NCBI GenBank assembly: GCA_002011125.2
Contig: MTMF02000009.1
Span: 1,642,989 to 1,706,988, forward strand
Source: Candidatus Hydrothermarchaeum profundi
GTDB lineage: Archaea > Hydrothermarchaeota > Hydrothermarchaeia > Hydrothermarchaeales > Hydrothermarchaeaceae
Length of the DNA: 64,000 nucleotides
Direction of reading: 5' to 3'
How positions within the stretch are numbered: the first letter of the stretch is position 1; each line of letters starts with the position of its first letter. Below are positions 1 through 64,000 of this stretch, piece after piece. The notes under the pieces are model-generated. The model had not been told where the DNA came from. It saw only the letters and a program-made list of their open reading frames with translations, and ran no database searches. A program made the position numbers and the translations under genes.

Positions 1-737
1 GCCTCTCCCGTAGAAAGGTATACCAAAGCTCCAGATAAAGTAATAGTAACTGCAGCGTATGCGATGAATATTACTGGAGGATGCACCGCCATCCAAGGAT
101 CTCTAAGCAACGGATTCAAGCCGTTTCCTTCTATAGATGCCACTAACTCTGGTGTGACATCAGGGTATATCTCATATAGGGTCTTAAAAGGGGTTACTAG
201 GATGGTAAGTGTAATGAAAAAGATGCCTATAAGTAGATTTATAATCTGGGATTTTCTAATAAATGTATTCTCTAATCCGCTCTTCTCCTGTATGATCCAC
301 GTATATACAAAAATTAACCACGCCCAGAGAAGATATGTTCCCTCCTGTCCTGCCCATACTGCGGAGAGTTTATATACCGTTGGCAGAGTCGTGCTACTAA
401 ACTGCCATACATAGTTTATAGAGAAATCCGACTTAAGGAAGTAATATGTCAGAAGAATAACTGAAAATGTAAGAAACCCTGTGGTACATCTAATCGCCCA
501 AGGAATAAGCTTTAGTGCTTTTTTATATCCTTTTATTTCATAAGCTAATAGCATTATTATCGAAGTAGCTGCGAGGAGCCAACTTAAGGCGAGTAAAACA
601 TTTCCTTCTGATAGTCCTCCAAGACTATAAAGGCCAAAAGGTAATGATGAGAGATTGCTTCTAAATGGCAACAGTAAGAGAATCACAGAGGCAATGACGA
701 TTAGTAGTGGAAGAATTGGCTTCTTATCTCCTTCCAT
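1..737 (-). CDS. ccmF: Cytochrome c biogenesis protein CcmF (heme lyase), N-terminal part; runs off the window edge
   Basis: Translated by eye from the minus strand: starts MEGDKKPILPLLIVIASVILLLLPF..., contains ...VTPFKTLYEIYPDVTPELVASIEGNGLNPLLRDPWMAVHPPVIFIAYAAVT..., typical CcmF 'HPP' motif; directly downstream of ccmE. Confidence 0.85.
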   Translation of the reverse strand, partial: MEGDKKPILPLLIVIASVILLLLPFRSNLSSLPFGLYSLGGLSEGNVLLALSWLLAATSIIMLLAYEIKGYKKALKLIPWAIRCTTGFLTFSVILLTYYFLKSDFSINYVWQFSSTTLPTVYKLSAVWAGQEGTYLLWAWLIFVYTWIIQEKSGLENTFIRKSQIINLLIGIFFITLTILVTPFKTLYEIYPDVTPELVASIEGNGLNPLLRDPWMAVHPPVIFIAYAAVTITLSGALVYLSTGE

Positions 738-739
738 CC

Positions 740-1177
740 TTACACCGTTTCATTTAGCTGAAGTTCATACTTAGAAGGACACTTAACAAGTATCTGTTCT
801 GCCTTAAATTGGTTTGGTGACACAAGTGAACCTATAACCACAACATCTATTTCTGACTCGCTTCCTAGATCCTTACCTACCGGGAAATTACTAGGTAATA
901 CGCCTTCATAGGTCACCTGTATTTGTGAAACGTCATCAGTTAATACAAAAGTCAATGTGTTTGGAACCCAGCGTACGGTTTCTTCTACCACCCGCCCTTC
1001 TAACTGTATCTGCCTATTCAGGAACTTATCTGGACTTGATACTACTTCGCTTACCGACTTATAGGGATTAACAAACCCAGATAAAGCACTGAAGCCTATC
1101 GCGACAAAAAGGATGATAATGAGTGCTCCAAAACCGACCTTTAATTTTTTGGCTGTTTTTTTATCCACCAACATCAC
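740..1177 (-). CDS. ccmE: Cytochrome c maturation protein CcmE, CxxxY variant
   Basis: N-terminal TM anchor plus OB-fold-like region (VSSPDKFLNRQIQLEGRVVEETV...FVLTDDVSQIQVTYEGVLPSNF), C-terminal KCPSKYE; operon context. Confidence 0.85.
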   Translation of the reverse strand: MMLVDKKTAKKLKVGFGALIIILFVAIGFSALSGFVNPYKSVSEVVSSPDKFLNRQIQLEGRVVEETVRWVPNTLTFVLTDDVSQIQVTYEGVLPSNFPVGKDLGSESEIDVVVIGSLVSPNQFKAEQILVKCPSKYELQLNETV

Positions 1178-1284
1178 CTACTTTTAATCTTCCTAATCCT
1201 CCCATCTATATACACCATGTATAATATCAGTACCGTCCACAAGATGGTTGCAACAATAAATATGCTGGTGTAATTTTCCATCAT
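1174..1284 (-). CDS. ccmD: CcmD-like small membrane protein, 36 aa (MMENYTSIFIVATILWTVLILYMVYIDGRIRKIKSR)
   Basis: Read from minus strand; single TM followed by basic tail; located between ccmC and ccmE; stop overlaps ccmE GTG start; RBS-like aggagg upstream. Confidence 0.7.
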   Translation of the reverse strand: MMENYTSIFIVATILWTVLILYMVYIDGRIRKIKSR

Positions 1285-1294
1285 ATTCCTCCTA

Positions 1295-1963
1295 TCAAAT
1301 TGCCTTTGTTGTTGTATCCTCTAACTCCTGAAGTTTTACTTCAAGCCAAAGGAGATATCCGTATAGTAAAAGGACACCGACAATCATAATAATTAAAACA
1401 GGCCTCATTTGGGGTGAGAGGCTAAACTCCTTCAATCTTGGATGAAGAGAAAACCACATCGTAGTGGATATATATGTTAGAGGGATGCCTGCATACCCAA
1501 ACACCCCTAAGATAGCTGAGAGTCTTGCCTTAGATTCTTTATTTACGATAGATGATCTTAAAGCAAAATAGGAAGCAAATATGAACCATAAAATAAGTGT
1601 AGTTGTTTCCCTTGGATCCCAATTCCAATAACTTCCCCAAGCAGGTTTTGCCCAGACCATTCCGGTAAATAAAGTTAATGAACAAAAAATTATCCCCAAC
1701 TTTGCAGAACTCGACGCGACTCTATCCCATTTAAGGTCTCTCGTCTTGAGATACATTAAGCTAAAGACTAATGTCACAGTAAATGCGGTATACGTAGTAG
1801 CATTTATGGGTATATGGAAGAACACATTCCTATAAAGTTCTTCCATGGGTTTTGTTCTAGACTCTATGGGTCCAAAAACCACTAATGCATTATACATGCC
1901 AAAAAGAACCATTATATATACTGTGCCAAGAAGCGCTAGTGCATAGCCTCTTTTAAATTCCAT
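1295..1963 (-). CDS. ccmC: Heme exporter protein CcmC
   Basis: WAKPAWGSYWNWDPRETTTLILWFIF tryptophan-rich heme-handling motif, 6 TM. Confidence 0.92.
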   Translation of the reverse strand: MEFKRGYALALLGTVYIMVLFGMYNALVVFGPIESRTKPMEELYRNVFFHIPINATTYTAFTVTLVFSLMYLKTRDLKWDRVASSSAKLGIIFCSLTLFTGMVWAKPAWGSYWNWDPRETTTLILWFIFASYFALRSSIVNKESKARLSAILGVFGYAGIPLTYISTTMWFSLHPRLKEFSLSPQMRPVLIIMIVGVLLLYGYLLWLEVKLQELEDTTTKAI

Positions 1964-1969
1964 TTAAAG

Positions 1970-2638
1970 TCACTCCTCAAGGGCATAGTCAAAAGTCAAA
2001 AGAGATATAACGGCCATGATAACAGTATACGCTATTATTATTTTAAACTCGCCCATCGTATTTAAAAACGTTTCTCCTTCTACTAAAACTTTCTTTAAAG
2101 CTGATATGGAGGATATTATAATAGGGAACAACACTGGAAAAAGGATAACAGGTAACAGCAGTTCTCTAGCTCGAGCATTAAGTATTAATACTGACATAGC
2201 AGAGCCTACAACTGCAAAACCGAGGTTTCCCAAGGTGAGGTAAAAAAAAGATAAGGCTATACTTCCCGCTACAGGGAAATTAAAGAAGAGTAGGAATATT
2301 GGAAACGATATAACCTCAATTAATACAAGCAAAGAAAAATTGTAAGCGACTTTACCCAGCAAGATGTCTGTTCCACTAACCGGAGAGAGTTTTAACCCCT
2401 CGAGAGTTCCTAGATCTTTTTCTCTAGTAAAGGCCCTTGACAGGCCCAGCATGCCTGAAAAAATTAAAATAAGCCATAAAAGACCTGGCCCGATGTCTGG
2501 GACAGCTGCGATAAAAGCGCCTACAATATAGCTAAACATTAAAATTGAAAGAAGAGCAAAAAGAAGCATGAAATTTATAGTATGCTTTGTTCTAAACTCT
2601 ATTAAGAGGTCCTTCTTAGCTATTTTTAGCGCCTTCAT
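1970..2638 (-). CDS. ccmB: Heme exporter ABC permease CcmB
   Basis: MKALKIAKKDLLIEFRTKHTINFMLLFALLSILMF..., TREKDLGTLEGLKLSPVSGTDILLGK; operon position. Confidence 0.9.
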   Translation of the reverse strand: MKALKIAKKDLLIEFRTKHTINFMLLFALLSILMFSYIVGAFIAAVPDIGPGLLWLILIFSGMLGLSRAFTREKDLGTLEGLKLSPVSGTDILLGKVAYNFSLLVLIEVISFPIFLLFFNFPVAGSIALSFFYLTLGNLGFAVVGSAMSVLILNARARELLLPVILFPVLFPIIISSISALKKVLVEGETFLNTMGEFKIIIAYTVIMAVISLLTFDYALEE

Positions 2639-3381
2639 TACTCTACTCCCTTCTCGGTAAGTCTTATGAAAGTCTCTTCCAAAGTCTCAACTCCTTTAAT
2701 TTCTTCGAGTGTGCCACATGCTTTGACCTCCCCTCCGTCAAGGATGCAAGCTTTATCACAAAGTTTTTCAGCTTCATCGAGATAATGAGTCGTAAGCAGG
2801 ATCGTAGTATCCTGTAGGCTAAGCTCTTTTATCCACTTGTAGAAAATGTGCTTACCTTGAATATCCAATCCAGCGGTTGGTTCATCTAACAATAGTATTT
2901 TCGGGGCGTGTATTAAGGCCCTAGCAATAGCCAACCTTTGTTTCATTCCTCTCGAGAAGGTGCCGACAAGTTCGTTTCCTCTATCCTCTAAATTTACCAT
3001 TTTTAGTAATGCTTCCGCATTGTTCCTATTAACTTCAAAAAGATCAGCATAGAAGTGAAGATTTTCCCTAGCTGTAAGCTCATCATATAAAAAGGGATTA
3101 TGCGAGACTACCCCGATAAGTTTCTTTACTTCCTCCGGTTCTTCCTGTAAATCTAGGCCGCTTATTATTATTTCTCCGGATGTGGGTTTAAGTAAGGTAC
3201 TTAATATCTTTATCAAAGTAGTTTTTCCAGCACCATTTGGCCCAAGAAGAGCAAAAGATTCTCCTTCAGCCACAGAAAAACTTACCCGATTAATGGCTAA
3301 GTGGCCACCGAACTCTTTGCACACCTCTTTTAGCTCTATAATAGCCAATCTATCACCGTCGGTTATTTTATTTGATGTCAA
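2638..3381 (-). CDS. ccmA: Heme exporter ABC ATPase CcmA
   Basis: Walker A GPNGAGKTT, signature FSRGMKQRLAIARAL, Walker B ILLLDEPTAGLD. Confidence 0.9.
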   Translation of the reverse strand: MTSNKITDGDRLAIIELKEVCKEFGGHLAINRVSFSVAEGESFALLGPNGAGKTTLIKILSTLLKPTSGEIIISGLDLQEEPEEVKKLIGVVSHNPFLYDELTARENLHFYADLFEVNRNNAEALLKMVNLEDRGNELVGTFSRGMKQRLAIARALIHAPKILLLDEPTAGLDIQGKHIFYKWIKELSLQDTTILLTTHYLDEAEKLCDKACILDGGEVKACGTLEEIKGVETLEETFIRLTEKGVE

Positions 3382-3394
3382 TATATTACTTTCT

Positions 3395-5092
<1,698 letters not shown>

Positions 5093-5146
5093 TATCCCCC
5101 CTGTTTTTAAAAATCTTCTTATGATGGATACCTACAACTAGAAGCT

Positions 5147-6172
5147 CTAGAACTCTCTTCTAAGATGTTTTGCCACAGTTTCTGGAATCGTTTCAACTAT
5201 CCTCACTCTATGAAGAATTTCCATAAACCCCGCATCAGATGTATAGTACGTTTGAGGGGTGGGCCTTGAAATTATCTTAACACTGAGCCAAAAATTTTTT
5301 TCTCTCTCTCCAATAGCAGAGGAATATGAGGTCAGATTAAAACTCCGCACACCCATTTTATAATAGCCCTTGAGTATTTTTTGCAGACCTTCTACAAAAG
5401 ATGTAATCTCATCATCGGTGAGATCCGATATGCATCCTCTGTCTTGGAATACGGCGTTAACTTCATTATTTCCTATAGGTGCAAAACTTGTAAACCAAGA
5501 TATACTGCCTATCTGTGCTATGAATCTCTCACTATCTTTCTCGTGCTTTATTAGCTCCTCCCAGTAATTTCTTCTCTTTTTCTTCCAGAAATTTTTGCTA
5601 ACTTCTAGAAATAAGTTCGTGAGATAACTTGGCCGGTTATCGACTAATAATTGTACATGAGGATGTACAATGCTTGCTCCTGAAGGTGGGAGGTGATTCC
5701 AATTGAACGAGGGATATTTAGCTTTCCTATCATATTTATTCACTTGACGGAAATAGGTGAGGCTGGCTTTTATCATATCAATTATTTCGGTGGTAGTGAA
5801 CTTGTCTATCTCTTTGAAATGCTCTCTGGTAACTGTGGCTACCGCATGATGTTGGGCGAATGGAAAAAGATTTGGGAACACATAAGTGTCTCCGTAGGTT
5901 ATGCGGTCATCGCTTGATATTTCTGGTGGAAACCGTGGAGTAGTTTCCTTGATTCTCTCTTGGCAGAAGAAGCATTTTTCTTTTGATTTTGCAATTAGCT
6001 CTGGGTATGACGAGCTTTTTTCTCCCTGCTTTACTCTTTCGCTACGCTTGAGGTTAATACGGCATTCAATACCGGTGAGACTGTCTCTCCTATACTCTAT
6101 CGGCTGTTTTTCTCTTTGAAAATCCTTTAAAGGACTTAAAAATTCGGAGTAATATACTTTTTTTTCAAACAT
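5147..6172 (-). CDS. Galactose-1-phosphate uridylyltransferase-like (HIT superfamily)
   Basis: CFFCQERIKETTPRFPPE... FNWNHLPPSGASIVHPHVQLLV (HxHxQ-type catalytic motif). Confidence 0.75.
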   Translation of the reverse strand: MFEKKVYYSEFLSPLKDFQREKQPIEYRRDSLTGIECRINLKRSERVKQGEKSSSYPELIAKSKEKCFFCQERIKETTPRFPPEISSDDRITYGDTYVFPNLFPFAQHHAVATVTREHFKEIDKFTTTEIIDMIKASLTYFRQVNKYDRKAKYPSFNWNHLPPSGASIVHPHVQLLVDNRPSYLTNLFLEVSKNFWKKKRRNYWEELIKHEKDSERFIAQIGSISWFTSFAPIGNNEVNAVFQDRGCISDLTDDEITSFVEGLQKILKGYYKMGVRSFNLTSYSSAIGEREKNFWLSVKIISRPTPQTYYTSDAGFMEILHRVRIVETIPETVAKHLRREF

Positions 6173-6263
6173 AGATTCTTCATAAATGTTATGATTCTAA
6201 TAAGTTATCTCTTTAGTAGTTACTCCAAAGTAATTTAAAATCGACTATAAGATAATAGATACT

Positions 6264-7226
6264 ATGTTTCCTCACAGAACTCTAGGAGATAGGGCGAAAA
6301 AAGCCATGATAGAGGCTATATCGAAACTTGGTGAAGACAAAACGGCTTATAGCAAAAACGTAGAAAAGGCCGCTGAAGCTATATCAAAGATCACAGGCCA
6401 CCGCTTTATAAGGTTTCTCTCAAGCGGCAACTGCGCTATATTCACTATAGTAAATGCCTTAGAAGGGAAAATAATGATCCCTGACCAAGGAGGATGGAAA
6501 GGATTTAAGAAGTATCCTAAGCTATTAGGTAAGAAAATATGCACTGTGCAAACAGACCTCGGTCTAATCGACCCTGAGACTCTGGAGTCTCACATAAAAA
6601 AACAGCAGCCCCAAGCACTATTTATAACCTCCTTTGCAGGGTATATCGCAGAGCAAAATATTAGAGCTATATCTGAAATATGCAAGGAAAATAATGTGCT
6701 TCTTGTTGAAGATGCTAGCGGGGCAATCGGAGACCATGAATTAGCTAGAGGAGACTCAGATGTCATAGTGTGCTCGACTGGCTCGCCTAAAATCTTAAAT
6801 TTAATGTCAGGCGGTTTCATATCTACCAATAAGGAAGAGCTTCTGGAAAAGTCTAGGGAGATAATAAAAGCATGCAAGATTGACCCTGTTATCTGCGCAG
6901 GTATTATAGAAGAGCTAAAGGATTCAAGCGAGAGGATCAGGCTTCTGAATGAGTACTCTAACCGCCTGAAAGAATATCTGCCTAAAGTTGTTCACAGACA
7001 TAAGAGAGGGATATGTGTAGGATTCGAAGTAGATGACCCGAAAAAGGTAGCCGCTGAAGCTATTAAGAGAGGGTTAATCACAGATCTTAGCAGAGGATTT
7101 CTAACCGTCTGCCCAATATACGAAAGGTTTCTCAAGAGAGGCATAGTAGTGGAACTTAAAAATCTGGATGTATTCAGATTAAGCGAAGAAGATATATCTA
7201 AGATTGGAGAAATTCTTAATTTATAA
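6264..7226 (+). CDS. PLP-dependent aminotransferase-fold enzyme (DegT-like)
   Basis: FLSSGNCAIFTIVNAL...VLLVEDASGAIGDHEL...STGSPKILNLMSGGFI fold type I PLP motifs. Confidence 0.7.
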   Translation: MFPHRTLGDRAKKAMIEAISKLGEDKTAYSKNVEKAAEAISKITGHRFIRFLSSGNCAIFTIVNALEGKIMIPDQGGWKGFKKYPKLLGKKICTVQTDLGLIDPETLESHIKKQQPQALFITSFAGYIAEQNIRAISEICKENNVLLVEDASGAIGDHELARGDSDVIVCSTGSPKILNLMSGGFISTNKEELLEKSREIIKACKIDPVICAGIIEELKDSSERIRLLNEYSNRLKEYLPKVVHRHKRGICVGFEVDDPKKVAAEAIKRGLITDLSRGFLTVCPIYERFLKRGIVVELKNLDVFRLSEEDISKIGEILNL

Positions 7227-7238
7227 AGGAGAAATACC

Positions 7239-8222
7239 ATGGAATTCGCATCTGTAGTTGCAAAAAAAGCATTAGAAATCGCTGAAGCTATAGAAGCAAA
7301 CGCAATTATAGTATTAACCGAAACAGGAGAAGCTTTCGAGCTTATAGCTAAGAAGAAGCCAAAAATCACAATAATTGCTGCTACAGCCAATGATGAGACC
7401 TATCAGAGTCTTTTAAAAGAATCAATGATTACAAGCTTAAAGAGCATTGTATTCGTGGATATGGAAGAAGATGAGGATATTGCACGAAGAGAAAAGGGAG
7501 GGGTATATGCGATTCGGCTTTTAACAAGATCAACTTCAATAGCTGCTCAAATTGAAGACACTGTGATCGTAGGGTTGCATAAAGGGATTTTAAATGAGGA
7601 TGATGTGGTAGTAGTTATAGGCTCCGATCTTACCTCAGAGGCTAACATGATAATCATCTACGAGATTAAAAAAGAAAAGCTAGGATTTACTCTTTATGAC
7701 CTCATAAGAGAGAGCAATGTTAAACATGAAGTTTTTGAGTCAACCCTTAATATCGCGTTAGAGATTGGTCGAGAAGGTAGAGGTGGAAAACAGATTGGAA
7801 CTGCCTTCTTATTAGGGGATAGCCAGAGGGTTTTAGAAAAATCTAAGCAACTTATATTGAATCCGTTTGCTGGCCACTTAATCGGTGAAAGGATGATTAC
7901 TGATCCCGCGATAGCTGAAACCGTTAAAGAACTCGCTCAGTTAGATGGAGTTTTCGTTATTTCTGAGGATGGAGTTATTGAAGCCGCTGGCAGATATCTC
8001 ACTGTGGATACATCTGAGGTGGATATACCTCGGGGTCTCGGTACTAGACATGCGGCTGTTGCAGCCATGACGGCAGCTACTGATGCTATAGGGATAACCG
8101 TTTCAGAAAGCGGTGGAGTTGTTAGAATATTCAAGAAAGGAGAGATCGTACTGACAATAGAACCTCAGCGGAGGATTTCGCTGATAAGTGAAAGCTTAAG
8201 ACATGTGATTAAAGCCAGATAG
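7239..8222 (+). CDS. dacZ: Archaeal diadenylate cyclase (DacZ-like: N-terminal pyruvate-kinase-C-like domain plus DisA_N domain)
   Basis: LDGVFVISEDGVIEAAGRYLTVDTSEVDIPRGLGTRHAAVAAMTAATDAIGITVSESGGVVRIFKKGEI. Confidence 0.82.
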   Translation: MEFASVVAKKALEIAEAIEANAIIVLTETGEAFELIAKKKPKITIIAATANDETYQSLLKESMITSLKSIVFVDMEEDEDIARREKGGVYAIRLLTRSTSIAAQIEDTVIVGLHKGILNEDDVVVVIGSDLTSEANMIIIYEIKKEKLGFTLYDLIRESNVKHEVFESTLNIALEIGREGRGGKQIGTAFLLGDSQRVLEKSKQLILNPFAGHLIGERMITDPAIAETVKELAQLDGVFVISEDGVIEAAGRYLTVDTSEVDIPRGLGTRHAAVAAMTAATDAIGITVSESGGVVRIFKKGEIVLTIEPQRRISLISESLRHVIKAR

Positions 8223-8256
8223 ATTTAAATAATAATATTACATGTGAGGCATAAAT

Positions 8257-9459
8257 ATGAGTAGGAACATAATTGTAGAACAGATCCATCAGACCCCTGT
8301 AGAATCTCAGAAGATTGAATTGGTGGAGAGGAAGGGTGTTGGGCATCCGGACAGTTTAGCGGATGGAATCGCTGACTCTATTTCTAGAGCACTGTGCGTA
8401 GAGTATCTTAAAAGATTTGGCGTCCTTATGCATCATAACACTGATCAGGTTGAGATCGTCGGAGGCAAAGCCGAGCCTAAATTTGGGGGAGGGCAAATAA
8501 TATCGCCTATATATATTCTTCTTTCTGGCAGAGCAACCACTATAGTAGACGACGAGCTAGTGCCGGTTCATAAGATAGCAATTCATGCTGCCAAGGAGTA
8601 TCTTGATAGAACTCTGCGGAATCTCGATGTAGAAAATGACGTAGTTATTGACTCGAGGATAAGTCAGGGGTCTACTGACCTAATGGATGTTTTTAAGAGA
8701 GCTCATGTGATACCTCTCGCTAATGATACTTCGTTCGGAGTTGGATTTGCACCGTTTACTGACGTTGAAAGGCTCGCTCTTGAAACCGAGAAAGAGATAA
8801 ATTCGGATCGTTTTAAAGATAGATTTCCTGAGAGCGGGGAGGATGTAAAAGTAATGGGTTTGAGGGAAGGAGATAAGATAACACTTACTATAGCAAATGC
8901 CATGGTAGCTAAATACATACCTGACTTAGATCATTATAGGAGTGTAAAAGAGGAGATGACTTACACTATTGAGGATCTTGCTTCAAGTATTACTGACAGA
9001 GAAGTTGAGGTAAATATAAACACAGGCGATGATTATGATAGGGGCTCTGTGTATCTTACTGTGACAGGCACATCTGCAGAAATGGGGGATGACGGCTCAG
9101 TGGGTAGAGGAAACCGGGCGAACGGTCTTATAACCCCCAATAGGTTGATGTCTCTTGAAGCTGCTGCAGGTAAGAATCCTGTAAATCATACCGGGAAAAT
9201 GTATAATTTAATTTCTAATCAAATCGCTCATTCTATAGTTACTGCAGTTGAGGGTGTAAGAGAAGTCTACGTTAAAATATTAAGCCAGATAGGGCGGCCT
9301 ATAGACCATCCAAAGGTTGCTAGTGTTCAACTCATTTTAGATGATTCTGTTAGCATAGAATCCATTAAACCTAAGGTCGAGAGTATTGTGGACCTTCACC
9401 TATCTGATATAAAGAAAGTAACGGATATGGTGATAAAAGGAGAGCTGACCACTTTTTAG
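8257..9459 (+). CDS. Archaeal S-adenosylmethionine synthetase
   Basis: [24 protein letters not shown]...[12 protein letters not shown]...[40 protein letters not shown]. Confidence 0.96.
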
Positions 9460-9842
9460 AGAGAATCGTAAAGAGCCCTCAGTATTCTCCCATGAACTAT
9501 CATTCCTAGGAGTTTCCCATTCTCTACTACAGGTACTCTCTCTATGTGGTGCTTTATCATGATTTTTAGTATCTCTTTAAGTTTGGCTTCAGGGCCTACG
9601 GTAATAGGAGGCTTTGACATAAGGTCGCCTGCACATAGTCCTCCTATTTCATAATTTCTGGCGAGCATTATATCTCGCTGGGTTATTATTCCTACCAGCT
9701 TATCGTCCTCTATCACGGGCAGACTACCTATGCTATTCCTCGTCATTATAAGATCAGCTAACGCTATTTTCTCCTTAGGACCTATAGTAATAAGGTCCTT
9801 CAACATTAGATCTTTTGCTTTAAGATTCTCCATAAAACTCAC
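9456..9842 (-). CDS. CBS-domain pair protein
   Basis: LIMTRNSIGSLPVIEDDKLVGIITQRDI ... IERVPVVENGKLLGMIVHGRIL. Confidence 0.9.
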   Translation of the reverse strand: MSFMENLKAKDLMLKDLITIGPKEKIALADLIMTRNSIGSLPVIEDDKLVGIITQRDIMLARNYEIGGLCAGDLMSKPPITVGPEAKLKEILKIMIKHHIERVPVVENGKLLGMIVHGRILRALYDSL

Positions 9843-9845
9843 CCC

Positions 9846-10310
9846 TCACATCATGTTTTGGCCTTCACTACTCTTAATTACCAGCACGGGGCGATCTGAC
9901 CTATGAACTACCTCCCGTGAGACGCTTCCTAACATAAATTTCGAGATGCCCGCGCCATACGAAGCAACTACGATAAGATTGTAGTTCCCTTCTTTAGCTT
10001 CTTTGAGAATCTCCTCTGCAGCATTCCCTTTTCTAGTTTTTAACTCAGCTTGAATCTCATATTTTGATAATATTTCTCTTCCCTTTTCTAGGGAAAGCTT
10101 CACAGATTTAGGAATACCAAGCTTTTTTAGTTTATGTATTTCCTCCCGAAAAACTCTATGGTATTCATCGTATTCCTTATATTCTTCCTCGATATTAGGG
10201 ATAACTCTTAAGACTGTGACTTCGGGATTTATGGTTCTCAACAGGTAGCCCGTGGTCTCTATGGCTTCCTCGGAGAAACGTGACCCATCTGTACACACAA
10301 GTACCCTCAT
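9846..10310 (-). CDS. Universal stress protein (UspA)
   Basis: MRVLVCTDGSRFSEEAIE ... LIVVASYGAGISKFMLGSVSREVVHRSDRPVLVIK. Confidence 0.9.
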   Translation of the reverse strand: MRVLVCTDGSRFSEEAIETTGYLLRTINPEVTVLRVIPNIEEEYKEYDEYHRVFREEIHKLKKLGIPKSVKLSLEKGREILSKYEIQAELKTRKGNAAEEILKEAKEGNYNLIVVASYGAGISKFMLGSVSREVVHRSDRPVLVIKSSEGQNMM

Positions 10311-10645
10311 TTTCCTTCCTGGAGGAGCATTATGGCTTCTGCTAAGTCTCCGTTAGTCTTAGCGAGAGCCTCTCTAGCCTCATCCTCGCTTACTCCTGCC
10401 TGCTCGGCTACCATTTTCACGTCTTCCTCAGGAATAAGGATCCTTTCACTTTCACTACCCATGATCTGATAGGTCTTCTGACCCATAGCTGTGACCACGT
10501 TAACAGTAGGATTCTCAATGACAATCTCCCTGTCGGAGAGCCTAATTATGACCTCTTGGGCATCTAACTCCTCCATTTCCATGCCCATCTTCTTCATCAT
10601 CTTTTTCATTTTCTTCGGATTCAAATTAGGAATCATTGCTTCCAC
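10307..10645 (-). CDS. nac: Nascent polypeptide-associated complex protein (archaeal NAC with UBA)
   Basis: MKKMMKKMGMEMEELDAQEVIIRLSDREIVIENPTVNVVTAMGQKTYQI ... VSEDEAREALAKTNGDLAEAIMLL. Confidence 0.95.
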   Translation of the reverse strand: MEAMIPNLNPKKMKKMMKKMGMEMEELDAQEVIIRLSDREIVIENPTVNVVTAMGQKTYQIMGSESERILIPEEDVKMVAEQAGVSEDEAREALAKTNGDLAEAIMLLQEGK

Positions 10646-11012
10646 CTTAGCAATAATTTACTGCGCAGAAAATAAAAAGCTATCGAGAGGATAACCAACC
10701 TGCTGGGCAGGATTTTAACATTATATTATATTCTAACCCTTTACGCCCTATACCTATCTCCCTTATCATCAAGCTTTCACGAAAATCTTCAGAAGACATT
10801 CAAGTAACTATGCCGCTGAATAGACCGCTGAAATCCTTTCACCGCCGTGTCGTGCTCCTTGCAAATTGGACATTGGTATCCGTGGTTCTAACACCCGACG
10901 TTCCCCGTGACTGTTTACTATACTTATGCAGACTGATAATCAGGGACTAACAAGGATAAATACTTTACGCCCATTAGCTCCGATCTCAGATAACTACATG
11001 AGTATAAAGAAA

Positions 11013-11354
11013 TTAAAGCTTAATAATTTTCTTTCTTGACTTATCAGCGGCTTGTAAGATGAGTTGCTTTTCTATCTCCATGAGACTCTTAACTAGTTCG
11101 CTCTCAGTGTTCAACCTGTAAAGCCTCGTCTTTCCAAACTTCCTCTCACTCTTAACGATTCCGAGACTCTCTATTTCCCCCCACACCTTGTAAAAAGTTG
11201 TTTTGCTCATTCCCAGCTCCTCTATGATCTCTTTCTTCGAAAAATCAAAGAGCTTGTTATCCATGAGAAAATCAACTATCCTGAGCTGAGGAGACCTTCC
11301 CAAAGCCTTCAACAATAACGACTCCCTAACTTCTCTCTTCATTCTTTCCTTCAT
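11013..11354 (-). CDS. Winged-helix transcriptional regulator
   Basis: FSKKEIIEELGMSKTTFYKVWGEIESLGIVKSERKFGKTRLYRLN. Confidence 0.75.
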   Translation of the reverse strand: MKERMKREVRESLLLKALGRSPQLRIVDFLMDNKLFDFSKKEIIEELGMSKTTFYKVWGEIESLGIVKSERKFGKTRLYRLNTESELVKSLMEIEKQLILQAADKSRKKIIKL

Positions 11355-11407
11355 TCCTTCGACTTTAACTTAGATTTAAACAGATGTATAGACCAGATTC
11401 AAAGGCA

Positions 11408-11436
11408 AAGGTTTATAAACCTTACCGTTGAACGGT
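11408..11436. promoter_or_regulatory. Two abutting perfect inverted repeats (AAGGTTTATAAACCTT and ACCGTTgAACGGT) over a TATA-like box
   Basis: Read directly; TTTATAAA lies 23-31 nt upstream of the following ORF start. Confidence 0.6.
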
Positions 11437-11437
11437 A

Positions 11438-11728
11438 TTGTTAGTGTACCAATATGAAGAGGAAGCGCCTACTACCCGGGACATTGAGGCAACGATATTT
11501 CATAAACTAGCAAGGAGAGGGGCATGGGGAGAAGCCTATATGCCTAGGGACACCCTAACAAGATGGCTCTCAAAGAAGATAAAGAAAAACGGCAAGCGAA
11601 TTAGAAAAATCATAGATTCATTAATCCGAGAAGGATACCTCCTCCCCCACAAAGGAGGCAAGACTATTTCCTTAAACCCCTCCCGCAGAGGAGAAATACT
11701 CAGAGTTATAGAAGACTTCCTCCAATAA
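11438..11728 (+). CDS. Small helix-turn-helix (winged-helix-like) protein, 96 aa
   Basis: MPRDTLTRWLSKKIKKNGKRIRKIIDSLIREGYLLPHKGGKTISLNPSRRGEILRVIEDFL. Confidence 0.6.
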   Translation: MLVYQYEEEAPTTRDIEATIFHKLARRGAWGEAYMPRDTLTRWLSKKIKKNGKRIRKIIDSLIREGYLLPHKGGKTISLNPSRRGEILRVIEDFLQ

Positions 11729-11872
11729 TGCATAAAAAAGCGCTGTCCTGGGATATATCTCCGTCCTCTCATGCTCCAGCCTCCACCGGAGAATAATCCT
11801 TTGAGCATTCCTAGCCTCGCTGAAGACCTTCCGGATCTTCTCATCAAAAGAGGTTACATGCTCAGTAGTCAC
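11672..11872 (-). CDS. Hypothetical protein, possibly remnant
   Basis: ORF EHVTSFDEKIRKVFSEARNAQRIILRWRLEHERTEIYPRTALFYALLEEVFYN has protein-like composition and the frame stays open upstream (DFRLFRTKFVWAFNGSIV...); no recognised family. Confidence 0.3.
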   Translation of the reverse strand: MTTEHVTSFDEKIRKVFSEARNAQRIILRWRLEHERTEIYPRTALFYALLEEVFYNSEYFSSAGGV

Positions 11873-12227
11873 GATGGAACCATTAAAAGCCCATACAAAC
11901 TTTGTTCTGAACAGCCTAAAGTCTCAAAAGTTAAAGTATGGGTAAGCAATTCGAAAGCAGGGAAAGTAATCCTACACCCTTTTCATGCTTAATTACTCTA
12001 GAAATAAGGCGAGGTGACGATTTCATTCTCTTCTACAAATCTTCTTGCTCAATTTATTTTAGCTGTGCTTAATCCATTCCTCAGAAAATATTTTTATCCA
12101 TGGCGGCGAATGGAATCAGGGAAGCCTTTCCTTATAAAAAGAATGTGGTGAGGACTTTTCCAGCACGATAAAAATCTGAGAAACCATGCAAGAGCGGAAA
12201 CAAGGCTCACCATCCGAGTAGGAGTAG

Positions 12228-12302
12228 TGGGCCCGGAGGGATTCGGACCCTCGACCTTTCGGTTATCAGCCGAACGCGCTAACCAAGCTACGCCACGGGC
12301 CC
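12228..12302 (-). tRNA. tRNA-Ile (GAT)
   Basis: Minus-strand cloverleaf GGGCCCGTGGCGTAGCTTGGTTAGCGCGTTCGGCTGATAACCGAAAGGTCGAGGGTTCGAATCCCTCCGGGCCCA; anticodon loop CTGATAA. Confidence 0.95.
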
Positions 12303-12426
12303 AGTAAAAATCAAAAGAGATACAGAAATATATAAATCTTTCACTCTAGCACTGCAGGATAGTTTTAGTAGAGGCTCATATATTCCACACGTATTTTTTA
12401 TATGTTAACGTTTAAATTAGGTTGGA

Positions 12427-12500
12427 GGGCCCGTAGCTCAATTTGGTAGAGCGTCGCCCTCGCACGGCGGAGGCTCCGGGTTCAAATCCCGGCGGGTCCA
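12427..12500 (+). tRNA. tRNA-Ala (CGC)
   Basis: GGGCCCGTAGCTCAATTTGGTAGAGCGTCGCCCTCGCACGGCGGAGGCTCCGGGTTCAAATCCCGGCGGGTCCA; loop CTCGCAC; G3:U70 identity pair present. Confidence 0.95.
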
Positions 12501-12676
12501 CTTCCTATTAAATTGGATAAAAAAATATTGGTGAAGCGTGCATTTTCTTGAATGATCGATTTCAAGATAATCTTCTTGAGTAATGAGCTATTTTAATTTA
12601 CCCTATCTCATAGAATTCTATACTCAGTAAGCTCACTACAAAATAAGAGGATAACTCAAGTATGAGTGAATGATAC

Positions 12677-13135
12677 TCACTCTTCTCGCTTAGGCACCAC
12701 TAGCACAGGCACCTGCAAAAGTCTACCTAGCTCGCTTAACAATCCTTCAGTAGTGCTACCTAGAAAGAGCTTAAAGAAGTGTCCCTTACCCGTGGGAGCG
12801 ATGATTATAAGATCTATGTCACCACGATTATTGATATACTTTATAATCTCATCTGATGGCCTGCCTTTTCCCTTTATTATAACGCTTTCTACCTCAACTC
12901 CTTCCTCCTCTCCAAGCTTTTTCACTCTGTCAACGATCTCGTAAGCATCGCGTTCTGTTTGCATCTTTCTGATGAGTTCTCTCTTCAACTTAACCTTCCA
13001 AGTTTCAACCGATATTTCAGGGTCATAGACATGAAGAGTAACAATCTTACCCCCACACCTCTTGCATAGCTCTACAGCATACTTCTCAGCGGCAAAAGCT
13101 GCCCAAGAGCCATCTGTTGGCACAAGTATTTTCAT
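12677..13135 (-). CDS. Universal stress protein (UspA)
   Basis: MKILVPTDGSWAAFAAEKYAVEL ... LIIIAPTGKGHFFKLFLGSTTEGLLSELGRLLQVPVLVV. Confidence 0.88.
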   Translation of the reverse strand: MKILVPTDGSWAAFAAEKYAVELCKRCGGKIVTLHVYDPEISVETWKVKLKRELIRKMQTERDAYEIVDRVKKLGEEEGVEVESVIIKGKGRPSDEIIKYINNRGDIDLIIIAPTGKGHFFKLFLGSTTEGLLSELGRLLQVPVLVVPKREE

Positions 13136-13434
13136 CTTTTTTCTCCTCCCGTTATTTTCTTATAAATTTCTAAAAACTCATCCCAATGTTGGAGCATATT
13201 GTCGGTGAGAAAATACATAACGATGTAGGTGTTCTCAGAGGTTTCTACTATTCCGTGCTTTAAAAGTACATCAATATGATATCTTATAGTAGTATAATCC
13301 ATCTTCAACCTACGTGCTATCTGGTTAGCATTACTTGGCCGCTCATGGAGCAGTTTTACTATCTTAGCTCTTATTACTCCGCCCTTCGTAACTCCGAAGA
13401 TCCACCAGAGAAGCTTTTTATTCATTATTAACAC
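13132..13434 (-). CDS. ArsR-type winged-helix regulator, coupled to UspA
   Basis: IRAKIVKLLHERPSNANQIARRLKMDYTTIRYHIDVLLKHGIVETS. Confidence 0.85.
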   Translation of the reverse strand: MLIMNKKLLWWIFGVTKGGVIRAKIVKLLHERPSNANQIARRLKMDYTTIRYHIDVLLKHGIVETSENTYIVMYFLTDNMLQHWDEFLEIYKKITGGEKR

Positions 13435-13485
13435 CTATACAATAAGGCTTATATATTAATCCTCAACATCTTTTCTCTGAGTGGT

Positions 13486-13779
13486 ATGGGCGATGTAATT
13501 CTAACTGCGAGACTGGTGTTTAGTCTAATAAACCTCGCCATCCTAAGCGTATTGGTCTACATTTTTTTTAAGCGTTACCTAGAGCTTAAATCACCTTTTA
13601 CTCTGGGATTTTTACTCTTTTCCCTAGCCCTCTTTTTCAGGACTTTTTTCTCTGCGCCTATTATAAATATCCTTGTCTCGGGAGTAGGTACTTCTAACGT
13701 ACTTGACAATTTCAGGCTTATCGCTGATATTTTTGAAACTTTCGCGCTTTCGATCCTAGTATACCTCAGCACAAGATGA
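13486..13779 (+). CDS. Small membrane protein, three predicted TM
   Basis: Alternating hydrophobic segments (LVFSLINLAILSVLVYIFF, FTLGFLLFSLALFF, IFETFALSILVYLS). Confidence 0.55.
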   Translation: MGDVILTARLVFSLINLAILSVLVYIFFKRYLELKSPFTLGFLLFSLALFFRTFFSAPIINILVSGVGTSNVLDNFRLIADIFETFALSILVYLSTR

Positions 13780-13902
13780 GTTTGTAAAAAGTTTGGAAAA
13801 TTTTTGTATAAAAATAGGATTATTTCTATATAATATTTGGAAAATAAATAAATATGCGCTTCTTTTTTAGTATAATTTAGTTAATTTTGGAGGATTTTTA
13901 AA

Positions 13903-15012
13903 ATGACAGATAAAAATATTTTAATTGCGATAACTGATATTGATATCTTTACTAAAACTCTACCAGATATAATAAAATGGCTGAAAAGTCTTAATGGTAA
14001 CCTAAATGCCACTTTATTATACATAGCTGATGCCACAGATATGGAATCAGCAATCCCTATCCTCGAAGATATAAGCACTAAAAATAAACAGCTTATCAAA
14101 ATTGCAGAAGAGTTAAACCGACAAAACATACCTACTAAGCTACAACTGAGAACGGGAGTACCCCACAGAGAGATAATCACGGAAGCAAAAAGGAAAGGTG
14201 CGTTTACGATATTGATGAGTACAGATAGTAGGGGTATTATTCCAAGAGCATTCTCAAGGAATATTGTAAAAAAAGTGATGGAACAGGCTCCCTGCCCCGT
14301 AGTTGTTTTTAAACCACAATTACTGAGGTTTACGGATAAAGTAGCATGTAAAGAATCCCACTCGAAAAAAAGAGTAGTTGTTTCAACAGATACTCAGGAA
14401 TATAAAGCTTTGATTAAAGAAAAAAAGGTTATCATCGTAGTAAATACGGCCCTCGATACAAAGAATCCGCTTCTTCCATTAGACTTCGCTGAATTTAGTG
14501 CAGAGTGGATGACGAGACATCTAAAAGATCTGAATGCATATAAAGCCATTCTACTCTACCAAGCAGACAATATAAATGAAATCGATAATGCAAAAAAACT
14601 TTTAGGAACCCTTATACCTGCTTTCGAAAAACGCGGCATAAAAGCTACGGTTATTGTTAATTTATCTGAGGAACAAGTAACAGCGGAAATAGATAAGCTT
14701 CAACCGGAAATAGTGTTTGTAACTGGATCTAAACTTGCAAAACATATCGAAAAGCATGTGCGGTGTAAGAGTATAACATACCCCAATCCGAAACAAAAAG
14801 AGCTAAAGACCTCTATAGAATATGGAGTTATCGCATTAATTTTGTATACATTCATATTAATAGACTTTGGGTTTATCCAAGAACTTGTTACTAAAAAAAG
14901 CTTAATATCCGTTCTAGTAGTTCTCATCACAGTGATTCTAGTGGCATATGCCTATGGAAATACGATTACCCATACACTCAGATACTTAGGCATCAAGCCA
15001 AAGGCTCATTAA
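13903..15012 (+). CDS. Tandem UspA-like domains with two C-terminal TM helices
   Basis: ILMSTDSRGIIPRAFSRNIVKKVMEQAPCPVVVFKP UspA tail; C-terminus VIALILYTFILIDFGFI / SLISVLVVLITVILVAYAYG. Confidence 0.7.
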   Translation: MTDKNILIAITDIDIFTKTLPDIIKWLKSLNGNLNATLLYIADATDMESAIPILEDISTKNKQLIKIAEELNRQNIPTKLQLRTGVPHREIITEAKRKGAFTILMSTDSRGIIPRAFSRNIVKKVMEQAPCPVVVFKPQLLRFTDKVACKESHSKKRVVVSTDTQEYKALIKEKKVIIVVNTALDTKNPLLPLDFAEFSAEWMTRHLKDLNAYKAILLYQADNINEIDNAKKLLGTLIPAFEKRGIKATVIVNLSEEQVTAEIDKLQPEIVFVTGSKLAKHIEKHVRCKSITYPNPKQKELKTSIEYGVIALILYTFILIDFGFIQELVTKKSLISVLVVLITVILVAYAYGNTITHTLRYLGIKPKAH

Positions 15013-15027
15013 AGGGGGAAGTGGCAG

Positions 15028-16104
15028 ATGGAAGGTCTAACATCTAATCTTGGAAGCGGACTTGATGCGGTGTTTATTAACATAACTCTAATAAAAGCAC
15101 TTGCTATAATATTTCTAGGATTCATCGGAGGAACCTTAAGTGGCTTTCTGGGTAGCGGTGGAGCATTCATAATGACTCCCGGTATGATGAACTTAGGGGT
15201 GCCCGGAATAATAGCTGTAGGAACCAACATAACCCACAAATTCGGGAAAGCCTTAGTAGGTTCCCGTAGTCACGGAGAACTTGGCCACGTAGACAAAAAA
15301 CTAGCTCTAATGATGTTAATAGGATTATTAGCTGGAGTAAGAGCTGCTGTAAAGATTAACTCTAGGATATTCGAATCACTAGGAAAGGCTGCCTCTAATC
15401 TCTATATTAGTATTATCTTCATAATTGTGCTCACTTCCATCACTATAATTATTATTAGAGATATCAAGAACAGCCGGAAAAGTGATCACATCATAGACAA
15501 TGACTTAGCGGATAAAATTCAAAAAATAAATCTCCCGCCAGTTATTCAATTTGAAGTTGCTAGAATAAGAGTATCTCTCTGGTTCCCCCTTATTATAGCG
15601 TTTGCTACAGGATACCTCGCAGGTACGATAGGTGTAGGGGGATTTATAGGTGTTCCAGCAATGATATATATGCTAGGTATAAACACAAGAGTTGCTGCTG
15701 GTACGGAGCTTTTTTTGGCAATATTTTCAGGGGCGTGGGGAGCTATTGAATACGCCCAGCGAGGTTATGTTGACCTACGACTTGTTGTAATCCTATACCT
15801 TGGATCTCTAATAGGAGTGCAATTAGGTGCGATAGCAACTGAAATAGTCGATCAAAGCATTGCTAAACTTGTTTTAGTAATTGTAATTGCCAGCTCAGAT
15901 CTAGGCAGAGTAGTAATGATACCTGAGTACTTGAGAACGTTAGGGTATATTGATATAACTAGTAATACAGGTAATATCCTAAGTATGGTAAGCACAGGCT
16001 TGCTCTTTGGGGGAGCTATTCTAGGGATGGGGGTTATTTTAAAAAATGTAAAAGAAGTAGCGTTGTCCGAGAAAAAGATTAAAATCTTGAGTCACGCAAA
16101 GTGA
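15028..16104 (+). CDS. TauE/SafE-family sulfite/anion exporter
   Basis: GFIGGTLSGFLGSGGAFIMTPGMMNLGVPGIIAVGTN ... GYLAGTIGVGGFIGVPAMIYMLG. Confidence 0.85.
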   Translation: MEGLTSNLGSGLDAVFINITLIKALAIIFLGFIGGTLSGFLGSGGAFIMTPGMMNLGVPGIIAVGTNITHKFGKALVGSRSHGELGHVDKKLALMMLIGLLAGVRAAVKINSRIFESLGKAASNLYISIIFIIVLTSITIIIIRDIKNSRKSDHIIDNDLADKIQKINLPPVIQFEVARIRVSLWFPLIIAFATGYLAGTIGVGGFIGVPAMIYMLGINTRVAAGTELFLAIFSGAWGAIEYAQRGYVDLRLVVILYLGSLIGVQLGAIATEIVDQSIAKLVLVIVIASSDLGRVVMIPEYLRTLGYIDITSNTGNILSMVSTGLLFGGAILGMGVILKNVKEVALSEKKIKILSHAK

Positions 16105-16108
16105 TATT

Positions 16109-16567
16109 ATGAATATTTATTCCCATATTCTCGTTGCAACGGATGGTTCAAAGTACAGCGAACCGGCCGTATGCTACGCTATGCGTTTAGCAAAAGAGAG
16201 TAACGCTAAGCTTACAATCTTACATGTTGCCAATGTGCATGGATATGTTGAGGTACTGTGGCATGATATGAAGAAGAAGTATAAGAATGAAGGGGAAAGG
16301 GTCCTTGAAGAAATTAGAGAACACTGCGAAAATTCAGATGTAAAGGCTGAAACTCTTCTAGAAGAAGGAGTACCCTACTTAAAAATAGTAGAGGCTGCAA
16401 AAAAACTTCACTGCGACCTTATTGTAATGGGCAGCCATGGACATTCTGGATTAGAAAAAATCCTGCTAGGAAGCGTTGCAGAGCGTGTTATAGGAATCTC
16501 GCCTGTACCCGTCGTAATAGTTCCACCAGATGTTGGGAAGCATCTACTTGAAAGCAAAGAGAAATAA
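16109..16567 (+). CDS. Universal stress protein (UspA)
   Basis: ILVATDGSKYSEPAVCYAMRLAKE ... LIVMGSHGHSGLEKILLGSVAERVIGISPVPVVIV. Confidence 0.95.
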   Translation: MNIYSHILVATDGSKYSEPAVCYAMRLAKESNAKLTILHVANVHGYVEVLWHDMKKKYKNEGERVLEEIREHCENSDVKAETLLEEGVPYLKIVEAAKKLHCDLIVMGSHGHSGLEKILLGSVAERVIGISPVPVVIVPPDVGKHLLESKEK

Positions 16568-16587
16568 AATATCTCTCTGAGTAATAT

Positions 16588-17391
16588 TTATTCCTTCCCC
16601 ATCATCTTTAACTCGTTTCCAAACCAGAGAGTGCGCTGGGGGAATGGGATTTCAATACCGTTTTTCTCTAATGTCTTTTTGATCCTCCAAAGCAATTCTA
16701 TTTTAACACCGTACCACTCTGTTGATGGAGCCCAAACTCTTACCCTTACAAGGACACTATTATCTCCTAGCTCATCTACAAAAGCTTGAGGTTCCGGATT
16801 TTTTAATGCAAGCGGGTGTTCATCGATCAGGTTCTTTATGATCTCCACTGCCTTATCCGCATCATCAGAGTATCTTATACCAATATTATACTCGAACCGT
16901 CTCACTGGATTCGCTACGAAGTTCGTTATACTACTAGTAAAAACCTGCTCGTTTGGAACTCGCACATACAACCCGTCAAAGGTTCTTATAATCGTGGAAA
17001 TGATGCTAATGTCCTCAACAACTCCAGCTATATTGCCAATATTAACGGAGTCCCCAATTCGTATAGGTCTTTCAATCATCATGAAAACTCCAGATATTAA
17101 ATTGCTTACGATCCTCTGGCTAGCAAAACCGACCACAATTCCCGCTATTCCTCCAGCCAATAGTAATCCTGAGGGGTTTATTCCAAGCATTGGTAGTACA
17201 GAAAGCAGAGCAATCCCAATAATAGTATAATAGGTTACCTTTACTATGAGTTCGATGTGATCTTTCTTCATTCTGTCCTTGAGGCTTCTCCTCAAGTGTA
17301 TCGAGATAGCCTTTGAAATAATAAAGGCAAAACTGAGGATTATGGCGGCTTTTAAAAGTGTAAAAGGCTGTATATTTTGGATAATACTCAT
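16588..17391 (-). CDS. Small-conductance mechanosensitive channel (MscS family)
   Basis: GIAGIVVGFASQRIVSNLISGVFMMIERPIRIGDSVNIGNIAGVVEDISIISTIIRTFDGLYVRVPNEQVFTSSITN. Confidence 0.93.
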   Translation of the reverse strand: MSIIQNIQPFTLLKAAIILSFAFIISKAISIHLRRSLKDRMKKDHIELIVKVTYYTIIGIALLSVLPMLGINPSGLLLAGGIAGIVVGFASQRIVSNLISGVFMMIERPIRIGDSVNIGNIAGVVEDISIISTIIRTFDGLYVRVPNEQVFTSSITNFVANPVRRFEYNIGIRYSDDADKAVEIIKNLIDEHPLALKNPEPQAFVDELGDNSVLVRVRVWAPSTEWYGVKIELLWRIKKTLEKNGIEIPFPQRTLWFGNELKMMGKE

Positions 17392-18104
17392 ACCCCCGCC
17401 TCCATTACAAATTTAGCTGTTGAAAGGGTAATCTTTCTCGACGTATAAATCTCCACGCTTTTATCCATACCCTTTATCAATGGAGCATCAGAAAACCCTG
17501 TCTCAGCAATGCTTGAGTTTAATATCTTCATTTTAGCTATCATTGATACGAGCTTGTCATTATAATAAATTTTCATTCCAAAAGAATTAAACACCGCTTT
17601 TTTAACTTCAACCCACTCTGAAGAGTCATTCTCAATTCTCAGTTCAATAACGCCTTCCTTGAGAATATCAGTCTTAGGTATACTGGTATTCACATCACTT
17701 TTATAGTATTTGCATACTACGCCTCTCCTTACATCACCATAGAGCGTATATTTCGGTTTAGTGAAAGTAAAGATATCGAAATTATCATAATCACCTTTAA
17801 TCTTAAAGAAAGCACCAATTTCTATTGGAAACCTAATATATACCTTATTCTTAGTTTTTGGTTCTACTAACAAAGGCTTTTGCAGTTCAATAAGCAAAAA
17901 AGGTGTTATCGTCTTTGTAAGATTTACAGGCTCCACTGGGCAGAGGTAAATTTCATTTCTTTTTGTAAACAGAAGTTTCTCAACCTTTTCATCATGAGTC
18001 TCTCTTATGTAAATGTATCCACTATCTTTACTTCTGACAGAGATAGTTATATTCTTTTCTTTTAATTCGAAGGGGAGAGTGTGAAGCCCGTATATAGATT
18101 CCAT
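17388..18104 (-). CDS. DUF432-like protein
   Basis: Sequence resembles DUF432/COG2430 (IYGLHTLPFELKEKNITISVRSKDSGYIYIRE...; NSFGMKIYYNDKLVSMIAKMKILN) and overlaps mscS by 4 nt. Confidence 0.6.
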   Translation of the reverse strand: MESIYGLHTLPFELKEKNITISVRSKDSGYIYIRETHDEKVEKLLFTKRNEIYLCPVEPVNLTKTITPFLLIELQKPLLVEPKTKNKVYIRFPIEIGAFFKIKGDYDNFDIFTFTKPKYTLYGDVRRGVVCKYYKSDVNTSIPKTDILKEGVIELRIENDSSEWVEVKKAVFNSFGMKIYYNDKLVSMIAKMKILNSSIAETGFSDAPLIKGMDKSVEIYTSRKITLSTAKFVMEAGV

Positions 18105-18196
18105 AGGATTAAATCATCTAATTAGCTTATATTCTTTTGGCTAAGATAGTTTCTTTTCAAGAAAAAGTGAGATAAATCTCTCTGATAAATTAGAGA

Positions 18197-18610
18197 TCAA
18201 TCCAAATTACGGAGTACTGAATCTATTTTGGATTTCAAATGATCTTTTGGTACCGCCCCTACAATTCTCTCTACGGGTCTTCCCTTATGGAAAATACTCA
18301 ATGTAGGTATGCTCATAACACCATATTTTACTGCTATAGTTTGATTTTTATCTGTGTCTAATTTCGCAAATTTTAATTTTCCTTTGTATTCTTTTGACAG
18401 CTCTTCAAAGACAGGCGCTATCATCCTACAAGGTGGACACCACTCTGCCCAGAAATCCACTATAACCGGTATATCCGATTCTAATACTTCCTCCCTCCAA
18501 TTTTTCTCATTCACTTCGAAAAGATTCTCATGCATATCCAGCACCTCTTTCAACTTGGTGTAATCGCTCCCTTTGGACATGCAGCAACACATGCGAAGCA
18601 ACCTAAACAC
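18197..18610 (-). CDS. Thioredoxin (likely start at internal Met near 18535)
   Basis: VIVDFWAEWCPPCRMIAPVFEELSKEYKGKLKFAKLDTDKN; active site WCPPC. Confidence 0.92.
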   Translation of the reverse strand: MFRLLRMCCCMSKGSDYTKLKEVLDMHENLFEVNEKNWREEVLESDIPVIVDFWAEWCPPCRMIAPVFEELSKEYKGKLKFAKLDTDKNQTIAVKYGVMSIPTLSIFHKGRPVERIVGAVPKDHLKSKIDSVLRNLD

Positions 18611-18774
18611 CTTTGTTCATCCACTATAACCTTGCCAATTTTATAATTGTACTTCATTGCTCCACTTAAGCATGCCTTTGCTGCACCACACCAGGGGTTA
18701 TTGTCACACAAGCTCTCTTTTATTGTTACCATTATTAGACCTCTTTTTTGGAGATTCGAAAATAACAACCGCAA
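18550..18774 (-). CDS. 4Fe-4S ferredoxin-type protein
   Basis: IVDEQRCLGCFACVAACPKGAI. Confidence 0.85.
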   Translation of the reverse strand: MRLLFSNLQKRGLIMVTIKESLCDNNPWCGAAKACLSGAMKYNYKIGKVIVDEQRCLGCFACVAACPKGAITPS

Positions 18775-18860
18775 TAATATTTATTCTAATTTGTTCACCA
18801 AAAATGAACAATAATAATAAATATCCTGCACCTGTAAAAAGATAAAAGGAGGGAAATCAA

Positions 18861-19604
18861 ATGGATATCGAAATAGTAGAAACAACTCCAATAAAAATGA
18901 ACGAACCCCTTATCCTAAGTGGCCTTCCAGAAGTAGGATTAGTAGGATCGATAGCAGCAATGCATGTGGTTGAGGAACTCAATATTAGAGAGGTTGGTTT
19001 TATAGAATCAGAATATATGCCGCCTGTTAGTGTGGTGCATAATAAAAAACTATTAAGCCCATTAAGGATGTATGCTGACTCCTCGTTAATACTAGTGCTC
19101 TCAGAGATTCCCGTACCACCTAGCATGTATTATCCTCTATCCAAAAAGTTAGCGATGTGGTATAAGAAAAAGAATCCTAGGATGGTAGTATTATTAGGGG
19201 GGATAGCTGTTCCTAACCGCGAGGAAATAGAAAAACCAAAAGTAGTTGGAGTAGCTTCCGACGAAGAGGCCCTCAGATTTCTAGAAAAAAACAATGTCGA
19301 AATTTTAGAAGAAGGATTCCTAGTAGGAATCCATAGTCTCATACTTAAAGAGTGTTCAAAGGGGGGCATACCCGCAGTTTACTTAATGGCAGAATCACAT
19401 TATGGAATACCAGATCCTGGGGCAGCGGCAAAAGTCCTTGAAACTCTAAACGAGGGATTTGGTTTGAATTTAGATGTAAAAAAACTAATAGAAAAAGATG
19501 AAGAGATCAGAGTCATGGCAAGAGACCTAATGAGGAGAACCACAGAATCAATGCGTGTGATGAGCAAACCACAGGAAGAGGATCTACCTGTGATGTATAG
19601 GTGA
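18861..19604 (+). CDS. PAC2-family proteasome assembly chaperone homolog
   Basis: LSGLPEVGLVGSIAAMHVVEELNIREVGFIESEYMPPVSVVHN ... YLMAESHYGIPDPGAAAKVLETLN. Confidence 0.88.
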   Translation: MDIEIVETTPIKMNEPLILSGLPEVGLVGSIAAMHVVEELNIREVGFIESEYMPPVSVVHNKKLLSPLRMYADSSLILVLSEIPVPPSMYYPLSKKLAMWYKKKNPRMVVLLGGIAVPNREEIEKPKVVGVASDEEALRFLEKNNVEILEEGFLVGIHSLILKECSKGGIPAVYLMAESHYGIPDPGAAAKVLETLNEGFGLNLDVKKLIEKDEEIRVMARDLMRRTTESMRVMSKPQEEDLPVMYR

Positions 19605-19605
19605 G

Positions 19606-20004
19606 GTGGGAGAGATGGAGAGAAAGGATTTTCTTAGTATTTTTAATCTAATAGAAGAAAGCTCAAGCTGGGATATCCACCGGAAATGCATGGAGCCTTT
19701 GATTTATATAAGCGAAACAAGTGATGAGATAATTATAACAGTGGACCTTCCCTGCGTCACAAAAGAGAATATAACGGTGAGAGCAACTGAAGACTCTATT
19801 GAGATAGAAGCCAAAGTAAGAACTCCACTGAAATTTGAAAGATGGGGCGTCAGACAGAGAGAAACGTTTTTCAGCTCTTTCAAGAAAGTTGTAAAATTAA
19901 GCTCAAAGATAGATACGGAAAAAGTGAAAGCAAAGTTTAGGAAAGGTATCCTCAAAATTGTAGCTCCTAAGATAATAAAAAAGAGAGAAATTAAAGTCGA
20001 ATAA
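19606..20004 (+). CDS. Small heat shock protein (Hsp20)
   Basis: PLIYISETSDEIIITVDLPCVTKENITVRATEDSIEIEAKV... KAKFRKGILKIVAPK. Confidence 0.88.
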   Translation: MGEMERKDFLSIFNLIEESSSWDIHRKCMEPLIYISETSDEIIITVDLPCVTKENITVRATEDSIEIEAKVRTPLKFERWGVRQRETFFSSFKKVVKLSSKIDTEKVKAKFRKGILKIVAPKIIKKREIKVE

Positions 20005-20073
20005 AATTTCCCTTACTGCAATTAACCTAAAAACCGCAACGGTATTATATGAGGGAATAGTAGAAAGTGAGAT

Positions 20074-20469
20074 ATGAAAGCCGCCACACTACTAGCAGTC
20101 CTTTTAATCGCAGGATGCCTAGGTAGTAGCCAGAGCATAAAGCTTAACATAGAAGTTGAGCCAAACAAAGTTGCTCTAGAGGAACCGGAACCTATAAGTA
20201 TTAAAGTAAATGCTATCAATATTGGACCATCCAGAGAAACCATATCCGCAGGAGTGACAGAGACCCAAGGCCTAAAAGTAATAGAGCCTAATAAAACAGT
20301 ATTTACATTAAAAAACGGCGAGAGTAGAACAATAGTCTTTACAGCATTGCTTACTACAGATGCAGTGCCTGGAGATTATATAATTGATGTACAAGTGAAA
20401 ACAGAAAGCGGAGAGATCGTACAAGACAGAGCAAAGATCACAGTGGTCCAAAAGAAAGGCCTATTATGA
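20074..20469 (+). CDS. Putative lipoprotein with Ig-like domain
   Basis: Lipobox MKAATLLAVLLIAGC; beta-rich body with NAINIGPSRETISAGV...GDYIIDVQVKTESGE. Confidence 0.6.
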   Translation: MKAATLLAVLLIAGCLGSSQSIKLNIEVEPNKVALEEPEPISIKVNAINIGPSRETISAGVTETQGLKVIEPNKTVFTLKNGESRTIVFTALLTTDAVPGDYIIDVQVKTESGEIVQDRAKITVVQKKGLL

Positions 20470-20470
20470 T

Positions 20471-20545
<75 letters not shown>

Positions 20546-20617
20546 TTCTTTTTGTTCAAATATTTTTAATTACGCAATGGCTTTCAGATCTGTTAACATC
20601 ACTTAGGTACATAATCA

Positions 20618-20815
20618 CTACTTTTGATTAACTTCATTTATAAAACCGAGTTCTTCAATATAGTGATGTATAGCTATTTCACAGAACTGTGCCCTTGACT
20701 TATAAAGACCTATGTTTACCTTATCATCTATCAATTTTACTAAACCTTCCGCTAACCTTAAATTCACGCTTACACTCATATTTATACCTCCTTTAATGTA
20801 ATAGTGCTTTCTCAC
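20618..20815 (-). CDS. Ribbon-helix-helix (CopG-like) regulator
   Basis: MSVSVNLRLAEGLVKLIDDKVNIGLYKSRAQFCEIAIHHYIEEL. Confidence 0.7.
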   Translation of the reverse strand: MRKHYYIKGGINMSVSVNLRLAEGLVKLIDDKVNIGLYKSRAQFCEIAIHHYIEELGFINEVNQK

Positions 20816-20926
20816 GTAAATTTCTTTGTTTAAACATGCGGTAACCCATTAAAATTATATACAAAAAATTTCCAAGTAAATTTTTAACTTTATTTTATCA
20901 AAAGAATTCTACCGTATATTGAAATT

Positions 20927-21808
20927 CTACACAAGCTCCCCATTAGCTACTAAGAGAACCCTTCCCCCAACAAGTATCTCTATTTTGTTATCCCTAAGTT
21001 CCGCCTTTAGATAAATCAGAGAGGGTCTGCCAACCTCATACCCTTGTTCTACTTTAATGTCAATCCTCTCCTTACCAAAATAGCGATACTTAACAAGATA
21101 CCCTGCCAGAGCACCATTAGCACTTCCCGTAGCAGGGTCTTCAGGTATTCCATAGTACTCTGCAAAAACCCTTGCACTTATATCATTACTGCTATCCCGA
21201 GTTTCGGGACAAAATGCTAAAATAGCTTTAGATTGAGTACATTTTATTAACCGATAGTATCTATCCTTATTGACTTCTATCCTTTTCAATGCTCCTAGAC
21301 TCTTAAGCGGGACTATTATGAAAGAAAGTCCAGTAGAAGCTTCTTGAATAGGATAGCGTTCATCTATATCGCTCTTATCTATACCTAACACTCTAGAGAT
21401 AGACTTCGAATCCAAAATTTGACCAAAAGAGGGGTTAAATTGTTTCATCCATAGGGTGCTAACCTCTTTTCTACGATATTTCAATAGCACAGGTATTCTA
21501 CCAGACTTTAAGTCTAAGTTTATTGTAGGTGTTTGGCGCTTTAGAATTTCTTTTTGTATCACATAAGCAGACCCCAGTACTGGATGCCCCGCAAAATGTA
21601 TTTCTCTTTTTGGTGTAAAAATCCTAGTAGGATAACCTCCATTTTTTCTTTTAATAGAAACAAATGTTGTTTCAGAGTAATTCATTTCCATCGCGATTTT
21701 CTGCATTTCGTCAGATGAAAAAGCTTGGGTACCTAAAAATACCGCCAAAGGATTTCCAGTAAATCTTCTCTTAGCAAAAACATCCACTATGAAAAATTTA
21801 GATTTCAT
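20927..21808 (-). CDS. PhzF-family isomerase
   Basis: IVDVFAKRRFTGNPLAVFLG...MNYSETTFV...IHFAGHPVLGSAYVI...EDPATGSANGALAGYLV. Confidence 0.93.
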   Translation of the reverse strand: MKSKFFIVDVFAKRRFTGNPLAVFLGTQAFSSDEMQKIAMEMNYSETTFVSIKRKNGGYPTRIFTPKREIHFAGHPVLGSAYVIQKEILKRQTPTINLDLKSGRIPVLLKYRRKEVSTLWMKQFNPSFGQILDSKSISRVLGIDKSDIDERYPIQEASTGLSFIIVPLKSLGALKRIEVNKDRYYRLIKCTQSKAILAFCPETRDSSNDISARVFAEYYGIPEDPATGSANGALAGYLVKYRYFGKERIDIKVEQGYEVGRPSLIYLKAELRDNKIEILVGGRVLLVANGELV

Positions 21809-21811
21809 CCC

Positions 21812-22462
21812 TTATAGAATTCTAATCCCGCCAATTATAAATCCTACGCCAAACCAACATAAAAGCAATCCACAAGCACTAAAGACGATAGCATGTACTT
21901 TTCTTGTCCAAAGCTTCCTTGACTTAAAAACCGAAAAGGAAACAAACCAATCCCAAGCAAGGTCACAAAGCCAATGTACGACAGCGAACACTGCAAAACC
22001 AATAAACCCAAAGGTAGCAGCACGTGAGATTAATGTTAAGCCAACTGTAGCCCACCAGAGAATAAAATAAGGGTTTGACCCTGTTGCGAGTATCCCTCCT
22101 AATACGGGCCCATAACTAACATCTCTCTCACTATACTCGGGGTTTCCTCTAACTTTTATTAGACTTATCCCCATATATACTAAGAGTAAACCTCCAATTA
22201 TCCCTATAGCTCTAAGAAATAAAGTAGATGTAAGATAATTAGAAAAACCGAGATATATTAGAAGTATTAGAGGAATCTCCACTATACCGTGTCCGGCAGC
22301 AACCCATGCTCCAGCATTTTTGTCCTTATGCCCTTTTGCAATAGTTACAGTTAACACCGGCCCCGGTGCTAAAACACCCGATAAGGATACTACGACAGTT
22401 ATCGCTAGAAAACCTAATAGGCCAACATTATTGACCATCAAAAGCAATGATTCAATTCCCAT
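21812..22462 (-). CDS. LysE-family exporter
   Basis: SLSGVLAPGPVLTVTIAKGHKDKNAGAWVAAGHGIVEIPLILLIYLG. Confidence 0.85.
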   Translation of the reverse strand: MGIESLLLMVNNVGLLGFLAITVVVSLSGVLAPGPVLTVTIAKGHKDKNAGAWVAAGHGIVEIPLILLIYLGFSNYLTSTLFLRAIGIIGGLLLVYMGISLIKVRGNPEYSERDVSYGPVLGGILATGSNPYFILWWATVGLTLISRAATFGFIGFAVFAVVHWLCDLAWDWFVSFSVFKSRKLWTRKVHAIVFSACGLLLCWFGVGFIIGGIRIL

Positions 22463-22535
22463 GACTATTCCTCTTTGCTAGATCAAACCTTTGTGAAAAA
22501 ATTTTATAGATGAGTTATTTAAAGGATAACGTAGG

Positions 22536-22718
22536 ATGTCCAATATGGAGCACTGGAAGTGCACAATTGCGGATAGGAATACCATGGCCCATGGCTTACG
22601 AAACTTGCCTTACTGTGATAATAAGCACACTTTTATCGGCTTAACGGCTGATTGCAGGACTAATCCTACCCAAAGGGGTAAAAACTGTGATTTGTTCCCA
22701 ATTGGTAAGGTCTTATGA
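22536..22718 (+). CDS. Small 4-Cys protein, 60 aa, overlapping the macrodomain gene
   Basis: MSNMEHWKCTIADRNTMAHGLRNLPYCDNKHTFIGLTADCRTNPTQRGKNCDLFPIGKVL; 4-nt overlap (ATGA) with next CDS. Confidence 0.55.
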   Translation: MSNMEHWKCTIADRNTMAHGLRNLPYCDNKHTFIGLTADCRTNPTQRGKNCDLFPIGKVL

Positions 22719-23245
22719 TTATAAAGAAGATAAAAGATTCAGAAATCGTTTTAAAAAAAAGGGACATAACAGACGAAGAAACCGATGCAATAGTAAACGC
22801 TGCTAATGAGAGACTTATCCACGGAGGAGGAGTCGCTGGAGCAATAGTGAGAAAGGGAGGTAGAATTATTCAAGAGGAGTCTAATAAGATAGGAAGAGTA
22901 CGAGTGGGAGATGTTGCTGTTACTGGGGCAGGTGCACTAAAAGCGAAATATGTTATCCACGCCGTTGGACCTAGAATGGGGGAAGGAGAAGAGGATAAGA
23001 AATTAAAAAACGCGACTATAAACAGCCTTAAGAAAGCTGAAGAATTAAATTTAAAGAGTATAGCTTTCCCAGCAATAAGTACTGGCATCTTTGGTTTCCC
23101 CAAAGATAGATGTGCGCGCATAATGCTTAATAGCATCAAGGAATATCTAGAGAGGGATACATCAATCCAAAGAGTAGTATTCTGCTTATTCTCGGATAAT
23201 GATTATAAGATATTCGAAGAAACCCTCAACGAAATTTTAGGGTAG
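22715..23245 (+). CDS. Macrodomain (ADP-ribose-binding/hydrolase) protein
   Basis: DAIVNAANERLIHGGGVAGAIVRKGG...VIHAVGPRM...SIAFPAISTGIFGFPKDRCA. Confidence 0.95.
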   Translation: MIIKKIKDSEIVLKKRDITDEETDAIVNAANERLIHGGGVAGAIVRKGGRIIQEESNKIGRVRVGDVAVTGAGALKAKYVIHAVGPRMGEGEEDKKLKNATINSLKKAEELNLKSIAFPAISTGIFGFPKDRCARIMLNSIKEYLERDTSIQRVVFCLFSDNDYKIFEETLNEILG

Positions 23246-23884
23246 TTTGGAAGCGAATTCCCTTAAATCTCTGACCACATGATCGCCATTTATCCTCCCA
23301 GTTCTATCAATCAAAAAAGAGTTGATGCCCACCTCTCGTGGAACTTCAAAGTCGAACCTTTCGTGATCACCTATATGAGCTATCTCACTCGGCCTCACTT
23401 GGAGAATATCGCAAATTTGCCAGTAAAATTTATGAGACTTTCTTACGAGACCAAAATCTGAAGTAGAGGAAAAGATATAATCTAAGTAATCTTCTAACTC
23501 TACCAACGAGACCTCTAAGAATTCTCGAGAGGCATTAGAAGTCACAATTAATTCGTATCTACCAGACAAGTCTTTCAGTACCTCTTTTACCTCTGGGAAA
23601 ATCTTAACTTTATCTTTGTATTGCCTTATCAAATTCGCTGGATTACCTTCTAGACCGAGTTCTCTAAACCAATAATCCGGGAGATACCACCTTAAATCTT
23701 CATCACCTATTTCATCGTATTTTTTTCGCAAAATTTCTTTAGCTGCCTGAAAATCTATACTATATTTCATAGCGTACAGCCTAGGCATACCCTCATTCCA
23801 CACCAGATCTACAAATCCATGCTCGACGAGAGTTCCATCAACATCAAAAGACACTATCTTAATCATTTCTACCACAAAGCCCAT
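23237..23884 (-). CDS. HAD-superfamily hydrolase
   Basis: VSFDVDGTLVEHG...LIVTSNAS...IAHIGDHERFDFEVPREVGINSFLIDR. Confidence 0.9.
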   Translation of the reverse strand: MGFVVEMIKIVSFDVDGTLVEHGFVDLVWNEGMPRLYAMKYSIDFQAAKEILRKKYDEIGDEDLRWYLPDYWFRELGLEGNPANLIRQYKDKVKIFPEVKEVLKDLSGRYELIVTSNASREFLEVSLVELEDYLDYIFSSTSDFGLVRKSHKFYWQICDILQVRPSEIAHIGDHERFDFEVPREVGINSFLIDRTGRINGDHVVRDLREFASKLP

Positions 23885-23981
23885 TTAGTTATCTTAACAT
23901 CTTTTAAAAAGGCTCTAATGAAGTTTTCTTCTAGATTAATAATCGCTGGATTTTTATAATAAGAATACGGGACTAGTATCT

Positions 23982-24401
23982 ATGAAAGTCGAAACAAAAT
24001 ATCTGTCGATTGACGTAAAAGCAGATGTAGATATAAAAGATATCACAAATGATGTTCAGAACGCTGTGCGAGAATCTGGAGTAAAAAATGGGATTGTAAC
24101 TATTTTCGTGCCTGGATCAACAGGCTCAGTAAGCACGATGGAATACGAGCCAGGCCTTTTAAAAGATATACCCCGAGCTTTGGAAACTATTGCACCTAGT
24201 AACATAGACTACGAGCATCATAAAACATGGCATGACGATAACGGTAAGAGCCATGTAAGAGCAACAATAATGGGCCCTAGCATTGTAGTGCCCATAGTAG
24301 ATGGTAGAGTAATACATGGCACCTGGCAACAAATAGTCTTTCTAAACTTTGATACTCGCCCAAGGAGAAGACAGGTTGTATTGCAGATTATGGGCCTTTA
24401 G
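23982..24401 (+). CDS. YjbQ/UPF0047 family protein
   Basis: NGIVTIFVPGSTGSVSTMEYEPGLLKD...YEHHKTWHDDNGKSHVRATIMGPSIVVPIVDGRVIHGTWQQIVFLNFDTRPRRRQVVLQIMG. Confidence 0.92.
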   Translation: MKVETKYLSIDVKADVDIKDITNDVQNAVRESGVKNGIVTIFVPGSTGSVSTMEYEPGLLKDIPRALETIAPSNIDYEHHKTWHDDNGKSHVRATIMGPSIVVPIVDGRVIHGTWQQIVFLNFDTRPRRRQVVLQIMGL

Positions 24402-25317
24402 ATAAAAAGTGCTCTACCTCTTTTAAGGTAGGGTAACTGCTCCAACCATACCCAGTAACGCTCAACGCTGCTGCTGCATTCGCAAACTTTAAACATCTTT
24501 CTAAGCTTTTTCCTTTTAAATAGTAGACTACAAAACCTGCACAAAATACGTCACCAGCCCCCGTAGTATCTACCTCATCTACCCTGAAAGCAGGCGCCTT
24601 AATCATATCATTTCCATCCGTTGCAAGACACCCTCCTTTACCCATCTTGATAACTACTAAAGGTACCCCCAGCTCAATATATCTACCGGCTAACTTTTCA
24701 ATTTCCTTTTCTTGAAGTACTCCTTTAATCCCTAAAATCCTTTTGGCCTCAGCTAAATTAGGAAAGAAAAGATCGACCTCAGGCAAAATCTTCTTCAGCG
24801 TATTAACCTTTTCTCTACTCCACCCGCCAGGGTCCCATCCGGTATCAAAGCTCTTCAAGGCATCAATACTCTCTATTAAATCTAGATAATGGCTTTGCAT
24901 TTTTTCTAACAAGAAAAAGGAGGGCAAGTGAACTAGGTCTGCTTTTATATCCTCTACGCAAATATCTTCAAGTGACAATTCGGAATTGCTTCCTCTATAT
25001 GTTATAAAAGACCTCTCATCTTTCTGTACGAGGGAGATAGTTACTCCGGTCTTACCGGAAGTTCTAACGCCACTCAAATTAACTCCGGATTTTTTCAAAA
25101 TATCAAGAACAAAGTTTGCAAATATATCATTTCCGAGTTTACCGAAGAGTTTGACTTTCATCCCCAACTTTGAACAAGCATAAGCAAAGTTTGCAGCACA
25201 TCCGCCGCCATGGATCTGTAAGTCATCAACCAATACCTGACGGCCTCTATAAGGCATCTTCTTTAAAGGAACTATCAAATCGACATTGATATCCCCAATC
25301 GAAGCTATATCGCTCAT
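24388..25317 (-). CDS. PfkB-family carbohydrate kinase
   Basis: GDINVDLIVPLKKMPYRGRQVLVDDLQIHGGGCAANFAYACSKLG...VDEVDTTGAGDVFCAGFVVYYL. Confidence 0.93.
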   Translation of the reverse strand: MSDIASIGDINVDLIVPLKKMPYRGRQVLVDDLQIHGGGCAANFAYACSKLGMKVKLFGKLGNDIFANFVLDILKKSGVNLSGVRTSGKTGVTISLVQKDERSFITYRGSNSELSLEDICVEDIKADLVHLPSFFLLEKMQSHYLDLIESIDALKSFDTGWDPGGWSREKVNTLKKILPEVDLFFPNLAEAKRILGIKGVLQEKEIEKLAGRYIELGVPLVVIKMGKGGCLATDGNDMIKAPAFRVDEVDTTGAGDVFCAGFVVYYLKGKSLERCLKFANAAAALSVTGYGWSSYPTLKEVEHFLSKGP

Positions 25318-27011
25318 GATGTTAGAATCTGGTAATACTTTTTAACAGGCTCAATCCAGTCCATATCTATAGCTAGGTGAAGAGCCTCGCCACAGATCAT
25401 CCTATACTTACTTCTATCCCTAAGATAATTTTTTGTCATACTTTCTAGTCCCATAGCATAATCCACTAAAGTCTCGAGATAGGGAGCCTCAACATTGTCA
25501 ACTACAATTACGCCCCCCATCAACCCTTCTCTCAGCCTCCATTCTCTAACTGCATCGCTAAAACCGCAGACCCTACTAATCACGACGGGCGTCCCCTCCT
25601 TTGCAGCTTCTAACCCAGTAAGCAAAAAAGGGTCATATTTAGAGGGGAATATACCTACAATACAAGCGGAAGCAACTTCATCAACCGTCATATTTAAACC
25701 TCCGTCGTCTTTTCCAACCCAAGTAGGATAAAGAACAGTAGATATCACCCTCCTTCCTGAGATCATGTCCTTAACATGCAATTTATGCTCATAAACCATA
25801 TTTTTTAGTCTTATCTCCTCGCCAACTAAGAGTTCATCTGGAAGATATACTGGAAAGCCTTTGGGAAGCTTACTTTTATCCTTCGGTCCATGGGCAGTTA
25901 TTAAGAAGCAAACTACACGGGAATCCTCATCTATCTTACCTTCTGCCATATGATGCTGTATAATCCTATCAAGTAAAGTAAGAGCCTTTAAAAGATCGGG
26001 GTACCCCTTATTTTTAAGTTCAATTCGTGAAATAGTGAAAATAGGAAGAATTTTTTCAGGGATTATCTCTTTACCATCATAGTATTCATAAATGTTATTT
26101 GAAAGAAACTCCTGAATCCTTTTGAGATTTCTTTCTTTTTTACTCCAATCTATCTCCGTATTTCTAACTCTTATCCCATTTCTAACCATCAGGCCATCGA
26201 TACCGTAAAAAAGCTTAGCTTCGCGCCTAGTAGAATCTCCAACAAAAGTTGCGTGATCAGCGTACTTAGCCAATGCTTCAAGATTCGCAAGCCCTACTGG
26301 AGTAAATGGAGGCCATGTCGGATCATTTGATGCAATTTTTTCTAATACTTTAGCCCCCCATCCCCTACCAGGTATGGTTGCATGCAATGTAGCGACATTG
26401 ATAACCCCAGAGCCAAGCCTCTTTAAACGTGCTCCAGCATAAAAAACACCGAACTCATGGCAATGAAGAGATACTTTCTCCGATAAAGAGAGTTCATTAG
26501 CAAAAGTTGAGATAAAATAAGATAACGCTAGATAATGCTCATATTCCTTTCCATAAGATTCTTTCTCGTATATTAGTGAGTCAAGTCCTACGAGTTCATA
26601 TGCCTCCTTTTTTATCTCATTTAATAGTGAATACTCTCGAGACTCGCTAGATCTCCCAGCGCAAGAAGAAGTATCGAAGAGAATATATCCTACATTAACT
26701 CCTTCCATCTTCGCAGAAGCCAATTTAATATCGCATTTTTCTCCAAGTTTTTCAATAGATTTTTTAACAGAACCGTCAATCTCTGATGACGCCAGTCCAT
26801 TAAGGTTTGTTATTCTACTTTTATCGGTATTCCAGTCTGAACCATGAGTTCTATAATACGGTCCTAGCATTATAATGTTGCATTCTTCTATTTCACCTTT
26901 TTTAATAAGATAGGCAAGAGTTTCCGCCTCTGCATTAATAACCTCCCATATTCCCCCTAATTTATTTGATATGGGACCGGCTTCTTCTCCAGATATTAAA
27001 ATGTATCTCAC
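25314..27011 (-). CDS. Glycogen/starch synthase-like glycosyltransferase (GT3/GT5-like)
   Basis: EEAGPISNKLGGIWEVINAEAETLA...HCHEFGVFYAGARLK...VATLHATIPGRGWG...FPSKYDPFLLTGLEAAKEGTPVVISRVCGFSD. Confidence 0.85.
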   Translation of the reverse strand: MRYILISGEEAGPISNKLGGIWEVINAEAETLAYLIKKGEIEECNIIMLGPYYRTHGSDWNTDKSRITNLNGLASSEIDGSVKKSIEKLGEKCDIKLASAKMEGVNVGYILFDTSSCAGRSSESREYSLLNEIKKEAYELVGLDSLIYEKESYGKEYEHYLALSYFISTFANELSLSEKVSLHCHEFGVFYAGARLKRLGSGVINVATLHATIPGRGWGAKVLEKIASNDPTWPPFTPVGLANLEALAKYADHATFVGDSTRREAKLFYGIDGLMVRNGIRVRNTEIDWSKKERNLKRIQEFLSNNIYEYYDGKEIIPEKILPIFTISRIELKNKGYPDLLKALTLLDRIIQHHMAEGKIDEDSRVVCFLITAHGPKDKSKLPKGFPVYLPDELLVGEEIRLKNMVYEHKLHVKDMISGRRVISTVLYPTWVGKDDGGLNMTVDEVASACIVGIFPSKYDPFLLTGLEAAKEGTPVVISRVCGFSDAVREWRLREGLMGGVIVVDNVEAPYLETLVDYAMGLESMTKNYLRDRSKYRMICGEALHLAIDMDWIEPVKKYYQILTS

Positions 27012-27069
27012 AGTTTTCTACTCCCAAAATCCTTGTTTTATAAAAGATTAGTATTAGCTAAAGCTTTTT

Positions 27070-27558
27070 TTAAATATCTTTTAAAATCCTTTCATAGTTT
27101 TTAACTTCTATAGCTTTAGGAGTTATATTTAAAACATCACGCGCTGTTATAACTCCTACCAGGATATCCCCATCTACCACCGGGAGCCTCCTAATCCTCC
27201 TTTCTATCATTAGTCTCGTTGCTACGCCAATATCTGTGGTCTTATCCACGGTTATAACCGGTGCACTCATTATGTTTTCAATTGCAACGTCAAAATTCAT
27301 TCGCTGCGCTATTACTTTTCGCACAAAATCTTTCTCAGTTACTATGCCGATTGGCCTACTCCCTTCAACCACGATCACAAAACTAGCATCCCTCTCCTTC
27401 ATCAAGTTTGCAACTTGGAAGAGAGTATATTTTTTTTCAACTGTCACAGGGTCAGTCTTCATAATCAGGCCTACTCCCCCTGCACGAGTCTCAGCCATCA
27501 TCCTCCGCAGTTTACCCATTCTAGCTCTAAGAAATTCTAGTTCCTCATCCTCTACCAT
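27070..27558 (-). CDS. CBS-domain pair protein
   Basis: LMKERDASFVIVVEGSRPIGIVTEKDFVRKVI...LMIERRIRRLPVVDGDILVGVITARDVL. Confidence 0.9.
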   Translation of the reverse strand: MVEDEELEFLRARMGKLRRMMAETRAGGVGLIMKTDPVTVEKKYTLFQVANLMKERDASFVIVVEGSRPIGIVTEKDFVRKVIAQRMNFDVAIENIMSAPVITVDKTTDIGVATRLMIERRIRRLPVVDGDILVGVITARDVLNITPKAIEVKNYERILKDI

Positions 27559-27738
27559 CGCCCTTCAACAACCGCAACTTAAGTTAAAAGTAGTTCGTAT
27601 ACCGCCCTATTTAATCCTTACCCTATGTTAGAGAAGCATTGAATTTATTATTTTAAAAAAAATAAGCATAATTCCAATTTATCCAGTTTTAAATAGTTTA
27701 TTATACACTTTTTTTAGATTTCTGAGTGGGGTGATAGA

Positions 27739-28164
27739 ATGAAAAATTTTTTGCAAGATGAAAAAGGGCAATTAGTTGGAACTCCACTTAAACTTGTTAT
27801 ATCTGTAGTTATCGGAGTCGCAGTACTAGGCATTCTTTTACAAATGATGAATCTAGTCGGAGTAATGAATCCGCATTCATTTCTAGTAGAAGACGACTAC
27901 ATAATCGAAAACGGGATCACACCAAACACGAGAAGCATTACCTTAACAGTTAAAGATGAGAACGATGGGAGGCTTGTTAGAGGAGCAATAGTTGAGATAA
28001 AGGGCGCTGGTGCAAGTGATGCTGCAGTAACCAATAATGAGGGTAAAGCCACCTTAAAAGTCAGTTTCGACATTGCTGGAGCACCCTACGCAAAAACTAC
28101 AATAACCGTTTCAAAAGAAGGATACTCCAGGTGGACTAAAACTTACCTAGTAAAACAAAAATAA
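27739..28164 (+). CDS. Prepilin-like protein with carboxypeptidase-regulatory/Ig-like domain
   Basis: EKGQLVGTPLKLVISVVIGVAVLGILLQMM prepilin-like N-terminus; RGAIVEIKGAGASDAAVTNNEGKATLKV. Confidence 0.6.
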   Translation: MKNFLQDEKGQLVGTPLKLVISVVIGVAVLGILLQMMNLVGVMNPHSFLVEDDYIIENGITPNTRSITLTVKDENDGRLVRGAIVEIKGAGASDAAVTNNEGKATLKVSFDIAGAPYAKTTITVSKEGYSRWTKTYLVKQK

Positions 28165-28172
28165 GTGTTAAA

Positions 28173-28592
28173 ATGGAAGAAATGCCTATACAACTTCTAC
28201 TTACCGTTATTTTATTTGGATTTACATTATCTGTAGGATTTAACGCATGGGATTATGCGAGATTAAATGAAGAAAAATTAGCCTGTTATGATTCTATTAA
28301 TACCTTTTTGATAAAATCCCAACTCGTTATTTCAGAGGCGCCAATGTCGCGTGAGAAATTAGACCTAATAGTTAAAGGGAAATCTGAGTTATATTTGCTA
28401 AACGAAGAAATAAACAATAGCCAAGTAGGTTTAATTAAGGCAGAATTCGCAGACGGCTCTCACTATCTTCAGGTGCTACCAGTTCCTTTTGTCGAAGAAC
28501 GGATTTTTAAATCTGGGGAATATTCACTATCGCTAATTCATATAAAAAATTCTCACGGAGATTTCTTGGGCGTGACCATAGATGCTGGTTGA
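28173..28592 (+). CDS. Single-TM pilin-like/pseudopilin-like hypothetical protein
   Basis: IQLLLTVILFGFTLSVGFNAWDYARLNEEKLACYDSINTFL; co-directional in cluster. Confidence 0.55.
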   Translation: MEEMPIQLLLTVILFGFTLSVGFNAWDYARLNEEKLACYDSINTFLIKSQLVISEAPMSREKLDLIVKGKSELYLLNEEINNSQVGLIKAEFADGSHYLQVLPVPFVEERIFKSGEYSLSLIHIKNSHGDFLGVTIDAG

Positions 28593-29076
28593 CTGGATGA
28601 TTCAAAAGACCGGAACGGTATTAACATTTTTTATAATTTCATGGACGCTATACAAGGTATATCTAATTAATGAAGAATATAATATCAATAATGAAATTGA
28701 AGAAACCTTAGAGGATCTCACTGAACAGATTGAAGTAGTATCAAATTCTGCTAAAGAATATTCGGTGGGAAAAAGTTTTTCAAAAATAATTGAACTCCCA
28801 GAGGATATTAGCGGGTTTCCATACATAATTACTATCGATCCAAAGGGAAGCATTGAGATAAATCTACTTAACAAGGAGATATCTAAGTTCACATTACTCC
28901 CGAAATCCGCTATAATCAACGCGAAGGGAGAAACTTGTTTAATTATCTCAGGATTCAATGAAAAAGGTAAAGTCTCTGTTGGAATACCTCTAAATGGTAT
29001 GAATAGAACTAGGAGCCTCAAAGTTACAAAAGGCAAGGACACTAATGTTTGCATTGAAATTTTAGCGATGAGTTAA
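28582..29076 (+). CDS. Single-TM pilin-like hypothetical protein
   Basis: TGTVLTFFIISWTLYKVYLINEEYNI; overlaps upstream gene. Confidence 0.5.
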   Translation: MLVDWMIQKTGTVLTFFIISWTLYKVYLINEEYNINNEIEETLEDLTEQIEVVSNSAKEYSVGKSFSKIIELPEDISGFPYIITIDPKGSIEINLLNKEISKFTLLPKSAIINAKGETCLIISGFNEKGKVSVGIPLNGMNRTRSLKVTKGKDTNVCIEILAMS

Positions 29077-29532
29077 ATGGAAGAGATAAGTATCCTCACC
29101 AAAGTCTTCTTATTTCTATTATTCTGTAGCTTTATAGCATATTCTTATTATCAATTTGAAGAAAGACGCGAACCAATTAAGAGGTTCTCGGCAGCACTAG
29201 ACTTCTCAGACACTTTGAAAAATAATCTGCTCTGCGTTAGAACTAGCGGAACACCTAATCCCGGCCTGCTAGATATTGAGACTCTGCAGAAAGTAAATTA
29301 CAAAATCCTAGAAAAATTCTGGAACAAGCCTTACCAGTGGGAAGTTGTTATACGAGATTCCAATGGCGCCATTGTATATGAAGAAGGCGATCTTAAAAAA
29401 GAAGGTAAGGACCACATATATCTCGCTAACTTAGGTAAGGAGTACACTGTTGTCCAAAACATTATAGCTATTAAAAGTCTCGATAGATCCGTGCATTTTG
29501 GGAAATTAGAGGTGTGGGTATGGGATACATAA
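29077..29532 (+). CDS. Single-TM pilin-like hypothetical protein
   Basis: ILTKVFLFLLFCSFIAYSYYQFEERREPIKRFSAALDFSDTLKNNLLC; abuts upstream stop. Confidence 0.5.
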   Translation: MEEISILTKVFLFLLFCSFIAYSYYQFEERREPIKRFSAALDFSDTLKNNLLCVRTSGTPNPGLLDIETLQKVNYKILEKFWNKPYQWEVVIRDSNGAIVYEEGDLKKEGKDHIYLANLGKEYTVVQNIIAIKSLDRSVHFGKLEVWVWDT

Positions 29533-30326
29533 CCGAGAATAAGGGGCAGAGCGAAGCAGCTGATGTCATCATTTTAGCTATGCTGGTTTCTTTTTCGTTA
29601 TATCTAATATCTAACTATGGGATAGGAGCATATGAAGATGATTATTATTTAAAGAGTCTCAATTCACGATATCTCGAGGATTTGTCACAGAGTTTTGTTC
29701 TAACTGTGAGATACTTGTCAAATTGTAATGATAAGCTAACCTATACTGTAGGCATTGACTCTAAAGTCCTTGGTAACTCAGATACTCTAAGAAACATTCT
29801 AGAAGCTAATCCGCTGGAGAGGCATTTAAGAATAAATCTTGTAGACCTCATTATTGAAGACTTGTTTCTGGGACTTAAATTTCAGTATAACAATTCTAAT
29901 TTATACTCCACCGACATTTTAGCAGGTGATTTTCACCAGAGTGTAGAACGAAAGGTTTTCGAAGATATGTCCTTTGTATTGAGCAGACAATTCAACTACC
30001 GGATTGAAGGATATTATCACCCCTATAAAGGCACGCTCCTAGATAATTTTCTTTACAGTGAAGTGGTTTATACAAATGCACCATTCCCCCAAAGTAGTAG
30101 TGTATACATTGGGAAAGCATCAGTAACTGTACCCATTAATGTAAGTATCTTAGAAAATATTTTCTTATTTGAACACTCGGAAAGTAAAATGCTCTTATCA
30201 AATTTTTTTAGTCTCCAACTTAACAGCTCCGTCAATCCCACGTTTTTTGAGATGATAAGAGCTACACACCCTAAAAACAATGCGGCCGAAATAAGAATTA
30301 TGCTGTGGAACTCAGGGACGGCTTAA
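29514..30326 (+). CDS. Prepilin-like hypothetical protein
   Basis: ENKGQSEAADVIILAMLVSFSLYLISNYG resembles class III (prepilin) signal plus hydrophobic helix. Confidence 0.55.
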   Translation: MGMGYITENKGQSEAADVIILAMLVSFSLYLISNYGIGAYEDDYYLKSLNSRYLEDLSQSFVLTVRYLSNCNDKLTYTVGIDSKVLGNSDTLRNILEANPLERHLRINLVDLIIEDLFLGLKFQYNNSNLYSTDILAGDFHQSVERKVFEDMSFVLSRQFNYRIEGYYHPYKGTLLDNFLYSEVVYTNAPFPQSSSVYIGKASVTVPINVSILENIFLFEHSESKMLLSNFFSLQLNSSVNPTFFEMIRATHPKNNAAEIRIMLWNSGTA

Positions 30327-33300
30327 GAATGAGTTTTTTGAAAAAAGAGGATGGAATGATTCCATTTTCATCTCTTGGAATAATTATGCTTCTCATCACA
30401 GGTATAGCGATCTATCACTTTAGTAAGGTAGATCTTCAGCGAGCGCGCTCTATGAATAAGCATACTGCTGACATGGAAACATTTTATTTAACAACCTCAA
30501 TAAACTTAGACCTTCAGCAAATAACTCGAGGGGCTATTAAACAGGCTATTCTTAATCATTCAATTAGCACTTATGGGTCTCCTATTAATATCGATGAAGA
30601 GTGGAAAAATCGAAAGGCATACGAACAATGGCGAAAAAACTTAGAAAAAGATATCGAACAATCAATTATAGATTCTATCTACTACTCATATTACCAAGGT
30701 AATATAAGCAAGCTAAATGAAAGATATGACGATCACCTAACAAACTTCGATTTCTCTAGGTTTTTAAGCTCAAAGAAAGATCTAAAAGTTAAAATAAATC
30801 CTGATTTTTATGATAGAGATAAAAAAGTGCAACATAGCCTTGAAACCGAGGTTAACTTTTATAGAAATGGCATTATCGGTGCCCATAATAAGTATACATT
30901 TCATGAAATGTCCTTGAAGTTAGGTACTTCTGTGACATCCGGACTACGGCCTTTCACAATGGCGGATAAAGCGTATGCTTTTACAGGCATTTTTAAAAAA
31001 AGAGCACCTAACCCCTTGAATCCCCTAGAATGTATTGAACCAAAAAAGGCGGGATATAATACGGTAGACGAATTAGCATGGTACTTATGGGGCATACAGG
31101 AAGTCCTCGGTTTTTTTGAGGCTAATGTTAATCATAACATCAAATTCGCTACGGATGATAGAGCATCATATTCCCTAATTCAGTTAATTATAGCGTATAA
31201 AGAACTTGAGCAGTTTGGTACATTTGATTATATTCATGCTACTTCTGAGTTTATACGCCCATGGTTAGGAAGCGAGAATGAAGGGGAAGAGTTTGTTAGA
31301 GTTCTTGAAAAGGGATTGAACGAAAAAGTAGCTAAAGAAGCTGCAGATATGATGGAGTCTTCAACCTTTATTAAAAATCTTTTCAGCAGAATTAACGAGA
31401 TTGGAGATCTATTGATACTATCAGCATCACATTTGGATAGTGCTACCGTGAATATGGATAAAGGAGGCGGATTCCCCCCAGCCATCGCCTCTAATCTAAA
31501 TTTAGCCTCAGAAGGAGTAACCCAGCATTTAAGACAAGCCAGCGACATGTCTCGTCTAATGGAAGTCTACGATACATTATCCCTGATAAAAGAAGAAGTT
31601 GAAGAGAATAAAGAGAATGTAGAAAGTTCTGAAATAGAAAATTGGGGAGATAAAATTGAAGCTCAGATCTCAACTGTTGCACAAGAATGGAATGATGTCA
31701 AAGAAGAGTGGAAAGAAGGGAAATATGACCTCGAAACTTCTAAAAATAATCTAATATTAGCCAAAAAAGACCTTATTGGCCTCAAATTCTGGTTAGAAGA
31801 TGAAAAATGCAAAAATAATGTAGCTACTTCTTTATGGTTTGGAAATGAGAATCAAAACTATAAAGGTATGTACGAGATACTGCCCGCGAAGTTAGAAGAA
31901 ACTAATAGACTTATAGACTCGCTTAGTGACTTAGAAGGAAGATATAATGCTTTAAGATATGATGAAAACTCAGACGATTATTACATTAACTACTATTACC
32001 ACGAAACAATTAGAAATTTGAAGGAAGCGAAAAGCCTTCTTTCTCAAGCAGAATCGGCTAGGGAGACATATCTTGCTCAGAAATATAAGTATGATAACTG
32101 CAGACTCCAAATAGACTATAAAGATCCAAAAATGGGCGGTTGCTTAAGTTCTGGCTATCGATGTAGAGCATATAAATGCAGTCCCTATCCCTGTGATTGC
32201 ACAACTGAAGAAGGTGTTACAACCTGTGAGACATGCTACAGAACTTGCTACCATTCATGTTATGATTGTATATGTGATAAGGGCATCTTAGAAATTAACT
32301 TCAGAGAAGCTCAATCTAAATACGAAGAATATATGAAAAAAGCATTAAAGCCGCTCTCTCGTGCAATAGAAGATGTTCTCTTAATGAGAAACTCTGGAGA
32401 AACCTTTTACGATGAAAAAGGGGCACAGGAAATATTAGAAGAAATTGAGAAAATTCATGGAGTATATACAACTCCCACTTACCTTCCATCTCAAGAAACA
32501 TACTACTCCATAACTGATATCTATTATGCTCACTGGAACTTCTCCCATAGTAAGAATGACATTCCTCATTACATACTAGCTTTAGATATCAATACCCCAC
32601 TGACGTATAATTTAGAAAACAAAAAATTTGATGATTATGGCATCTTCCACATTCAACGAACAGTTAAAGCCATGGAAAGAGCTATCGAAGACCCTTCTCT
32701 TGATGTAGACGCCCTTCAAAGAGGAGAGCAAGCGCTTGAAAAGATGATAAACCAACGCTATTTTGAGAATCTTTCAGGGATATTAGAACTTATCGGTATA
32801 TTTATAGAATCTTCTGAGAATATGAGAACCGCTCTACTAAACATAAGAACATTAGAAACACATTTTCCTAATGCAGTAGATCACGCTTATACAACTTTCC
32901 TTCTACCCCCTATAAATTCATCGCGTTTAGGCTATCAATATCAGGGGCTATCGGTTATACATGATATTCGGCTTAGAGTAGATACACGTCCTGGTAAAAT
33001 TAAGCTCCCGATTATAGGCGAAGTAGGCTTAGGCAGAGATAACTCAGTTAATCCTTCCTTCCCGCTACCTTATACTCCTGTTAATTTTTATATATGGGGC
33101 TTTGAGATTACTCCAAGTTTTAATGAAGAAATACCAGAAATGTCGACACTCTGGCTCATTGACTCCGATACGAATGTACTTACCTCTCTACTAGAAATGA
33201 AGATTAATGATAAAACTATTCCTATCCCCTTGATTCTTCATAAGCCAATTATGTATAAATTCGAATTTACTCCTTTAGAAATTATCTCCAAAAGCATTGG

Positions 33301-34063
33301 AAAAAATTATCTACCTCCCGTAGTTGTTTTCTCTGTGGGACCTTTTACCACCAGATTTAGAGATCGCGTTGAGCCTCCGGATAAAGACATCACAGTACCA
33401 ATTCTTGTAGATTTATCTTATTCAGATAAACGTGTGTACCTGAATACTTCGAATTCCGCTGGGCGGGAAGTATATGTGTTTACTTCGGCATTCGAAAGGG
33501 TGAACAGTTTAAGTTATCCTCTAAAAACTTCTTTAGGAACTTTAAAATTAAACGGCAAAACTTTTTTCTCATCGAATTCAAAAGCCCCCAAGTGGGCACA
33601 ATTAAATGGATTAAAATTATTAGACGAATATGGATGGTCCGAAATTATCATAGACGCTTATGCTACTCATGATCCTATGAGCCCGATTTTCAGCAACAAG
33701 TCTAAACGTATTGAAAAGACTTCCCATGTAAAAGGAAGCGATCATATTCGGATTCTATTACAAGAAGATATCGGAAAAATAAGTATCTCCGGGTCTAAAT
33801 ACGGAGATCATTTGCGAGTAAGTAATAAGGGAAATAAGAGAGTTGATATCTCGATAAGTGGGGAAACATGCACATTTTTTAAGCCTATGACCCCTAGGTC
33901 TACTATTACTAAAGAAATGTGGTTTGGTACGATAGATCCTAAGAGAAGTATAGAATTAATTGTCTTTTACAAAGAAAAAACCAATGTTTCTGTTGAAATA
34001 GAAATGCCGAGGGTATTAAAGGAAGATCTAGATATTCCAAGTATCAAGATAGAGTATCCATAA
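30305..34063 (+). CDS. Giant single-TM extracytoplasmic protein (1252 aa; coiled-coil, Cys-rich knot, beta-rich C-terminus)
   Basis: FLKKEDGMIPFSSLGIIMLLITGIAIYHFSKVDLQRARSM N-terminus; CxxxC-rich insert CLSSGYRCRAYKCSPYPCDCTTEEGVTTCETCYRTCYHSCYDCIC. Confidence 0.7.
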   Translation: MELRDGLRMSFLKKEDGMIPFSSLGIIMLLITGIAIYHFSKVDLQRARSMNKHTADMETFYLTTSINLDLQQITRGAIKQAILNHSISTYGSPINIDEEWKNRKAYEQWRKNLEKDIEQSIIDSIYYSYYQGNISKLNERYDDHLTNFDFSRFLSSKKDLKVKINPDFYDRDKKVQHSLETEVNFYRNGIIGAHNKYTFHEMSLKLGTSVTSGLRPFTMADKAYAFTGIFKKRAPNPLNPLECIEPKKAGYNTVDELAWYLWGIQEVLGFFEANVNHNIKFATDDRASYSLIQLIIAYKELEQFGTFDYIHATSEFIRPWLGSENEGEEFVRVLEKGLNEKVAKEAADMMESSTFIKNLFSRINEIGDLLILSASHLDSATVNMDKGGGFPPAIASNLNLASEGVTQHLRQASDMSRLMEVYDTLSLIKEEVEENKENVESSEIENWGDKIEAQISTVAQEWNDVKEEWKEGKYDLETSKNNLILAKKDLIGLKFWLEDEKCKNNVATSLWFGNENQNYKGMYEILPAKLEETNRLIDSLSDLEGRYNALRYDENSDDYYINYYYHETIRNLKEAKSLLSQAESARETYLAQKYKYDNCRLQIDYKDPKMGGCLSSGYRCRAYKCSPYPCDCTTEEGVTTCETCYRTCYHSCYDCICDKGILEINFREAQSKYEEYMKKALKPLSRAIEDVLLMRNSGETFYDEKGAQEILEEIEKIHGVYTTPTYLPSQETYYSITDIYYAHWNFSHSKNDIPHYILALDINTPLTYNLENKKFDDYGIFHIQRTVKAMERAIEDPSLDVDALQRGEQALEKMINQRYFENLSGILELIGIFIESSENMRTALLNIRTLETHFPNAVDHAYTTFLLPPINSSRLGYQYQGLSVIHDIRLRVDTRPGKIKLPIIGEVGLGRDNSVNPSFPLPYTPVNFYIWGFEITPSFNEEIPEMSTLWLIDSDTNVLTSLLEMKINDKTIPIPLILHKPIMYKFEFTPLEIISKSIGKNYLPPVVVFSVGPFTTRFRDRVEPPDKDITVPILVDLSYSDKRVYLNTSNSAGREVYVFTSAFERVNSLSYPLKTSLGTLKLNGKTFFSSNSKAPKWAQLNGLKLLDEYGWSEIIIDAYATHDPMSPIFSNKSKRIEKTSHVKGSDHIRILLQEDIGKISISGSKYGDHLRVSNKGNKRVDISISGETCTFFKPMTPRSTITKEMWFGTIDPKRSIELIVFYKEKTNVSVEIEMPRVLKEDLDIPSIKIEYP

Positions 34064-34109
34064 CATGTATTCGATAAAAATAGTTTGTACCTATTAAATT
34101 AATAAAGAA

Positions 34110-35120
34110 TTATTTCCAAACCCCTTCTATTAGAGTTTTACATTTTGGGCATCTACCCTTCTCTATTTTATTCTCTTCAATAGTAAATCCCCACCTTTTT
34201 ATTAAGATTTCACTACAGTTCGGGCAATAGGTATTCTCGTTTCCATACCCAGGAACATTGCCTTCGTAGACATATTTAAGGCCCACCTCTAACCCAATTT
34301 TTCTTGCCTTTCTTAAACTCTTTAATGGTGTTATAGGAAGGCTCATCAGCTTATATTCGGGATGAAACTGCGTCACATGCCATGGGATATTTTCATCGAC
34401 AGAGACTAAGAATTCTGCTATTCCTCTAATGTGTTCTTCAGAATCATTTAGGGTAGGGATTATCAATGTAGTAACTTCTACCCAGATACCTAACTCCTTA
34501 TAAAGCCTCACATTATTGAGGACCGGCTCAAGTCTAGCACCGCAGATTTCTTTATAGAATTTTTCAGTAAAACCTTTAACATCTATATTAGCAGCGTCAA
34601 GGTAAGGCTTAATTTCCCTAAGTGCATCTTCTCCCGTATAGCCATTCGTAACAAACACATTTTTGATGCCCTCTTTATGTGCGAGTTTTGCAGTATCGTA
34701 GGCATACTCATAAAAAATAGTTGGCTCGGTATAGGTGTAGGCTATACTTTTACAGTTAAATTTTTTTGCTTCTAAAACTATTTCCTCTGGGGATAGAGCT
34801 CTACCATCTATTCTTCGCTCATCTCTAGGCATTTGAGAGATCGAATAGTTCTGGCAATGCATACATCGGAAATTGCACCCTACTGTCGCAAAAGAATATA
34901 TATCAGTTCCTGGGAGAAAATGAAAAAGCGGTTTTTTTTCTATGGGGTCTATATTAGCTGAAATAGCTTTTCCGTATACTAACGAGTAGAGAGTTCCTCC
35001 TATGTTTTCTCGAACAGTACATATTCCCCTCTTACCATCTGCAATGGTACATTTATGATGGCATAAGTAGCATCTAACCCTGCCCTCTGATAACCTCTCG
35101 TAGAACATCGCTTCTTTCAT
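34110..35120 (-). CDS. amrS: AmmeMemoRadiSam-system radical SAM enzyme
   Basis: CYLCHHKCTIADGKRGICTVRENIGGTLYSLVYGKAISANIDPIEKKPLFHFLPGTDIYSFATVGCNFRCMHCQNYSISQ. Confidence 0.93.
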   Translation of the reverse strand: MKEAMFYERLSEGRVRCYLCHHKCTIADGKRGICTVRENIGGTLYSLVYGKAISANIDPIEKKPLFHFLPGTDIYSFATVGCNFRCMHCQNYSISQMPRDERRIDGRALSPEEIVLEAKKFNCKSIAYTYTEPTIFYEYAYDTAKLAHKEGIKNVFVTNGYTGEDALREIKPYLDAANIDVKGFTEKFYKEICGARLEPVLNNVRLYKELGIWVEVTTLIIPTLNDSEEHIRGIAEFLVSVDENIPWHVTQFHPEYKLMSLPITPLKSLRKARKIGLEVGLKYVYEGNVPGYGNENTYCPNCSEILIKRWGFTIEENKIEKGRCPKCKTLIEGVWK

Positions 35121-35173
35121 AGCTCATCTATTTTCTGTGTCTTCAACTAGTAAAATTTTTGGGTGTGGACTTT

Positions 35174-36139
35174 TTAAAAGAAGTTGATACTATAAAGAAC
35201 GCCTAGTATAACTAATAGCAGAGCCGCTTCTACCGCTATTTTTAGAGCTATTATTTTGAGAGCTAGTTTCTTTGTGAAAAGAGCTGTTACAGTAGGGAAA
35301 GTGTGCTGAAGGTAAATTCTTGGTAGAGATATGGTGAGTCCTAGTATCAGGGTTACGAGTGCAATATTCTCAGAGAGTACACCGTTAGATACCAATTCTC
35401 CGCATACAGCGAACCCCGCTATTACATTTGCAAATTGCGTAACCATCACAATTGCGCTTTCACCAGGTAATCCTATCGCGCCAGTAATAGGACCGGCTGC
35501 CAGAGAAATTTTATCTAAAACTCCAAAGTATCTTAAAAGCTTAATAACAGATACAGCAACAAGAAAAGTTGGAATTACTCTTTTCAGGATATCCATACTC
35601 TTCAGCAATGCAGTCTTGTAATCGCCTTTTTCCTCGCTCTCGAAGATAGGTTCTATTTGCTGTGGGGGAAACTTCAGCTTCGAGTATATTATCGCTAAAA
35701 AGCTCTGGAAGAAAGAAGAAGTCAATTTTATCAAGAGATATTTGAGTCCCAGTGAAGCCCCCAATAATCCAACTACTAGCGGAATGTAATAGTAAGGTAA
35801 TCTTAAGAATTCGTAGGGAAAAGTTGTCACAAAAGTAGTCACTATCACCTCTTTATCAGAAACCTTTCCTCTACGATAAAACTCGGCCAGTGTCGAGTAT
35901 CCAACCGTAGGGCTTAAAAGCCTCATTAGCGATGAAGTAATAACCTCCTTAGATAGATGGGAAAATTTTATCAGAGGATTGAGAAATCTTACTAAAAGGC
36001 GAGTTAACCCATATTCTGCTATCAAATTAGCTATTATTACTGCCATAGTAAGAGTTGCTACCGTTTTTATGAGATAATTCATTAAAAATTTCTCCGATTT
36101 ATGTTTATTAGAAAAGTTCCTTTTAGGAATTAAACTCAA
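35174..36139 (-). CDS. Nucleoside-recognition (Gate)-domain membrane protein
   Basis: SLMRLLSPTVGYSTLAEFYRRGKVSDKEVIVTTFVTTFPYEFLRLPYYYIPLVVGLLG ... GAIGLPGESAIVMVTQFANVIAG. Confidence 0.65.
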   Translation of the reverse strand: MSLIPKRNFSNKHKSEKFLMNYLIKTVATLTMAVIIANLIAEYGLTRLLVRFLNPLIKFSHLSKEVITSSLMRLLSPTVGYSTLAEFYRRGKVSDKEVIVTTFVTTFPYEFLRLPYYYIPLVVGLLGASLGLKYLLIKLTSSFFQSFLAIIYSKLKFPPQQIEPIFESEEKGDYKTALLKSMDILKRVIPTFLVAVSVIKLLRYFGVLDKISLAAGPITGAIGLPGESAIVMVTQFANVIAGFAVCGELVSNGVLSENIALVTLILGLTISLPRIYLQHTFPTVTALFTKKLALKIIALKIAVEAALLLVILGVLYSINFF

Positions 36140-36176
36140 TTAAATATTTAACCTAACATCCATATTCCTAATTCTT

Positions 36177-37157
36177 ATGCAGTTGTCTCTAGGAGTTGTA
36201 AGTAGCAACCCTATTCAGAGTTCTATAAAATATGCACAATTGGCGGAAAATAAGGGTTTCAAGAGAATATGGGTAGGAGAGGACATAAGATCGAGAGAGA
36301 TTTTTTCTTATATTTCTATCATCGCTTTAAGAACGAACTTTATAGGGATTGCATCTGGAATCACTAGCCCTTATGTGAGACGTATTGCAGCACTTGCTTC
36401 CTCTGTAGCAGCGGTACAACATCTAAGTCATGGCAGATTTACATTAGGTATCGGTCCAGGGGGAAGGCCTGAAGTCAAGAAGATGCTTGGAAAAGACCAA
36501 GAAAATGTTATTGAAGTCATGAAAGAAACCACAATGCTGATAAGGAGGATTTTGAAGGGAGAAAGCATTTCATATAAGGGCGTACTAGCCTGTCTTTCAG
36601 ATTATCGTTTACAACATCCAGATCTTGGACCGGTCGACATCTATTTCGGGGTGAGAGGTCCTAAGCTGCTTACACTTGCAGGCGAAATAGCTGATGGAGT
36701 GATTTTTTCTGGGCCTTTAAGCTACATGCGCAATAGCATAAGGATAGTTGAAGATTCTGCACGGAAAAAGGGTAGAGAGTTAAATAAAATTGTGAAAGTA
36801 TTGTGGAACGCGTTTTTAATTACACACAATAAGGTGGAATTAAAATCTGCTAAGCCTATTGTCGCCACGATGATTGCGAGTATGCCCCAGGAGATTATAG
36901 AATCTGTAGGAATCGATAAAGAAACTGCTAGTAAAATCCAAAACTTTTTTGAAAAGTCTAGATATGGGGATGCTTACAGCCTAGTAGGTGAGGATATGAT
37001 TAGGGAGTTTATGATTGCAGGAAGTAAATCCGAGGTGGAGGAACAAATCGAAAAATTAAGGCAGATGGGGTTCGAAGAAATAATTTTAGGCCCCCCATAT
37101 GGCGAAGAGCCGCTGAAAATTATCGAATACTTAGGCGATATTTTTGGTGAAAAATAA
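36177..37157 (+). CDS. LLM-class (F420-dependent, Mer-like) oxidoreductase
   Basis: YAQLAENKGFKRIWVGEDIRSREIFSYISIIALRTNFIGIASGITSPYVRRIAALASSVAAVQHLSHGRFTLGIGPGG. Confidence 0.88.
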   Translation: MQLSLGVVSSNPIQSSIKYAQLAENKGFKRIWVGEDIRSREIFSYISIIALRTNFIGIASGITSPYVRRIAALASSVAAVQHLSHGRFTLGIGPGGRPEVKKMLGKDQENVIEVMKETTMLIRRILKGESISYKGVLACLSDYRLQHPDLGPVDIYFGVRGPKLLTLAGEIADGVIFSGPLSYMRNSIRIVEDSARKKGRELNKIVKVLWNAFLITHNKVELKSAKPIVATMIASMPQEIIESVGIDKETASKIQNFFEKSRYGDAYSLVGEDMIREFMIAGSKSEVEEQIEKLRQMGFEEIILGPPYGEEPLKIIEYLGDIFGEK

Positions 37158-38023
37158 TGGAGTATGGGATAAATTTTAACGGAGATGTGATTATAGACAA
37201 GATAACAAAAGCAGCTATTTTGTCAGAAGAAGCAGGCTTCTCACACATATGGGTAGGAGAAACTACCGGATTCTTACATCCCTTCCCACTAATGGCGGCC
37301 TGCTTGGAAAACACCGGGAAAATTGTTGTCGGAGCAGGTATCATCAGCCCATTGAGAAACCGGCCTCATCACATATTGAAAGCTGCATTAACATTTGAAG
37401 AAGTATATGGACCGAGAGTTTCTATTGGGCTAGCCCCTGGAGATCACGAAGGACTTAAAAGAGAGTGCACTACAACTAAAAAAGTTTTAGGAGTCTTAAG
37501 CGACGCGTCTACATACCTTAAAGGAAATTCAGATCTCAAGGTATATATTGGAGCTTCTGGTCCAAAACTCATAAAACTTGCTGGAGAAAAATCCGACGGT
37601 GTATTGCTAAATTATGTTTATCCGGAGTATGTAAAATGGGCTTTGAAATTTTTAAAAAAAGATGTTTACAAGGCAGTCTACGGTCCTTCTCTCCTTCTTC
37701 CCAATTCTAAACTACTAAGTCACTTAAGAGGAGCTGCTGCTGTTGTACTCGCGGGAGGAAACCGAGATTTCTTAGAATCCATGGGGCTCACTGAGTTATC
37801 GGGAGAACTACGGGAGCTTGTGAGAAAAGAGAAATGGAGCGAACTCAAAAAATATGATAAAATACTGTTTGAGCGTTTTACGATCTCTGGAGATGTTTAT
37901 GATTTTCAAGATCGCTTAGAGGAATATAAAAAACTCGGAATAGACCAAGTCATCTTAGCAACTCCCTTTGGAAGAGACATCAAAGGCATACGAGAGATGA
38001 CAAAAGTCATTTCAAGTACTTAA
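37157..38023 (+). CDS. LLM-class (F420-dependent, Mer-like) oxidoreductase, second paralog
   Basis: AAILSEEAGFSHIWVGETTGFLHPFPLMAACLENTGKIVVGAGIISPLRNRPHHILKAALTFEEVYGPRVSIGLAPGD. Confidence 0.85.
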   Translation: MEYGINFNGDVIIDKITKAAILSEEAGFSHIWVGETTGFLHPFPLMAACLENTGKIVVGAGIISPLRNRPHHILKAALTFEEVYGPRVSIGLAPGDHEGLKRECTTTKKVLGVLSDASTYLKGNSDLKVYIGASGPKLIKLAGEKSDGVLLNYVYPEYVKWALKFLKKDVYKAVYGPSLLLPNSKLLSHLRGAAAVVLAGGNRDFLESMGLTELSGELRELVRKEKWSELKKYDKILFERFTISGDVYDFQDRLEEYKKLGIDQVILATPFGRDIKGIREMTKVISST

Positions 38024-38027
38024 TGAC

Positions 38028-39296
38028 TCAAATTTTCTCCGCGAAATATATGTTTTTGTTGTCCATTCCAAGTTCAACAAACATCCCGGTTTTAAGAACT
38101 TTATGAGAATTTTCTATAGGAGCAACCCGCTTTCCAGGTCCGATAATTGAATCTTTTAGAATCGTGACCCCCCCACCGATAACAGGCACTCTTTCAGAAG
38201 GTTTTCCTACAATTTCAACCTCTAGGTCTGCGTCTATTACTGTTCCATCTTCTATTGTGGCAAATCTCCCTATCACGCTTTTGTTTATTTTTACATTTTT
38301 TCCTATATTCGTGAAACTCATTACTACAGAATCCCTAATGACACTACCATCTCCAATTTGGCATGTATGGCCAACGCAAGAGTTCTCTATTTTCACATCT
38401 TTCCCTATCCAACAATGCCGCCCCACCATAGTGTTATCCCCAATGTAAACATCTCTGAGTTGATTATTTCTTTCTACAGTTGACGGATGTATCCATTGTT
38501 TATCCCTATATCGATGAAGGAGAGATATTTGTTTTACCTCGCCCCTTAATATATCAAGAGATGTTTCCAAGAAGCTTCCGGGAGTTCCAACATCGGCCCA
38601 ATATCCGTCCATTAGGTATCCACAGGTGACATAACCATTTTCTACGAGGTAAGGTATGACATCATGCCCTATATCTTTTACCTTGCTCCCCATTTCTCTA
38701 AAGACCTTCCGTATTCTTGGAGAAAAAACATACAGGCCTGTATTTATTAGCTTAGAGGGCTCTGTATCTGGAGATGGTTTTTCTATAAATCTTTTTATCA
38801 TGTTCCCCTCTAGTTCAGCGACCCCAAAGTGACTTACATCTCCTTCTATTCTCTTTAAACCTATCGTTAAAACTGCTTCCGTTTCTCTATGCTGTTTCAT
38901 GATATTCTCTAGGTCTATCTCCATTATGTTATCACCGCCTATCACCAGAACATCTTTTTCTATATCATAGTACTCCATACAGTATCTCACTGCATCACCA
39001 CTGCCTCTATCCTGGTAGTTAGGCTGGTACCTGATTTCCTCTCTAGGCTCTACGCCGAGTTCTTTAAAAAAGCCTATGCCCTCCTTAAAGTATTTATTTA
39101 GCTGCTCAGAATTCTCATACCCTTTACTAGCGATCACAATTTCTCTACAGCCTTGGGTAATAAGAGGTGCTAATGCTCTCGCTAGCGTCGCTTTATTACA
39201 CATATCAAGTATAGCTTTTGCTATATTAAGGGTCAGAGGATATAATCTAGTACCTTTCCCCCCAACGGTTGCTATAACTACAGGAAATTCTCTCAA
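38028..39296 (-). CDS. NDP-sugar pyrophosphorylase (nucleotidyltransferase plus left-handed beta-helix)
   Basis: VIATVGGKGTRLYPLTLNIAKAILDMCNKATLARAL...GYWADVGTPGSFLETSLDIL...hexapeptide repeats. Confidence 0.9.
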   Translation of the reverse strand: MREFPVVIATVGGKGTRLYPLTLNIAKAILDMCNKATLARALAPLITQGCREIVIASKGYENSEQLNKYFKEGIGFFKELGVEPREEIRYQPNYQDRGSGDAVRYCMEYYDIEKDVLVIGGDNIMEIDLENIMKQHRETEAVLTIGLKRIEGDVSHFGVAELEGNMIKRFIEKPSPDTEPSKLINTGLYVFSPRIRKVFREMGSKVKDIGHDVIPYLVENGYVTCGYLMDGYWADVGTPGSFLETSLDILRGEVKQISLLHRYRDKQWIHPSTVERNNQLRDVYIGDNTMVGRHCWIGKDVKIENSCVGHTCQIGDGSVIRDSVVMSFTNIGKNVKINKSVIGRFATIEDGTVIDADLEVEIVGKPSERVPVIGGGVTILKDSIIGPGKRVAPIENSHKVLKTGMFVELGMDNKNIYFAEKI

Positions 39297-39317
39297 TCCA
39301 GTTTCTCCTAGGAAATT

Positions 39318-40004
39318 TTATCTGCCTATATTTTTCCTATAGTATTCTACTATATCCCTCCCCTCTAAAAAAGTAATTCCTCTTTCCTGTGCATAACGTA
39401 AAGCTTCTTTATAATCTAACGAATTACCATCGTCTCCCATCATCTCACATATAGTAGCTACAGGCGTAAGCCCAGCCATTTGCATGAGGGCTACACTGAG
39501 TTCTGTATGGCCTCTCCTGTCTTCTAATAAGCCTTCTGATGCCCTTAATAAGGTAACATGCCCAGGAGACCTAAAATTCTTTCCAAACTCGTCTTCTTTA
39601 TATCCGTTAAGCAGTTTATCTGCAAGATTTGCTAACTCGCGTATAGTTAAAGCTCTATCGTTATCTGTGATGCCTGTAAAGGTCCTTCTATGGTTAACCG
39701 TGATTGAAAAAGACGATTTCTCGTCGTAAGGTATATCGTTAGCTTCGAGATATTTAAATACCCTATATTTCCTACTAGCATATTTCCAAACATCTACTAT
39801 GAAAGGAATACCAAGTTTATCTGCTATAAGAGGATGCAAAGCTACGCAGATCAATCCTCCACCATCCTTTCTCATAATTCTAATATGTTCTGGCCTAATA
39901 AACCGACTTGCTATCACGAAGTCTGTTTCTTCTTCCCGTCCATCTCCATCGTAAACCAGTATTAGCCTACCAGCCTTTAGCTCTCTGAGAGCCTTTTCTA
40001 TCAT
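39318..40004 (-). CDS. ribB: 3,4-dihydroxy-2-butanone-4-phosphate synthase
   Basis: [31 protein letters not shown]...[37 protein letters not shown]. Confidence 0.95.
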
Positions 40005-40669
40005 ACTTCCACCTTCACGCTTACTATATCTCCATCTTTAAGATTAAGGGCTTCTCTAATCTTCTTTGGAGAGATAATCTCAAGTTTATCGAAACCGTGA
40101 TGCGTCCGGTCAGGTATTACTATTGCAGCTTCTAATTCATCTACCCTAGCCCGAAAGCACTTAACCGGACCAAAAGTCCTATCTCCTTGCTTAAACCCCT
40201 GAATCCTGATTCCCCCAAGTTTCTGTAAAGTCTGCCTAATTCTCCTGTCATCTTCGGTTTTAAGCTTGATATTTAGAGTTCCAGGAAAAGGCTCAAAACC
40301 AAGTTTACTTTTAAATTGATCTACATATCCCTTAATTTTCATATAATAACTTCCTTCCCCAAGTCCCGAAACCACCTCCCCGTTTATTATATAAGTGCAA
40401 GGCTCATGCTCTTGTAAAATCTTATCTAACTCTTGGTGCACAGTTCTTAGTACCTCTATCCCTCGAGAAGTTAACTTAATCCTTTGTCCTCTAGGCAGTA
40501 CTTCCCGGACTATATATTCCTCCCTCTCTAGATCCCTAATTTTTCGTGATGCTGTTTGCTGTGAAGAACCAAGGGCATCCGCTAATCTACTCGAGGATAT
40601 CTCAGTCATTTTACTAGCGCATCCCATCCTCGCCAATGCTATGAGATCTAGAATATTCAATATAATCAA
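40001..40669 (-). CDS. ribK: CTP-dependent riboflavin kinase with N-terminal HTH
   Basis: [28 protein letters not shown]; kinase [33 protein letters not shown]. Confidence 0.92.
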
Positions 40670-40769
40670 CTCATTTTTGGGTTGCTAATCAATTTTGAGA
40701 AAGAGTATATTAACCTTATGTATAAAATTTGTACTTTGAATCAATCAAAAGGCACAATACATCTCTTTC

Positions 40770-41387
40770 TTATAGTTTCTTGTTTGCTAAGAGATGAGCT
40801 AGTCTTATTGGCTCTGGAAGTTTATAATCCCGAATGCAACTTATAGTTAATTTAAGAGCTGAATCAAGTGAAATTTTGTGGCCGGGACTAATATAAATTG
40901 GCCTAACTCCTTTTTTTGGTTTAAATGCATAGCCAACTTTGTTTTTTTGATAAATTATTGGAATAGGCTTCCTTACCTTTATTTCTCCTAGGACTTCCCC
41001 ACACAATAGTTTCTTAGCTACGCCTATAGTAGGAACATTCATCTCGACTCCAACATGAGAGGCAATTCCCATCCCTCTTGGATGAGCTATTCCATGACCG
41101 TCCACCATAAGAATATCGAAATCAATATCCGATAATGCTTCTATAATAGGATATGCTTCTCGGAAGGCAAGAAAAGTTGGGATATAAGGGAATCTTATAT
41201 CTACCTCAGTTACCTTCTTTTCAACTATTTTCAATGAACTAAATTCCAGTACGACAACACCGCATAATGCGGTTCTCCCCCTATATGCTAGATCAGCTCC
41301 TGCAATTAGTTCTTTGTTAAACTCATCTTTTAAAATTACTCTTTTAGCGAGAGCTTGTTGAATTGAGATAAGTCTTTTTTTATCCAT
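40770..41387 (-). CDS. nfi: Endonuclease V
   Basis: IAGADLAYRGRTALCGVVVLE...YIPTFLAFREAYPIIEAL...ILMVDGHGIAHPRGMGIASHVGV. Confidence 0.95.
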   Translation of the reverse strand: MDKKRLISIQQALAKRVILKDEFNKELIAGADLAYRGRTALCGVVVLEFSSLKIVEKKVTEVDIRFPYIPTFLAFREAYPIIEALSDIDFDILMVDGHGIAHPRGMGIASHVGVEMNVPTIGVAKKLLCGEVLGEIKVRKPIPIIYQKNKVGYAFKPKKGVRPIYISPGHKISLDSALKLTISCIRDYKLPEPIRLAHLLANKKL

Positions 41388-41438
41388 TATAAAATAAAGT
41401 TTAAGAGGTATTTATTTGAGAAACTATTTTTACTAAAA

Positions 41439-41702
41439 TCAAGATTTTTTAGGAGGCTCATAGATGAGGTCTCTTAAAAGAACGATATCTCCTATAGACT
41501 TTATTGCCTTATAGGGTACTATTACTCCTTTTTTCCCTTCGGCACCTATCTTCTTGGAGAAATCGCTATCAAGCTTTGATAATATGATGCCCAGAACTTT
41601 TCCCGTTTCCGGATCTATAGAAACATCTTCCAATACGCCTACATGTTTGCCTCCTTCCGTGAATACTTCCAATCCGCTCATCTTGGTAAGTCGAGAAACC
41701 AT
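41439..41702 (-). CDS. PRC-barrel domain protein
   Basis: EVFTEGGKHVGVLEDVSIDPETGKVLGIILSKL. Confidence 0.88.
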   Translation of the reverse strand: MVSRLTKMSGLEVFTEGGKHVGVLEDVSIDPETGKVLGIILSKLDSDFSKKIGAEGKKGVIVPYKAIKSIGDIVLLRDLIYEPPKKS

Positions 41703-41859
41703 ATAATCACCTTTTGATTATAATTGAACTCCTCATTATAAAGGTTTTGTTATTAAAGCGATATTTTGATTGGGAGTACAGAAACAACTTTAAATATATT
41801 TCTCACCATTTCAAAAGACTACAGGAAATTTTAAAGTATTAATTAACAAATTTTAGAAT

Positions 41860-42525
41860 ATGACCACAAAAAAAGAAATAAGCCATATTAAAAACATTTC
41901 ACCCAGATTAAACGATAGGAAGGCTATCACGCTAATTAGCCTTATGAAAAATGGGAGAATTTCGGACACGGAACTAATGGTGCACCTCGGATTAAAAAGT
42001 GCAAATTCGGCTTCGTACTATAGGAAAGATTTAGAAAAACAGGGAATAATTGAGGGATATACTACCTCAGTAAATTGGACAAAGATAGGATACCCTACGG
42101 ACTTTGTTATTTTAATAGAAGGGGGAAGTATGGAAGCGAATTTCAATATAGAGAAGGAGATAATAACATCTCTAGAAGATTACGCCAAGAAAAAAGGAGA
42201 TATTCTTATCTTGCCGAGCGGCAATGGTAGAGTCCTGATCAAAAATATAACTACCTGTTTCGGAGAAAGACCCATGACAATAATTCAGGGCCATGCCTCA
42301 TCAGAGCACGATGCCCTAATATACTTCAGATATTATGTTGCGGAGAAATTCCAAAATGCAAAAACAACTTTCTTGCTGGTGAAGGGTAAAAGTATAGATA
42401 ACCATTTTATCAAAAAGGATTACATAAATTTCATGAAAGGCTCCTTTACTGAAGAGGATACCCTAGAATTGCCCGAGGAGTTCAAAAAACATTTTCCATC
42501 ATTAGCAGCAAAACCAAAGAAATAG
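41860..42525 (+). CDS. Lrp/AsnC-like winged-helix regulator
   Basis: NGRISDTELMVHLGLKSANSASYYRKDLEKQGIIEGYTTSVNWTKIGYPTDFVILIEG. Confidence 0.75.
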   Translation: MTTKKEISHIKNISPRLNDRKAITLISLMKNGRISDTELMVHLGLKSANSASYYRKDLEKQGIIEGYTTSVNWTKIGYPTDFVILIEGGSMEANFNIEKEIITSLEDYAKKKGDILILPSGNGRVLIKNITTCFGERPMTIIQGHASSEHDALIYFRYYVAEKFQNAKTTFLLVKGKSIDNHFIKKDYINFMKGSFTEEDTLELPEEFKKHFPSLAAKPKK

Positions 42526-43290
42526 TTACTCCAACTCTAATTCTTCTCTTCCAAAAACCCTAAATCTTCCATTTGAATACAAAATAGGGAAATATTGCGT
42601 ATCATGATTTGTGCTCCTCATTTTCACTATACCGATATATCTTTCAAGAGCACTAAGCACATCCCCTCTCTTTTGGAAATCTAAATGTATTATTCCATCA
42701 GCTAGGAAATCCTCCACTCCATACTGGCTATATACCGGTCTCTCTGGAGACATTTCAGATATCAAAAAACAGGTTATCCCTGTGGTTTTCAAATCCTTAA
42801 AAAGGTAGTAGAGTTCCCTTCTTGGATCTCTAATAGTTGTTAAAGAGTAAAGAGCGTTAAGGGAATCTATAACCAATAAGTCATATTCCTGTCCTTTTTT
42901 AGCTTCCTCAATATATCCCCTAATCAACCGTATCCAATTGTCCCCGTATTTCTTTTCCATAGCTGCTTGAACCTTCCTAAAATCTACTAGCAGGATATTT
43001 CTGTGATCAGACATTCCGAGTCTCCTCATCTGTTGCATAAGACTCTCTATCTCCTGTTCTAGGGTTATATAGACGGACTTTAGATCTTCATTAACTGCAT
43101 TATTGTAAAGGATACTATATGCAAGAGAAGATTTCATAGTGCCTGCAGTGCCGCAGATTAACGTAATACTCCCCTTTGGAATTCCTCCTTCGATATGTCT
43201 GTCTAAACCTTCAACATAAGTTCTTATTCTAGGCACATCCATATTATCACGTAAGATTTTTTTTACTTGAAGAATTAAATAGTTTTCCAC
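42526..43290 (-). CDS. KaiC/Rad55-like RecA-superfamily ATPase
   Basis: VEGLDRHIEGGIPKGSITLICGTAGTMKSSLAYSILYNNA...DLLVIDSLNALYSL. Confidence 0.88.
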   Translation of the reverse strand: MENYLILQVKKILRDNMDVPRIRTYVEGLDRHIEGGIPKGSITLICGTAGTMKSSLAYSILYNNAVNEDLKSVYITLEQEIESLMQQMRRLGMSDHRNILLVDFRKVQAAMEKKYGDNWIRLIRGYIEEAKKGQEYDLLVIDSLNALYSLTTIRDPRRELYYLFKDLKTTGITCFLISEMSPERPVYSQYGVEDFLADGIIHLDFQKRGDVLSALERYIGIVKMRSTNHDTQYFPILYSNGRFRVFGREELELE

Positions 43291-43409
43291 AAGTAAAAAC
43301 GGTTTGGCACCGATGTTAATATCAAACAGCTACCAAAAGACTACTTCCGTATACCTAATACAACAAGAAATGACTCAAGAAATAATTAAATATTCAATAG
43401 GTTTAGTGA

Positions 43410-44867
43410 ATGGAAAGGATTAGTAAATATCGTAGAGGTAAAAGTTTGACTAATATTCAAAAGGAATTAATAAAAATTGTAGGACCAAAAAATGTCTTTT
43501 CTGAAAAAATTCAGAGATTTTGCTATCGTTTCGGGAATGTGATTGAGTATCGGTTTGATACTCCCTCCTTTTTACCAGATTTTGTGGTAAGACCTGTTTC
43601 AACACAGCAAGTAGCATCTATCCTGAAACTTGCAAACAAGCATCAAATCCCTGTCGTAGTATGGGGAGGTGGTACCGATTTTAGCGGAGCCAATAGTCCG
43701 ATTAAAAACGGGATTGTAATAGATATGAAAGAGTTTAATGAAATACAAGTTGATGTGAAGAGACGGTGTGTTACAGCCGGAAGCGGAGCTATTTTGAAGA
43801 AGATAGGGGAGGAGTGTGAAAATAAAGGATTTTTATTCGAGCATGAACTAACAAGCCAGCCAGGAGCAACTCTAGGAGGTGCGATTGCCACAAACTCATT
43901 TGGCTATAGGTCCGGAAAATATGGGTCCATTAGGAACCTTATACTAGGGATTGAAGTCGTCTTGCCTACAGGGGAGATAATAAAAACTAAGCCCTTGTTC
44001 AAAACATCCATGGGGTATGACCTCGTATCGCTCTTAGTTGGCAGTGAAGGAACATTAGGAGTGATAACTCAGGCTACATTGAAGCTTAGTCCTTTGCCAG
44101 AAAAAAGGGAACTCTATACCTTTGTATTCAGCAGGATAAATCATGCAATAGAAGCTGCTGAAAAAGTATACAACACTATCCCCCCAGATTTATTTGAAAT
44201 TTTTGAAATGAGTTTTTTGGGATATGTAGAGAATACTCAAGAATTTATAGAAGAGCATATTGGTATTCCAAAAAACCTGCTGGACTTAAGTGATGGATTC
44301 CCGGCTATCTTGACTGTAGGATATGAAGGTAAAAAAGAAGTAGTAAATAGTAAGATAAATATTTTGAAAGACTTAATAACCGATGGATTAAGTATTCAAA
44401 ACGAAGGTTACTATGAGAACAGGTTTATTAGGTATCATAAAGAGTTCAGAAAAATCCTCAATCTTCTGCCAAACATTTCATTAAAAGATTACAGCTATGC
44501 TACCTTTGACTTCAGCATCCCTGAAACAAAGTTATTGGAATTTAATGATACTCTTCACGCAATATCTAAAGAATATTCAAATACATATCTATTGGATGTA
44601 AACCTCTATTCAGCGCTTTCTGTCGTGGGTATAGATTTCTTTGTGCCAAATAATAAAGAAGTTTACAAGAATTTGGCTGAGGAAATATTTAGAGTAGTAT
44701 TAGAGCTAGGCGGATCTTTATCTTCTGTCCATGGAATAGGAACTCGGTTAATACCTCACCTTAGAAAAGATTTAGGTGATCCATACGTAGACTTAATGAA
44801 TAGAATAAAGAAAGCCTTTGATCCTTTGAATATCTTAAACCCTGGTAAGCTGGGTAACGTGATGTAA
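43410..44867 (+). CDS. FAD-linked oxidase (GlcD/D-lactate dehydrogenase family)
   Basis: VVRPVSTQQVASILKLANKHQIPVVVWGGGTDFSGAN...GATLGGAIATNSFGYRSGKYGSIRNLILGIEVVLPTGEII...SVHGIGTRLIPHLRKDLG. Confidence 0.93.
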   Translation: MERISKYRRGKSLTNIQKELIKIVGPKNVFSEKIQRFCYRFGNVIEYRFDTPSFLPDFVVRPVSTQQVASILKLANKHQIPVVVWGGGTDFSGANSPIKNGIVIDMKEFNEIQVDVKRRCVTAGSGAILKKIGEECENKGFLFEHELTSQPGATLGGAIATNSFGYRSGKYGSIRNLILGIEVVLPTGEIIKTKPLFKTSMGYDLVSLLVGSEGTLGVITQATLKLSPLPEKRELYTFVFSRINHAIEAAEKVYNTIPPDLFEIFEMSFLGYVENTQEFIEEHIGIPKNLLDLSDGFPAILTVGYEGKKEVVNSKINILKDLITDGLSIQNEGYYENRFIRYHKEFRKILNLLPNISLKDYSYATFDFSIPETKLLEFNDTLHAISKEYSNTYLLDVNLYSALSVVGIDFFVPNNKEVYKNLAEEIFRVVLELGGSLSSVHGIGTRLIPHLRKDLGDPYVDLMNRIKKAFDPLNILNPGKLGNVM

Positions 44868-44868
44868 A

Positions 44869-45216
44869 ATGGAGGAAAACACCGAACTCATACAACTCTG
44901 TTTGAATACCCGATGCAATTACTGTAGATCTGCGTGTAGAGATTTTAAGAGAAGAAGAATGGAGTTCGGATCTCCAAGAGAAAAAATAGAGATAGTTTAC
45001 GAAGCTCTTAATGGTAGATTGAACCCTAAGGAAGCCTCCGATAATCTTTTCCATTGTATTTCTTGTAAAAAATGCTCATCTGCTTGCCCTTACAACATTG
45101 ATACTTCAAAAATTTTATGGGATAATAGAAGATTATTTGAAAATTGTCCTAGAAAGTATTTCTTCATACTAGCCTATGTCTTCTCCAAGCTCTTCAGAAT
45201 AAGCTACCGGGGCTAA
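44869..45216 (+). CDS. Short 4Fe-4S protein resembling the N-terminal part of GlcF/LutA-type subunits
   Basis: CNYCRSACRDF...LFHCISCKKCSSACPYNIDTSKIL; 115 aa only, no CCG domains. Confidence 0.7.
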   Translation: MEENTELIQLCLNTRCNYCRSACRDFKRRRMEFGSPREKIEIVYEALNGRLNPKEASDNLFHCISCKKCSSACPYNIDTSKILWDNRRLFENCPRKYFFILAYVFSKLFRISYRG

Positions 45217-46329
45217 TATACACCTCGCAGGCAAGTGCCAAGGCTTCTCGCCGTCTAATTTTATATCATTGTCTAAAGATTTGGCCAAAAGTACACCTTT
45301 ATCGAATGTCGGCTCCATGAAACCTAGTTTAGAAAACGCGTTTCTTCTCCATTTAATTCTTCTATCAAAGACACTAGCCACAAAACTATAATTAGGCTTA
45401 GAATCTATGATGTATAAGAGCATATTAGCAGGCACCGTAGAATTTTGAAACTCTCCTACAACCGCAAACTCATCAGGGGTATATCCGTAAAATATTTGCC
45501 AATTATCACTATAAACCGGTTTTCCAAACATCCAGCCGCTCCATGCAGAGATAATGTAGGTTAGTACCCCAATAATCTCGCTGTCTTTCTCAGCTACAAT
45601 ACCTTGGATATTATTATTTTTAATTATTTTACCAAATTTACTTAAAGTATAATTTGCGGCAATTTCGAAATCTTTATTAGTGTTCTCGAGGAGTCTAACA
45701 ATATCCGAGTAATCTGATTTTTCCATAGACCTTAAATGTATATTTTCAGGGAGCCTTCCGACAAACAAACTTTTAGCCTTATTGTAGCCTCTAAGTAACT
45801 TGAAAATTAATCTCCAATACAAATTCGCTTCAGCTCGCCAAAAATAAGGGATCGTTCCTTTTAAGTTAATCCCACTAGAAAACCAATTTACTCCCTTTAT
45901 CCACTTAAATCCAAGCCGCTTGAATAGTTCTTGATTTCTCAAAAAATTCTCCTCAAACTCCCAGCCACATAAGATGCTTACATCTTGGCATCTTAATTCT
46001 GCACTTATATCCGAAAATAAAAGTTCAAATATCCTATTATAATTTTTTCTATAATGTGGGTGAATACAATTGTCTACAAAAGAAGCTATTCTAACGCTCT
46101 CTCCTTTAACTAAAGCATCCAGTAGTATAACCCCTAATGAAGCTATAATTTTATCATCTCTTTCTATTCCTCGTACTACATAGTCGCCAGACATCTTGTA
46201 TCTAAGGATCCACTCATTAGGCACCCTCACATAATCAAATTCCTTTTTATCATAGAATATAGACTCATAAAATAGTTTCAAGAATTCGGCATCTCTTTCT
46301 CGAGAATACTCCACAATTTTGAAACCCAT
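45169..46329 (-). CDS. GNAT acetyltransferase-like protein, probably two GNAT-like halves
   Basis: RIASFVDNCIHPHYRKNYNRIFELLFSD...; second half LRSMEKSDYSDIVRLLENTNKD...GIVAEKDSEIIGVLTYIISAW. Confidence 0.6.
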   Translation of the reverse strand: MGFKIVEYSRERDAEFLKLFYESIFYDKKEFDYVRVPNEWILRYKMSGDYVVRGIERDDKIIASLGVILLDALVKGESVRIASFVDNCIHPHYRKNYNRIFELLFSDISAELRCQDVSILCGWEFEENFLRNQELFKRLGFKWIKGVNWFSSGINLKGTIPYFWRAEANLYWRLIFKLLRGYNKAKSLFVGRLPENIHLRSMEKSDYSDIVRLLENTNKDFEIAANYTLSKFGKIIKNNNIQGIVAEKDSEIIGVLTYIISAWSGWMFGKPVYSDNWQIFYGYTPDEFAVVGEFQNSTVPANMLLYIIDSKPNYSFVASVFDRRIKWRRNAFSKLGFMEPTFDKGVLLAKSLDNDIKLDGEKPWHLPARCILAPVAYSEELGEDIG

Positions 46330-46409
46330 GTTTAAAAAGCAGACAAAACTTAAATATTAAAGTTCCTTCGAAAAGTTAATTTAGCCCGTCTTCGGGAGTA
46401 GCAGAAAAT

Positions 46410-49388
46410 ATGAAACTCGAAAACTTCCTTATAACTCCTTTAACAATTCTTTTTTTAATTCATAGTGTAACTGCCTACTCATCTTATTATTCAGACATAC
46501 CTTTTTTTATAAAGTTCTATGTGTTAGTTTTGGGTTTGCACCATGCCTCAATGATAGCTTTCCTGTGGGAAATAAAAGGAGTTTCTAAATCGAAAGTGTG
46601 GGATAATATATTCAACGCAAATATATGCGGCATTTTTATTACATTCTCTTTAGCTTTGCTTTTGTATAACCTTTACTTAAATTCTATAAACTGGCGGCAT
46701 CTATTAGTCATCTGTGCGGGATTAGATATAGTAGCTCACATTTTTGCCGATATTACTCTATATTATCTTGTAAAGCCTATTATTAAGGAGAAGCTTAATT
46801 TATTTAAATACAGGTATTTAGCCCTTTACGCAGGAATCACAGGGTCTTTATTCTTCTTGATCATATATAATTTAAAAATAAAATTTCCTACCGTCTCTAC
46901 TGATCTACCTTTTAGCATTCTAGGTTTACTTTTTGCTTTTACAGTTTTTTACTTTGTATATTCCCCTATTATAATTTCTGAGGCATATAGAGAAATAGGT
47001 TTTGTTAGGAAACCATTCTCCCTTGCTGGAATAGGAGCTTTAACATTTGTTATCTCTTCTATATTAGTTTTATATGTGACCTTCTACCATATTGAAACTA
47101 CTATTAGACATCAGCTTTTCTACAATATAGCGATTTATGTTCTGGCATCAATTTTCTCATTGATATTCTATACTAAGTTTATAGTAGAGTATCCATCACT
47201 TCTAGAGAGAAAATGGAAAGCATTAATGCCTTTTGATTTTATTAAAATCGCTACAACTTTAGCTCTATTTTTCTTGGCTGTGTCTCTTTATTTTTCAGCT
47301 GAAAAATATTTGGAATTGCCCTTTAGGCTAGAAATATTATTGCCGGTTCTTTTAGGTTTACTAGCGATTTTTATAACCGTAATTTATATTCTTTCATACA
47401 CAAATAGCATTTATAATAAAAGCAAGCTTGTTTATTGGATATATCTAAAAGCTGGTTTATTTATTCATGTAGCATCTACTCTATATGTGCTAGCACTAAT
47501 TATTCTTTTATGGAAGACCCTGAACAATATAGGTAAATACCTATCATCCTTCTTTATTGTTCTTGTATTTTCATTTTACATTTCTTATGCAATGGATCTG
47601 CGCACAATTTTGAAAAATCTGGGGATAAGAACTCGTCTTACTAAAGCTGAAATCACAGGTAATGCTGTGTTGCTCTATGCTATATTTTTAATAATTTTCT
47701 TCTTTATCCTTTTAACCTATGGGAAAACTTCACTAATTTTATATGATATCCAGATAGAATCCTACCCCTTTCTATTATTTTCAATAGCCGTTTTCTTGGT
47801 TGCATATATAAGTTACCTAAGCGTCACGCACAAGGGATTTGAAGAAATGATGAAAAAAAACATTTGGAGCGAACTAACCTATATATCCGGATTTTTAACT
47901 TTTATTACAGTCTATTTATTATATACCTCAGAAAAAAATGTCCAACTTTTCCTATTTCACGATTTCTTTTTTATAAGCTATTTCGTGATGCTTTTAATCG
48001 AAATTGCGTCAATAAGAACGTTAGGATATCATCCGATACATAAAAAAGGTGAAAAAAGCCTGATGTATCTTTTCTACCATCATACGAGCGCATATTTCAG
48101 GGTAGATTACCTTGAGAAAAAATGGAAAAAAATTGTAGACACATACAAGCATCTAGACAGTAAACTATCTACGATCAAGTACAATCCTGCCAAGAGGTCT
48201 TTTGACCTATCAGAACTAAATGAAAAAGCTAGGACTGTTGTTGCCGTTGCAATGTTGCTTGAAATGTACCAGGATAGGAAGGATTTAGGTAAAGTTACAC
48301 CCCTCGGAGAACGCGATATAAAGAGAGAAATAAAAGAAACCTTGAAAGAAAAGGTACTACTCCTCCCCGCAGATTTAAGATCTAAATTTGATGAAGACGA
48401 ATACTATCCTCTTCTCTATGAGTATGCGATTAATACTATAATCGAAAAAATCAAGCCATTTGTCCCTGTTGAAGAACATCAAGAAATTTTTAACAAACTA
48501 AAAAGGGTAGATGATTTCTTCGAATCATTAGAACTCCGGGATTCCAAAATCAATTTTAAGACTGAAAAAAGAATTTCCAGAAGAAACTTTATAAGATATT
48601 TAAAAATGTATTTGCGTTCCATAGAGGAGAGGTTCCCTTTTGAAGATAAGTTACTGTATGAATCTGTAAAAGAGTTAGTGAATAGAGACCTCTCTAATTA
48701 CGGTTTTTCTGTAGTAGATTTGTTAGACATAGTGCCTTCAGGTATCAATCCTGTAGACCGGATTAGTGGCGGACTAAAAAAAGGTACTATGACCCTTCTA
48801 ATATCTGAAGAAAATAAGTATAAGAACGAATTTCTAGAATCCTTCATACGTCAAGGATTAAAAGACGGTGATTGTAATATTTATGCAACATCAAAACTAC
48901 CCTCACAAGAGATATATAATAATCTTTTAATGGATTTTGAAATTAAAAAAACCACTCTAATAGACCTCTATCAGTCGATATATACAACATCACCAGTATC
49001 TAGCATCAGAGAGGAACCTCATAAAATAATTATACCCCCCACAATCATCTCATGGAAAATTAGCTTAACAAAAGCGGTTAAAAAATATTCAAAAGAAGAA
49101 CATAAAAGAATAGTCATAGACGTATTTAATGATCTCCTGAGGTACTATAACCAAGATGAGATAACCAAAGTTTTATATCGACAGCTTGAGGGACTTCGAA
49201 AGTGGAATTGTACTGTAATAATAGTTCTTTATCCTAAAACATTTCAAGAAAATAAATATGAAGAAATTAAAAAATGGTTTGATAACGTTCTCATTTTAGT
49301 AGGGCGAGAAAAAACTTACTTAAATTTTGATAAACTTCATGGAGGATTGCCAAAAAAGAGGTCAATACCTCTTGAGGAACAGTGGTGA
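46410..49388 (+). CDS. Large polytopic membrane protein with C-terminal degenerate KaiC/RecA-like domain
   Basis: Many hydrophobic segments in first ~540 aa; C-terminus VVDLLDIVPSGINPVDRISGGLKKGTMTLLISEENKYKNEFLESFIRQGLKDGDCNIYATSK...KRIVIDVFNDLLRYY. Confidence 0.7.
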   Translation: MKLENFLITPLTILFLIHSVTAYSSYYSDIPFFIKFYVLVLGLHHASMIAFLWEIKGVSKSKVWDNIFNANICGIFITFSLALLLYNLYLNSINWRHLLVICAGLDIVAHIFADITLYYLVKPIIKEKLNLFKYRYLALYAGITGSLFFLIIYNLKIKFPTVSTDLPFSILGLLFAFTVFYFVYSPIIISEAYREIGFVRKPFSLAGIGALTFVISSILVLYVTFYHIETTIRHQLFYNIAIYVLASIFSLIFYTKFIVEYPSLLERKWKALMPFDFIKIATTLALFFLAVSLYFSAEKYLELPFRLEILLPVLLGLLAIFITVIYILSYTNSIYNKSKLVYWIYLKAGLFIHVASTLYVLALIILLWKTLNNIGKYLSSFFIVLVFSFYISYAMDLRTILKNLGIRTRLTKAEITGNAVLLYAIFLIIFFFILLTYGKTSLILYDIQIESYPFLLFSIAVFLVAYISYLSVTHKGFEEMMKKNIWSELTYISGFLTFITVYLLYTSEKNVQLFLFHDFFFISYFVMLLIEIASIRTLGYHPIHKKGEKSLMYLFYHHTSAYFRVDYLEKKWKKIVDTYKHLDSKLSTIKYNPAKRSFDLSELNEKARTVVAVAMLLEMYQDRKDLGKVTPLGERDIKREIKETLKEKVLLLPADLRSKFDEDEYYPLLYEYAINTIIEKIKPFVPVEEHQEIFNKLKRVDDFFESLELRDSKINFKTEKRISRRNFIRYLKMYLRSIEERFPFEDKLLYESVKELVNRDLSNYGFSVVDLLDIVPSGINPVDRISGGLKKGTMTLLISEENKYKNEFLESFIRQGLKDGDCNIYATSKLPSQEIYNNLLMDFEIKKTTLIDLYQSIYTTSPVSSIREEPHKIIIPPTIISWKISLTKAVKKYSKEEHKRIVIDVFNDLLRYYNQDEITKVLYRQLEGLRKWNCTVIIVLYPKTFQENKYEEIKKWFDNVLILVGREKTYLNFDKLHGGLPKKRSIPLEEQW

Positions 49389-49454
49389 CCACAAAAAATA
49401 TTTATTTTAGAAAATAAAGTTAGATAAGTCCCTAGGTTAGATGGAAGTATATCT

Positions 49455-50120
49455 ATGAACCATTTCATTTCAATAGCGAGTACTATTCTAGCTTTTGGAA
49501 TAATAGGTGGTGGTCTAAAGTTTATTGACGATGCCTTCGATGAAGGAATATTTAATAAAAAGCTAGCTAGTATTACTGCAGTAATACTAGTAATATTGTG
49601 GATTTTTTTATCTCTGAAAGATCCTTACTCCGGGACAATATTATTTTCAATTTTAGCAGGGGTTCTTTTCTCTGGAAAAATAGATAATACAGTATTTATT
49701 GCAAGTACTCTTGCACTCGCTTTGACTACGCTGATTATGGGAGCTACGATATTTTGGATACCGCTGATTATTTTAACTATCTTCGGAGTTATTGATGAAC
49801 TAGGCAATGACTATACGGACATCCACAAAACTCGGCGGCTGATAAAATTTTTTTTTGAACACAGATGCACACTAAAACTGGGTATTCTTGCGATTTGTTT
49901 AACTACATTTTTTCCTATAGAATATTTTCTAATTTTCTTAGCTTTTGATATCTCATATGACTTTGTAGGAATGTATAGTAAAAGAATTAGCAATATAGCA
50001 GAGCCTAAAGTTACAATATTCCTGTGTAATGAACTTCCTTTCCAAATACCTGTAGAACGTGTATGTTTTATGAAATCTGGATTACGCCTTGAGGATAAAA
50101 GCATAAGAATTATTGTATAA
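49455..50120 (+). CDS. Polytopic membrane protein, unknown family
   Basis: FGIIGGGLKFIDDAFDEGIFNKKLASITAVILVILWIFLSL...GVIDELGNDYTD. Confidence 0.6.
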   Translation: MNHFISIASTILAFGIIGGGLKFIDDAFDEGIFNKKLASITAVILVILWIFLSLKDPYSGTILFSILAGVLFSGKIDNTVFIASTLALALTTLIMGATIFWIPLIILTIFGVIDELGNDYTDIHKTRRLIKFFFEHRCTLKLGILAICLTTFFPIEYFLIFLAFDISYDFVGMYSKRISNIAEPKVTIFLCNELPFQIPVERVCFMKSGLRLEDKSIRIIV

Positions 50121-50639
50121 ATAATATACTTCATTAGGGAAAAAATTTTTTAATAAAAAAAAGAATTTTAAACCATAATAGATAAATTTTTTAGAATTTT
50201 TATTTGTTAATTAAATTAAAAATTTACTTTATTATAAATTTATAATATTATTAAAAAATTTTATTTCTTTAATTATTTTATTAATAATTTAATGATAAAA
50301 TAAAAAATTAAATTTATTTCTATGTTTTATAAATCCTATATCCTAAAAGTGAGAAACAGTTCACATTAAAGAGGTTTATATCCCGAGCTAAATTACTCTT
50401 TAGTCCTTCAAAGATCGTAACTTTGAAAAGATAGTTAATAGCAGAATAGATTGGCCATATATTAAAAAAAATATTATTATTTTATTTTTTAAGGTTAATA
50501 TAAGTCTATTTTTGTTTTGATTTTTTATAGAATATTTATCTATTTTTTTCAAAAAATATTATAGAAATAGTATAGTAAATATTATTTTCTATAAATTTTC
50601 TTTTTTAATTTAACAATATTTCATTAGGAGGTGAAGTAA

Positions 50640-50765
50640 ATGGAGCAAGTATCCCCTCTACAAAGCGATGTTAAACGCCTTTACGAACTATTAGGGGTGG
50701 GGAAAAGAGGGGAAATAAAACACGCAAAGTCCGGTGGGGGAAGAGATGAAAAAAAGTATTTCTAA
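50640..50765 (+). CDS. Micro-ORF, 41 aa (MEQVSPLQSDVKRLYELLGVGKRGEIKHAKSGGGRDEKKYF)
   Basis: Preceded by strong RBS-like aggaggtg 7 nt upstream of ATG; not in ORF track because of length. Confidence 0.4.
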   Translation: MEQVSPLQSDVKRLYELLGVGKRGEIKHAKSGGGRDEKKYF

Positions 50766-50892
50766 AAAAAGCTCAAGTCATATTATCCTCTGCCCAGATG
50801 AAACAAAAAAGAGAGTAAATAACTACGTCATCGTAGAAATAGAGGGAACCGGTTTTGTAGTAATAAAACAAAAAATAGACGCGGAGCTATGA
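50746..50892 (+). CDS. Micro-ORF, 48 aa (MKKSISKKSSSHIILCPDETKKRVNNYVIVEIEGTGFVVIKQKIDAEL)
   Basis: Overlaps previous micro-ORF; GC higher than flanking spacer. Confidence 0.4.
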   Translation: MKKSISKKSSSHIILCPDETKKRVNNYVIVEIEGTGFVVIKQKIDAEL

Positions 50893-50893
50893 T

Positions 50894-51070
50894 ATGGAGG
50901 AGATTATTGAAAGAAAAAAACTTCTAGAGAAATATAGGATAAAAGAACCTGACGAAACACAGATATACTTAATACTCAGAGACTTTGTTTCAGACCCTCT
51001 TCTAGACACCGAATTCAAGAGAAAATTTCCCTCATTAACATCTATCCTGAAGCAGAGAAATAAAGGATAA
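50894..51070 (+). CDS. Micro-ORF, 58 aa (MEEIIERKKLLEKYRIKEPDETQIYLILRDFVSDPLLDTEFKRKFPSLTSILKQRNKG)
   Basis: Starts 1 nt after previous stop; protein-like composition. Confidence 0.45.
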   Translation: MEEIIERKKLLEKYRIKEPDETQIYLILRDFVSDPLLDTEFKRKFPSLTSILKQRNKG

Positions 51071-51084
51071 AATCTATAAAATTC

Positions 51085-53076
51085 TCATTTTTCTATAGGT
51101 ATTCTGCCATCAATTAGCGATTTTATTATCGTAGGATCAGCGAGGGTAGACGTATCGCCTAGATTTTCGTAATCACCTTCTGCTATCTTTTTGAGTATTC
51201 TTCGCATAATCTTACCGCTTCTAGTTTTAGGAAGCCCATTTGCAAATTGTATGTAGTGAGGGGTTGCAATAGGGCTTATCTCTTTTCTTACATGTTGAAT
51301 TAGCTCTTTTTTTAGTTCGTCCCTCTTTTCTACATCTTTTTTCAAAACTACAAAACAATATATCGCCTGACCTTTTATAGGGTGAGGCACACCTACCACG
51401 CCCGCTTCAACTACAGCATCATGAGAAACTAGTGCATTTTCTATCTCAGCAGTTCCTAAACGGTGCCCAGATACATTTATAACGTCGTCAATACGGCCCA
51501 TAATCCAAAAATATCCATCCTCATCAACCTTAGCGGCATCCCCCGTCATATATTTCCCCTTGAACTTGCTAAAGTAAATCTCTTTAAATCTCCTATTACC
51601 TTTATCACCAAATATCCCTCTCAGCATACCAGGCCATGGTTTTTTAATAACTAGGTACCCGCCTTCATTTGCTTCCGCAGGAGTACCATCTTCTTTTAAA
51701 ACTTCAGGAAATATTCCAGGAAAAGGTAATGTAGCCGAGCCGGGTTTGAGAGGGGTTGCCCCGGGTAAAGGGGTAATTAATATGCCGCCAGATTCGGTTT
51801 GCCACCAAGTATCCACTATAGGACATCGCTCTTTTCCTATTACCTTATAAAACCAAAGCCATGCCTCCGGATTAATGGGCTCTCCTACTGTCCCCAAAAG
51901 CCGTAGGCTTGATAAGTCATGCTTATTAGGCCATTCCTCACCAAACTTCATAAGGGTTCTAATCGCAGTAGGAGCAGTATAAAATATAGAAACTTTGTGT
52001 CTCTCTATTATACTCCAATATCTATCCGGATTAGGATAAGTTGGAGTACCCTCAAACATTAGCACAGTCGCTCCAGCAGATAATGGACCATAGACCATAT
52101 ATGTATGGCCTGTTATCCACCCGACATCAGCCGTACACCAGAAGATATCAGTATCCTTTATATCAAAAATATACCTAAAAGTCATATTGGCATAGACCAT
52201 ATACCCTCCAGTAGTATGTATTATTCCTTTAGGTTTCCCTGTAGAACCACTTGTATATAATATAAATAAGGGGTCTTCTGCATCCATAGGTTCCGGGGGA
52301 CATTCATCTTTGATATCGCTTGAGTGTGTTTCTTCTTCCCACCAGTAGTCGCGACCCTCCTCCATATTTACCTCGGCATTTCCTATATTTCTAACAATAA
52401 CTGACTGAATAGAATCACAGTCAGGGAGGATCTCATCAGCCTTTTCCTTTAGATGTATAACTTTTCCCGCATGATAAGCTATATCTGTAGTTATCAACAT
52501 CTTAGATTGAGCGTCTTGTATTCGGTTTTTAAGGGCTTCCGGAGAAAATGCACTAAATACAACACTATGTACCGCGCCAATTCTCGCACAAGCCAGCATT
52601 GCAATAGTCAATCTAGGTACCATTGGCATGAATATTGTAACCCGGTCCCCTTTTTTTACTCCATGTTTTTTGAGTACGTTTGCAAATCTACAAACTTCTC
52701 TATGCAACTGTAGATATGTGAACACTTTACGTTGAAGATGGCTTTCTCCCTGCCATATGAGTGCTGCCTTATTTCTCCGGTGCCCACTTAAGTGTCTATC
52801 AATACAATTATAAGACGCATTCAGCTTTCCCCCTTCATAGAACCTCACGTATGGAACAGTAAAATCATAACTTACAACTCTATCCCATTTTTTAAACCAG
52901 TCAATACATTCTGCCTGTGCAGCCCAGAAGCCTTCAAAATCTTCTTCCGCTTCTCTTTGAAGAGCACGGTATTCTTCAAGGCTTTTTATAATGGCGGTTT
53001 CCCTAAATTCTTTTGAAGGATAAAAAACTCTTTCTTCTTTTGATAAGCTCATTATGGTTTCTGGGTCTTCTTTCAT
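51085..53076 (-). CDS. acs: Acetyl-CoA synthetase (AMP-forming)
   Basis: LFILYTSGSTGKPKGIIHTTGGYMVYANMTFRYIFDIKDTDIFWCTADVGWITGHTYMVYGPL...DTWWQTESGG...KTRSGKIMRRIL. Confidence 0.97.
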   Translation of the reverse strand: MKEDPETIMSLSKEERVFYPSKEFRETAIIKSLEEYRALQREAEEDFEGFWAAQAECIDWFKKWDRVVSYDFTVPYVRFYEGGKLNASYNCIDRHLSGHRRNKAALIWQGESHLQRKVFTYLQLHREVCRFANVLKKHGVKKGDRVTIFMPMVPRLTIAMLACARIGAVHSVVFSAFSPEALKNRIQDAQSKMLITTDIAYHAGKVIHLKEKADEILPDCDSIQSVIVRNIGNAEVNMEEGRDYWWEEETHSSDIKDECPPEPMDAEDPLFILYTSGSTGKPKGIIHTTGGYMVYANMTFRYIFDIKDTDIFWCTADVGWITGHTYMVYGPLSAGATVLMFEGTPTYPNPDRYWSIIERHKVSIFYTAPTAIRTLMKFGEEWPNKHDLSSLRLLGTVGEPINPEAWLWFYKVIGKERCPIVDTWWQTESGGILITPLPGATPLKPGSATLPFPGIFPEVLKEDGTPAEANEGGYLVIKKPWPGMLRGIFGDKGNRRFKEIYFSKFKGKYMTGDAAKVDEDGYFWIMGRIDDVINVSGHRLGTAEIENALVSHDAVVEAGVVGVPHPIKGQAIYCFVVLKKDVEKRDELKKELIQHVRKEISPIATPHYIQFANGLPKTRSGKIMRRILKKIAEGDYENLGDTSTLADPTIIKSLIDGRIPIEK

Positions 53077-53196
53077 AAAATCACTCCTTTCACCGAGAAT
53101 ATATTCTTCCTTGAATTTTATTTTCTGGTTATTTAAGGTTTCACTTACAAGCCTAATATAGCAAAATTTTTAATTGTCAACCAACCTCGATTAGAT

Positions 53197-54273
53197 ATGA
53201 AAGAATCTGTAAAAATAGGAACACTTTTTGGAATTCCAATCGAACTTCACATATTATTCATTCTTCTTATGGTCTTTGTCTTCGCTATTAGTTTAATTTC
53301 TGGAAGATTAGATATTTTTGTCTACCTCTCACTCCTTTTTTTTACGGTGGTCTTACATGAATTTTCTCATTCACTCGTTGCTATGTCTAGGAATATAAAA
53401 ATAGAGAAGATAACATTATTCCCTATCGGGGGGGTTTCAGCAATGGAAAAGATGCCGGAGGATCCAAAGGAAGAATTTATGATTTCTATTGCGGGTCCTG
53501 GCCTCAATTTTTTATTCGCAGCATTGACTTACCTTATAATCGCACTAATACCTGGCGGTTCCTCAAGGATATTTCCATTCTTTGATTTTAGATTATTTAG
53601 TTTCCTCGACTTGTTAGTATTATTTTTCAAGGTAAATGTGCTCTTAGGAGCATTTAATTTATTCATCCCCGCATTACCGATGGACGGAGGGAGGGTATTA
53701 AGAGCTCTATTGGCCATGAAAATAGGCTTTAACGCCGCCACAGATATCGCAGCAGGGTTAGCTAAGTTAATTGCGATAATGATGTTCCTCTTCGGCATGT
53801 TTTTTAATTGGTGGCTGCTTGTAATATCATTTTTTGTATACGTCGGAGCATCCCAAGAACTGGAATCTATGGAGATTTCCGCTCTTTTAAAGGGGATTAA
53901 AGTAAAAGATGTTATGAGTAGTAAGGTAATATACGTCTCTGAAGATATGAGCCTAGAAGAGTTCTCCGATATAATACTGGAGCACCGACATATGGGTTAC
54001 CCTGTGATTAAAGATGGCTCGTTAATCGGTATTATAACGTTCACAGACTTAGCAAGAATACCTAAAACAAAGTGGCGAGAAATTAAAGTGGGAGATGTAA
54101 TGTCAAAGGATGTAGTTACCGTATCGCCAGAGGATAATACTATCGATGTGCTCACCAAAATGATGAAGCTCGGTATTGGAAGAGTACCCGTGGTAAAAGA
54201 TGGTCAGGTTGTAGGGATAGTATCAAGGACTGATATAGTTAGGACAGCTCAAGTTCTAAAACTCCGGAGATGA
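53197..54273 (+). CDS. Site-2 protease (M50) with C-terminal CBS pair
   Basis: VLHEFSHSLVAM (HExxH), ALPMDGGRVLRALLAMKIG, two CBS repeats. Confidence 0.93.
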   Translation: MKESVKIGTLFGIPIELHILFILLMVFVFAISLISGRLDIFVYLSLLFFTVVLHEFSHSLVAMSRNIKIEKITLFPIGGVSAMEKMPEDPKEEFMISIAGPGLNFLFAALTYLIIALIPGGSSRIFPFFDFRLFSFLDLLVLFFKVNVLLGAFNLFIPALPMDGGRVLRALLAMKIGFNAATDIAAGLAKLIAIMMFLFGMFFNWWLLVISFFVYVGASQELESMEISALLKGIKVKDVMSSKVIYVSEDMSLEEFSDIILEHRHMGYPVIKDGSLIGIITFTDLARIPKTKWREIKVGDVMSKDVVTVSPEDNTIDVLTKMMKLGIGRVPVVKDGQVVGIVSRTDIVRTAQVLKLRR

Positions 54274-54276
54274 ATT

Positions 54277-55113
54277 ATGAAGGGAGAAGCGGCGGCACTG
54301 CTTGCTGCCCTCTCGTGGGCTATAGCATCTGTTCTCTATAAGAAAGGTCTCTACAAGATTGAGCCTTTTCCTGCTAACATCGTTAGACTTGTAATTGGTA
54401 CCTTTTTTGTTACATTCTCTTATATTCTTGTTAAAGGACTAGATTTCCAAGCATCTTTAGAACCTCTACTTTATGTGGTTGCTGGAGGATTGGTTGGACT
54501 AGGGCTAGGAGACCTACTTTTTTTAAAGAGCTTAAAATATGCTGGAGTTTCAAGAGCTGTTCCTATCTCAAGTACTTACCCCTTATTCACAATCCTCTTT
54601 TCTACCGTATTGCTTAAAGAGAAAGCATATGTTTCAACAGTACTAGGAACATGCCTCATAGTGGCAGGGATATGGCTTCTTCATGAAAAGACAGATAGCG
54701 AAAATCAACAATCCGGGATTTTATTTGCAATTGGTACTGCTATCACTTGGGCATTTTCTATTTATCTTACATCCTTTGGATTAAGGTCAGTGGAACCATT
54801 CCTCGCCACTACTATCAGACTTCCGCTAGTACTGCTTTTCCTCTCTATCATATTTTATTCTACGGGCGGAAGGATCACTCCTGAAAAGATATCCTTCGCA
54901 TATTTAGGGATCGCAAGTGTACTAGCTCTGGGAGTAGGCAGTTTTTTATTTCTATATAGTATTACCCTGATTCAGACTGCAAGAGCCACTTCTTTATCAT
55001 CTGTAATCCCTTTGTTTTCTACAGTATTTGCGATAATTTTTTTAAAAGAGAGGGTTACCTTAAGGATGACCATAGGGATACTATCTATTGTGATCGGGAT
55101 TTGGTTGTTATGA
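54277..55113 (+). CDS. EamA/DMT-family transporter
   Basis: 10 hydrophobic segments in two repeats, ISSTYPLFTILFSTVLLKEKAY / SSVIPLFSTVFAIIFLKERVT. Confidence 0.92.
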   Translation: MKGEAAALLAALSWAIASVLYKKGLYKIEPFPANIVRLVIGTFFVTFSYILVKGLDFQASLEPLLYVVAGGLVGLGLGDLLFLKSLKYAGVSRAVPISSTYPLFTILFSTVLLKEKAYVSTVLGTCLIVAGIWLLHEKTDSENQQSGILFAIGTAITWAFSIYLTSFGLRSVEPFLATTIRLPLVLLFLSIIFYSTGGRITPEKISFAYLGIASVLALGVGSFLFLYSITLIQTARATSLSSVIPLFSTVFAIIFLKERVTLRMTIGILSIVIGIWLL

Positions 55114-55760
55114 GGCCTTATGTTATTTTAAATGCAGGAATGACCCTTGATGGAAAAATTGCATCAAAGTCCAGAAACTCTGAGATATCTGGATCCGAAG
55201 ACTTAATGCGCGTGCACGAGCTTCGAAAGAAAGTTGACGCCATTATGGTAGGGATAAATACTGTCATAGTAGATAATCCCCGCCTTACAGTACACAAAAT
55301 CCCCGGTAAAAAAAAGGATAATCCCATACGGATAGTTGTAGACAGCAAAGGAAGGACTCCCTTATCCTCAAGAGTACTAAGCGGGGAAGCCGAAACAATA
55401 ATAGCGGTCTCTAAAAAGGCAGATAAAAAGAGAGTTACTCAATTGAAGAAGAAAGCTAAGGTTATAATATGCGGAAAAGATAAAGTAGATTTAAAATGCC
55501 TAATGGAGAAACTTTACGAGATGTCTATAAAAACCATCTTACTAGAGGGAGGCGGAACTCTTAATTGGAGCATGTTAAGTGGAGGATTAGTTGATGAAGT
55601 TAGAGTTGCCATCGCACCTGTGATAGTTGGCGGAGAAAAAGCTGTAACATTAGTTGAAGGCGAAGGATTTAATCTAATAAAAGAAGGTGTAAAACTCGGC
55701 CTTAAGAGAAATTATCCACTTGGTGAAGACTTTATTCTTGAATATGAGGTTTTAAAATGA
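55110..55760 (+). CDS. 2,5-diamino-6-(ribosylamino)pyrimidinone 5'-phosphate reductase (RibD C-terminal family)
   Basis: MRPYVILNAGMTLDGKIASKSRNSEISGSEDLMRVHELRKKVDAIMVGINTVIVDNPRLTV...ILLEGGGTLNWSML. Confidence 0.93.
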   Translation: MRPYVILNAGMTLDGKIASKSRNSEISGSEDLMRVHELRKKVDAIMVGINTVIVDNPRLTVHKIPGKKKDNPIRIVVDSKGRTPLSSRVLSGEAETIIAVSKKADKKRVTQLKKKAKVIICGKDKVDLKCLMEKLYEMSIKTILLEGGGTLNWSMLSGGLVDEVRVAIAPVIVGGEKAVTLVEGEGFNLIKEGVKLGLKRNYPLGEDFILEYEVLK

Positions 55761-56890
55761 TTACTATAATTCCTACAGCACATATCTCAAAGGAAAGCGT
55801 AGAAGAGGTAAGGGATAAGATACTTGAATTAAAGCCAGATGTAGTAGCTGTAGAGCTTTGTCCGGTGAGGTATAAGGGATTAACCGAAGGTAGAGAAATA
55901 CCTATAATCGATCTAATAAAAAGCAAGAAGTCTTCCTTTGTAATTGCAAACATTTTACTTTCTTTTCTACAAAGACGGCTTGGAGAAGAAGTGGGGGTAA
56001 AGCCTGGCAAAGAGATGCTTATAGCAATTGATACTGCAAAAGAATTAGGAGTAGAGTACGCATTGATAGATAGAGATATTAAAATTACTCTAAATAGGGC
56101 CTTTTCCAAGATGACACTATTAGAAAAACTCAGGGCGATAAAAGAGATGATATATGTTTTCTCGCTTTCTGCAACAGATGTCGAAAAAGAAATAGAGAAT
56201 GTAAAGAAAGAGGAGAATTTAGAGGAAATATTGAATGTTTTTAAAAAAATATCACCAAATTTGTTTGAAACCTTAGTTACTGAAAGAGACGCATATATGG
56301 CCTCAAAGCTACTGGAACTCCAAGCAAAATATGAAAATATTTTGGTAGTAGTCGGAGCTGGTCATAAGCGTGGAATAGAGGACTATTTATCTAATCCTAA
56401 CAAGATCCCTCCCACTTCCAAGCTAGTAGAGATACCCAAAAAAAGAGTGAGTATAGGAAAATCCTTGAAATATGGAGTCCCTGCCTTCGTAATGAGCATA
56501 TTTATACTGGCACTATATCATGGAATTTCTCTTGAACAACCTATTATGAGTTGGATTCTGCTTCATTCTATTCCTACCTTCTTAATGGTACTGTTGGTAG
56601 GAGGAAGCTTTATATCAGCAATCGTAGGCATGTTAGCTGCACCTTTTACCTCTCTAAACCCTATGCTAGCGGCTGGATGGTTTGCAGGGCTAGCTGAAAT
56701 TAAAGTTAAAAAAGTAACTGTGCGAGATGTCTCGGATATCTTTAAAACAACTAGCTTTAGAGAATTGCTGAGAAATAAGGCTTTCAAAGTGCTTTTAGTT
56801 ACGGCCTTCGCAAATTTAGGTAGCTCCTTAGGAACTCTAGTATCTTTTCAAAAAATAATGCTGCCATTAATAAAAAACTTATTAGGGTGA
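55757..56890 (+). CDS. TraB/PrgY-family protein
   Basis: IIPTAHISKESVEEVRDKILELKPDVVAVELCPVRYKGL...LVVVGAGHKRGIEDYL; C-terminal TM bundle. Confidence 0.9.
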   Translation: MITIIPTAHISKESVEEVRDKILELKPDVVAVELCPVRYKGLTEGREIPIIDLIKSKKSSFVIANILLSFLQRRLGEEVGVKPGKEMLIAIDTAKELGVEYALIDRDIKITLNRAFSKMTLLEKLRAIKEMIYVFSLSATDVEKEIENVKKEENLEEILNVFKKISPNLFETLVTERDAYMASKLLELQAKYENILVVVGAGHKRGIEDYLSNPNKIPPTSKLVEIPKKRVSIGKSLKYGVPAFVMSIFILALYHGISLEQPIMSWILLHSIPTFLMVLLVGGSFISAIVGMLAAPFTSLNPMLAAGWFAGLAEIKVKKVTVRDVSDIFKTTSFRELLRNKAFKVLLVTAFANLGSSLGTLVSFQKIMLPLIKNLLG

Positions 56891-57300
56891 GAAATATGAG
56901 AATCACAAGCTTTTTTAAATTTTATATTTTGCTTATATCTTGTTTACTGATAGTTTTCGCTGCCTTTCCTAATTTAGCTTCACTTAAAAGTGAGATCTTT
57001 CTATTTATTGCAGTAAGCCTACTCTCCCCATATATCTTTAAGGAAGCCCTTAAGGTCAGGGGAGTAAAAAAAGGGGATATTGTTCTGATCTCCATGAAAG
57101 ACGAGAGCCCTTTTGGATTTTTTATGAAGAAAACTTTCGCAAAAGCAATTTCTCATGGCAAGGTTGGAGATGTTATCGATATAGAATTTAATTCTAGAAG
57201 AGGTAAAGGCGAGATTGTCAATTACGGGGGAATATTCTTCCCGCCTGAAGTGAATCTTCTTTATTATGAGGAAAACTTTGTACAAAGGGAAGTACTATGA
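56887..57300 (+). CDS. Membrane-anchored hypothetical protein in M50/TraB operon
   Basis: Two N-terminal TM helices then soluble beta-rich domain; 4-nt overlaps on both sides. Confidence 0.55.
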   Translation: MRNMRITSFFKFYILLISCLLIVFAAFPNLASLKSEIFLFIAVSLLSPYIFKEALKVRGVKKGDIVLISMKDESPFGFFMKKTFAKAISHGKVGDVIDIEFNSRRGKGEIVNYGGIFFPPEVNLLYYEENFVQREVL

Positions 57301-57842
57301 AGTTTACATTTTCTGCACGAGAAATCAAAGAATTGGCTATCTCAGCAGTAGTTTTGGCTTTCGTCTTTGCATGGTATATGCATGGGGGCGTACCCCTGCC
57401 TAGTACCGTAGCAGTATCTCTAGTAGGAGTCAGCCTTGCCTTTATCTGTCATGAGTTGTCCCATAAGATAGTTGCACAGAAATATGGATGTTACGCAGAG
57501 TATAGGATGTGGGAGAGCGGGTTGATTTTATCTTTTTTTCTTGTAATAGCACTGGGGATAATATTTGCTGCTCCAGGAGCGGTATACATAATGCCGGGAT
57601 ACTATAGTATAAGTAGGAGGGAGAATGGGGTAATATCGGCTGCCGGTGCCTCAGCAAATCTTGGACTAGCTGTGATTTTTTATATTATAGGATTTAGATT
57701 GGGTGTTATCATAAACGCATGGTTAGCTCTTTTTAACATGCTGCCTTTTCCCCCGCTCGATGGATCAAAAGTTATTGCCTGGAGTAAGCCCATCTGGCTA
57801 ACTATTTGTATAGTTGCTTTTTTTATGATGAGTATTGTCTAA
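57297..57842 (+). CDS. M50-family membrane metalloprotease
   Basis: FICHELSHKIVAQKYG (HExxH) and LFNMLPFPPLDGSKVIAW. Confidence 0.9.
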   Translation: MKFTFSAREIKELAISAVVLAFVFAWYMHGGVPLPSTVAVSLVGVSLAFICHELSHKIVAQKYGCYAEYRMWESGLILSFFLVIALGIIFAAPGAVYIMPGYYSISRRENGVISAAGASANLGLAVIFYIIGFRLGVIINAWLALFNMLPFPPLDGSKVIAWSKPIWLTICIVAFFMMSIV

Positions 57843-59505
57843 TAATATTGAAGATTAAGTCAACGTTAAGCTCAAAAGCAACTAGCGGCTTCTCTAGCCC
57901 CCAATTGTTTAATACAATAGGATGAATCTCCCCAACTACGCCCGCATGTTCTTTATTAATCTTGACTTCTGCCACGCGGTTAAGAATAAAACTATTGTGT
58001 TTTACTTTCTTGAGTTTATAGCTTATACCCAAGTTTCTCAATAAAGAATCAACTACAGATGAAATATCTTCATAACTTACTTTTGCATCAGTAATTACGC
58101 AGGCAAGTTTTTTAACAGTCCTAGTTGAAGTCTCCTCTTGTTCATCTATTTCTACAATATCACCCACCTCAAAAATTCTCTGCGGAAACTCTACGTGAAG
58201 ATTATAGGTTAAAAATTCTAGGAGGCTAGGAAGTAGCCAATTTCTTAATGCCGTCCAATTAGCACTAACGGGATTCTCTATTTCACAAACTCTTTCTTCC
58301 ACCAGATTCATCTTTTTGAAGAGGAAATCCTTGTTTGTTAGCGAGAATGTCAATATCTCTTGAAAACCTAGCCCTACCATAGCTTCTCTTATGGAGTCGC
58401 ATAATTCCTCTTTTTCATCTTCTTTACCTATCGTGCTGATTTTAGGAGGCTCTGGCTGAATAGAGTTTATACCATAAGCTATTGCGACATCCTCCATAAC
58501 ATCTCGCTGATGCATAATGTCATCTCTATAAGGGGGATATTTCACTACTATACTCCCGTCTTTGAAGGTAGCTTCATACCTAGCCTTAGCAAGGAGACTT
58601 ATAATATCCTCTTTAGATATTTCTAGACCCAATATTTTTTTACATTCTCGAAAATCCATTTTGAACTCCTTTAGAGTTAAATCAGGCGTTACAATCGTAT
58701 GATTAGGATATTGCACTTCAACGCTCTGAATTTCGCCTCCTCGGTCATGAAGTGCCGCTACGATTACATTTAACGCAACATTCAGCCTCTCTAGTCTCCA
58801 TCCAGTTAGCTCTATAAAGACGTTTTTTGTTTCTGGTGTTACTTTACCGGTATAGACCGAATTTATGATCGGAGGCATAGAGAGTACGTTATCCTTAGAA
58901 TCTATCATAAGGGGATATTCAGAATATTCGCTTATTATATGGCCATATTCTCTACCTTTAGGATGCAATCGGAGTATTTCAGCAGGCGTTAACTCTTCAT
59001 CAAAATCAAGGGGCACGAATTTTATTCCATCCGGCAGAACTGTTGTATATCTTATAGGAGGCACTATCTTATCGTAATCATATACGCCTATAGCGACTAG
59101 CTCTCTGTTTTTCCCATAAGTTTGATGTATTTTTTCCTGTAACTGTATTGTTTGCTTTATAGAATCATCATCAAACTCAAGGCCCTTAACAACTGCGCCA
59201 ACTGTCTTTGGCCTGATTTTTTCTACTTTTTTATCGACTAGCATTTTGATTTCTGATGTCTTAACCTCATATTTCGGTGGGCCCTCCTCAATACCATAAT
59301 GCCCTCTAAGTTCTCGAGCTATACCTTCTACACTCCACAAATCAGGTCTATTTGTATCTTTTACGTCTATCTTTACCTGCTCATCATAAAATGACTCTAT
59401 CTCCCCCTTAGCGAAAAGGATGCCTTTGTCTTCTAATTCTTCATAGGTAATGTTAAAACCAAGCAATTTACGTAGGTCCTCTAATGAAAACTCAACGGTT
59501 GGCAT
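57823..59505 (-). CDS. pheT: Phenylalanyl-tRNA synthetase beta subunit
   Basis: DVKDTNRPDLWSVEGIARELRGHYG...PPYRDDIMHQRDVMEDVAIAYGINSIQPEPP. Confidence 0.96.
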   Translation of the reverse strand: MPTVEFSLEDLRKLLGFNITYEELEDKGILFAKGEIESFYDEQVKIDVKDTNRPDLWSVEGIARELRGHYGIEEGPPKYEVKTSEIKMLVDKKVEKIRPKTVGAVVKGLEFDDDSIKQTIQLQEKIHQTYGKNRELVAIGVYDYDKIVPPIRYTTVLPDGIKFVPLDFDEELTPAEILRLHPKGREYGHIISEYSEYPLMIDSKDNVLSMPPIINSVYTGKVTPETKNVFIELTGWRLERLNVALNVIVAALHDRGGEIQSVEVQYPNHTIVTPDLTLKEFKMDFRECKKILGLEISKEDIISLLAKARYEATFKDGSIVVKYPPYRDDIMHQRDVMEDVAIAYGINSIQPEPPKISTIGKEDEKEELCDSIREAMVGLGFQEILTFSLTNKDFLFKKMNLVEERVCEIENPVSANWTALRNWLLPSLLEFLTYNLHVEFPQRIFEVGDIVEIDEQEETSTRTVKKLACVITDAKVSYEDISSVVDSLLRNLGISYKLKKVKHNSFILNRVAEVKINKEHAGVVGEIHPIVLNNWGLEKPLVAFELNVDLIFNIIRQYSS

Positions 59506-59507
59506 TT

Positions 59508-60755
59508 TTATAACACCATCTTAGTTTCTCTTAGCCATCTTAGATCATGAGAGAAGAGATATCTTATATCGTCAACGCCTAGCTTAAACATCGCCAGCCT
59601 ATCAATACCTATCCCCCATGCTATCACAGGCACATCTATACCCAAGGGCTTAGTTAGCTCCTCTCTAAATATCCCTGAGCCTCCAAACTCGATCCATCCC
59701 ATCTCAGGGTGATATGCCGAAAGTTGAACAGATGGCTCTGTGAAGGGATAATAATCTGGGAAAAACTTAACTTTTTCTGCTCCGGCTATCTCTTTCGCAA
59801 ATATTTCCAGGATGCCTAACAGATTTTTGAGGTTTAGGGATTCATCTATAACTATACCCTCCGCTTGATTGAATTCTATTAAATGAGTAGCGTCTAAGAC
59901 ATCAGGCCTATAGCACCTAGCGATAGCAAAATATTTTCCAGGTATTTCAGGATTAGAAGCTAGAGTTCTTGCTGATAGGCATGTTCCATGAGCTCGGGGC
60001 AAAAGCCGCATAGCCTTACGGGGGTCCCATTTATACCGCCATCCCTTAGATCCAGTAATCCAGCCATCTTCGTGGCATGCTTTGACCTGTTCCACTATTT
60101 CCTCCCTCGGCAGTTTTCCTATTTTAGGATACTTCAACTGATATGTGCTAGTCCAATCTCGCGCTGGATGGTCCTGAGGCTGGTAGAGTGCATCAAAATT
60201 CCAGAATTCAGTTTCTATGAGAGGTCCAACCATCTCCTTAAATCCCAATTCAACAAGTTTTCTCTTTATTTTTGCTACGAATTGTAGATAAGGCTGTCTT
60301 TTACCGGGATAGATTTTTTTACCCGGAACCTCGACATTATATGGTTTAAAGCTTACTTCTCTCCATAAACCGGTTTTTATTAGTTCCTCAGTTAGGTGGG
60401 TTACTTCCTTGCCCGAAAGCTTCTTAGCCTTCTTGTATATATCCTCCCTTACCTTCCTTACCAGTTTCCTAGATAAAAGAAGAGATAGTATATCGCTACT
60501 AACCTCCTCCCCTTGGGATATTTTTTTAAGAGCCTCTTCTTCAGGTATAGTCTCCGGTTTTTTAAGAGGGGTTATCTTGCCATCTTTTATTGTGATCCAC
60601 CCTTTTTTCTTAGCCCATTGGAGCGCTACTGCAAGATTTTCTATTTTACCTTGAGCTTCTCTAATAGGCAAGGGAGCCTCCAAGGTTTCAATAAGATTTT
60701 TTTCAGGTAAACCCTCCCTCAAATACTTCCAGCCTTCCTCGGTTAGCTCGTACAT
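59508..60755 (-). CDS. pheS: Phenylalanyl-tRNA synthetase alpha subunit
   Basis: [25 protein letters not shown]...[12 protein letters not shown]...FQVEG-type motif [28 protein letters not shown]. Confidence 0.96.
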
Positions 60756-60765
60756 TATATCAACA

Positions 60766-61074
60766 TCACTTCTTTTTCCGTTTTTTAGCCTTCTTTTTTT
60801 GAGCTTTCTTCACCGGTTTCTCTTTGCTTTCTACTGCGCTCTCCTCTTGATCGAAGTATATTATTGCGATTAGAATGAAAAGTACAGCGAAGGTTATATA
60901 GTAGTCATAAGAAGGGATGTCTTTCGCTACTGTGTAAACGGAAGCTAGGCCAAAAAGAACCCCTAAGCCAGAATAGAGCCAAAATATTTGCTCTTTTTTC
61001 ATCTCCCTCTCCAGGTAATACATGGTAACTATGACAATAGCCATTGCGATTATAAATGTGGTTTTTACGTCCAT
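60766..61074 (-). CDS. Small membrane protein with Lys-rich tail
   Basis: Three TM segments; C-terminus [19 protein letters not shown]. Confidence 0.6.
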
Positions 61075-62084
61075 TCTTGGGTTCCTCTTCTACCTATTAT
61101 TGTTATCTCATTTCTTGTATTGTATTTTAGCTTTATTGTATCTAATACCTCTATTTCGCCTTTAGCTAACTCTTGTTTAACTTCCCTTAATACCAAATTT
61201 AAAGCTTGTGCCATAGGTGTCTTCTCCGCCGTCTTAACTGTGTGTATCAAAAAACCGCCCTCTTTTAAATACATTTTAGATAGTCTAGCGCTTAACTCCG
61301 CAGAGAGCCTAGGGTTTATGTTAGTGTCATTGGTAAGGATATCTACAGATTCATCCAAACATATATCCTCCGCTTTTGATTTAATGAAAAAAATGTTCTC
61401 TATACTTTTTACCTCATCAGCTAGCTCTGCATTATCGATTGATATAACTTTTCCAACTTTTTCAGAGAGAGCCCTACTCCATCCTCCCGGAGCAGCTCCT
61501 AAATCTAGTGCAGTGAAATTGCGGTTAAAAATCTCAGGAAACCTCGATATTACTTCCCTCATCTTAAGCTCGCTTCTGGAGATAGGCCGCTTACCTTTGG
61601 CCCATCTCTTTTTGACTTTAGGGGTTTTTCTCAGTATCTCACTAGGATTCAAAACACTTAGGCAGCTGTAGTCTTGTATTATATTGACAATAAACAAAAC
61701 TTCAGGATCCGATAGATTCACCTTCCCACCGAGATTTCGTATAAAGCTACCGACCTCTCTTTCGACATCTATAGACGTAAAGCTATGATGGCCTCTCCTA
61801 CTGCACTTGACTGCAAATTTCGCGTTAAAACGTTTTATTTTAAAAGATTCTTTGATTTCTTCTATCGCAGCACCAGTAATATAATCTACTGGTATAAGCT
61901 TGTGGATATACGTAGTATCTAACGTTCTAAAGAGGTTAAGAAATTCTTCTTTACTCAAATAGGTTTTGCCTAACAACAATCCCTTAAAATATGTAGTTCT
62001 AATGCTCCCAGATCCTAATGCTTCTTTTATCTCATCTATCGCTTCTTTTTCAAATCCGCTCGGCGTAGTTACTAAAAAATGCAC
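61065..62084 (-). CDS. THUMP-like plus RrmJ/FtsJ-type RNA 2'-O-methyltransferase (RlmM-like architecture)
   Basis: FTALDLGAAPGGWSRALSEKVGKVISIDNAEL SAM-binding motif; N-terminal FLVTTPSGFEKEAIDEIKEAL. Confidence 0.8.
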   Translation of the reverse strand: MHFLVTTPSGFEKEAIDEIKEALGSGSIRTTYFKGLLLGKTYLSKEEFLNLFRTLDTTYIHKLIPVDYITGAAIEEIKESFKIKRFNAKFAVKCSRRGHHSFTSIDVEREVGSFIRNLGGKVNLSDPEVLFIVNIIQDYSCLSVLNPSEILRKTPKVKKRWAKGKRPISRSELKMREVISRFPEIFNRNFTALDLGAAPGGWSRALSEKVGKVISIDNAELADEVKSIENIFFIKSKAEDICLDESVDILTNDTNINPRLSAELSARLSKMYLKEGGFLIHTVKTAEKTPMAQALNLVLREVKQELAKGEIEVLDTIKLKYNTRNEITIIGRRGTQEWT

Positions 62085-63208
62085 TATCCTACCTCTACTA
62101 CTCTTGCTCTTTCAACTGCTTTATTAATAAGACCGTCTATAGCAGTGTCTTTTTCAGCCTCTATAACCTTCTCAAGTTTTGCTCTCGTTTCAGGATATTT
62201 AGGAGGACCCCAGCAACATGCGACCGTCTCGGTAGAAGGCTCATAGGTGCCTATTTTTTTTGCTATCCCTATTATTTCATTTTTATCGAAGGCTAAAAGA
62301 GGTCTAAATACAGGTATCTCAACCGCTCTATCTACTGCGTACAAGTTATCCATAGTTTGACTCGCTACTTGGCCTAGATTCTCCCCCGTCACTAGAGCCT
62401 TTGCTCCCTCCTTTTTTGCGATTTTCTCTCCAATCTTCAACATACTTCTCTTGCAAAGAACGCAGGTTAGTCTACCGCTTTCTCTAATCTTTGATAAGAC
62501 ATCCCCATAAGGAACCAAATAGGTTTTAATTTTCTGGTTTCTCCATTCCGCTAGCTTTTTTATAGTGTTAAACGCCCTTTCTCTTGCTCCTTCTCCGAAA
62601 ATCTCTGAGCTATCCATGTATAAGCATACCGGATCTACACCCCTTTTCATCATCATCCAAGTTGCGACGGGCGAATCTATTCCTCCACTCACCAGCGCGA
62701 TAGCCTTTCCCTGAGTACCAACTGGCAATCCTCCAACGCCTCGTATTATCTCATCAAAAATGTAAGCGTCTTCATTTCTAACTTCCACATAAATAGTTAT
62801 ATCAGGAGCCTTTAGATTCACCTTTGCAGAAGTTGCTTCCCTTATCGCCGCTCCTAATTTATTTTCTAGGTCTTTGCTAGTGTAGGGGAGGTCACCTACC
62901 CGCCGGGCTCTAACAGCAAAAGTTTTACCCGCATCAATCTTTTTTACAGCCAACTCAACGCCTATTTGGATTATTTCATCAAGATCCGAAGAGGTTTTTA
63001 AAGCTACAGACGTTGACACTACCCCAAACACCTTGGATATTTTCTCAGCATCTTCTCTGGAATCGGAATCTACGAAGATCCTCCCATATTCTCTGAATAC
63101 TTTAATTTCTCCTATAGCCTCCTTGATATTCTTTATAAGCCTAGCTTCAATTGTCCTTCTAGTCTGCCTAGATTTTGTTCCAATTTCGCCATATCTCACG
63201 ATAATCAT
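62084..63208 (-). CDS. thiI: tRNA 4-thiouridine synthetase ThiI
   Basis: THUMP N-terminus, GKAIALVSGGIDSPVATWMMMKRGVDPVCLYMD PP-loop, VLCKRSMLKIGEKIAKKEGAKALVTGENLGQVASQTMDNL. Confidence 0.95.
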   Translation of the reverse strand: MIIVRYGEIGTKSRQTRRTIEARLIKNIKEAIGEIKVFREYGRIFVDSDSREDAEKISKVFGVVSTSVALKTSSDLDEIIQIGVELAVKKIDAGKTFAVRARRVGDLPYTSKDLENKLGAAIREATSAKVNLKAPDITIYVEVRNEDAYIFDEIIRGVGGLPVGTQGKAIALVSGGIDSPVATWMMMKRGVDPVCLYMDSSEIFGEGARERAFNTIKKLAEWRNQKIKTYLVPYGDVLSKIRESGRLTCVLCKRSMLKIGEKIAKKEGAKALVTGENLGQVASQTMDNLYAVDRAVEIPVFRPLLAFDKNEIIGIAKKIGTYEPSTETVACCWGPPKYPETRAKLEKVIEAEKDTAIDGLINKAVERARVVEVG

Positions 63209-63411
63209 AGGAGCAACTCACTCGAATACTTATTCCCAGCATGAGAATATTAAAACTTCCGTTTAAAAATGCTTCAGTATTTCCAGCTTAACGGATATTT
63301 TGTTATACAGATAGTTTAAAGTTTTTATGGGATATTTTTTAGCCAGAATATTTACATGCAAAATTTTATAAAGAATAAAAGTGATAGTGATGCTACTGTT
63401 TTTAGAATTCA

Positions 63412-63439
63412 ACCAGATTTAGCGTAGCTAATTCTGGTT
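63412..63439. promoter_or_regulatory. Long inverted repeat/hairpin upstream of purA
   Basis: AACCAGA-TTAGC-gta-GCTAA-(t)-TCTGGTT; 12 bp of stem with one bulge, 20 nt before the start codon. Confidence 0.5.
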
Positions 63440-63459
63440 ATTGTAGTGAAGGTGAAATC

Positions 63460-64000
63460 GTGGCAACAATATTAGTTGGAGGACAGTGGGGAGATGAGGG
63501 GAAAGGGAAGATTGTGAGTTATCTTTGTCTTAAAGATAAGCCAGACATCATTGCTAGAGCCGGAGTAGGGCCTAATGCCGGTCACACTGTGATATATAAG
63601 GGCAAAAAGTATCCCCTCAGACTTACTCCATCCGGATTCATCTATGAAAAAGCTCGCCTCTTGATAGGAGCAGGCGTATTAGTAAACCCAGAGGTTATAC
63701 TGAAAGAAATCCAAGACCTGGGCATCTCAGATAGGATAGGCATAGACAAGAGATGCGGTATAATCGAGGAGAAACACATTAAAAGAGACAAGAGTTCTGG
63801 ACATCTAGCTAAAACCATCGGTAGTACAGGCACAGGCTGTGGACCTGCCAATATTGATAGAGCAAACCGGAGTTTAAAATTGGCTCAGGATATCGAGATT
63901 CTCAAGCCCTATTTGACAGATGTCCCCTTAGAAATAAACCAGGGGTTAGATAATGGAAAAAAAGTACTAGTAGAAGGTTCTCAAGGATTTGGCCTCAGCC
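63460..64000 (+). CDS. purA: Adenylosuccinate synthetase, N-terminal part; runs off the window edge
   Basis: [59 protein letters not shown]...[13 protein letters not shown]...[12 protein letters not shown]. Confidence 0.97.

Follow-up and report, generated by a model that had tools for sequence, protein, structure and literature searches.

The six-gene cluster

Six closely packed genes whose products each begin with one hydrophobic helix, lying apart from any assembly ATPase, raise the question of what these proteins build and which motor drives it. The cluster occupies positions 27739-34063 of the window (the whole 64-kb stretch of Candidatus Hydrothermarchaeum profundi DNA that was analyzed), where the list of open reading frames (ORFs) holds all six of the co-directional genes described in the earlier note, named here g1 to g6 (Table 1). 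Their extents are as first proposed except at the 5' ends of g5 and g6, for which the likely starts are ATG codons slightly inside the GTG codons chosen earlier. Successive genes are spaced by +8, -11, 0, -13, and +2 bp. The six ORFs are not a product of chance, because orthologs of g2 to g6 stand in the same order in a genome of the same family (G001) and the set recurs in Hadarchaeota. The domain search found no T2SSE ATPase, T2SSF/TadC protein, or A24 peptidase in the 64-kb window, bearing out the earlier statement on ATPase and TadC; the genome's copies all lie elsewhere. An array of small, abundant pilins is likewise absent from the window.

Table 1. Genes of the cluster, with positions counted from the first letter of the window
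Gene	Coordinates	Strand	Length	Description
g1	27739..28164	+	141 aa	Small class III pilin, KG/QLVG junction; N-terminal helix and Ig/CarboxypepD_reg-like domain
g2	28173..28592	+	139 aa	Minor-pilin-like, leaderless; start MEEMPIQLLL near mature N terminus
g3	28582..29076	+	164 aa	Minor-pilin-like, leaderless
g4	29077..29532	+	151 aa	Minor-pilin-like, leaderless here; DUF7285-like
g5	29520..30326	+	268 aa	Class III minor pilin, KG/QSEA junction; DUF7284-like
g6	30329..34063	+	1244 aa	Giant pilin-like, DG/MIPFSSLG junction; DUF7286-like

N termini, domains, and folds

A single N-terminal hydrophobic helix, as first noticed, is present in all six proteins. Prepilin-like junctions, which had been read in several of them, were found by a class III (FlaFind-like) scan of the window in exactly three (g1, g5, and g6), which supply three of the six matches among its 69 ORFs; g2, g3, and g4 gave no class III site. 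The Ig/carboxypeptidase-regulatory-like domain ascribed to g1 was recovered as a CarboxypepD_reg match (E value of 5.7e-6) that falls below the Pfam cut-off, so this part of the description holds at subthreshold level. In the same direct scan of window proteins, g3 matched DUF7266 weakly (E = 0.025), and g2, g4, g5, and g6 had no Pfam match.

A reliable structure model was obtained for g4 only. In the AlphaFold model (pLDDT of 91), an N-terminal helix of 50 residues (residues 2 to 51) is followed by a four-stranded sheet, but a search of the PDB returned no fold match, hence no solved pilin fold, at E<=1e-3. The model of g6 was discarded (pLDDT of 37). The latter protein has a helix-rich middle and a Cys-rich insert with 13 Cys at about residues 591 to 649; direct sequence and two-row profile searches for its relatives found only the G001 protein, and none was found in viral contigs.

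The lack of leaders in g2 to g4 and of a PDB pilin match for g4 would suit a group of unrelated single-pass membrane proteins that resemble pilins at the N terminus only. This explanation is mostly excluded, and we regard it as very improbable: unlike g4 of the window, the G001 ortholog carries a leader (DERG/QIED), KG or RG junctions are kept in many DPANN-like and Hadarchaeota counterparts, and in many families of archaea the conserved series adjoins TadA/TadC.

Counterparts in related genomes and probable ties to DUF7284, DUF7285, and DUF7286

Conservation of gene order, on which the first interpretation had been made to depend, extends over g2 to g6 in G001, g1 to g6 in Hadarchaeota, and g2 to g5 in Methanosarcinaceae. 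Identities to the G001 orthologs are 51% (g2), 40% (g3), 47% (g4), 34% (g5), and 38% (g6), the last covering about 1,170 aa and including the conserved Cys cluster. G001 does not retain g1, and another pilin-like ORF fills that position. Within the class (23 genomes), only G000 and G001 have the pilin module.

The full set recurs in Hadarchaeota MAGs (loci L148-L154 and L168-L179), and hhalign places the matches on the diagonal, with values of 97.8% for g1 (about 30% identity to its counterpart f1), 96.5% for g2, 97.7% for g4, and 95.4% for g5. Profile comparison of g6 with the Hadarchaeota giants (637 to 704 aa) gave 86% for the N terminus and 96% for the body. The match of g3 to f3 reached only 1.9%, yet it was the best in its row and lies at the same position; the Hadarchaeota counterpart of g3 is thus assigned by position only. 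In Methanosarcinaceae, g2 to g5 recur in order beside a divergent giant of 1,352 aa, and the loci read contain no g1 counterpart. Profile-profile comparison linked window g5 to its equivalent there (S5) at 96.7%, the enriched profile of g4 to S4 at 95.5%, and that of g3 to S3 at 73%, and the N terminus of g6 to the giant at 28.9%, the best value in its row. Overall, the g6 counterparts vary by lineage from 422 to 1,352 aa.

These relatives give the window cluster a probable place among named families. DUF7283 to DUF7286 (PF23954-PF23957) are uncharacterized Pfam families of Halobacteria and Methanosarcinales; no paper on DUF7284, DUF7285, or DUF7286 was found in the literature searched. The earlier note places haloarchaeal pilin clusters of the DUF728x type beside TadA/TadC-like assembly genes. 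Window proteins have no direct match to the models of DUF7284, DUF7285, and DUF7286, and it is the g4, g5, and giant positions of the relatives that match. DUF7284 matches S5 above the cut-off (2.1e-13) and 10 of the 13 rows of the Hadarchaeota g5 equivalents (alignment A10; best, 1.6e-7), and the g5 position belongs to this family through these relatives. DUF7285 matches are weak, both for S4 (1.3e-4, below the cut-off) and for the Hadarchaeota g4 equivalents (A11; best, 0.0014). DUF7286 matches the 1,352-aa giant at 7e-40 and the Hadarchaeota giants at 0.58 and 0.003, and DUF7283 gave a single match in all (E = 0.12). Each position being linked to the window by profile comparison, the cluster is tied to DUF7284 and, more tentatively, to DUF7285 and DUF7286 by profile-profile steps through Hadarchaeota and Methanosarcinaceae. 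The earlier comparison with DUF728x-type clusters, including one giant member with an N terminus like PFALVGVLLL, was therefore well aimed, whereas its alternative of an undescribed variant gives way to a known kind. The window giant differs in its conserved Cys-rich insert, which is not seen in the Hadarchaeota giants; the haloarchaeal side was compared by family models.

A pilin series beside a TadA/TadC motor

In many small-genome archaea, a series PB-P2-P3-P4-P5, equivalent to g1 to g5, adjoins one TadA/TadC pair in which TadA has an N-terminal Cys-rich domain. These DPANN-like loci were chosen by TadA similarity, not by pilin content, and carry PA-PB-P2-P3-P4-P5 (n = 16 such loci for P4). 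Along the diagonal, hhalign matched g1 to g5 with PB to P5 at 94, 95, 89, 87, and 67%, the g5 value rising to 94% with an enriched profile. Of 394 genomes, 51 have P4/g4; a TadA of this type accompanies it in 46 of these and occurs in 124 of the 343 others (Fisher, 1e-13 with relatedness ignored; 27 of 30 families); besides G001, four genomes have P4 without it. The large "SLFTPLVG" proteins beside the DPANN-like TadA are not claimed as g6 counterparts, because hhalign gave at most 7%.

The nearest relative of this motor in the present genome lies at C9:1275-1280 kb, about 0.39 Mb from the cluster, and comprises a TadA of 747 aa (TadA747) and a TadC of 620 aa (TadC620), with MinD nearby; two A24 prepilin peptidase genes are found in the genome. 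In the tree, TadA747 forms a group (96/95) with TadA of Methanosarcinaceae and Haloterrigena, and Hadarchaeota stand next to it. Haloterrigena plasmid loci hold TadA/TadC without pilins, and separation of the pilin genes from their motor, seen often among distant archaea with this gene order, occurs in Hadarchaeota and Methanosarcinaceae as well. The early suggestion of a machine powered in trans thus gains a matching pair elsewhere in the genome, whose relatives in DPANN-like genomes lie beside the homologous series of pilins. TadA747 fits the description of archaeal type IV pilus ATPase subclade 4F (Makarova 2016, PMC4858521) in its N-terminal Cys-rich domain and, as a type, in its occurrence in methanomicrobia, Halobacteria, and small-genome archaea, an assignment made by description and not by placement in the tree or alignment of that study. 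The cognate pilins of the nanoarchaeal 4F-class ATPase were not identifiable in the 2016 census (Makarova 2016, PMC4858521), and the PA-P5 series offers candidates for the cognate pilins of what looks like this class.

A second motor locus, at C9:829-834 kb, holds a PilB3-like fused ATPase and two TadC-type genes. Conceivably the same pilin module is driven by this ATPase, by an orphan ATPase, or by shared motors instead of TadA747/TadC620. The PilB3-like locus likewise has no adjoining pilins, PilB3-C3 of Haloferax is able to act on pilins from the PilB1 locus (PMC6491452), and G001 (62% complete) has both the module and the PilB3-like ATPase, with no TadA747-class ATPase detected. However, this ATPase occurs in 22 of the 23 genomes of the class and the module in two, and the homologous series adjoins TadA747-type genes across archaea, so we consider such a drive unlikely. 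The PilB3-like ATPase was set aside as a dedicated motor, since almost every relative encodes it but lacks the pilin module.

Proposed working and related systems

The six genes probably form an operon for the subunits of an archaeal type IV pilus-like machine, one of the DUF7284/7285/7286 kind whose motor acts in trans. The best candidate for the filament subunit is g1, a small pilin carrying an Ig-like head; g2 to g5 are best read as minor pilins and g6 as a giant minor pilin. Several observations sit uneasily with this explanation: the confident g4 model lacks a solved pilin match, and g2 to g4 lack a recognizable prepilin site; G001 and the four other genomes carry the module or P4 with no TadA of this class detected; g3 is unmatched by profile to its Hadarchaeota counterpart; g1 is replaced in G001 and has no counterpart in the Methanosarcinaceae loci read; and no relation was detected between g6 and the large pilin-like proteins that adjoin the DPANN-like TadA.

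In the proposed mechanism, the g1 to g6 subunits would insert in the membrane, where prepilin peptidase would trim g1, g5, and g6, g2 to g4 already beginning close to the mature N terminus. Extrusion of the pilin bundle would then fall to the TadA-type ATPase and dual TadC at C9:1275-1280 kb, with g2 to g6 as the presumed initiating complex. The N-terminal helix of g6 would anchor it in the bundle, its helical, Cys-rich, and beta-rich body facing outward, possibly as a tip or adhesin. We infer filament formation, the pairing with this motor in the present cell, and the tip position of g6. Pilins served by a motor in trans are documented in Haloferax (PMC4858521, PMC6491452). In Haloferax volcanii, PilB3-C3 and PilA are similarly encoded at separate loci; however, the PilA genes stand alone and form no ordered operon that includes a giant, and the ATPase comes from another clade.

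The same proteins might instead form a pseudopilus, or an envelope-spanning secretion or attachment device with no extended filament, in which a short g1-g5 bundle positions or pushes g6, and g6 does the surface work. The bacterial T2SS and T4P minor pilin sets, GspH-I-J-K and PilVWX with PilY1, combine several different small pilin-like proteins with a single large one, in an order that is conserved, an arrangement to which the cluster may be compared. By this analogy, the layout would recall that of the minor pseudopilins in type II secretion, and the three leaderless members, a window free of an abundant small pilin array, and the lineage-variable size of g6 point the same way. Nevertheless, no sequence or fold homology was found between the window proteins and these bacterial minor pilin sets, no secreted substrate was identified, and g1 and PB look like ordinary KGQ pilins, two of which occur in DPANN-like loci. 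Archaeal major pilins are, moreover, often encoded elsewhere (PMC4858521), and a pseudopilus or similar device appears rather unlikely. Doubtful still more is a broader proposal, that of a widespread machine derived from type IV pili in which minor pilins repeatedly lost their leader and the giant pilin-anchored protein became the main working part; unlike an ordinary adhesion pilus, it would serve in cell-cell attachment or secretion and, in DPANN-like symbionts, would be a host-contact apparatus.

Six co-directional prepilin-like genes with no adjoining ATPase also occur as DUF7266 clusters in Methanosarcinaceae-like genomes (L038, L039, and L044). They were rejected as counterparts: g3 reached 54% against M4, the other genes gave unconvincing values of at most 35%, and these clusters have no giant.

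With the pilus-like machine as the preferred explanation, the proposed pilin set is an ordered series common to small-genome archaea, Hadarchaeota, Methanosarcinaceae, and the lineage of the window, and a poorly known surface machine gains a defined, testable parts list. DUF7284 and DUF7286 match above the cut-off in the genetically tractable Haloferax volcanii and Methanosarcina acetivorans; therefore, function can be tested there by gene deletion.

Gene cluster and predicted prepilin leaders

The six co-directional, overlapping or abutting ORFs described in the earlier note are indeed present: g1 to g6 are nearly abutting, and each product carries one hydrophobic N-terminal helix. Scanned against Pfam, g1 matched CarboxypepD_reg below threshold, g3 matched DUF7266 weakly, and g2, g4, g5, and g6 matched no family. 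FlaFind-like prediction found class III sites in 6 of the 69 window ORFs, among them g1, g5, and g6; the prepilin-like junctions claimed earlier thus hold for these three but not for g2, g3, and g4, which have no such site. KG/RG junctions persist at g2 and g3 in the DPANN-like counterparts and in many of the Hadarchaeota ones, and at g4 in those of DPANN-like genomes and G001 (a second genome of the family). Window g2 to g4 themselves begin near the mature N terminus, and the sequences together suggest lineage-specific, possibly repeated, leader loss. The g4 model (pLDDT 91) consists of an N-terminal helix of 50 residues followed by a small sheet domain, a predicted layout that is pilin-like, with no match to solved structures at E ≤ 1e-3; the g6 model was unusable.

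Positions of the cluster, candidate motors, and associated features (G000, the window's genome; C9, its contig; L, loci read)
Feature	Position	Details
g1 to g6	window 27739-34063 (+)	six ORFs
g2, g3, g4	window 28173-29532	begin near mature pilin N terminus
Preferred start, g5	window 29520	ATG; 268 aa
Preferred start, g6	window 30329	ATG; 1244 aa
Cys-rich insert, g6	window 32099-32275	residues ~591-649; 13 cysteines
TadA747, TadC620	C9:1275-1280 kb	747 aa, N-terminal Cys motifs; dual TadC, 620 aa; MinD nearby
PilB3-like ORF	L014:8948-12106 (G000:C9:828947-832102)	1052 aa; two complete T2SSE domains, PilB3_C match; then two TadC-type genes
Peptidase locus	L025:4478-7236 (G000:C9 ~707-710 kb)	A24 prepilin peptidase, then three class III pilin-like genes (KGQMTMEG, KAEVTIEA, RGQISLEA)
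Multidomain protein	L013:6523-9252	909 aa; zinc ribbon, TPR, KaiC-like ATPase domains
Convergent gene, Hadarchaeota	L168-L179, e.g., L168:5992-6477	VAASDVIRSMMR.GF..DEIYDVL
Membrane protein and GFSLFTPLVG protein, TadA loci	L096-L125 (e.g., L109:11381-12978, L125:11603-12945)	small, multipass; divergent, 257-697 aa

Conservation in relatives

Within the class, the module was found in only two of 23 genomes, G000 and G001 (62% complete). In G001, a single contig has genes 2 to 5 and the start of gene 6 in window order, and a second contig has the remainder of gene 6, with 34 to 51% identity across genes 2 to 6 (gene 6, 38% over ~1170 aa, Cys cluster conserved); the g1 place is taken by another, different pilin-like ORF that is cut by the contig end. 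The g6 Cys-rich insert keeps its position in G001 and is missing from Hadarchaeota giants.

Hadarchaeota keep the six-gene order, whose absence from relatives would, according to the earlier note, have refuted its reading. The cluster occurs in seven genomes, all from one family, with up to six genes, including a giant of 422 to 717 aa, and with TadA/TadC on other contigs; a named-genome search gave 12 loci, most of them holding the ordered set, and showed the carriers to be Hadesarchaea/Hadarchaeum MAGs. Profile comparison (hhalign, %) gave 97.8 for g1, 96.5 for g2, 97.7 for g4, 95.4 for g5, and 86.2 and 95.8 for the N terminus and body of g6, every off-diagonal value being ≤1.3; since g3 reached 1.9, its equivalence is positional. 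Where sequence extends that far, a small convergent gene follows the giant, with a weak relative near TadA in locus L123 (E, 3e-4).

The DUF728x link suggested in the earlier note was reached through relatives. DUF7284 is matched by 10 of 13 aligned Hadarchaeota g5 equivalents (best, 1.6e-7), DUF7285 weakly by g4 equivalents (best, 0.0014), and DUF7283 by one g3 equivalent (0.12); DUF7284 and DUF7286 also match in Methanosarcina acetivorans (the named control) and Haloferax volcanii. Loci of Methanosarcinaceae (assigned from gene content) reached via these two families have g2 to g5 equivalents in order (best hmmsearch E of each, 9.5e-5 to 4.8e-23), with DUF7284 above cutoff; one of these genomes also has a divergent giant of 1352 aa (DUF7286, 7e-40) beside the series. 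Window g5 scored 96.7 against their g5 family, and the g6 N terminus 28.9 against the giant, the top of its row. In G251 and G050 of this group, the TadA orthologue lies far from the pilin cluster; therefore, motor/pilin separation is recurrent in three lineages. The pilin kind of g1 to g6 is already known but uncharacterized. In Methanosarcinaceae-like genomes (loci L038, L039), a six-gene prepilin-like cluster with DUF7266 is present twice in tandem, and no ATPase adjoins it.

Proposed assignment of the assembly motor

As the earlier note stated, the window lacks ATPase and TadC genes, and it also lacks a prepilin peptidase gene; all are present elsewhere in the genome. TadA747 has orthologues in 170 of 394 archaeal genomes and in 0 of the 22 other class members. 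Loci around them, picked by TadA similarity independently of pilin content, include many small genomes (0.5 to 1.3 Mb, labeled DPANN-like) in which TadA and TadC accompany six pilin-like genes, PA-PB-P2-P3-P4-P5. Profiles built from window/G001 pairs gave g1-PB 94, g2-P2 95, g3-P3 89, g4-P4 87, and g5-P5 67 (94 with enriched profiles); off-diagonal values were low except g1-P2 (32) and g1-PA (86), the latter because PA and PB are related pilins. The g4/P4 profile found 51 of 394 genomes, 46 with a TadA747-type gene (Fisher, 1e-13, relatedness ignored; 27 of 30 families). Gene order and homology are established for the module, as is TadA/TadC association for the homologous series, offering a concrete, ordered candidate pilin set for an ATPase class previously without one in small-genome archaea and opening its function to testing in cultivated archaea. 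In several of the DPANN-like loci, TadA is adjoined by a membrane protein, archaeosortase-like by eye, and a divergent "GFSLFTPLVG" protein (257 to 697 aa), the latter with no relation to g6 detectable by profile comparison.

In the ATPase tree, the G000 protein clusters with the TadA sequences of Methanosarcinaceae and of Haloterrigena plasmids (96/95; Haloterrigena rows short), next to Hadarchaeota (95/88) and separate from the DPANN-like group. TadA747 fits subclade 4F of Makarova et al. (PMC4858521) by description rather than by that paper's tree.

The proposal of powering in trans stands insofar as TadA, TadC, and peptidase lie elsewhere in the genome, but the pairing with this cluster we infer from adjacency and co-occurrence in other archaea. 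We consider it probable that g1 to g6 form an operon of type IV pilus subunits, one of them a giant minor pilin, and that TadA747/TadC620 assemble these subunits in trans. The products would form a filament; bacterial minor pilin complexes offer an analogy for placing g6 putatively at its tip. Alternatively, the PilB3-like fused ATPase could drive these pilins: TadA747 was undetected in module-bearing G001, whose incompleteness may explain this, and motors share pilins in Haloferax (PMC6491452). However, the PilB3-like locus (fused double ATPase plus two TadC-type genes) occurs in 22 of 23 class genomes and the module in two, and this reading, even taken jointly with an orphan ATPase or shared motors, seems unlikely. 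The PilB3-like ORF encodes a fused double secretion ATPase that is conserved: the long two-domain T2SSE match recurs in one frame of ~1000 to 1190 aa in most genomes of the order, G001 among them, and G021 has two half matches within one frame. An orphan PilB-like ATPase is encoded two genes away from the multidomain protein, and the pilin-like genes of the peptidase locus probably represent a separate pilus or archaellin-like set.
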